Origin: Candidatus Sulfobium mesophilum
GTDB lineage: Bacteria > Nitrospirota > Thermodesulfovibrionia > Thermodesulfovibrionales > UBA6898
DNA length: 32,840 nucleotides
Reading direction: 5' to 3'
Assembly: GCA_900302705.1 (NCBI GenBank)
Contig: OUUY01000068.1
Span: 1-32,840, forward strand
Shown here: positions 1 through 32,840 of the stretch, in pieces
Layout of the letters: each line of letters starts with the position of its first letter
How positions within the stretch are numbered: the first letter of the stretch is position 1
Made by a program: the position numbers and the translations under genes
The notes under the pieces: generated by a model
Database searches by the model: none
What the model saw: only the letters and a program-made list of their open reading frames with translations
Told to the model about the DNA's origin: nothing

Positions 1-1
1 G

Positions 2-757
2 GGGTATGTCTCGAAAGACACGATGGAGCAGGCCGAGAGCGAAGCAAGGCGAGCAGAGGCGAACCTCCTTTCTGCAGAAGCGTCAGTAAAGGCGGCGCGT
101 TCCTCTGTTGAAAAGGCAAGAAGCGCTCTCCTCTATGCTGCGGAAGGTCCCAGCAGCGGCAAGACGGTTCATGTGTGTTCGCCTGTGGAGGGCCGCGTGC
201 TTAGACTTCAGCGGGAGAGCGAAGGGGTCGTGAGTTCAGGAGACCCATTGATTGATGTTGGAGACCCCAAAAATCTCGAGGTGAAGGTTGAGGTCCTTTC
301 GTCAGATGCTGTCAAACTGAAGCCAGGGACGCCTGTTTTTTTTGAACGCTGGGGTGGAGATTCGGCTCTCAGGGGAGAGGTTACCGTCATCGAGCCGGGC
401 GGATTTACTAAAGTGTCGAGCCTTGGCGTGGAAGAACAGCGGACGCTTGTCATAGCTGATATTACATCATTGCCTGAAGAGTGGCAAAGACTGGGTGACA
501 ACTACAGAGTCGATGCGAATTTCATCATTTGGCAGGGCAAAGACGTGCTCCAGATTCCTGCCGGAGCGCTCTTCAGAAAGGACGGCGACTGGGTGGTCTT
601 TGTATATAAAAACAAAAAGGCAGTGTTGCGCCGGATTCAGATTGGACACCGGAACGGGTTTACTGCTGAAGTGGTGTCAGGCCTCCTCCAGGGGGAAATG
701 GTTATCACACATCCCGACGAGTCGATCAAAGATGGGAGCCGGGTTAGACCCCGATAA
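2..757 (+). CDS. HlyD/RND-type periplasmic adaptor (membrane fusion protein), 3' part
   Basis: The reading frame is open from the left edge, so the true start lies outside the window. Visible are an Ala/Glu/Lys-rich coiled-coil hairpin (about the first 45 residues), a lipoyl/barrel-sandwich half (SPVEGRVLRLQRESEGVVSSGDPLIDVGD), a beta-barrel stretch (PGTPVFFERWGG through TLVIADI) and a membrane-proximal end (IPAGALFRKDGDWVVFVY). This order is typical of the adaptor subunits of RND pumps and ABC exporters, which bridge an inner-membrane transporter to an outer-membrane channel in the periplasm. The partner transporter is not in the window; the gene downstream on the same strand is unrelated. 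Family call is firm, substrate unknown. Confidence 0.85.
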   Translation, partial: GYVSKDTMEQAESEARRAEANLLSAEASVKAARSSVEKARSALLYAAEGPSSGKTVHVCSPVEGRVLRLQRESEGVVSSGDPLIDVGDPKNLEVKVEVLSSDAVKLKPGTPVFFERWGGDSALRGEVTVIEPGGFTKVSSLGVEEQRTLVIADITSLPEEWQRLGDNYRVDANFIIWQGKDVLQIPAGALFRKDGDWVVFVYKNKKAVLRRIQIGHRNGFTAEVVSGLLQGEMVITHPDESIKDGSRVRPR

Positions 758-1160
758 AGTTTGTAATTAGCAACTCAATTGTACACTGTCAAATCACCAG
801 CCGGTTGGTGAATTAGCCATGGACAGTAAGCTCTCCCTGGTAATGTATCGAATCATTGCAATTTTCTGTAGCCTTCTTCCTTTTCCCGCAAACCCTTTAC
901 GGATGCAATTTAGATATCCGCCGCTTTATCAATTGCAGTCAATCGAGAGAATTCGGTATAGAAATTGCTAGCTTAAACCATACACAGAATTCAGTTGAGC
1001 CGATAAAGCTGACTGAATGCAAACGATTTTCTTGAGAATGATACCGCGCTGCCGGAAGGGGTAAAATAACTTTTGGCAAGGCAATTTTTTTGTAGTAATG
1101 TTCGTACTGCGAGGGGGATTAGCAAACACTTAATTCAGCAGTATACAAATGGGGGAATCA
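758..1160. other. gene-poor spacer
   Basis: About 400 bases between the adaptor gene and the small gene at 1161 without a convincing reading frame. It contains a weak stem-loop near 796-811 (CACCA/TGGTG arms, no T-run, so a poor terminator) and a 7-bp inverted repeat ATTCAGT/ACTGAAT at 989-1018. I see no promoter good enough to call. Confidence 0.5.
989..1018. repeat. 7-bp inverted repeat with 16-nt spacer
   Basis: ATTCAGT at 989-995 and its exact reverse complement ACTGAAT at 1012-1018. It could be a stem-loop or an operator for the small gene downstream; the arms are short enough for chance. Confidence 0.3.
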
Positions 1161-1391
1161 ATGAAAGACAAGGCCACAGCTACATTGCGCCTCAAGGCTT
1201 CGGGGGAGGTCGTCGGCGAAATCGTGAATGAGCAGGGCAGGGTAGTTTCCTCAAAACGGTTCGGCTTAATGACAGAGGATGAATTCCGGAAAAACTTGCA
1301 ACATGTCGAGAAGGTGTTTTCGGATGCATCAAGTGATGTCATCGAACCACAGGATAGCAGACCGCCTTTCTGGCGGACAGCCACAACATAA
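1161..1391 (+). CDS. small hypothetical protein (76 aa)
   Basis: I do not recognise this protein. It is soluble, without signal peptide or membrane segment, and reads like a short two-part fold: a beta-rich N-terminal half (TATLRLKASGEVVGEIVNEQ) followed by a charged helical part (TEDEFRKNLQHVEKVFSD). The ATG at 1161 is chosen because GGGGG at 1151-1155 sits five bases in front of it; an in-frame ATG at 1149 has no ribosome-binding site. Codon use resembles neighbouring genes and no overlapping real gene competes with it. It stands alone between the adaptor gene and the convergent RNase J gene. Confidence 0.55.
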   Translation: MKDKATATLRLKASGEVVGEIVNEQGRVVSSKRFGLMTEDEFRKNLQHVEKVFSDASSDVIEPQDSRPPFWRTATT

Positions 1392-1601
1392 CCTGAGACG
1401 CCATTTGTTGCACGGGAGTCGGTCTGAAGCCGAACGTAGTAGTAGCGCTGCCATTTTGACGGTTGATGCGCTCAAATGTACGTCTCTTTTTGGGGCTTTC
1501 ATTGCAGCGGGGAATCACAACGCTCCGCCTCAGGAGTTGATTTTTGGATTTCCGTTTGTAATTGTCTCGAGGACAGACTGAGAAGAATCCAGAGCGGAGG
1601 G

Positions 1602-3293
1602 TTACACCTCGAAGATGATCGGCATGATCATCGGTTTTCTCTCCATGGTATTTCTGAGATATTTTTTTAAAACCGAACGAATCTTGGCCTGGATGAGCGA
1701 CTTGTCCGCGATGATCTCGCTATCAAGTTCTTTCATCGTGTTTACGACGAGTTCCTTGACGTCAGTTATCGTCTCCTGAGAGGCGTCTTCGAAAACGAAA
1801 CCCCGTGATATGATGTCCGGCCCTGAAACGATGTTTCCTGTGAGTTTCTCGATGCCTATGAGCACAAGAACGATGCCGTCATGAGCCAGTCGTCTGCGGT
1901 CTCTCAGCACCATATCCTCCACATCTCCGACGCCCTTGCCATCGACATAGATTCTTCCGGAAGTCACCTCGCCCCCTTTGGCAACAGAGCCTTCGGAAAT
2001 CTCCAGCACTTCACCGTCGTCCAGGATGAATATATTTGATTTAGGTATTCCTGTCTTTTCCGCGAGTCTCGCATGATAGATCTTATGACGAAACTCGCCG
2101 TGCACAGGCATGAAGTATTTGGGCTTCACCAGGTTGAGCATCAGTTTCAACTCCTCTTTTGAGGCGTGGCCCGAAACATGTATCTCAGATACCTTCTCAT
2201 AGATCACGTCCGCGCCGCGTCTGAACAGGTGGTTGATGATCCTGCCGATCGACTGTTCATTGCCCGGTATCATCTTGGCCGAAAGGATCACGATGTCGCC
2301 CTCTTTAACCTTTATCGACTTATGCTCGTCGGTGGCTATCCTCGAAAGGACGCTCATCGGTTCGCCCTGACTCCCGGTGGTGATGACCACGACCTCGTTG
2401 TCCGGAAAATTTTTAAGTTCGTCAAGCCTCATCCAGGTGTTCTGCGGTATCTTCAGATAACCGAGGTCAAGCGCAATCTGCGTATTGGCGATGACTGATT
2501 TCCCTGAGAGGACCACCTTCCTGCCGAACATCACGGCCACGTCTATCACCTGCTGTATCCTGTGTATGTTCGATGCGAAGGTCGCAATAATAATCCGGCC
2601 TTTGGCCGTGGCGAATATATCTTCGAAGGCCCTCCTCACCTCTTTTTCCGAAAAAGTGAAGCCGCCTTTTTCAGCGTTCGTGCTGTCGGACATCAGGAGG
2701 ACAGTTCCATTTTCTCCGTATTCGGAAAATTTATGGAAGTCCATGAGTTGACCGTCTACTGGCGTTGGGTCGAGTTTAAAATCGCCTGTATGCACGATCA
2801 AGCCAACAGGTGTCTTTATGCCGAAGCCGACTCCGTCGACTATGCTGTGGGTAACCCGTATGAACTCGACTTCAAAGACACCGAGGGTCACAACTTCCCT
2901 GGGCAAAACAGAGTTAAGCTCAATGTGTTCAAGATTATGTTCGCGAAGCTTCTCCCGTACGAGCCCGAGGGTCAGAGGGGTGCCGTAGACAGGCACATTC
3001 AGTTCCCTTAGCAGAAAGGGGAGGGCGCCTGTGTGGTCCTCATGTCCGTGGGAAAGGACTATGCCCCTTACCTTTTCCCTGTTTTCGAGTATATAGGTGA
3101 AGTCGGGTATTACGAAGTCAATCCCCAGCATGTCTTCTTCAGGGAACATGAGACCAGCATCTATGATGATCATGTCCTCACCGTACTCAAGCACGGTCAT
3201 GTTCATCCCTATTTCTTCAACCCCTCCGAGCGGGATAACCGAAAGCACGCTATTCACTGTCTTTTGCAAACCTCCATTATTTGGTCCGTTCAC
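1602..3293 (-). CDS. rnj: ribonuclease J
   Basis: A 563-residue beta-CASP metallo-beta-lactamase nuclease, the usual length for RNase J, which combines 5'-3' exonuclease and endonuclease activity in mRNA decay and rRNA processing in the cytoplasm. The zinc-binding motif HGHEDH is at residues 82-87, with further metal-ligand regions VTHS, HTGDFKLD and SDSTNAE. The beta-CASP part contains ATFASNIHRIQQ and SGHASKEEL, followed by the C-terminal domain ending in MIMPIIFEV. The start is GTG at 3293 behind GGAGGAGGC. It lies 83 bp downstream of argF on the same strand, so it may be co-transcribed with the arginine genes. Confidence 0.95.
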   Translation of the reverse strand: MNGPNNGGLQKTVNSVLSVIPLGGVEEIGMNMTVLEYGEDMIIIDAGLMFPEEDMLGIDFVIPDFTYILENREKVRGIVLSHGHEDHTGALPFLLRELNVPVYGTPLTLGLVREKLREHNLEHIELNSVLPREVVTLGVFEVEFIRVTHSIVDGVGFGIKTPVGLIVHTGDFKLDPTPVDGQLMDFHKFSEYGENGTVLLMSDSTNAEKGGFTFSEKEVRRAFEDIFATAKGRIIIATFASNIHRIQQVIDVAVMFGRKVVLSGKSVIANTQIALDLGYLKIPQNTWMRLDELKNFPDNEVVVITTGSQGEPMSVLSRIATDEHKSIKVKEGDIVILSAKMIPGNEQSIGRIINHLFRRGADVIYEKVSEIHVSGHASKEELKLMLNLVKPKYFMPVHGEFRHKIYHARLAEKTGIPKSNIFILDDGEVLEISEGSVAKGGEVTSGRIYVDGKGVGDVEDMVLRDRRRLAHDGIVLVLIGIEKLTGNIVSGPDIISRGFVFEDASQETITDVKELVVNTMKELDSEIIADKSLIQAKIRSVLKKYLRNTMERKPMIMPIIFEV

Positions 3294-3376
3294 GCCTCCT
3301 CCGTGCCCGAAAACTGCCTGCCGACCCCCGAACTATTGCTTGCTGAAAAGCGCGTCCACTCAGATCAGCATTCAAT

Positions 3377-4282
3377 TCATTTGATAAGCATTTCAAGCAG
3401 TGCCTTTTGGGCGTGTAGCCTGTTTTCAGCCTGGTCGAAGACAGCACTATGGTGACCGTCCATAACCTCATCGGTGATCTCTTCACCCCTGTGCGCAGGA
3501 AGACAGTGAAGGACAGTCACATCCTTCTTAGAACAGGACAGCAATCTGTCATTAATTTGATATTCCCTGAATCGTTCCTTCTTTTCCCTGGAATGCGCCT
3601 CCTGACCCATGCTTACCCAAACATCGGTATATATGACATCAGCCAGCCCTGCGGCCTCCTTGGGGTCGCGCAATACAATGATCTCGCTTCTGGCCGAAGA
3701 TGTAGCTTTCTCAAGTATGGCGGCATCAGGTTCGAAACCTTCCGGGCAGGCCACCCTAAGATTAAATCCCATCAGGGAGGCAGCCTCGATCATGGAATTA
3801 CAGACATTGTTCCCGTCGCCTATAAAAGCGACCTTAAGGCCCCTCAGTCTTCCCTTCCTTTCGATTATTGTCATCATGTCCGCCAGTATCTGGCAGGGGT
3901 GATGAAGGTCGCTCAGCCCATTGATTACAGGTATGGAAGAGTTCGCGGAAAACTGTTCGAGCGTCGAATGAGCAAAAGTTCTTATTACTATCCCGCTGAG
4001 ATACCGGGAGAGTGTCTTTGCCGTGTCGGACAGGGTTTCACCCCTTCCAAGCTGAAGTTCAGAGGGATTCATCGTGAGCGCCATGGCCCCCAGCTGGTAT
4101 ATGCCCACCTCGAAGGAGATACGGGTGCGCGTGGAAGGTTTCTCAAAAAGCAGACCGAGACTCCGGCCGATGAGCGGACATTTTCCGGAGTCTTTTCCTG
4201 CCTTCAGGTCTTTGGCGCGGGCAAGAAGACTTTCTGTTTCATCCGACGATAAGTCCCACAATGTAAGAAAGTCTCTTTTCAT
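3377..4282 (-). CDS. argF: ornithine carbamoyltransferase
   Basis: A 301-residue cytoplasmic enzyme that makes citrulline from ornithine and carbamoyl phosphate in arginine biosynthesis. The carbamoyl-phosphate motif STRTR is at residues 50-54, HPCQ at 128-131, and the ornithine/catalytic loop HCLPAHRGEEI lies near residue 260. Length is normal. The ATG at 4282 has GGAG five bases upstream. It begins 12 bp after argD ends and both are on the minus strand, which fits an argD-argF operon. No argG or argH follows; RNase J does. Confidence 0.95.
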   Translation of the reverse strand: MKRDFLTLWDLSSDETESLLARAKDLKAGKDSGKCPLIGRSLGLLFEKPSTRTRISFEVGIYQLGAMALTMNPSELQLGRGETLSDTAKTLSRYLSGIVIRTFAHSTLEQFSANSSIPVINGLSDLHHPCQILADMMTIIERKGRLRGLKVAFIGDGNNVCNSMIEAASLMGFNLRVACPEGFEPDAAILEKATSSARSEIIVLRDPKEAAGLADVIYTDVWVSMGQEAHSREKKERFREYQINDRLLSCSKKDVTVLHCLPAHRGEEITDEVMDGHHSAVFDQAENRLHAQKALLEMLIK

Positions 4283-4294
4283 CCGTTCTCCATG

Positions 4295-5491
4295 TTAGAT
4301 GTGATCGAGTGTCTGTTCCAAAACATCGATGAGATGGTCTATCTCTTTTTCAGTCACTATCAGAGGCGGCATAAACCTCAGAATATTGCCGGCTGTGCAG
4401 TTTATGAGAAGTCCTCTGTCCATGCAGGTTTTCACGATCGGTGCGCCATCGCGGATCAGTTCCATGCCTATCAAAAGACCCATTCCTCGCACATCAGCAA
4501 TGACGCTCGGGAATTCCTTCTTCATCTCTTCAAGCCGTTTTTTGAAGTACTTGCCCATCCTCCGGCACTGATCCAGTATAAAACCGTCTTCAATCAGCAC
4601 TTCCAGCGTGACAACAGCCGCTGCACAGACGAGCGGATTACCGCCGAAGGTGGAGGCATGTGTTCCGGGCTGAAACCCTGAGGCCACCTTGTCGGTTGCG
4701 AGCATAGCCCCTATCGGCACCCCGCCGCCAAGACCTTTCGCAAGGGTTACGATGTCAGGCTTAATGCCGAAGTGCTCATATGCGAAAAGTTTTCCGGTCC
4801 TGCCCATTCCTGTCTGGACCTCGTCGAGTATAAGCAAAATACCATGCCTGTCACAGACCTCTCTCAGGTCGCGCAGATAGTCAGGGTCAGGAATTTTTAC
4901 ACCGCCTTCTCCCTGTATCGGCTCCATCAGTACTGCACAGGTCTCTTTGGTTATGGCCCTGTCAACAGCGTCTATATCGTCGAAATCGACGTGTTTGAAG
5001 CCCGGAACGAGTGGCTCAAACCCTGCCTTGAATTTCGCCTGGCCGGTGGCTGATAAGGTGGCGATAGTCCTTCCGTGAAACGAATTGATGGCTGTTATGA
5101 TCTCAAACCTATTGACGCCGACATGCTCTCTGAAATATCTGCGAGCGAGTTTTATCGCGGCCTCATTTGCCTCGGCGCCAGAGTTGCAGAAGAAAGCCTT
5201 GTCCGCGAACGAGTTTTCAACGAGAAGCTTCGCAAGTTTAATCTGCGGCTCTATATGGTAATAATTGGATACATGTATCAGGCGCTGTGCCTGCTTCTGA
5301 ATCGCTACAACGACTTTGGGGTGGCAGTGGCCCAGACAGTTGACTGCGATACCACCGACAAAATCGAGGTACTCTTTGCCATCTGAACTCCAAACCTTCA
5401 TCCCGCGTCCCTTCCTGAGGACTATGGGAAACCTGTTGTAAGTATTCATCAGGTACTGGCTTGATTCTTCTAATAACTTCTTGGCATCCAT
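4295..5491 (-). CDS. argD: acetylornithine aminotransferase
   Basis: A 398-residue class-III PLP aminotransferase. ArgD transfers the amino group between glutamate and N-acetylglutamate semialdehyde in arginine synthesis, and often also acts in lysine synthesis. The phosphate-binding SGAEANE is at 104-110, the LDEVQTGMGRTGK block is near 222-234, and the PLP lysine is K252 in LAKGLGGGVPIG. It is the first gene of the minus-strand arg cluster. The ribosome-binding site is weak: GAGG lies about 14 bases before the ATG. A short inverted repeat (AATAC at 5503-5507, GTATT at 5516-5520) sits just upstream and could be part of an operator, but I cannot match it to a known ARG box. Confidence 0.93.
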   Translation of the reverse strand: MDAKKLLEESSQYLMNTYNRFPIVLRKGRGMKVWSSDGKEYLDFVGGIAVNCLGHCHPKVVVAIQKQAQRLIHVSNYYHIEPQIKLAKLLVENSFADKAFFCNSGAEANEAAIKLARRYFREHVGVNRFEIITAINSFHGRTIATLSATGQAKFKAGFEPLVPGFKHVDFDDIDAVDRAITKETCAVLMEPIQGEGGVKIPDPDYLRDLREVCDRHGILLILDEVQTGMGRTGKLFAYEHFGIKPDIVTLAKGLGGGVPIGAMLATDKVASGFQPGTHASTFGGNPLVCAAAVVTLEVLIEDGFILDQCRRMGKYFKKRLEEMKKEFPSVIADVRGMGLLIGMELIRDGAPIVKTCMDRGLLINCTAGNILRFMPPLIVTEKEIDHLIDVLEQTLDHI

Positions 5492-5704
5492 GCAGGAAAT
5501 AATACCTCAAAAAGTATTGAAAAATCAAGCGGATAGGGTTGTCAGAGATAATTTCAAACGAGTCCGTAACAACATTTCCCGTTTGGTTATATTCTCTCTG
5601 GAACGAAATGCATCGCTAATTCTGATCTGATGAAATCATTTGATCAATGCGGAGGAATGATTCATAAATATGGTAAATTATACGAAGGGAAGGATAATAC
5701 TGAT

Positions 5705-6487
5705 ATGAAAATAGCTGTTACAGGGAAGGGTGGAGTAGGAAAGACTACACTTGCAGCCGTGCTGAGTTTTCTATTTGCCTCTGAAGGGAAAAAGGTGATT
5801 GCTGTTGATGCCGACCCTGATGCGAACCTTGCATCAGCACTTGGCATCTCCAGGGAAGAGGCGTCAAAGATAAGGCCTATAGCAGATCTGGGAGAACTGA
5901 TAGAGGAGAGGACCGGATCAAAGCCCGGCAGCATGGGTGGTGTATTCAAACTTAATCCAAAGGTGGATGATCTTCCCGAGGGGTTCGGGCACAAAGTGGA
6001 CGGTATTACCCTCCTTGTCATGGGCAAGACTAAAGCTGCTGCCTCAGGATGCTACTGCCCGGAGAGCGTTTTCCTGAAGAGGCTGCTCAAACACCTGGTC
6101 GTCGAAAGAAATGAAGTCGTTATAGTCGACATGGAGGCAGGCATTGAGCATCTCACCAGAGGTACCGCAGGCGCTGTCGATGCCTTTATAGTTGTGGTAG
6201 AACCCGGTCAGCGATCTATTCAGACGGCCAGTGTGGTCAGGGCTATGGCCGGAGAACTTGGCGTTAGGAACGTATTTGTAGTTGCCAACAAGGTCCGCTC
6301 AGGCAAGGATGTAGAATTTGTCAAAAGAGGCATTGGCGATGTCGAACTGGCCGGACACATATCTTTCAGCGATCTGATTATGGAGGCCGACATCCAGGGG
6401 GTTTCTCCTTTCGGGCATTCGACTGCGACTGTGGAGGAGATAAGAGGTATTAAGTCGGCTGTCGAGAAGGCTCTGGAAGTGTCTTAA
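5705..6487 (+). CDS. cooC: CooC-type ATPase (nickel insertion/CODH maturation factor)
   Basis: A 260-residue MinD/SIMIBI-class P-loop ATPase. The deviant Walker A motif GKGGVGKTT is at residues 7-15, followed by VDADPDANLA, and the family-specific CxC motif is C116-Y-C118 in SGCYCPES. CooC proteins use ATP and the CxC pair to help insert nickel into carbon monoxide dehydrogenase (and the related AcsF into acetyl-CoA synthase). The frame stays open upstream to an ATG at 5630, but the ATG at 5705 gives the normal family N-terminus (MKIAVTGKGG), with AGGGAAGGA about 11 bases ahead. No CODH gene is adjacent. The next gene is a folate enzyme, which fits a one-carbon context. Confidence 0.88.
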   Translation: MKIAVTGKGGVGKTTLAAVLSFLFASEGKKVIAVDADPDANLASALGISREEASKIRPIADLGELIEERTGSKPGSMGGVFKLNPKVDDLPEGFGHKVDGITLLVMGKTKAAASGCYCPESVFLKRLLKHLVVERNEVVIVDMEAGIEHLTRGTAGAVDAFIVVVEPGQRSIQTASVVRAMAGELGVRNVFVVANKVRSGKDVEFVKRGIGDVELAGHISFSDLIMEADIQGVSPFGHSTATVEEIRGIKSAVEKALEVS

Positions 6488-6536
6488 CCCGCCATTTCTG
6501 CTGTGCTAGTGAACATGACAGAGTTTATTTGTTGCT

Positions 6537-7118
6537 ATGACCGATAAAAGTCTGCTGAGAATAGAACTGCTCAAAAAAAGAGATGCCATCCCACCTGAGG
6601 TCAGGAAGGCCAAAGACAGATTGATACTTGAACGACTACTGTCTCTGGACGAAATTAAGCATGCCGGGTCACTATTTTTCTTCGCTTCTTTCAGGTCAGA
6701 GGTCAATACTTTTGCGATGGTGGAACTATCGCTTAAGAATGGGAAACAGATAGTGTTACCGAAGGTGGACAGGGATAGACATGACCTGCTTCTTTACGAG
6801 GTGAAAGACGTCGAAGAGTTGATTCCTGGGTATATGGGCATCCCTGAGCCCTCAGTGCTTGCCGACGAAAGGATGGTCGAAATCAACAGTATCGATGTGG
6901 TGATTATACCGGGGGCCGGTTTTGATGCCAATGGCAACAGGATCGGTTATGGCGGGGGATATTACGACAGACTCCTTTCATCGCTGAGGCACGCGGTGCC
7001 GGTTATTGCCCCCGCGTATGAAGAGCAGATAGTCGGATCAGTTCCCTCTGAACCTCATGATATAAGGATCAATATGATAGTTACCGACCGTCGTCTGATA
7101 AGATGCGCCGGTAGCTGA
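6537..7118 (+). CDS. 5-formyltetrahydrofolate cyclo-ligase
   Basis: A 193-residue protein of the MTHFS/YgfA family, which converts 5-formyl-THF to 5,10-methenyl-THF using ATP in the cytoplasm. The diagnostic segment IPGAGFDANGNRIGYGGGYY is at about residues 122-141 and contains the substrate and metal loop; the N-terminal basic LKKRDAIPPEVR matches the family. Length is typical. It begins 49 bp after the cooC-like gene on the same strand, so both may be one transcript. The ATG at 6537 has no clear Shine-Dalgarno sequence, and no better in-frame start is visible. Confidence 0.92.
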   Translation: MTDKSLLRIELLKKRDAIPPEVRKAKDRLILERLLSLDEIKHAGSLFFFASFRSEVNTFAMVELSLKNGKQIVLPKVDRDRHDLLLYEVKDVEELIPGYMGIPEPSVLADERMVEINSIDVVIIPGAGFDANGNRIGYGGGYYDRLLSSLRHAVPVIAPAYEEQIVGSVPSEPHDIRINMIVTDRRLIRCAGS

Positions 7119-7188
7119 CCCTGGTGTGATGCTGCAGAGTTAAGTTGGTTAAGTCCGTTATGTTCCTGTCCGTCCCAAAGACCGGACC

Positions 7189-8817
7189 TTATCGCGCCCT
7201 GAGGATTGTCTCTACCGCCGTACTGTCCATCGGCCTGAATATGTAGAAGCCCTGCGCGTATTCGCCTTTCATATTACGGAATAATTCCATCTGCTCGGTC
7301 GTTTCTATTCCTTCCGCGATGACGTCCATGTTCAGCGCGCGTGCGAGGGCTATTATTACCTTTACTATCTCAGCGTTGTTTTTGTCGGAGGGCAGCGCCT
7401 CAATGAAGGACCGGTCGATTTTCAGTCCGCTGATCGGAAAGTGGCGCAGATAATTCAGCGCCGAATATCCGGTCCCGAAGTCGTCTATGTCAAAGCGTAT
7501 GTTGAGTTCCTGCAGCCGTTTAAGTGTGGCGGTGGCAATGTCGGGATGCTCTATTAGAGTGCTTTCGACTATCTCGAGTCTCAGCTTTGACGGCTCAAGA
7601 CCGGTCTCGCTAATAATCTTTTCGATCACTTCATAAAAATTGGGCTGGGAAAATACCTTGCCTGAAATGTTCACACTTACTGTCAGGTTCTCGTACCCAT
7701 GGAACTGCTCCTGCCATTGCCGCATCTGGCGGCATGCCTCGCGGACGACCCATTCGCCGATGGGGATTATCAGCCCGCTGTCTTCAGCCGCTTCCATGAA
7801 ATCAGGAGGGAGGATAAGGCCCCGCTCAGGATGCTGCCACCGCACCAGGGCTTCGAAGCCGATGATTTCGTTGCCCTCCATCTTTATGATCGGCTGATAA
7901 TAGAGGATGAATTCATTTCTTTCAACAGCCCTTCGCAGCTCTGTCTCAAGCCGGATCATCCTTGCCGTCTCTGCGTGCATTTCTGCATCGAATAAAACAT
8001 GACGCGCTCCGCCCCTGGCCTTGGCGTCATACATCGCGATATCGGCGTCGCGCAGGAATTCGTCCGTTTGCCCGTATTGGCCGGCATCACTGAGGACTAT
8101 ACCCACGCTGACGGTCACGAATATTTCGTGGCCCGCTATTGTGAAAGACGGTCTCATTTCTTCTGTGAGGCGCTCGGAAAGATGGTGTACTTGATTCATA
8201 TCCTTGACATCTTCCATTAGAATGGCGAACTCGTCGCCTCCAAACCTAGCGACGGTGTCGATGGCGCGCATGCTCTTTTTCAGCCTCTGCGAAAGCATGA
8301 CCAGAAGCTGATCCCCTATAAAATGCCCCAAACCGTCATTGATGACCTTGAACCGGTCGACGTCAAGGAAAAACACGGCAAATTTCTGGGCCGGGTTTCT
8401 TTTTCGGCGTTCCAAAGCGCTCTGAAGGTGGTCCATAAACAGCGCGCGATTAGGCAGGTTCGTCAGGGAATCATGGAATGCGCGACGAACTAATTGCTCC
8501 TCCATCTTTTTGCGCTCGGCATTTTCCCTTACAAGCAGCCCGTTGACTATTTCGAGATCGGCGGTCCGCTTCGCCAGCTCTTTTTGTGTAAGCAGGGTCC
8601 TTCCGAAAAGCCGTGCTCTTTCACTGATGAGATACCCGATTACTGTCAGCGCAAAAGGTCCCAGTAGCAATGCAGCTCGAAATTTAATGCCTGACTGCTC
8701 TGTCGAAAAAAAGAACCTGAGGAAATCGGCCCTGACCCCGCCGTTGTAAGCAGAATATATGTAGAGTACGAGAATAGCCCATGCGAGTAGGACGGTATAT
8801 GCCGCTGTTCTCGACAA
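7189..8817 (-). CDS. membrane GGDEF-EAL cyclic-di-GMP enzyme
   Basis: A 542-residue bifunctional-type protein. Two N-terminal membrane segments (about 7-24 and 47-64) are followed by a linker helix, a GGDEF domain (GGDEF at 193-197, with the RxxD inhibitory site R184-D187 five residues before it) and an EAL domain (EAL at 322-324, SVNIS, LEIVES, DDFGTG at 445-450, LKIDRSF, AEGIET). All residues normally needed for diguanylate cyclase and phosphodiesterase activity appear present, so it may make or degrade c-di-GMP; which dominates cannot be read from sequence. The start is uncertain. No ATG or GTG exists in frame: TTG at 8817 lacks a ribosome-binding site, while AGGAGG sits five bases before an in-frame ATA at 8847. 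Confidence 0.9.
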   Translation of the reverse strand: MSRTAAYTVLLAWAILVLYIYSAYNGGVRADFLRFFFSTEQSGIKFRAALLLGPFALTVIGYLISERARLFGRTLLTQKELAKRTADLEIVNGLLVRENAERKKMEEQLVRRAFHDSLTNLPNRALFMDHLQSALERRKRNPAQKFAVFFLDVDRFKVINDGLGHFIGDQLLVMLSQRLKKSMRAIDTVARFGGDEFAILMEDVKDMNQVHHLSERLTEEMRPSFTIAGHEIFVTVSVGIVLSDAGQYGQTDEFLRDADIAMYDAKARGGARHVLFDAEMHAETARMIRLETELRRAVERNEFILYYQPIIKMEGNEIIGFEALVRWQHPERGLILPPDFMEAAEDSGLIIPIGEWVVREACRQMRQWQEQFHGYENLTVSVNISGKVFSQPNFYEVIEKIISETGLEPSKLRLEIVESTLIEHPDIATATLKRLQELNIRFDIDDFGTGYSALNYLRHFPISGLKIDRSFIEALPSDKNNAEIVKVIIALARALNMDVIAEGIETTEQMELFRNMKGEYAQGFYIFRPMDSTAVETILRAR

Positions 8818-8852
8818 CAGCCTTTGCGTTGATTCGGTTGCCTGTATGGCCT

Positions 8853-8858
8853 CCTCCT
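8853..8858 (-). promoter_or_regulatory. strong ribosome-binding site placed before an in-frame ATA
   Basis: The minus strand reads AGGAGG at 8858-8853, five bases before ATA (8847-8845), which is in frame with the GGDEF-EAL gene and ten codons upstream of the TTG at 8817. The frame is closed by TAG further upstream and holds no ATG, GTG or TTG in between. Either initiation is at AUA, or an original ATG has been lost and translation now uses CTG/TTG downstream. Confidence 0.5.
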
Positions 8859-9138
8859 TTCCCGCAGGTAATGCGCGTGCCTAAAGTATAAACAGGCAAT
8901 AATTTTCCTTTCACGTAATACGCTGTCGGTTCCTATGATAGAAGAAAGAGCCCCGAGCTGATGTGATTCATATCACAGATGACTGGAATTGTGATTAAAT
9001 GCAGGGCATTCTGAGACCCAACGTCTGACCAATAAAGAAGGAGAAAAGGAGTGCAACCGCGAAAATAATAAAAATAATTTTTGAACTTACTTGCGACGCT
9101 CGAAAAACTTGCCTCCTAGCACGAATATTTTTCTCGCA
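8859..9138. other. intergenic region upstream of the GGDEF-EAL gene
   Basis: About 280 bases without a supported gene. It holds the CRP-type palindrome at 8962-8977 (listed separately). On the plus strand a strong ribosome-binding-like AAGGAGAAAAGGAG near 9039-9052 leads only to a five-codon frame, so no gene follows it. Confidence 0.4.
8962..8977. promoter_or_regulatory. CRP/FNR-family operator
   Basis: TGTGATTCATATCACA is a perfect match to the CRP-type consensus TGTGA-N6-TCACA, with 6-bp arms TGTGAT/ATCACA. It lies about 115-145 bp upstream of the possible starts of the minus-strand GGDEF-EAL gene, in a spacer where a regulator could act on it. The motif is seen directly; which CRP/FNR-family protein binds is not known. 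Confidence 0.6.
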
Positions 9139-9558
9139 TCACTTGCGGCGGTTGATTAGCCATTGTTCATGGTTCTTATCTAATGTAACATCAAGCCATT
9201 CCAGAGCTTCCTCGATGCTCTTGAAAACTGCCGTTTTGAGGCCAATGCCATCAACAAGTGCCCGATGCACTTGTGAGGAGCTATATATATCATCCTTCGG
9301 TGATACGAAGGCGCATCTCTCGCCGGTAAACGCACTTGAAAATCTTACCTTCATCCGTGCGATTGAATATCCTTCTTCCGGAGAAATTCTGATGCTATCA
9401 ACACTTCTGTAATCGACGAGCTTTTTCATTGGCGCCTTATACCTATCGTCCATGGCCAAGGTGGTAAGATGTTCCATTACATCAGTGCCGGTAATCACGC
9501 CGGAGCCCTTTGCCAGCACTAATTTTTTGCCCATAATTATGTCATATTCAATAGACAT
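9139..9558 (-). CDS. STAS/SpoIIAA-like small protein
   Basis: A 139-residue soluble protein. The pattern MSIEYDIIMGKKLVLAKGSG, a central KLVDYRSVDSI strand and a closing KTAVFKSIEEALEWL helix resembles the STAS/SpoIIAA-like fold seen in many environmental genomes (unknown function, possibly lipid or protein interaction). The frame extends upstream to 9777, but the ATG at 9558 has GGAG seven bases ahead and removes a long implausible N-terminus. It is a single gene between the c-di-GMP enzyme and the decayed M23 gene. The call is by pattern only. Confidence 0.6.
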   Translation of the reverse strand: MSIEYDIIMGKKLVLAKGSGVITGTDVMEHLTTLAMDDRYKAPMKKLVDYRSVDSIRISPEEGYSIARMKVRFSSAFTGERCAFVSPKDDIYSSSQVHRALVDGIGLKTAVFKSIEEALEWLDVTLDKNHEQWLINRRK

Positions 9559-9700
9559 TTCATATCTCCGTGCTAATGGACATTGATTATATAAACTTCC
9601 AGTTTGGTAGCCACTGTCTAAATATATTACATCACAAGAAACGGTGTAAGAAACAAGACCCGGCGAACGTTGTGCTTTTACACCGCCGTCCTGTATTCGA

Positions 9701-10574
9701 TCAGGCGATCTTCCTCTCAAAAAAATAGTGTGTTTTATTTTTGAGTTCAATGTCCTGCTGTGGAAGCCAGTTGTCATCCTGTTTTACTTGTGCTCTGCTG
9801 AATTTAAAAAGGTTTTCGAATAATGGGAAATACCGCTCACTGCTCATGACCTGAATATGAAGGTGGGGTTGGATTGATGATCCGGAGTTTCCTACTTCGC
9901 CAATATGTTGACCAGCACTCACGGTATCGCCTTTCTTCATACGCACAGAGTCCTTTTTCAAATGACACACCAAGAATAAAAATTATTTGCGCGGATCATA
10001 ATGTGCTTGCCGAAAGCCCCAAAACCGTCAGACACTTGGGCTTGTTGAAGAGCAGTGAGAGCAGATCATAGATAAAGGATTTTTTCCGGCGGTCGTCTTC
10101 GGCGTCGTGACTCGCAACAACAATTCCATCTACAGGAGAGAACACCGGGCTGGACCATGTCAAGGTGTCTTCTACCGGAATAAATCTGAACAAATGCCTT
10201 AGGAAGTTGCCTTTGCTATAAAGCGAATTATTCTCATCTTCCCTGAGAAAATCAAATGCAAGGACAGGATGGCCGGGAGGATTGTAAATCACCCAGTTGC
10301 CCATAACCGGCGACTCAATGACGATGTCTGGTGCGTGAATCTTGAGTTTCCTGTGCGCTCATGATAGAGCTATAGGGCCTGTCTGCGGTCAACGTACTCT
10401 TCGCCTGCATCAGCAGTATCTCTTTCAACAATTCCTTTGTTGGCAGCGAGACAGACATTTCTGTCAGGAAAAACTCAGGTCGTGATAATATTGAGAAAAT
10501 TCTGTCAGGAATATTATTATGCCGCTTCCATATAATATACTCTCACCTAAATTTTCGAAGGGGCCTGTTGGCTG
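9701..10574 (-). pseudogene. M23-family metallopeptidase, frameshifted remnant
   Basis: Consecutive pieces of one recognisable protein lie in different frames. A piece at about 10574-10315 (unrecognised N-terminal part ending MSAQETQ) shifts near 10340-10355 into a second frame containing KIHAPDIVIESPVMGNWVIY and PVFSPVDGIVVASHD (to 9996). The sequence GFGAFGKHIMIRANNFYS follows in a third frame. A further shift at about 9975-9985 leads to LVCHLKKDSVRMKKGD and the M23 metal motif GNSGSSIQPHLHIQV (HxH) in the frame ending at 9701. M23 peptidases cut peptidoglycan cross-links in the envelope. At least three frame changes make it non-functional unless the assembly is wrong. The first part may belong to another protein. 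Confidence 0.7.
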
Positions 10575-10681
10575 TCATTTTCCCACTTCTAACAGCCCAA
10601 AATGATTGAAGGAAGAATTCAAGCAAGAACCGGGGCTTGGAGGAATAGCGAAAAAAATAGGCGGTAGCTGCTCAAAAAAAA

Positions 10682-11320
10682 TTATTCTATCATCAGGCCG
10701 TTGGGCAGTTCGTCCGTGTCATCGGGCCTGATAGGAAAATGAGTCGCGAGAAGTTGACCGGCTTCCTTGATCGCATCGCAGAGCGCATCGCATGCCCGGC
10801 CATCAGCGATGCCCTTTGACACCTGTGCGGCAAATTTGTTCAGGGTATCCTGTCCAATTTTTTCGTGTATCCCCTTGTCGGCAAGTACCCAGACCTTGTG
10901 CTCAAGGATACTGATAAAAAACAGAACGCCTGTACGCTCCTTAGTTCTGGTCAAACCCTTTTCATGAAAGGCCCTAATTGCCCGATGGCGCACTGCGCGC
11001 TCTCTTCTGCGTGCGCTGAGGAAGGCCGTCCTGAGAGGATGGTATTTTCTTAAAATCAACCTGAAGGGGAAAAATAAAAGAAATGCCAATGGGACGAAAA
11101 ACCAAAGCGAAGAATGAAGAAATAGGGCGGATATGATCAGTGATAGCAGACTGCCGAGGACAACACTTCCTATCACCTCGCCGTCGAGGTAGTCGTCACT
11201 TCTGTCTACCACCATCACAACGACCTCGCCGATGGTACAGCACTCCACGTCCTTGGTAGTCTGCTGTATTCGCTCCCGCTCTTCCTTAGTAAAGAACTGT
11301 TCTGCCCTTGAAAGTCCCAT
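10682..11320 (-). CDS. TPM-domain membrane protein
   Basis: A 212-residue protein with an N-terminal short TPM-like part (TKEERERIQQ, IGEVVVMVVDRSDDY), two hydrophobic segments at about 50-90, a basic stretch, and a second TPM-like half (TGVLFFISILEHKVWVLADK, AQVSKGIADG). TPM-domain proteins commonly sit next to LemA; a role in envelope or photosystem assembly is known for distant relatives, but the bacterial function is unclear. It begins at ATG 11320, overlapping the stop of the upstream TPM gene by one base (TAATG), so the two are translationally coupled. Confidence 0.75.
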   Translation of the reverse strand: MGLSRAEQFFTKEERERIQQTTKDVECCTIGEVVVMVVDRSDDYLDGEVIGSVVLGSLLSLIISALFLHSSLWFFVPLAFLLFFPFRLILRKYHPLRTAFLSARRRERAVRHRAIRAFHEKGLTRTKERTGVLFFISILEHKVWVLADKGIHEKIGQDTLNKFAAQVSKGIADGRACDALCDAIKEAGQLLATHFPIRPDDTDELPNGLMIE

Positions 11321-12381
11321 TACCAGTCTCCTGAGGCGCCGCCGCCGCCGAAGTCGCCGCCGCCCCCACCGCTAAAGCCACCACCACCGAAGTCCCTGCC
11401 ACCGCCTCCGCTGCCAAAACCTCCTCCGTAAAACCCTCCGGGCCAGAACCCACCTCCGCCTCGTCCACCGCCCGAAAAGAGCAATGGGAGAAGCAGTCCT
11501 GCTATAAGACCTATGACAGCCAGGGCCAGAAATCCAATAAGGCCAAGGGATATTGAGGATAGAAAAAAACTCAATGGCAATCCCAAAGCCCCTCCTATCG
11601 CACCGAGCGGGCGGGACATGCTTCCCAGAACAACGACGGCTATGCCGGCAAAGATGAGGAATGTCATGAAGCGGGACGAATTCTCGTGTCTCTTCGTCCG
11701 GTGACCGTTCTCGGCTTTGAACTCTCCCCGCGTAGCATCTATAAGTGCCGATACCCCTGCAACAAACCCGCCGTCATAATCTCCCCTCTTAAATCTCGGC
11801 TTTACCACCAGGTCTATTATTCTTCCCGCCATGAGGTCGGTCAACTTGCCTTCGAGTCCCCGCCCCACTTCGATTCTCATCTTTCTATCCTGCTTTGAGA
11901 CGACGAAGATCACTCCGTTGTCTTTTCCTTTCTGCCCTATCTTCCATGCCTCTGCGACCTTAATTCCATAGTCCTCGATTGCGTCTCCTTCAAGAGAAGG
12001 AACGGTGAGGATTACAATCTGGGTCGAGTCCGTCTGCTCAAAGTTCCTTAGCTCGTTTTCGAGTCCGGCCTTCGCCTCGGGAGAAATCATATTGGCGTAG
12101 TCATTCACATATCCCTGAAGCTTAGGTACATCAAGGGCAAAGACAGGACAGACAACAAATAACAGAGTGACTGTTACGAGGAAAAAAAAGCGGGCGACGT
12201 GGTTGCTACGCGCGACTTGGATGTTTGTCGGTAATAATTCTCTGCGAAGTGACGCACCCACAGCCTCGACTGTTTGAGGGCCGAAGTAATTCGGGCCCAG
12301 TTTCGAGGCTGTAGCGAAACGAGCCGCAGAATTGTCGAAAAATCTCCCCGGAATGCGAGAAGTTATCACGTCGTCTGCCAC
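11320..12381 (-). CDS. YgcG-like TPM-domain protein with Gly-rich C-terminus
   Basis: A 353-residue protein. A hydrophobic signal-like segment (FFFLVTVTLLFVVCPVFALD, about 64-83) precedes the TPM domain (YVNDYANMISPEAKAGLE through KPRFKRGDYDGGF), then two or three membrane segments (about 238-305) and a tail of nearly pure Gly with Phe/Ser, ending GGGASGDW, typical of this family. The GTG at 12381 lies six bases after the lemA stop. The first about 60 residues are not family-like and are encoded by a palindromic element (12260-12312 and flanks); no ATG, GTG or TTG lies near the signal peptide. The lemA-TPM-TPM order is conserved in many bacteria. Confidence 0.8.
   Translation of the reverse strand: MADDVITSRIPGRFFDNSAARFATASKLGPNYFGPQTVEAVGASLRRELLPTNIQVARSNHVARFFFLVTVTLLFVVCPVFALDVPKLQGYVNDYANMISPEAKAGLENELRNFEQTDSTQIVILTVPSLEGDAIEDYGIKVAEAWKIGQKGKDNGVIFVVSKQDRKMRIEVGRGLEGKLTDLMAGRIIDLVVKPRFKRGDYDGGFVAGVSALIDATRGEFKAENGHRTKRHENSSRFMTFLIFAGIAVVVLGSMSRPLGAIGGALGLPLSFFLSSISLGLIGFLALAVIGLIAGLLLPLLFSGGGRGGGGFWPGGFYGGGFGSGGGGRDFGGGGFSGGGGGDFGGGGASGDW
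12260..12312. repeat. palindromic element inside the 5' end of the TPM gene
   Basis: Outer arms ACAGCCTCGA (12260-12269) and TCGAGGCTGT (12303-12312) are exact reverse complements, and an inner stem GGGCC-GAA / TTC-GGGCCC (12278-12298) forms a second hairpin. A further stem CGAAAC/GTTTCG overlaps the right arm. This nested symmetry is typical of dispersed hairpin repeats (REP- or MITE-like). The full element probably runs from about 12205 to 12365, which covers the non-family N-terminus of the TPM protein. Confidence 0.55.
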
Positions 12382-12387
12382 TGGTTA

Positions 12388-12981
12388 CTAAAACTGTACC
12401 TTCGGCGCTTTTTCTGCTCCGGCCTCGGCCTTGAAGGGCTCCTTCAATTTCAGGTGAAGGAGCAGACTATTAGTAAGACTGTTGGGGAATGTCCTTATTG
12501 AGACGTTAAAAGTCTCGACTGCCTTGTTATAGCGGACACGGGCAACGTTAATCCTGTTTTCGGTGCCTTCGAGCTGGTGCTGAAGGTCCTGAAAATTTTG
12601 GTTTGCCTTCAGGTCAGGATATTTCTCGACGACTACCATCAGCCGCTGCAGAGCGCTCGACAGCGCGCCCTGGGCCTGCTGAAACTGCTCCAGTGCCTGA
12701 GGGTTGTTTATCATATCCTTGGTCATCTGGATCGAGCCTACTTTTGCCCTTGCCTCAGTCACCTGGGTAAGCGTTTCTTTTTCGTGCTTAGCGTAGGCCT
12801 TGACGACCTCTACAAGGTTAGGGATAAGGTCGGTCCTTCTCTGATATGAAGCCTCAACATCTCCCCATGCAGCCTTCACCGCCTCTTCGTTTGCCTGCAT
12901 CACATTGTAGCCGCAGCCTGAGAGCCCGACCAGCGTTGCGGCAAAAATAATAAAAGCAATATGCCTCACGTGTTTCTTCAT
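12388..12981 (-). CDS. lemA: LemA family lipoprotein
   Basis: A 197-residue protein whose N-terminus ([20 protein letters not shown]) leads to the lipobox LSGC (Cys23), so it is probably an outer- or inner-membrane lipoprotein. The LemA core is clear: [28 protein letters not shown], and the terminal [18 protein letters not shown]. The start at 12981 has AAGGAGG five bases upstream, preferred over a longer frame from 13062. It is followed within six bases by the TPM gene; the function of LemA/TPM clusters is not established. Confidence 0.92.
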
Positions 12982-13058
12982 ATATTCCTCCTTAAGAAAG
13001 ATCGATGAAATGTATTTTAGAACAAATATGACATGAAATCTATCAACAGGCTGATCCC

Positions 13059-13151
13059 TCAATCCGTCTCGACACTGCGTACAGACAGCACCGGAGCGAA
13101 TTCATCGGCGCTGTCCTCACGCGCATATATCTTGACGATAGTCCTGATCAC
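13059..13151 (-). CDS. possible 30-aa mini-ORF coupled to the aminotransferase
   Basis: GTG at 13151-13149 overlaps the TGA of the aminotransferase gene (GTGA), the classic layout for coupled translation, and a 30-codon frame follows to TGA at 13059. The peptide ([18 protein letters not shown] within it) and its codons look like real coding sequence, similar to the C-terminal end of some protein. It has no Shine-Dalgarno of its own. It may be a true small gene, a remnant, or a frameshifted extension. Confidence 0.3.
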
Positions 13152-14323
13152 AGGAGCCGTTTGATTTTTGAGAACGCCTCTTCAATTATGTGGGGCTCGG
13201 GCAGGAATGTGCTCCTGAAATAGACGCCGTCCTCCTGTCTTCCAAAGCCGGAACCGGGGACGAAAACAACCCCTTCCTTAAGTGCGGCCCGCACGAACTG
13301 CAGATCTTTTCGCCATTTCTGACTTTCTATTCTTATGAAGGCATAGAATGCTCCCTTAGGCACCGGAAAGGAAAGCGGCAGTTTGCCGGCCATCTTTATG
13401 AACGTGTTCCGTCGTTCTATGAGTTTCCGGTTCATATCGGCTATATATGCCGGATATGAAGGGTGTACCATCGCCACCGCGGCGGCCTTCTGGTACTCCC
13501 AGTTTACCGAAAGACGCTGATTGCACAGAAGAAAGAAGGCATTTTTTACCTCTGCCCACCTTTCGCCGTGGAAGGCCACCCATCCGATCCTTGCACCTGT
13601 GTAGCTGAAGTCCTTGGAAAGCGAACTGCCGTATATAAACGGCACCTTCCCTCTGGCGATCTTCCGGAAATCTACCGGCTTGCCTTCCAGTATCAGCCGG
13701 TCGTAAGAGCCGTCATAGAAAATAGGGACATCATATTCGGAACAGAGTTTCACAACTTCAGCGAGGTTCTTTTCAGAATACAGTGAGCCAAGGGGATTAT
13801 TGGGGTTTATGATCACCATCGCCTTCGCCCCTTCAATCTTTTTTGACAGATTCGCTACGTCTATCTGGCCGTCGGCATCGTGTCTATAAAAAACGCTGTC
13901 GCCTTCAAACTGCTTGGCCTTGCTGAGATAAAGCGGGTAGACCGGATTGGGAAGCAATACCTTTTCCCCAAACCCTATGAATGAGTGAAAGAAGAAGTCT
14001 ATCCCCTCGGTAAGACCCGCCACAGCGAAGACGTCCTCAGGTTTGCACTTCTCAATCTTGGCAACTGTATTTCTGAACTCTTCATCGCCTTCAGAGGGCG
14101 CGTAGCCTTTCCAGTTTTCGGCCAGCGCAACTTTCACCTGATCGGCGATCACTCTAAACGGCTCGAAGCCGTACTGGGGAGGATCGCCGATATTAAGGTA
14201 AATCATCTTCTTGCCCTTGGCCTCTTCGCGCTTTGCCTCCATAACAATATCCCTTATGGGGTAGCTTACGACGTTCATCCTCTCTGTGGGCCTGTAAGGC
14301 AACTGACGTCTGAGATGTATCAT
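13148..14323 (-). CDS. class-I PLP aminotransferase (alanine/aspartate type)
   Basis: A 391-residue fold-type-I aminotransferase. NIGDPPQYGF (substrate loop, about 44-53), the NPNNPLG motif at 173-179, the PLP lysine K237 in SSLSKDFSYTGARIGW, and a C-terminal R in YFRSTFLPEP (carboxylate binding) fit the AlaA/AspC-like group. It probably exchanges amino groups between alanine or aspartate and 2-oxoglutarate; the substrate cannot be fixed from sequence. The ATG at 14323 has GAGG eight bases upstream. It heads the minus-strand run into lemA. Confidence 0.88.
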   Translation of the reverse strand: MIHLRRQLPYRPTERMNVVSYPIRDIVMEAKREEAKGKKMIYLNIGDPPQYGFEPFRVIADQVKVALAENWKGYAPSEGDEEFRNTVAKIEKCKPEDVFAVAGLTEGIDFFFHSFIGFGEKVLLPNPVYPLYLSKAKQFEGDSVFYRHDADGQIDVANLSKKIEGAKAMVIINPNNPLGSLYSEKNLAEVVKLCSEYDVPIFYDGSYDRLILEGKPVDFRKIARGKVPFIYGSSLSKDFSYTGARIGWVAFHGERWAEVKNAFFLLCNQRLSVNWEYQKAAAVAMVHPSYPAYIADMNRKLIERRNTFIKMAGKLPLSFPVPKGAFYAFIRIESQKWRKDLQFVRAALKEGVVFVPGSGFGRQEDGVYFRSTFLPEPHIIEEAFSKIKRLL

Positions 14324-14489
14324 TTAATTTTCCTCATTCCAGTCAATGCGTCGCCCTGAAGGTTTTGCAGGGGGACACTATGGACAATGGAACTCTCCTG
14401 AATATTTTATATTAGTGAAGAATAACACTTGGAAAAGGGATTTGACAAGAAAGCATGACCAGACGAAATGTGAAGACAACCTACAAGAA

Positions 14490-15641
14490 TCAGCTGTTAA
14501 GGTCCCTGCTTACCTCTTCTTCGGTCAGAAGTCGCTTGCCCCCGATGAACCTCTTGAGATAATAGGGGGTTTCAAGACTGTCGATAGTAACTTTCTTTCC
14601 CCGCGAAGATGCATGAATGAAAAGATTATTCCCGAGATAGATGCCCACATGCGAAGGAAAGGAAGCGTAAGTCCGGAAGAAAACAAGGTCGCCGATGGTC
14701 AATTCTTCCTTGTCCACGGTCTCGCCACCTGCCTGAAACTGTTCTCTGGCGGTCCTTGGAAGTTCGATACCAAGGAATCCGTATACCTTCTTGACGTAGG
14801 CCGAACAATCAATGCCCATAATGCTGTTGCCGCCGAACTTATAAGGGATATTGACCAGCTTTTTTGCGAAGGTTACAAGCTTGTCGGACATCGGCTTTTC
14901 TGTGAATTCTTCCGTCTGTGAAGCCTTCTTGATCTCTTCCTCAATATTGACGTTCCTTCCAATCGCCTCACTAATGCTGTCGGCAGTTGGCAGGTCCACC
15001 TTTTCTTCCAGATAAAGTTTTTGGCCGACCAACAGGGAGGGAGATTCTATTTCGTTCAACTTCATAAGGTCATCGGGTTCCATATCGAATTTCTTAGCTA
15101 TCTTCCACAGGGTATCGCCCTTTTTTACTATGTAAGTCTTCGGGCCTATATGCTTAACCAGGAGTTTACGACCTTTCTTCAGCTTGGCGGACTTAAGGTG
15201 ATTTAATTCTTTCAGGTCATCGGGGGATATCGAATATTTTCTTGAGATCGAAGCTATGGTATCGCCTTTTTTTACTGTGTGATAAAGATTGTCGGTCGCG
15301 GTTGCTTTTATAGCCGAAGCTTCAGATTCCTTTTGCCTGCCCGGGCGTGCCGACTTTTCCGCGCCGGCGACTTCTTTATCCTGTGCTGCGGGCTTTCCGC
15401 TCTTTTTTGTTGCTGTTTTGGCACCCGGAATAATAATAATTGTCCCAGGCTTAATATGTTTCGCCGGAACGTTATTCTCCTTTTGCAGGTCATCGACGCT
15501 TACTTTAAATTTCTTCGCGATGCGTGAAAGGGTATCCCCTTTTTTAACCTTGTATTCCACTGAAGCATGAACTGTGGATGCGATGAATAAAGAGACGATA
15601 ATGAAGAAAAAGGATGAGGACCATTTGAAATACGTCTTCAT
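14490..15641 (-). CDS. exported cell-wall hydrolase: three LysM repeats plus NlpC/P60
   Basis: A 383-residue protein with a signal peptide (1-27, ending STVHA), LysM repeats at about 29-72, 119-163 and 169-212 (each starting YKVKKGDTL, YHTVKKGDTI or YIVKKGDTL), and an NlpC/P60 domain from about 255 with catalytic C279 (GIDCSAYVKK), H331 (SHVGIYLG) and H343 (FIHAS). LysM modules bind peptidoglycan; NlpC/P60 cuts gamma-D-Glu-DAP bonds, probably for septation or wall remodelling. Its ATG overlaps the scpB stop (ATGA), coupling it to chromosome-segregation gene expression. The linker between LysM1 and LysM2 is Lys/Ala-rich. Confidence 0.93.
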   Translation of the reverse strand: MKTYFKWSSSFFFIIVSLFIASTVHASVEYKVKKGDTLSRIAKKFKVSVDDLQKENNVPAKHIKPGTIIIIPGAKTATKKSGKPAAQDKEVAGAEKSARPGRQKESEASAIKATATDNLYHTVKKGDTIASISRKYSISPDDLKELNHLKSAKLKKGRKLLVKHIGPKTYIVKKGDTLWKIAKKFDMEPDDLMKLNEIESPSLLVGQKLYLEEKVDLPTADSISEAIGRNVNIEEEIKKASQTEEFTEKPMSDKLVTFAKKLVNIPYKFGGNSIMGIDCSAYVKKVYGFLGIELPRTAREQFQAGGETVDKEELTIGDLVFFRTYASFPSHVGIYLGNNLFIHASSRGKKVTIDSLETPYYLKRFIGGKRLLTEEEVSRDLNS

Positions 15642-16168
15642 GCAGCTTCCTCGCGAGTTAATTCGGAGATTGTCGGCAGTTCCGTCAAGTCCTTCAAGCC
15701 GAAATACTGAAGAAACTCGCGCGTAGTTGCATACAGGAGAGGCTTGCCCGGCACCTCTTTGCGTCCTAAGATCTTGATAAGTCTTCTGTCAAGAAGGGTC
15801 TTCATCACACCGTCTGAGTTAACGCCCCTTATCTGTTCGAGTTCCGCCTTGATAATAGGCTGCTTGTAAGCAATTATTGCCAGGGTTTCCAGTGCCGGCA
15901 TGGAGAGTTTCCCAGAAGGGGAGGTGCTTTTGTATTTCTTTATCCATTGGGCGTTCTGAGGGTTAGTCACCATCTGGTAGCCGTTTGCGATCTCCTGTAT
16001 GAGCAGTCCGCCTTCCCTGTCTTTATATTCAACTATCATTTCGTCGAGGAGTTGCTTAATATCAGATTCAGGGAGTTCCGTGACGTTTTTCAATTCGGCG
16101 AGCGAAAGAGGTTCTCCCGATACGAACAAGAGTGCCTCTATGAGGGATTTCTTCTCTTTCGTTTCCAA
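15638..16168 (-). CDS. scpB: segregation and condensation protein B
   Basis: ScpB, the kleisin-binding winged-helix subunit of the SMC condensin complex. Visible are IEALLFVSGEPLSL at the N-terminus and ALETLAIIAYKQPI, AELEQIRGVNSDGVMKTLLD and GRPxLY-like GKPLLYATTREFLQYFGL, which define the family. I start it at TTG 16168 because this gives the usual N-terminus (ETKEKKSLIEALLFVSG, 176 aa); a longer frame from TTG 16207 adds an aromatic-rich, non-family stretch. Neither start has a good ribosome-binding site. Its end overlaps the LysM gene by four bases. scpA is not in the window. Confidence 0.92.
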   Translation of the reverse strand: METKEKKSLIEALLFVSGEPLSLAELKNVTELPESDIKQLLDEMIVEYKDREGGLLIQEIANGYQMVTNPQNAQWIKKYKSTSPSGKLSMPALETLAIIAYKQPIIKAELEQIRGVNSDGVMKTLLDRRLIKILGRKEVPGKPLLYATTREFLQYFGLKDLTELPTISELTREEAA

Positions 16169-16415
16169 AGTGAACCAAATATACCAGAACGGTTTGAAAA
16201 AAATCAATTAAAAGACATGATAAATAAAGTAGCATATATATAATCTATAAGTGTCGAGCACATGCTGAGTCTGTTTGGATGAAGTTCTCTACAATATTAT
16301 TTAGCCGCGCGCGGCATCGGAGGAACTTTATTATGGTTATATCGCTGGTTGTATTCGGCGGCACGGTCGTATAAAATGTTTCTAGATTCTTAAAATAAAA
16401 CTCCGAGGTACTATC

Positions 16416-16577
16416 ATGAAAAAATGGAAATGTACGATTTGCGGTTATATCTATGATCCCGAACTAGGCGACCCCGACAGCGGTGTTGCTCCGGGCACTG
16501 CCTTCGAAAATATTCCTGATGAATGGGTCTGTCCTATCTGCGGCGCGTCCAAGGACCAGTTCGAAAAAGAAGACTGA
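16416..16577 (+). CDS. rubredoxin
   Basis: A 53-residue rubredoxin. The four iron ligands are C6, C9 ([14 protein letters not shown]) and C39, C42 ([12 protein letters not shown]); length and the PDEWVCP block are textbook. Rubredoxins carry one electron on a Fe(Cys)4 centre, often to oxygen- or peroxide-reducing enzymes in anaerobes. The ATG at 16416 has GAGG seven bases upstream. It is a lone plus-strand gene between divergent scpB and convergent dapB; its partner is not evident nearby. Confidence 0.97.
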
Positions 16578-16586
16578 GCGTTTCTC

Positions 16587-17390
16587 TTATTTAAGGCCGA
16601 GGACGTCCTGCATATCATATAGTCCTGCCGGCTTGCCGGAAAGCCAGAGGGCGGCCCGCAGAGCGCCGCGTGCAAAGGTGTCCCTGCTTGACGCCTTGTG
16701 GGTAATCTCGATCCTTTCGCCGAGCCCCCCGAAGAGCACAGTATGTTCGCCGACTATATCGCCGGCACGCACGGTCTGGATGCCGATTTCCTTCCTGGTC
16801 CTCTGACCGATGATCCCTTTGCGGGCATAAACGGCCACCGCGTCGAGATCGCGGTTCACAGCGCCGGCGATAACCTGGGCCATTTTTAGGGCGGTGCCGC
16901 TGGGCGCGTCTTTTTTCAGCCGGTGATGAGCCTCGACAATCTCGATGTCATAGTCGTCACCCAGCACCTTTGCTACGTCCTGAAGCACTTTAAGAAGCAG
17001 GTTAACGCCGAGACTCATATTCGAGGCCATAACGCAGGGAATGCTCTTTGCCAGAGGACCGATTTCCTTCATGTCTTCTGCGCTTAGGCCTGTTGTGCCG
17101 ATTACCATCGCCTTTCCCCTGGCAGCAGCCACCTTAAGATTCTGCTTCGTTGATTCGACCGACGTGAAGTCGATTATAAGGTCCGCCGCATCTATTATTT
17201 TTTCGATGCTGTCGGAAAGCTTAACGCCTGTCTCTTTGATACCGACAACAGGTCCGATATCCCTGCCGATGTCTTTATGGCTCGGCCTTTCGAAGGCACC
17301 CGAGAGCTGAAGTCCCTCATATTCTCCAGCGAGAGCTACTATTCTGCTACCCATCTTGCCGGCGGCGCCCGCGACTGCTATTTTTATCAT
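16587..17390 (-). CDS. dapB: 4-hydroxy-tetrahydrodipicolinate reductase
   Basis: A 267-residue NAD(P)H-dependent reductase of the diaminopimelate/lysine pathway (cytoplasm). It has the nucleotide loop GAAGKMGSRI near residue 8, DFTSVEST and VIGTTGLS blocks, and the active-site EAHHRLKKDAPSGTA with catalytic His and Lys. Length is normal. The ATG at 17390 sits eight bases after GGAGG, 12 bp behind yacG, and it closes the long minus-strand run that starts with uvrA. Confidence 0.96.
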   Translation of the reverse strand: MIKIAVAGAAGKMGSRIVALAGEYEGLQLSGAFERPSHKDIGRDIGPVVGIKETGVKLSDSIEKIIDAADLIIDFTSVESTKQNLKVAAARGKAMVIGTTGLSAEDMKEIGPLAKSIPCVMASNMSLGVNLLLKVLQDVAKVLGDDYDIEIVEAHHRLKKDAPSGTALKMAQVIAGAVNRDLDAVAVYARKGIIGQRTRKEIGIQTVRAGDIVGEHTVLFGGLGERIEITHKASSRDTFARGALRAALWLSGKPAGLYDMQDVLGLK

Positions 17391-17402
17391 GATCGAATCC
17401 TC

Positions 17403-17588
17403 CTATTGTTGCTGCCCCTCATCATTTTTTTTCTCGTCTTCTTCCTCTTCTTTTTTGCCAGGTATCTTGTAATCTTCAGAGGCCCATGCGGCCAGATCGA
17501 GGAACTTGCACCTTTCAGAACAAAACGGCCTGTAACAGTTTTCTTCCCAGGTGGTCGGCTCTTTACATACCGGACATCTTATTCTCAC
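17403..17588 (-). CDS. yacG: YacG-like zinc protein (DNA gyrase inhibitor)
   Basis: A 61-residue zinc-binding protein with ligands C5, C8, C23 and C27 (RCPVCKEPTTWEENCYRPFC and SERC), then FLDLAAWASEDYKIPG and an acidic/Lys-rich tail, all typical of YacG. E. coli YacG binds GyrB and inhibits gyrase; the conserved role elsewhere is less certain. It starts at GTG 17588, overlapping the stop of the Gx protein gene by four bases (GTGA), so it is translated in the same operon. Confidence 0.9.
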   Translation of the reverse strand: MRIRCPVCKEPTTWEENCYRPFCSERCKFLDLAAWASEDYKIPGKKEEEEDEKKNDEGQQQ

Positions 17589-18133
17589 AGCATGTACCTC
17601 TTTTCTGCACTATCATTTTGAATTCTGTCGTCCTCTTTTTTCAACAGTTTTTTAATCAGAAGTCCCGAGACCGCCCCGTTTGCCACGCCCGTTATGGTCC
17701 CCAGCAGGATAATGACGGGGCTGATAACATACATTGCTTCGATCCGCTGTATGAAAAGAAAATATGCCAGAGCCAGCTGGGCTGCGTTATGGAAAAAAGC
17801 TCCGATCAGACTAAGACCTATCGGCCCGAACAGGTCCCTGGAGACCCGATAGGCCAGTCCCATGGCAGCCGCACTTGTGAGACCGCCGCCAAAACTCATG
17901 ACAAATGACGGACCGAGAAATGTTCCCGTAAAAAGGGAGGCCAAAATTACCCTTATCATGGTCACCATTATCGCAGTGCGAAAACCGAAAAGCACCAGAG
18001 CAACAAGGGTCACGATGTTGGCAAGCCCGAGCCTCAGCCAGGGAATGGGCGTCGGCACAAGGTTTTCGATGCCATGCAGCGCGAGGGCGTATGCGGAGAG
18101 GACGGCAATGCGGTACTTATCCTGTAATTGCAT
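17585..18133 (-). CDS. Gx transporter / HepS-I-like membrane protein
   Basis: A 182-residue hydrophobic protein with about five membrane segments (ALALHGIENLVPTPIPWLRLG, NIVTLVALVLFGF, the Gly-rich FLGPSFVMSFGGGLTSAAAM, LSLIGAFFHNAAQLALAYF, ISPVIILLGTITGVANGA). This is the Gx transporter family, once named heptaprenyl diphosphate synthase component I, and equivalent in context to EetB of the flavin-based electron-transfer locus. The ATG at 18133 follows GGAGG by only three bases and overlaps the NusG-II gene by 17 bases. With apbE and the NusG-II gene it probably acts in extracytoplasmic flavinylation or electron transfer. Confidence 0.8.
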   Translation of the reverse strand: MQLQDKYRIAVLSAYALALHGIENLVPTPIPWLRLGLANIVTLVALVLFGFRTAIMVTMIRVILASLFTGTFLGPSFVMSFGGGLTSAAAMGLAYRVSRDLFGPIGLSLIGAFFHNAAQLALAYFLFIQRIEAMYVISPVIILLGTITGVANGAVSGLLIKKLLKKEDDRIQNDSAEKRYML

Positions 18134-18503
18134 CAACCTCCTTTAGAGAATTTGCGGCCCCGGATCCTACGGATACCATGATACGGTTCGGCATGCATAC
18201 GATGACTCCCTTTGAGATCCAGCCCTGTTTTTCACAGAGCCTGTTGGGACAGTGGGCCTCTTTGACGCGTGCCTTTTTGTTTCTGATCTCAATTACGGTA
18301 TCCCCGTATGGTCCAGGGACAGAGAATGTTCTGTCTTGATCCAGCACAAATGCGTATTCTTTTTCCCCGTTGATCTCTACAACGACTTCGCGTCCCTGCG
18401 GCAGCGCAGCTCTGGAGATGAATATCCCTGCCAGCGATGCCATTATCATGAACAAAAAAAGCAGCTTGTCTGCGACAGTGGTGTTTTTAATGACTGTCTT
18501 CAA
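18117..18503 (-). CDS. NusG domain II-containing membrane-anchored protein
   Basis: A 128-residue protein with one N-terminal membrane segment (LLFLFMIMASLAGIFIS, about 14-30), then a NusG-II-like beta domain outside the membrane (VVVEINGEKEYAFVLDQDRT, NKKARVKEAHCPNRLC, GVIVCMPNRIMV). Cys pair HCPNRLC with the later VCMP is typical of this family (EetA-like). It starts at TTG 18503 and overlaps apbE by 17 bases. It is known to occur with apbE and a Gx protein; its exact role is not established. Confidence 0.8.
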   Translation of the reverse strand: MKTVIKNTTVADKLLFLFMIMASLAGIFISRAALPQGREVVVEINGEKEYAFVLDQDRTFSVPGPYGDTVIEIRNKKARVKEAHCPNRLCEKQGWISKGVIVCMPNRIMVSVGSGAANSLKEVDAITG

Positions 18504-19500
18504 ACGTTACCATTCCTTTGATCCCGGGCGTTGTATGAATCCCTCCGTCTTTGTCGATAATGACCGCGTCGACTCCTGCCTGTCTGACGAGTTCCATGCC
18601 TTTCTCAGGCCCTGATACGAAGACCGCAGTGGAAAATCCGTCGGCAAAGATGCCGCTGTCGCTTATCACAGTCACGCTTCTGCATTGGCTGGCGGGATAG
18701 CCTGTTTTCGGATCGAGTATGTGATGGAACCTCCTGCCGTTGTCCATGAAGTATCTTTCGTAATCACCCGAAGTTGATATCGCCTTATTGGTGAGTCGGG
18801 CTCTGGCTATCAGCTCGTCAGCCTCACTCTTCTGCCGGGGGTTCTTTATTCCGATGTTCCACAGGGTCCCGTCCGGCTTAAGGCCGAACGCCCTGATATC
18901 GCCTGCTGCGGCGACGATTCCGGCGGCTATTTTATCCTGCCTGAGACTCGCCAGCGCAAGGTCGGCGGCATATCCTTTTGCAATGCCGCCAAGGTCGAGC
19001 ATCATACCATTTCTCTTGAGCAACACTGTCGATTTACTGTGGTCCAGGATTATATCCCTGAAATTTACGAGCGAAAGGTTTTTCTTAATCGCGGCATCTT
19101 CCGGTCTGACTTTCTTGTAGAAGTCCCACAGCCTTATTTCCGGCCCTATTGTCGGATCAAAGGCGCCGCCGGATTTTTCTGATATAAATAAAGCTCTTTC
19201 TATCACCCCCATTGTTTCATCAGAAACCTTGACAGGGGCAATCCCGGCGTTTTTGTTGATAGCGGAGAGCTCACTTTTATCAGAAAAGAAATTGATCTTG
19301 TTGCCGAACTGCCCGATAACCGAAAAGGCCTTTTCAATGGCTTTGTCCGCCTCCTCTTCCGATGCTGAAACAACAGTGATAGTCACAAGCGTATCCATTA
19401 AGGGTTTTGTTTTCTTGTAGATCGAGGGCTTTGCCTTGCCGCAGGAAACGAAAAAGACTGGGAACAAAACGCAGCAAAGGATCAGTATTTTCTTTTTCAA
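18487..19500 (-). CDS. apbE: FAD:protein FMN transferase (ApbE), lipoprotein
   Basis: A 337-residue ApbE protein that attaches FMN from FAD to Thr/Ser of exported target proteins. The N-terminus ends in a lipobox (FFVSC, Cys20), so it is anchored at the outer face of the inner membrane. Core motifs are [44 protein letters not shown] and [12 protein letters not shown]. Its TTG start overlaps the uvrA stop (TTGA). No flavinylated substrate (FMN-binding domain) or RNF/NQR gene is seen in the window, so the target must be elsewhere. Confidence 0.95.
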
Positions 19501-22025
19501 GCCGTGACACCTGCGAGTCTGCCCATGGCGAGCTTTTCCTTCAGAAATTTGCCGGTATAAGACGCTTCGTTATCGGCTACTTCATCCGGAGTCCCCTCCG
19601 CTACTACTTCCCCGCCGGCCTCCCCGCCCTCCGGCCCAAGATCTATAATGTAGTCGGCTGATTTTATGATATCGAGGTTGTGTTCGATGACGACTACGGT
19701 GTTGCCCTGGTCCACAAGCAAATTCAGCACGTCGAGCAGTTTTTGGATATCTACGAAATGAAGACCGGTAGTAGGCTCATCAAAAATATACAATGTCTTT
19801 CCCGATGCCTTCCTGCCCAGTTCCCTGGAAAGTCTTATCCGCTGGGCCTCACCACCAGAAAGGGTTGTTGCGGGCTGGCCGAGCCGAAGATATCCAAGGC
19901 CTATCTCATCAAGGAGTTCGAGTCGCCTCCTTATATTAGGGATGTTTTCGAAAAACTTTAACGCTTCTGATACAGTCATATCCAAAACATCGGCGATATT
20001 TTTTCCTTTATATCTAATTTCAAGTGTTTCGGCATTATATCTGCGGCCCTTGCATTTGTCGCACTCTACATACACATTGGGAAGAAAATGCATCTCGACC
20101 TTGATCATGCCATTGCCCTTGCAGGATTCGCACCGGCCGCCTGATACATTAAAACTGAATCTTGAAGTCTTATAACCCCTGACCTTTGATTCGGCAAGCA
20201 TAGCGAAAAGGTCCCGGATAAAGGAGAAGAACCCGGTGTATGTTGCCGGGTTTGATCTCGGCGTTCGGCCAATGGGCGCCTGGTCGACACTTATTACTCT
20301 GTCAACCATCTCCAATCCGGCAATCTCCCTGTATTTGCCAGGCGAACCAACATCCAGACCCTTTGAAAGTTTTTTCTCTGCTGCGCGGTACAGGATGTCG
20401 AAGATCAGGGTGCTTTTGCCTGAGCCGGATACACCGGTGACGCAAGTAAAAAGCTTCAGGGGAATATTTACGTCAAGATGTTTTAAATTATGTTCAGACG
20501 CGTCCTTTATTTCTATAAAGTCCACGGGCCTTCTTCTGCTGGAAGGAATTTCTATCGCCAATGAGCCGCTCAGATATTGGCCCGTCAGAGACCTTTCGTT
20601 CTTCTCAATCTGCTCCGGAGTGCCCACCGCCACAATCCATCCTCCCCTGACACCGGCTCCTGGCCCCATGTCAATGACATGGTCGGCCCATCTGATCGTT
20701 TCATCATCGTGCTCAACGATTATTATTGTGTTGTCAGCGTCACGTATCGAAGAGAGGCTGTCCAGGAGTTTTGTGCAGTCTCTGGGGTGAAGACCTATGC
20801 TTGGCTCATCAAGCACGTAAAGAACACCGGTCAGGGAGGAGCCCATCTGGGTGGCAAGTCTTATCCTCTGAGCCTCGCCTCCTGAGAGGGTGAGCGACGG
20901 CCTGTCGAGCGTAAGATATCCGAGCCCGACTTTTTTCAGAAAGGAGAGCCTGTCCCTGACTTCCTTCAGTATGCGTGAAGCGATGATGCCTTCCCTTTCG
21001 GTTAATTTCAATTTCTCCAAAAAGGAGATCACGTCGGAGACTGCCATCCTGCTCAATTCTCCGATATTAATTCCCATGAACTTTACGCTGAGCGCCTCAG
21101 GTCTTAATCTGAATCCGTGGCAGGTCCGGCAAAAAATCTGCTCCTCCAGGTCAACAGCATCTTCGGATATGTTTCTGAAACCAAGGCCGTTACAGGTCGG
21201 ACACGCGCCGGCTTTGCTATTAAAAGAGAAAAATCTCGGTGATATCTCCGGATAGCTTATCCCGCATCTCGGGCAAGCGGTTGTTCTGGAAAAGAGGATA
21301 TCCCTGTCTTCTTTAAGCAGGTTTGTGACAACTGTGTCTGAATATTTAAAGGCGGTGTCTACCGCATCCCTTAACTGCCGTTCGATGCCGTCTTTGATGA
21401 TCAGTCTGTCGATGACTATTTCAATGGTATGACGTTTTTTCTTCTCGAGAATGATCTCCTGGGTCAGGTCCGCCATAACATTGTCGATCCTCGCACGCAC
21501 GAACCCCTCATTCCTCATCTCCTGGAGCTCTTTCCTGTAATTGCCTTTCCTGTCTTTCACAATTGGCGCCAGGACCTGGATCCTTGTGCCCTCGGGCAGG
21601 GAAAGTATCGCCTGCATGACATCCCCCGATCCCTGTGTGGAAATCTCCGCACCGCAGTTATAGCAAAAAGGCTTCCCGACCCTGGTATAGAGCACTCGCA
21701 GGTAATCATATATCTCAGTGATCGTGCCGAGTGTGGAGCGGGGGCTCCTGCTTACAGTCTTTTGGTCTATCGCTATGGAGGGAGAAAGTCCTTCAATGAA
21801 GTCCACATCCGGCTTGCTGAGCTGCTCAAGGAACTGGCGTGAATATGCAGAGAGGCTCTCAACATAACGCCTCTGGCCTTCGGCATATATTGTATCTATC
21901 GCAAGGGAGGATTTCCCCGAGCCCGACGGCCCGGTAATCACTGTTATTGCCTGTCTCGGGATACTTACGTCGATGTTCTTTAGGTTATGCTCCCTGGCGC
22001 CCTTTATGTTTATGAACTTCTGCAT
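19497..22025 (-). CDS. uvrA: excinuclease ABC subunit A, short form
   Basis: An 842-residue UvrA, about 100 shorter than usual (about 940). It is the damage-sensing ATPase of nucleotide excision repair. Two ABC modules are intact: Walker [10 protein letters not shown] at 32-40 and GVSGSGKST near 535, each with an [11 protein letters not shown] signature and an LDEPSIGLH or FDEPTTGLH Walker B. Zinc ligands CPRC (251-254), CPTC (275-278) and the later CESC/CDKC are present, as is the UvrB-binding region (about 130-245). After GLGF (283) the sequence passes almost directly to [12 protein letters not shown] (299), so the insertion domain is missing. It heads a packed minus-strand operon. Confidence 0.95.
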
Positions 22026-22078
22026 GAGGTATCATTACTATAACTGAATATGTCCGTGTATGTTAAGTTGAGGCAACC

Positions 22079-22165
22079 ATGATCAGGTTCACCATCAAGA
22101 AAGTCCCTTTTGCGCGGACCCGGCATTCTCTCGCTTTTGTGATTTGTAATGTAAAATATAGATGA
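22079..22165 (+). CDS. possible 28-aa leader ORF coupled to pcm
   Basis: ATG at 22079 has GAGG five bases upstream and opens a 28-codon frame whose TGA (22163-22165) overlaps the pcm start codons (ATGATG). The pcm gene itself has no Shine-Dalgarno, so this frame could serve to bring ribosomes to it. The peptide is basic and shows no family features; chance is possible. Confidence 0.25.
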
Positions 22166-22926
22166 TGCATCTAATAAAGTTTGATAATCATAACTGGCGC
22201 CCCGTTGCTTTCCGCCTGATTATCCTCCTACTCCTGCTATTGGTCTCCTCCTTGGCAGTTGAGCCTTGGCTATATGCGGCGGAAGACTTCGCCGGTAAGC
22301 GGCAGAAGATGATAGAGAGGGACATCAGGGACAGGGGGATCAGGGACCCCAAGGTCCTTAATGCAATGTCGCGGATTGGGAGGGAGCGTTTCGTGGACAG
22401 GGGCCTTGCGGGTCAGGCATACGAGGATCATCCCCTCCCTATCGGAGAGGGGCAGACCATATCTCAGCCTTATGTAGTGGCGCTGATGACAGAGGCGCTG
22501 AAGCTGAAGCCTGGTGATCGGGTACTGGAAATTGGAACGGGTTCGGGATATCAGGCCGCGGTTCTGGCAGAGATAGTATCAGAAGTCTATACCATAGAAA
22601 TAAGGAAGAGACTCACTGAACATGCAGAAAGACTTCTCAGCAGCCTCGGTTACAGAAACATAAAAGTGAAATATGGGGACGGATATTTCGGATGGGAGGA
22701 ACACGGACCTTATGACGCGATTATTGTGACCGCCGCTGCCAACCATATACCGCCCTCGCTTATCAGACAGCTTAAAGAGGGCGGGAGGCTTATCATCCCG
22801 TTGGGGAGCACAATTTACACTCAAATTCTTACCATTGTGACCAAGAAGAAGGGTGACCTCGATGTTATGCAGCTGGGCACTGTTGCCTTTGTCCCCATGG
22901 TCGGGGAAGCAGAGAAAAAAAGGTAA
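22162..22926 (+). CDS. pcm: protein-L-isoaspartate O-methyltransferase with signal peptide
   Basis: A 254-residue PIMT, which uses SAM to methylate isoaspartyl residues and so repair aged proteins. The catalytic part (about 45-250) has [34 protein letters not shown] (SAM loop), [30 protein letters not shown] and LIIPLGS. Ahead of it is a clear signal sequence ([20 protein letters not shown], ending LYAAED with an AxA-like site), so the enzyme should be exported or membrane-anchored. Cytoplasmic SAM makes this unusual. The ATG pair at 22162/22165 has no Shine-Dalgarno. It converges with the membrane protein gene downstream. Confidence 0.92.
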
Positions 22927-22940
22927 AAAAGCCAAGCCGC

Positions 22941-25331
22941 TTAATCAAACTTTCCCGACTGCCGCAGTACCGGGTGGCGGAGCGATTTTAACGAGAAAAA
23001 CGCCAGCATATACATCCCCGCTCCCGCAGCCAGGACCGCCCTGAAGCCAACGGACAGTGCAAGTATTACTGCAAGTATGGGCGCGATGACCGAAAAGCAG
23101 CCGTTTACAGCCCACGCCCATGGTATGAGGGCCGGACGGCTTTCCCCTAATAAGGTGATCCCGAGTGGAAATGGTATTCCAATGAGAAGTCCTGCCGGCA
23201 GCATCATGATAAAGACAGCAACCAGCTTCGTTTTGAGCGAATAGGGAAAAAGCATCGGGATTACGGCTGGAAGCAAAAGACTGTATGTCACTATCAGAAT
23301 TGAGATGACGAGCAGGACCGGTGATTTTCTAAGCAGAGAAAACCTGCGGCTTAAAAGACTTCCCGCGCCGGAGCTGAAAAGCAGAGATGAAAGCACCGCA
23401 GACATCGCAAAAGGCGGGTTTTCAAGCGGCAGTATCATTTTTTGGATGAAGGATATCTCGGTAAACATAAATCCAATGCCGAGAAGAGCAAAATATGAAA
23501 GAGTAAAAAAAAGATTGCCTGCTGAACTCTTATCGGCTGATTTCTTTCGTCTGAGTGCCGGAAAGACCACAAGAACAAGCCCCAGCGATATCACCTGTAC
23601 AAATATGAGCGGCAACATATAACCTTCTTCGACAAAGTACTGCCATTTCTCACCCATCATCGTATATATCTTTTTAATATTTCTCAGTTTAAGATAGAAA
23701 TGAAAAAAAGGGTTTTCATCATGCACAGGGGCTATATCGAAAAGATAGCGGTCGATGAAGCCTTTTCGCGCATAAGGGAATATAAGGCTGGTGAATGCCT
23801 TATAATATTCATCCGATGGCATCTTCACATATACGTTTGTCTCGTCTTCCCTGACGCCAGGATAATAGATAAGATCAAACCGCCTGTCAGCGGCAAAGGT
23901 CTTAAGGTTTCTGATGTCTTCCTGCGAGAGAGGCGTTCTTTTCACTATGATAGTTACTGTCCCCCAGCTTCTGATTGCCGCAACGTGGCTGCCAAAATCG
24001 CCGATGCCCATGGAGTCGAAGGCCGCCGCGAGGGTGCTGATAAGGCGGAATTCGGCCCTTGGCGGCGGAAGAATATAAAGGTTTACAGAGATCAGGCCGG
24101 TGGGTGTAAGATGGGAGAGATATTTTTCAAACGCCTCTACTGTAAATCTATAGTCTTCGGAAAAACCGGACGAGCCTGCAGGAATTGATCCTGTCAAGGT
24201 GATATCTATAAGGTCGAAGTTCTCATCAGCCGAAGCGAGCCAGCTTCGGCCTATGCCTGTCCAGGTGCGCGAATCGTAGATGCCGGATGAAAAATCCCCG
24301 AGATATTCCCTTATTGCCCTTATCACAAGGGGATTGGAATCGACCTTGTAGTCTGTCCAGCCGTAATACCGGGCGGTCAGCGAAGGGAGCCCGCCCTTGG
24401 GCTCCAGAATAAGGGCCTTGCCTCTGTCTGATATTTGATAAGGCAGGGAAGATGGAAGATAGGGGATAAAATCCAGGGTGTCTCTGTTACCACCACGGGT
24501 AACCGCGTATATATCTCCCGCATCAATCGAAATTCCTGTCTGCTCAGGTATGCTCCCGGAGTATTTAAAGCTGAGTCCGGGGGCAAACCTGACAGCAGGG
24601 GACCTGAATATGTCAACTCGGGAATAGGGGCTGTAGAAGGTCTTGAGTTCTTCTGCCTGCGGGAATTTCAGTGCAGACTCGAGAGGTTTGTAAGAAGATA
24701 TGTTAAGGTTGACGAAAGAAGGCTGGAAATAAATTAAGATGGCATTTACGAAAATAAATATGAGGGCGCCAACCCTCGATTTCCTGCCCCCGCTGACAAA
24801 CAGCGAGAGCGAGGCCACTGCCGAGATTGCAAAGACGATCCTTTCCGGTCCTCCCACGGACAAAAGCCAAATCGTAAGGAGGGATCCCATACCGGCTCCT
24901 GTGAGGTCCGCGCCATAAATGTGAGCAGGGGGCCGCTCGAGGGCGGAAAAGGTCGTCGAGATGATAAGGCCGCAAAAGAAGAATGGCAGGGAGAGGAACA
25001 GGTAGTAAAGACTGATGTAGAGAAGCTGGCTTCTGTCCCAGGAGAGTTTGACCGGATCGAAAGGGATATTGTTTATCCCCAGATAGCCCGCAGGGATGGC
25101 TACGCTGAAGGCCGCGCAGTAAAGAGGTATAAGGCGGCTGTCTTTAAGGCGTGGATATACAGAAAGAAGAGTACCGCTTGCTCCGATACCGAGCATGGCA
25201 ATACTTATAACCATGAAGGCGAAGTGGTACCAAAGAGAGATTGCGAATATCCTCGTCAGAACAATTTCGAAGGAGAGGCCTGAGAGCGAGACTATAAAGA
25301 TCGCCGGGAGAATGGCATGTTTCTTCCCCAT
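22941..25331 (-). CDS. large membrane protein with spermidine-synthase-like domain
   Basis: A 796-residue protein. About six N-terminal membrane segments (ILPAIFIVSLSGLSFEIVLTR onwards, to about 220) lead into a soluble domain resembling spermidine/spermine synthase (about 300-480: LILEPKGGLPSLTARYYG, NPLVIRAIREYL, FDLIDITLTGSIPAGSSGFS, EAFEKYLSHLTPTGLISVN), then six more membrane segments (ALLGIGFMFTEISFIQKM near 620). Such fusions are common in environmental genomes and of unknown function. In place of the catalytic D-x-x-D the protein has DITLTG, so aminopropyl transfer is doubtful. I start at ATG 25331 (MGKKHAILP); a GTG at 25352 is possible. It is divergent from the prenyltransferase gene. 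Confidence 0.75.
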   Translation of the reverse strand: MGKKHAILPAIFIVSLSGLSFEIVLTRIFAISLWYHFAFMVISIAMLGIGASGTLLSVYPRLKDSRLIPLYCAAFSVAIPAGYLGINNIPFDPVKLSWDRSQLLYISLYYLFLSLPFFFCGLIISTTFSALERPPAHIYGADLTGAGMGSLLTIWLLSVGGPERIVFAISAVASLSLFVSGGRKSRVGALIFIFVNAILIYFQPSFVNLNISSYKPLESALKFPQAEELKTFYSPYSRVDIFRSPAVRFAPGLSFKYSGSIPEQTGISIDAGDIYAVTRGGNRDTLDFIPYLPSSLPYQISDRGKALILEPKGGLPSLTARYYGWTDYKVDSNPLVIRAIREYLGDFSSGIYDSRTWTGIGRSWLASADENFDLIDITLTGSIPAGSSGFSEDYRFTVEAFEKYLSHLTPTGLISVNLYILPPPRAEFRLISTLAAAFDSMGIGDFGSHVAAIRSWGTVTIIVKRTPLSQEDIRNLKTFAADRRFDLIYYPGVREDETNVYVKMPSDEYYKAFTSLIFPYARKGFIDRYLFDIAPVHDENPFFHFYLKLRNIKKIYTMMGEKWQYFVEEGYMLPLIFVQVISLGLVLVVFPALRRKKSADKSSAGNLFFTLSYFALLGIGFMFTEISFIQKMILPLENPPFAMSAVLSSLLFSSGAGSLLSRRFSLLRKSPVLLVISILIVTYSLLLPAVIPMLFPYSLKTKLVAVFIMMLPAGLLIGIPFPLGITLLGESRPALIPWAWAVNGCFSVIAPILAVILALSVGFRAVLAAGAGMYMLAFFSLKSLRHPVLRQSGKFD

Positions 25332-25391
25332 ATCATAAAAATTATAGCGCACAATCGGCTATACTATTATCAAAATGAAAAAGGGACATTT

Positions 25392-26252
25392 ATGAGCGCA
25401 GTTATTCAGAAAATCTCGCTTTTCCTGAGGATGATAAAGTTCTCTCACTCGGTCTTTGCGCTTCCGTTTGCCTTCACTTCCGCCTTGATAGCAGCATCAG
25501 GGCTGCCTTCATTAAGTCAGATTTTCTGGATTATTGTGGCCATGGTCGGGGCGAGATCAGGTGCGATGGGACTAAACAGGATAATCGACAGGCGGATCGA
25601 TGCTGCCAACCCCCGCACCGCGGGCAGGGAACTTCCCCGAGGTGCTATAGGCGTACCTGAGACTGTTTTGTTTGTACTTTGCTCATTCAGTTTAATGGTT
25701 TGGGCCGCATATATGCTGAATCCGCTTTGCCTGAAACTCTCCCCTGTTGCGATCGGGGTTCTCTTTGTCTATTCCTTTACAAAAAGATTTACCTGGGCGT
25801 CGCATTTTGTCCTCGGACTTGCAATATCAGCTGCGCCTCTGGGCGCATGGATTGCGGTGAAGGGGGCATTCGATGCAGCAATAATCCCGCTTGCTGCCGC
25901 GGTTATTTTCTGGCTTGCCGGTTTCGACGTGCTTTATGCGCTTCAGGATATTGATTTCGACAGAAGTCACGGGCTCTATTCAATTCCGCGAAGGTTCGGT
26001 GTAAAGAAGTCGCTTTACCTGTCAAGGTCGCTTCATGCAGGCAGTTTTCTTCTCCTTCTCGCAAACGGTCTTATCTTTCAGCTAGGAGCTTTTTACTGGG
26101 CGGGCATGATGGTTATTGCAGGACTTTTTATCTATGAACATTCCCTCATAAGAGAAAATGACCTGAGCAAGCTTGATATGGCCTTTTTCAATATGAACGG
26201 CTATATAAGCATGACGGTTTTCCTATTTACTCTGACGGCTTATATCATATGA
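25392..26252 (+). CDS. UbiA-family prenyltransferase (MqnP-like)
   Basis: A 286-residue integral-membrane prenyltransferase with about eight segments. The first Asp-rich motif is NRIIDRRIDAANPRTAGREL and the second is DIDFDRSHGLYSIPRRFG, as in 4-hydroxybenzoate/1,4-dihydroxy-6-naphthoate polyprenyltransferases. Together with the adjoining ubiX-like gene this suggests quinone assembly, most likely menaquinone by the futalosine route (MqnP). The ATG at 25392 has AAAGGGA upstream and gives the usual N-terminus (MSAVIQKISLFLRMIKFSHS); an earlier in-frame ATG at 25317 overlaps the divergent gene. Confidence 0.9.
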   Translation: MSAVIQKISLFLRMIKFSHSVFALPFAFTSALIAASGLPSLSQIFWIIVAMVGARSGAMGLNRIIDRRIDAANPRTAGRELPRGAIGVPETVLFVLCSFSLMVWAAYMLNPLCLKLSPVAIGVLFVYSFTKRFTWASHFVLGLAISAAPLGAWIAVKGAFDAAIIPLAAAVIFWLAGFDVLYALQDIDFDRSHGLYSIPRRFGVKKSLYLSRSLHAGSFLLLLANGLIFQLGAFYWAGMMVIAGLFIYEHSLIRENDLSKLDMAFFNMNGYISMTVFLFTLTAYII

Positions 26253-26842
26253 AAAAATATGTCCTCGGCATAACAGGAGCGACAGGGCCTGTTATAGGTT
26301 TAAGGGTCTTACGCGAGCTCGCCCGAACCGCTGAGGTGCATGTGATAATCTCCCGCCAGTCTTTCTCGATTATCCTCGAGGAGGCCGGCGTGGACTTTTC
26401 AGGCAAAACAATTGAGGCGGTAGAAAAAAGGATCAGGAAATTTGCCGCTTCGAAGCATATTCTTTATTACGATGAAGTTGACTTCGAAGCGCCCGTGGCA
26501 AGCGGCTCGTTCAGGACCGACGGGATGTTTGTCGTCCCCTGCTCAATGAAGAGCCTGTCAGGAATCGCAAATGGCTATGCCAACGGCCTGGTCGAACGCG
26601 CAGCCGATGTGGCGATAAAGGAGGGAAGGCCGCTTGTTTTGGCTCCGAGGGAGATGCCCTTCAGCGCTATCCACCTTGAAAACATGCTTAAGCTGGCCAG
26701 GCTCGGGGTAAGAATAGCCCCCCCGGTGATGGGCTTTTACCACGGCCCAAAAAGGGTGGAAGATATGATTGATTTTGTTGCGGGGAAACTACTTGATGTT
26801 ATGGGGGTAGGGCATGAGATTTACAAAAGGTGGGGCAAATAG
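26249..26842 (+). CDS. ubiX: UbiX-like flavin prenyltransferase
   Basis: A 197-residue UbiX/Pad1 family enzyme that joins dimethylallyl phosphate to FMN to make prenyl-FMN, the cofactor of UbiD-type decarboxylases. It has GITGATGPVIGLRVL (FMN loop), ASGSFRTDGMFVVPCSMKSL, and LVLAPREMPFSAIHLENMLKL with the Arg/Glu and His regions. Its ATG overlaps the UbiA-like stop by four bases (ATGA), so the two are co-translated. A UbiD gene is not in the window. Confidence 0.93.
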   Translation: MKKYVLGITGATGPVIGLRVLRELARTAEVHVIISRQSFSIILEEAGVDFSGKTIEAVEKRIRKFAASKHILYYDEVDFEAPVASGSFRTDGMFVVPCSMKSLSGIANGYANGLVERAADVAIKEGRPLVLAPREMPFSAIHLENMLKLARLGVRIAPPVMGFYHGPKRVEDMIDFVAGKLLDVMGVGHEIYKRWGK

Positions 26843-26911
26843 TGAAGGACAGAGCCTAGTTATGGAAGTTACGTGTTAGCACGGACCTGATTACGCATGA
26901 AAAAGGCCATG

Positions 26912-28225
26912 CTATAACTTTATTTTACTTTTCTTATGTTCATACATTGATTTGTCAGCCTGCGACAGTACTTCATCAACAGAACAAACGCTCTCCGGCT
27001 CACAGTGAGAAATCCCCCAGCTTAAAGACAGAATGTAGTTACGGTTACTTTTTGAGTTGTGACGTTCAAGGTTCTCCTGTAAACGTGCAACTACGACATG
27101 CATATCAGCCTGAGAGGCCTCCAATGTAATGGCTGCGAACTCATCACCGCCGACACGGGCAATGATATCTGATTCCCGAAAAGTTTCCTTGAGTATAATC
27201 GCGCTTTCCCTGAGTGCTTCATCGCCTTCCAGATGTCCGTATTTATCGTTAATAGCCTTCATATTATCCACATCAGCGTAAAGCATAAAAACTATTTTAT
27301 CTTGTCTTTTTGCAATCTTAATATACTGGTCAATTAAGCTTAGGAATCCTCTTCGGTTGTATAGCCCCGTGAGTTCATCGCGCAGTGACATTTCCCGAAG
27401 TTTGTTCTCTGCCCGTTTCAGTTCAGAGATGTCCTGAAAAGCAGTAACTGAAGCGACGATCTCGCCGTCTTCCATGATAGGAGTGGAAATAACAGAGACA
27501 GGCAAGATCCTACCGTCTTTTCTTGCAAAGACTTCATCTCTCGAATGGAATCTTTCTCCGGTTCTCATAACTTTGAGAATATTGCACTCTTCGGTCGGCA
27601 ATGAAGCGCCGTCTGCGCTGCAACAATGAATAAGATTGTGAGCACCCTTTTCCTTCAACTCACCGATGGTCCACCCTAAAAGACGTTCAGCTTCAGGATT
27701 CATGAAAACTATGACCCCTTTTTTATCAAATACCCAAATCCCTTCCCCTATGTTTGACGTAATGTTACTTAATTCCTTGTCGATTTTGCGAAGGGCTTTC
27801 TCAACCTCTTTGCGCCGGGTAATTTCATCAGCCATGGATTTGAAAAGAGGTGATATCAAAACAACACCGCCAAGCATCAGGATGGATGTAATGAGTCCAA
27901 CCGACTCAAATGACAGGTCTAATGGATACCGGTAGTCCCCTGAAACAAACTCATACAATGAAATGGACCGGCGGATAGCCATGAAAGAAATGGCCAATGA
28001 AATCAAACCCCATGAAGTACGGTTGCCGGTGACTTTTATCAGCCTTAGAGCGAGATAGGCAGTCACGAATTGTATTAAGGTGGATGCTCCTAAAATAAAG
28101 CCTGTCAGCATATTTTTAATATGCCATTCCGCATGAAAGAGGAATAAAACATCTGACGTTCCCAAGCCATTGCTAAAAGTATAAACAAAATTTACTAATA
28201 AGAGAAGAACTATGCTGATGGTCAT
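26912..28225 (-). CDS. membrane PAS-GGDEF diguanylate cyclase
   Basis: A 437-residue protein with four N-terminal hydrophobic segments (about 3-20, 36-62, 70-88, 108-127), a linker, a PAS sensor domain (about 152-268: GEGIWVFDKKGVIVFMNPEAERLLG) and a GGDEF domain (about 272-437) with GGDEF at 359-363 and an intact RxxD inhibitory site (R350-D353). It should synthesise c-di-GMP with product inhibition in response to a PAS-sensed signal; two Cys in HCCSADG inside PAS could bind a ligand. There is no EAL domain. It is a single-gene unit facing ubiX. Confidence 0.92.
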   Translation of the reverse strand: MTISIVLLLLVNFVYTFSNGLGTSDVLFLFHAEWHIKNMLTGFILGASTLIQFVTAYLALRLIKVTGNRTSWGLISLAISFMAIRRSISLYEFVSGDYRYPLDLSFESVGLITSILMLGGVVLISPLFKSMADEITRRKEVEKALRKIDKELSNITSNIGEGIWVFDKKGVIVFMNPEAERLLGWTIGELKEKGAHNLIHCCSADGASLPTEECNILKVMRTGERFHSRDEVFARKDGRILPVSVISTPIMEDGEIVASVTAFQDISELKRAENKLREMSLRDELTGLYNRRGFLSLIDQYIKIAKRQDKIVFMLYADVDNMKAINDKYGHLEGDEALRESAIILKETFRESDIIARVGGDEFAAITLEASQADMHVVVARLQENLERHNSKSNRNYILSLSWGISHCEPESVCSVDEVLSQADKSMYEHKKSKIKL

Positions 28226-28317
28226 GAAAAGTCCGTAGTTTTCATTATTTGTGAGGGAGGACCTTTTTTTATGATCTATCTCATAGTCATTATCTGTCCA
28301 TCTGTTAAAATAGAGGT

Positions 28318-28584
28318 ATGAGCATATTAAAAGAAGGATGCCCAGGCAGCAAGGAGATACGGACCCCTTATCCGGAAGAGGTCAGCTGTTTCTGGTGCAA
28401 TACAGTGAATGAGATCTGGACAGACGAGGTCGAGGCTGACTGCAAGAAATGCGGGAAGAAGGTGACCCGCGAGATGCGGCCGTCCTGCATTGAATGGTGC
28501 CCCGCTGCCAGGGACTGTATAGGCGCCGAGAAATATGAGCGGCTTATGAGGTCGGTAAGGGCTGATTCAGGCGTGACAAAATAA
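28318..28584 (+). CDS. small Cys-rich (zinc-ribbon) protein
   Basis: An 88-residue soluble protein with eight cysteines: C8, then CxxC pairs C24/C27 (SCFWC) and C42/C45 (DCKKC), followed by C57, C61 and C67 (SCIEWCPAARDC). The two CxxC pairs suggest a zinc ribbon, the later three Cys perhaps a second metal site. Similar small proteins occur in Deltaproteobacteria and Nitrospirota, where databases often call them phosphohydrolase-like without proof. GAGG is one base from the ATG, and TAAAAT sits six bases before it, so the mRNA may be leaderless. Confidence 0.65.
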   Translation: MSILKEGCPGSKEIRTPYPEEVSCFWCNTVNEIWTDEVEADCKKCGKKVTREMRPSCIEWCPAARDCIGAEKYERLMRSVRADSGVTK

Positions 28585-28585
28585 A

Positions 28586-28608
28586 AAGCCCCTTTCAAAA
28601 AGGGGCTT
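28586..28608. terminator. bidirectional intrinsic terminator between the Cys-rich gene and cspA
   Basis: Perfect 10-bp arms AAGCCCCTTT (28586-28595) and AAAGGGGCTT (28599-28608) with a 3-base loop. On the minus strand the stem is followed by TTTTATTTT, ending cspA transcripts; on the plus strand AAGATTCTTTTT follows, ending the Cys-rich gene. The two genes converge here. Confidence 0.9.
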
Positions 28609-28641
28609 AAGATTCTTTTTGTGATCAAATGAATAGGCTTA

Positions 28642-28845
28642 TCAGACCCTCGTAACGTTCACCGCCTTTTGGCCTTTTGGACCGTCGGCCAGTTCGAATG
28701 AAACGGTCTGACCTTCAGAAAGGGTTTTAAAACCATTGGCCTGAACTTCTGAGTAGTGGACAAAGACGTCTCCCCCGTCTTCCTTGGTGATAAATCCATA
28801 CCCTTTAGCTTCATTAAACCACTTCACTGTTCCTCTCTGCTGCAT
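28642..28845 (-). CDS. cspA: cold-shock protein (CspA family)
   Basis: A 67-residue cold-shock-domain RNA/DNA-binding protein, the normal length. RNP1 (GYGFI) and RNP2 (VFVHY) are intact: [20 protein letters not shown] and [12 protein letters not shown], ending KAVNVTRV. It acts as an RNA chaperone. The ATG at 28845 has GGAGGG nine bases upstream; an upstream in-frame start at 28896 is not family-like. Upstream on the minus strand is a leader with a terminator hairpin (28907-28930) and a strong promoter (28974-29002), so expression is probably regulated in the 5' UTR. Confidence 0.96.
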
Positions 28846-28898
28846 GCTGCGCCGCCCTCCTGTAAAAAATAGATTATTTAAAGTCCGGAGACACAATA

Positions 28899-28930
28899 TA
28901 AAAAAACCGCAAAGCTCAAAGTCTTTGCGG
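28899..28930 (-). terminator. attenuator-like hairpin in the cspA leader
   Basis: On the minus strand CCGCAAAG (28930-28923) pairs with CTTTGCGG (28914-28907) across an 8-base loop, followed at once by seven T. This is a full intrinsic terminator by appearance, but it lies between the promoter (28974-29002) and cspA (ATG 28845), about 36 bases after the likely start of transcription. Confidence 0.75.
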
Positions 28931-28973
28931 TCACTTTATGCACGACAAAAACTTCCGGAACCTAGTAAAAAAA

Positions 28974-29002
28974 ATATTACACGGAGATGTCCTAAAGGTC
29001 AA
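28974..29002 (-). promoter_or_regulatory. sigma-70-type promoter upstream of cspA
   Basis: The minus strand reads TTGACC (29002-28997), a 17-base spacer, then TAATAT (28979-28974). Box sequence and spacing are close to ideal. Transcription would begin near 28966, giving a leader of about 120 bases before cspA that passes through the hairpin at 28907-28930. Confidence 0.7.
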
Positions 29003-29111
29003 GTTTTTTTGTGGGTAAGGGGCAGATTCTGCGACCCGATAAACATCCCTCTTTTGAACGTAGTCAAATAAAATTGCAGTTTCGAGGCATCTTCATTATT
29101 AAAACTTCAAA

Positions 29112-29141
29112 TTGACATGAATATTCCGGCGGTGCTAATTT
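29112..29141 (+). promoter_or_regulatory. sigma-70-type promoter for the small exported protein
   Basis: TTGACA (29112-29117), an 18-base spacer and TAATTT (29136-29141). The -35 box is perfect, the -10 box fair. The predicted start near 29148 leaves a 59-base leader before the ATG at 29207. Confidence 0.55.
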
Positions 29142-29206
29142 TTACTGATGGCGTGGGCTTATTAGAAGCTCTGGCCCGGAATAAAAAAAGAAAGCTGGAG
29201 GTAAAA

Positions 29207-29494
29207 ATGAAGGGGAATGCTAAGGTCGGACTTATTTTTTTATTTTTCCTCACTCTCATGTGTCTTGCTTTTGTATCGGCGGGCATGGCTGCTACTACTG
29301 AAAATGATTGTATCAACGGTGGAGGTTATGTCAGCGAGGGCAGTGGATGTCACTTTTGCATTGGAGGAAAGTTCGACCTGTCGGAGGTAAACGGTCCCGT
29401 GAAAGATAAAACTTCTGATATCAAGTCTGAGAAAAAGGTTAGTCCTAAATATTCATCCCAGGGAGGCGACAGCCCTGCAAGAAACAATCAGTGA
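29207..29494 (+). CDS. small exported Cys-containing protein of unknown function
   Basis: A 95-residue protein with a clear signal peptide (MKGNAKVGLIFLFFLTLMCL, cleavage likely after SAGMAA). The mature part has one compact motif, DCINGGGYVSEGSGCHFCIGG, in which three Cys (C, CxxC) may bind metal or form disulphides, then a Lys/Ser-rich disordered tail. I do not recognise a family with known function. The ATG at 29207 has GGAGG five bases upstream, preferred over an upstream in-frame ATG at 29117 that overlaps the promoter. Confidence 0.65.
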   Translation: MKGNAKVGLIFLFFLTLMCLAFVSAGMAATTENDCINGGGYVSEGSGCHFCIGGKFDLSEVNGPVKDKTSDIKSEKKVSPKYSSQGGDSPARNNQ

Positions 29495-29610
29495 TAGCGG
29501 ACAATAATAGCAGGACTGCTGACAGGCGGAAACCAAAGACATTGCAATAACGCCTTCGTTATCTAGATAGTTCCTGCAGAATGAGTTGTGAAATGTAAGG
29601 GGGAGTTCCC

Positions 29611-30027
29611 CTAGGGACCTGCCGGGTAATGTTTAGGCAGACCGTGCTCCCCGGCACCGCGAATTGATTCTATCTCTTTTTCTAATATATACGGGTTAAT
29701 AGGTTTTTCCAGAAATAAACAGGCCCCGGCTTCGATGAGGGACTTCTCTGTTTCTCCCGATGAACTTAGCGCGATGACGGGAATATTTTTCCATCTTCCC
29801 CGTACCTGCATGATAAAATCAACTCCGTGCATGTGGGGTATCAGGAAGTCTGCTATGATCAATAAATACGGCCCTTTTTGCTCGATGAGTGCGAGGGCAT
29901 CTTTTCCGGTTCTTGCGAAAGAAGCATCATAATTGTTGACCTCGCAGAATGCTGTCAGGAAAGACCTCATGTAGGGGTCATCGTTTACTATCAATACCCT
30001 AAAATCATTATTATAGGATGGGTTCAT
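29611..30027 (-). CDS. stand-alone response-regulator receiver domain
   Basis: A 138-residue CheY-like receiver without an output domain. The acidic pair D16-D17, phosphoacceptor D60 (IIADFLIPHMHG), S88 (IALSSSG) and K108 (LEKPI) are all present, so it should be phosphorylatable. It probably acts by protein contact, for example on a kinase or motility target. The ATG at 30027 has AGGA eight bases upstream. No histidine kinase lies nearby, so its partner is unknown. Confidence 0.92.
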   Translation of the reverse strand: MNPSYNNDFRVLIVNDDPYMRSFLTAFCEVNNYDASFARTGKDALALIEQKGPYLLIIADFLIPHMHGVDFIMQVRGRWKNIPVIALSSSGETEKSLIEAGACLFLEKPINPYILEKEIESIRGAGEHGLPKHYPAGP

Positions 30028-30354
30028 CTTTAGCTTCCTGACAGGTCCGTCAACACCTTGAGTAACTAGTCGTGTGATATTAAATGAGAAATATCGAGCG
30101 GTTTTTCATAAATTAATATCTTTAACACGATCGTGGAAGAAGCAATAAACATACCATAAAGTCGATGGACGAAAGCCCTCGATTAACAATGATGTTTTTC
30201 ACACCTTTTCCTGGAAATATATAAAAATATAATTAACATATCTAAAAAAACTAAATATTTTTCACTATCATGGAGTCTTCTGACTTTATGCCATTTAGGG
30301 CTATTAGCGTGAAAATTCTTTTTCTGCGCTCTTCGACGACGCAGGTGTTATTAT
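30028..30354. other. AT-rich spacer
   Basis: About 330 bases, strongly AT-rich, between the divergent receiver gene and the thioredoxin/CcdA-like gene. Apart from a perfect 10-bp palindrome CACGATCGTG at 30126-30135, which could be an operator for either gene, I see no gene and no convincing promoter. Confidence 0.5.
30126..30135. promoter_or_regulatory. perfect 10-bp palindrome, possible operator
   Basis: CACGATCGTG is its own reverse complement and lies about 100 bases upstream of the receiver gene and 220 upstream of the redox gene. Alone it is weak evidence; no matching regulator is in the window. Confidence 0.25.
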
Positions 30355-31806
30355 TTGAACATAAGGGCTATGATCCATATTCGGAAAGTATTGTTACCTA
30401 CAAGCGCGATACTCATTTCTTTGCTCATTGCGGGTCTGTTCTTACTTCATCCTGATGGAAAAGACTCATATGCGGCTGGCAAGGTAATTGTGTATTTCTT
30501 CTGGTCTGCCGGTTGTCTCCATTGTGAAAAGGAAGAAGCTTTCTTGAGTAAGTTGGGAAGGAAATATCCGGAACTTGATATAAGATCATTTGAAGTAAAA
30601 AACAACCCTGAGAGCGCACGGTTCTTCTCCACCCTTGCTGATGCCTATGGCATCAAGATAAAAGGGGTACCCACCACTTTTATCGGGGGAATGGAACCGA
30701 TTATCGGTTACGCAGCAGATGAGTCTACCGGAAGAGATATCGAAAAGATGGTAATTAAATGTATTGCAGATACCTGCTTCGATCCCCTTGAAAAACTCAG
30801 AAGGAACCTGGAGACGCCTCTGCTGCACCCGAATAGCGGAATTACCGGGCAACAGGACGTCTGCCCGCAGGGCTCCGAATGCCCTGAGGAAACAACACCT
30901 CATCCCGGCGGCGCCTTGGAAGGGCGAGAGGATGGAGCAGGCGTGCAGCAGATGACCGAACCGGCCACCCGGAAAGACACAACAGTAGAACTACCGCTAA
31001 TAGGCGAACTCAAGATATCCGACTCACTTCTTTATCAGACAATCATTATCGCGGGGGTTGACGGATTCAATCCCTGCGCGTTCTTCGTGCTTTTCACCCT
31101 CCTTGGCATTCTTCTTCACGTCCAGTCAAGAAAAAAGGTGTTTCTTGTCGGAGGCATTTTTGTTTTTTTCTCAGGCTTTATCTACTTCATTTTTATGGCG
31201 GCATGGCTGAACATTTTTTTGCTCGCCGGCAGGCTTGCGGCGGTGACGACGGCAGCCGGCGCGATAGCGTTAAGCGTGGCGCTCATAAATATCAAGGACT
31301 TCTTTTATTACAGGAAAGGAGTTTCACTCGTTATTCCGGAAAAGGCGAAACCGAGGCTATATGAGCGCATGAGGGAACTGTTAAAGGCGACTTCGTTTCC
31401 TTCCGTGATCCTCGGCACCGTGGTTCTTGCAGCTGCGGCAAATATGTATGAACTGTTTTGTACGGCTGGATTTCCCATGGCCTATACGCGTATTCTGACA
31501 CTGCGCAACCTGCCTAAAATGCATTACTACTTTTATCTTGTATTATACAATGTGATCTACATTATACCCCTCGCGCTGATAGTTTTGTTTTTCGCAGTTA
31601 CCCTTGGCGCCAAAAAGCTAACTGAACTGCAGGGACAGATGTTAAAACTTGTCTCCGGAATGATGATGCTAAGCCTGGGGGCTGTTCTCCTGGTAAAACC
31701 AGAGCTGATGAATGATGCCGTTATGTCTGTCGGTCTGCTAGGGATGTCACTCATAACCGCAGGGGTTATTGTTGCTGCGTCCAGGAGACTGAAAACCGGA
31801 AGATAA
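30355..31806 (+). CDS. thioredoxin-like/CcdA-like membrane fusion
   Basis: A 483-residue protein. An N-terminal membrane anchor (about 13-31) is followed by a thioredoxin-like periplasmic domain with a C54-L-H-C57 site (FFWSAGCLHCEKEEAF) and the cis-Pro loop GVPTTFIGG. A Pro/Glu-rich linker with two more Cys comes next, then a six-to-seven-segment membrane domain (about 232-478) with GFNPCAFFVLF and ELFCTAGFP, resembling the Cys pair of CcdA/DsbD. It probably moves electrons across the membrane to a periplasmic thiol, as DsbD does. The start is TTG 30355 (AGGTG seven bases ahead); ATG 30370 is an alternative. Confidence 0.78.
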   Translation: MNIRAMIHIRKVLLPTSAILISLLIAGLFLLHPDGKDSYAAGKVIVYFFWSAGCLHCEKEEAFLSKLGRKYPELDIRSFEVKNNPESARFFSTLADAYGIKIKGVPTTFIGGMEPIIGYAADESTGRDIEKMVIKCIADTCFDPLEKLRRNLETPLLHPNSGITGQQDVCPQGSECPEETTPHPGGALEGREDGAGVQQMTEPATRKDTTVELPLIGELKISDSLLYQTIIIAGVDGFNPCAFFVLFTLLGILLHVQSRKKVFLVGGIFVFFSGFIYFIFMAAWLNIFLLAGRLAAVTTAAGAIALSVALINIKDFFYYRKGVSLVIPEKAKPRLYERMRELLKATSFPSVILGTVVLAAAANMYELFCTAGFPMAYTRILTLRNLPKMHYYFYLVLYNVIYIIPLALIVLFFAVTLGAKKLTELQGQMLKLVSGMMMLSLGAVLLVKPELMNDAVMSVGLLGMSLITAGVIVAASRRLKTGR

Positions 31807-32025
31807 TGCAGGGCGGGGTGGCAAAGAAAATAACAGTGGGTATTAAGATTCATGGAGATAATCTGAAGATTATTTTTTGCACGATGCTATGTTAAGTCAC
31901 ATGGGAAATGCAGTTTGGTCCGGGCTCTTCTCGTCAAGACGGGTGATTTATAATATAATGAAATATATACATAAATAGTCATACAATAATTCTACAAACG
32001 ATGGCAAGGTGAGAAGGAGGATGCT

Positions 32026-32840
32026 ATGGCTCGAAAGATGGTAACGGTTGACGGTTGCACAGCGTGTGCGCATGTGGTGCACGCGACAAATGAGATTATA
32101 ACAATCTACCCAATAACACCTTCTTCACCCATTGCGGAGATATGCGACGCCAAAACTGCCGCCGGCCAGGTGAATATCTGGGGTTCGGTCCCCAGAGTGA
32201 GCCAGATGCAGTCAGAATCCGGTGTTGCGGGAGCAGTGCATGGCTCTCTTGTCACCGGAGCTTTGGCTACGACTATCTCTGCATCTCAGGGACTTTTGCT
32301 TATAATTCCGAACATGTACAAGATTGCCGGCGAACTGACGCCTGCGGTGTTCCACATTACTGCAAGGGCTTTAGCATGCCAGGGGCTTTCCATATTCGGA
32401 GACCATTCCGATGTCATGGCTGCACGGGCAACAGGCTTCGCCATGCTTTGTTCCAAGAACGTCCAGGAGGCGATGGATTTTGCGCTTATAGCCCAAGCGG
32501 CAACACTTGAGTCGAGGGTGCCCTTCATCCATTTCTTCGACGGCTTCAGGACCTCCCACGAGATCCAGAAGATCGAGGAACTCTCTTTTGACGATATGAG
32601 GGCGATGATTAATGATGACCTTGTGATAGCTCACCGTATGCGCGGGCTCACGCCTGACCGTCCCATGATACGGGGAACGGCACAAAACCCTGACGTATAT
32701 TTCCAGGGACGTGAGACAGTAAACGGATTTTATGACGCAACGCCGGCGGTAGTACGGAAAGCCATGGAGCAGTTTTCAGCGCTGACGGGCAGACAATATA
32801 GATTGTTTGATTATTACGGGGATCCCGATGCCGAGCGTGT
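32026..32840 (+). CDS. nifJ: pyruvate:ferredoxin oxidoreductase, 5' part (cut by window end)
   Basis: The first 271 residues of a NifJ-type 2-oxoacid:ferredoxin oxidoreductase, which interconverts pyruvate, CoA and acetyl-CoA with ferredoxin reduction or oxidation. Its domain I begins MARKMVTVDGCTACAHVVHA, then the pyrimidine-type motif YPITPSSPIAEICDA, GSVPRVSQMQSESGVAGAVH, TISASQGLLLIIPNMYKIAG, and FFDGFRTSHEIQKIE. The ATG at 32026 follows AAGGAGG by five bases. The frame is open to the window edge. In CO2-fixing anaerobes this enzyme can run toward pyruvate; direction is not readable here. Confidence 0.95.
   Translation, partial: MARKMVTVDGCTACAHVVHATNEIITIYPITPSSPIAEICDAKTAAGQVNIWGSVPRVSQMQSESGVAGAVHGSLVTGALATTISASQGLLLIIPNMYKIAGELTPAVFHITARALACQGLSIFGDHSDVMAARATGFAMLCSKNVQEAMDFALIAQAATLESRVPFIHFFDGFRTSHEIQKIEELSFDDMRAMINDDLVIAHRMRGLTPDRPMIRGTAQNPDVYFQGRETVNGFYDATPAVVRKAMEQFSALTGRQYRLFDYYGDPDAER

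Follow-up and report, generated by a model that had tools for sequence, protein, structure and literature searches.

The in-frame capture of palindromic repeats by coding sequences has already been described for Rickettsia, Yersinia and some others, and the systems closest to the one analyzed here are covered by two papers, both used in excerpt (PMC2229807, PMC10969869). Rickettsia palindromic elements (RPE) are palindromes of ~105-150 bp that contain open frames; they occur between genes and also fused in frame into protein genes (PMC2229807, PMC10969869). YPAL, or RU-2, of Yersinia is 168 bp long, contains a frame of 56 residues and also occurs fused in frame; its copy in YPO1552 is part of a signal peptide (PMC2229807). 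ERIC, or IRU, is an intergenic imperfect palindrome of 127 bp with TA termini, a variable copy number and a reported effect on mRNA that depends on orientation, and it too is known from in-frame fusions; Correia, or NEMIS, elements are small hairpin repeats beside genes, whose transcripts are reportedly cut by RNase III (PMC2229807, PMC10969869).

We analyzed a palindromic element at the start of a gene for a secreted TPM-domain protein in Nitrospirota, and compared it with these systems by their descriptions, as the excerpts give them. It resembles RPE in being a palindrome with an open frame that lies between genes or is fused in frame, but RPE are described within the frames of unrelated, often conserved proteins, whereas the Nitrospirota cases are at gene starts and mostly before export signals. 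YPAL is a similar palindrome fused in frame. In YPO1552 it supplies part of the signal peptide, however, whereas the Nitrospirota element precedes an existing one, and repeats of several types do so repeatedly at the same gene. ERIC shares with the element the form of an intergenic imperfect palindrome, a similar size, TA termini, variable copy number and the importance of orientation, but the element is longer (median copy length ~174 nt, compared to 127 bp), folds better on the strand opposite the genes and is strongly conserved at 12 of 25 sites. Its likeness to Correia/NEMIS is that of a small hairpin repeat beside genes. The repeated capture before one signal peptide, together with the strong conservation at those 12 sites, is unusual. 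Although of the same kind as ERIC, YPAL and RPE, the palindrome family appears to be new and uncatalogued, and the open-licence literature yielded no description of this Nitrospirota repeat family or of repeated capture at a lemA-TPM junction.

The window, by which we mean the whole stretch of 32,840 nt that was analyzed (contig OUUY01000068.1 of Candidatus Sulfobium mesophilum), contains lemA (12388..12981, minus strand; LemA family, E=7e-57) followed on the same strand by the gene for a secreted protein with a TPM domain (11320..12381; 353 amino acids from GTG 12381; TPM_phosphatase, E=2e-43) and, downstream of that, by a second, short TPM-domain gene (10682..11320; E=4e-10). The most upstream start codon of the first TPM gene is the GTG at 12379..12381, 6 nt past the lemA stop. 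The TPM domain (PF04536) occupies residues 92-215, after the signal peptide, whose hydrophobic core and c-region, FFFLVTVTLLFVVCPVFA (12136..12186, minus strand), were placed from the sequence and by comparison with orthologues. By eye, the hydrophobic core ahead of LDVP matches that of the orthologues, and with the predicted cleavage site the mature protein would be LDVP..., expected from 12135.

The element is an imperfect palindrome of 189 nt (12190..12378; minus strand when oriented as model R1 is, in line with lemA and TPM), and the base of its hairpin adjoins GTG 12381. It consists of a 14-bp outer stem (12190..12203 and 12365..12378), a middle stem of 8 + 6 bp (12228..12246 and 12325..12338), two perfect inner arms of 10 bp, ACAGCCTCGA (12260..12269) and TCGAGGCTGT (12303..12312), and an apical hairpin, CCGAA/TTCGG on the plus strand (12281..12294), with a tip that differs in length and sequence among copies. 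The inner arms are those reported in the first-pass annotation, and the GGGCC/GGCCC hairpin that it placed between them was recovered in the fold of 12185-12385. It had correctly seen a hairpin, but had missed the outer stem and drawn the element too small. The predicted fold of 12185-12385 had an energy of -84.9 kcal/mol (z -5.6) on the plus strand and -70.2 kcal/mol (z -3.2) on the gene (minus) strand, and in neither case did any of 200 dinucleotide shuffles do as well. The window copy has retained its stem with a sequence, end sequence included, unlike the consensus, which fits a structural constraint but is no proof of one.

As first annotated, the reading frame from GTG 12381 passes in frame through the element into the signal peptide, as part of the 353-amino-acid open reading frame. 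The accompanying claim that no other usable start codon is near was correct for the stretch from the end of the element to the signal-peptide core, but is not quite right otherwise: in-frame GTGs are present at codons 1, 5 and 41, the last inside the element at 12259..12261 (minus strand). Inspection of the window sequence found no convincing Shine-Dalgarno sequence before GTG 12381. Because this GTG has no clear ribosome-binding site, the coupling of TPM to lemA is one that we infer.

We think it likely that the segment is a dispersed, MITE-like palindrome at the TPM start that is read as a near-neutral prefix of the signal peptide and discarded. The family is present in the order and, more weakly, in other parts of the phylum. 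The segment belongs to this dispersed family, it lies at the lemA-TPM junction, and the TPM frame is open throughout it. The element would have entered just past the lemA stop, at or beside the TPM start codon. After terminating at lemA, ribosomes would start again at the GTG 6 nt downstream and carry translation across the hairpin, such that ~65 residues would precede the signal-peptide core, compared to roughly 10-25 in insert-free orthologues. Translation would then start at GTG 12381, with initiation at GTG 12261 possible in the window. Signal peptidase would remove the prefix along with the signal peptide, and for that reason the mature TPM protein would be unchanged. This loss of the prefix would be the reason that the junction tolerates palindromic repeats in frame and that, in relatives, it has retained them repeatedly. 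The extension itself would probably be close to selectively neutral, apart from staying open. This discarded-prefix account would explain the tolerance, the variety of frames and orientations, and why unrelated repeats have followed one another there, as described below.

Many copies of the element were found in relatives, which supports the original suggestion that a dispersed hairpin repeat lies at the beginning of the gene and is read as coding sequence. The window's own genome (~84% complete) gave no second full copy: BLASTN found none, and apart from the window copy the covariance model had no more than two weak hits, both confined to the apical part. Among 61 genomes (this one and 60 relatives), BLASTN gave a match at E<=0.1 in 14, including 10 places in G039 and eight in G059, and a match at E<1e-7 in eight of the 60 relatives. 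Model R1, built from 24 copies and scored on up to 15 candidates per genome of the order, matched 89 of these 176 genomes, including at least 15 matches in G039 and at least 12 in G059, and it matched 76 of 395 genomes sampled from the phylum, 62 of the 76 being in this order. As G039 and G059 illustrate, the family is MITE-like in being a short palindrome with several dispersed copies per genome. In a collection of named genomes, an exact 21-base family pattern was present in 40 stretches, all with Nitrospirota titles (Thermodesulfovibrionales, Nitrospirae, Nitrospiraceae etc.). A phage origin was unsupported, as the exact 21-base pattern was absent from the viral contigs searched. Rfam 15 had no match for the whole window at gathering scores and, at E<=1, none for three loci that carry good copies.

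The set of copies used in the following analyses was assembled from the loci found by BLASTN, the pattern and model R1, with further regions fetched best scores first; weak copies are under-represented in it. Dropping weak reverse-strand echoes reduced 169 copies to 153, and dropping one that overran its locus left 152. One of these had no anchor and was left out of the phase-aligned frame count (151 copies), and analyses of the ends used the 137 copies with a score above 85 and enough flanking sequence.

Several loci had a more complex arrangement. At three places in G049 (L017, L025 and L069), the 5' half belongs to the family and the 3' part is other hairpin-rich sequence, much alike in all three, suggesting a composite or a nested insertion. 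Two copies are directly in tandem at L206 (G149), and two lie less than 2 kb apart on G159:C1. At the different sites L107, L185 and L101, a near-identical 30-nt hairpin is inserted into the 3' arm, each time in the same position; the orthologues L064, L114 and L155 are without it, and it may be a small nested element or a module that is gained and lost. By eye, a second palindrome family with arms resembling GCAGGATATAGTATTTTCGCTC is present in the f2 genomes (L227:1306-1335, L234, L040, L049 and L241), and it also adjoins several copies of the main family.

The family hairpin is conserved by compensatory change. We aligned 32 copies of less than 83% identity (alignment A2), read on the strand opposite the genes and with copies longer than 190 nt left out. 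There were 64 pairs, 54 of them with changes on both sides compared to 37.6 in shuffles, and standard pairs made up 89.4% of cells compared to 72.7% in shuffles; none of 500 shuffles reached the value of the alignment for either standard pairing or two-sided changes. When the partner was shifted by 1-3 columns, pairing was ~40%, a control that leans in favor of the structure because the structure was predicted on the same alignment. Of the two strands, the one opposite the genes has the better fold in 148 of 152 copies, with a mean advantage of 11.9 kcal/mol. On the gene strand, the outer stems of 137 copies showed 213 A.C cells and 56 G.T cells, and A.C on this strand is G.U on the opposite one. 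Because related copies are not independent, these pairing and strand figures should not be taken as probabilities.

In the same 137 copies, Watson-Crick pairing was 72-89% at the nine outermost positions, compared to about 20-34% outside. The family has terminal inverted repeats with TA near the termini, as MITEs do: counted from the left end, most copies have T at the second position and A at the third, with the mirror image on the right. We rejected a MITE with invariant ends recognized by a transposase, as the sequence of the outer stem varies among copies and the pairing stays. A kink-turn in the conserved internal loop beside the apical stem was looked for by eye and was unconvincing.

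The copies occupy tight gaps between genes and are biased in orientation. Among 107 left-hand genes that run the same way as the element, 100 stop no more than 64 nt from it (the gene calls being simple open reading frames). Where both neighbors run the same way, the element has the gene-strand orientation in 65 cases and the opposite one in 14; with relatives collapsed, the numbers were 32 and 11 (p=0.002). This geometry, a hairpin after a stop codon, is like that of integron attC sites, which we considered; the listed places are not in arrays, save for a few close pairs.

We compared 25 pairs of orthologous sites across the order. Identity of the element (gaps ignored) was at least 94% in 12 pairs, 84-89% in six and at most 78% in seven. 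For a set of 13 pairs, chosen largely because their elements were so alike (the 12 pairs at >=0.94 and one at 0.89), fourfold sites were 29-38% different at every distance from the element, 0-60 nt included; one of these pairs, L185/L114, has one nearly undiverged flank and adds little. We rejected the view that the high identity stems from local gene conversion because fourfold divergence does not drop toward the element (0.38 at 0-60 nt and 0.32 at 900-2000 nt). Identity over all pairs of copies, with a median of 0.73 and a 99th percentile of 0.90, appears to speak against genome-wide concerted evolution. Because element identity is high while fourfold sites differ by 29-38%, the conserved copies seem to be held by selection on nucleotides, and some sites hold a differing or drifting copy. 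Several of these pairs also show good conservation of the intergenic bases immediately next to the element, and therefore the constraint may extend past its ends.

The better fold of the opposite strand, the excess of A.C over G.T, the very strong covariation, the conservation at 12 of the 25 sites and the orientation bias all favor the possibility that the element is primarily a conserved structured RNA, or folded single-stranded DNA, of the strand opposite the genes, with coding a by-product of its position. We hold this only tentatively. The seven site pairs at or below 78% identity argue against it, as do the TPM copies of G017 and G011, which drift, and the 87 of 176 genomes of the order without a match at the threshold used. 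This possibility and the discarded-prefix account are mutually compatible, and an RNA from the opposite strand is putative.

A TPM match at E<=1e-50 was present in 41 of the 176 genomes of the order, and we read one lemA-TPM junction in each. The element was at the junction in seven of the 41 loci, in the same orientation in five (G000, which is the window, G014, G021, G171 and G174) and in the opposite one in two (G017 and G011). Five of the seven copies were also found by the covariance model, for which 30 loci were searched. Model R1 has a single match in each of G000, G014 and G011, and in G011 its E-value agrees with the junction copy. By a rough null (at least 116 matches listed for the 41 genomes, and ~2500 equal junctions in each), 0.05 copies would be expected at this junction by chance. 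As with RPE, the element is present in frame in protein-coding genes, here at 7 of 41 TPM loci and in other genes.

Relatives without an insert have a short N-terminus at this junction, as the first-pass annotation had proposed to compare, and they include G001 of the same genus, which is too diverged to place the insertion point; the comparisons yielded neither a target-site duplication nor a nucleotide-level pair of empty and filled sites. The distance from the lemA stop to the mature start was at least 180 nt in 25 of the 41 loci, 130-179 nt in four and at most 129 nt in 11; one could not be measured. In 23 of the 25 long junctions, the exceptions being G132 and G142, the TPM frame was free of stops over a stretch of at least 55 codons leading up to the mature start.

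Some of these long junctions contain other repeats. Three of the inserts are dispersed: that of G002 has 37 matches, that of G162 has 12 in its own genome, 31 in G164, eight in G059 and 17 in G039, and that of G008 has 45, and seven in G018 (each count takes in the insert itself, and some places are counted on both strands). The inserts of the other long junctions look like further palindromic repeats, by eye only. At the junction loci L029, L227, L048, L045, L039, L037, L233 and L241, different repeats lie in frame before the TPM signal peptide, three of them dispersed and the others recognized by eye; at L227, one repeat seems, by eye, to be nested in another. At the TPM junction of G006 (L042), a palindrome of ~70 nt whose ends are perfect is in frame with the signal peptide that follows; it was unflagged by the profile search and by eye resembles the element without its middle.

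The element is also fused in frame to other genes, often before an export signal. These include a LysM-YkuD protein in G039, with a relative in G169, a periplasmic binding protein (G012), an LptE-like protein (L077), lipoproteins recognized by eye (G149, G159, G153 and G171), and a protein of no Pfam family (L061, L064 and L107) that is preceded by what we take to be trpS. Some of these fusions have alternative starts inside the element. A long fusion to a tRNA synthetase (L174) is not secreted and has its own start shortly past the element. In a strict test on small numbers, four copies were followed by no start for 40 codons past the element, and three of the four were signal-like, compared to 15 among 133 genes that have a start of their own (p=0.007). 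Lipoprotein orthologues at L265, L196 and L192 have the element at the N-terminus. In the G159 lipoprotein (L196), an ATG directly precedes the element, a second in-frame start follows 11 codons later, within the element, and the stretch up to the lipobox has no others. Between the lipoprotein loci of G149 and G159, the flanking gene is close and the elements are only ~75-78% alike, as if one copy had been replaced by another.

A different account of the window is that TPM starts at GTG 12261, in which case only the last third of the element would code and the rest would be an untranslated spacer hairpin that tunes expression. This start would give an ordinary signal peptide of 42 residues, and a strong hairpin at 12381 would hinder initiation there; in addition, ERIC and NEMIS/Correia hairpins are reported, in the excerpt used, to alter mRNA stability (PMC2229807). 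A start at GTG 12261 does not, however, call for an open frame over the whole element, which is what the window has. By offset, two sense frames are free of stops in 91 and 54 of 152 copies, compared to ~15 expected. Because small indels make offset frames mix codon phases, we followed the window's codon phase through the alignment, and found it open from end to end in only 18 of 151 alignable copies, one of them the window copy. At the junction, the element was open in the TPM frame in seven of seven copies. Other downstream genes had an open frame in 19 of 106 cases in the same orientation and in none of 67 in the opposite one (19 of 173 in all, among them other in-frame fusions), and the difference from the TPM junctions was significant (Fisher 6e-7, or 4e-6 if G017 and G011, which may share one insertion, are counted once, giving six). 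Moreover, G014, G011, G021 and G171 have no ATG, GTG or TTG in the stretch 18-45 codons before the mature start, which implies that these four start ahead of the element or within it; in G017, G174 and several other orthologues with long junctions, a start codon lies near the signal peptide. Lastly, the bases preceding GTG 12261 in the window include no clear ribosome-binding site. On balance, we consider a start at GTG 12261 unlikely.

We could compare selection on the prefix in one orthologous pair, the TPM genes of G017 and G011. Over the first 58 codons, dN was 0.41 and dS 0.60, and over the rest of the gene dN was 0.04 and dS 0.52. The prefix residues of this pair are hardly constrained; openness alone is. 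The earlier description of the segment as domesticated is apt insofar as the frame has been kept open, but this single testable pair gave no sign of selection at the protein level. The condition given for abandoning the idea of a repeat, that no copies be found anywhere and the same 60 residues be conserved in orthologues, does not describe the relatives, which have copies and in which the residues are not conserved. True domestication, with the 60 residues as a functional cytoplasmic N-terminal domain, would fit the open frame in all seven junction copies but is very improbable, given the near-neutral replacement between G017 and G011, the wide differences among the seven translated segments (those of G017 and G011 being read from the opposite strand), and the removal of these residues that would come with that of the signal peptide.

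We also put forward a broader proposal, as a conjecture that is less likely than not. The element would represent a new Nitrospirota family of structured elements that functions as the folded strand opposite the genes, with many of its sites under selection ~8 times tighter (as a raw difference) than nearby fourfold positions. The lemA-TPM junction would be a catchment in which this element and at least three other dispersed repeats have time and again become a cleaved signal-peptide prefix.

The lemA-TPM junction shows repeated captures by different repeats at one gene in one bacterial order, with uncaptured relatives at hand for comparison. It offers a testable case of where coding sequence may take up mobile DNA: immediately ahead of a signal peptide, a position from which the extra residues would be lost. 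The element family itself has a very clear conserved-hairpin signature and no Rfam entry, and at about half of the orthologous sites compared its conservation far exceeds that of nearby synonymous positions, which points to a function.
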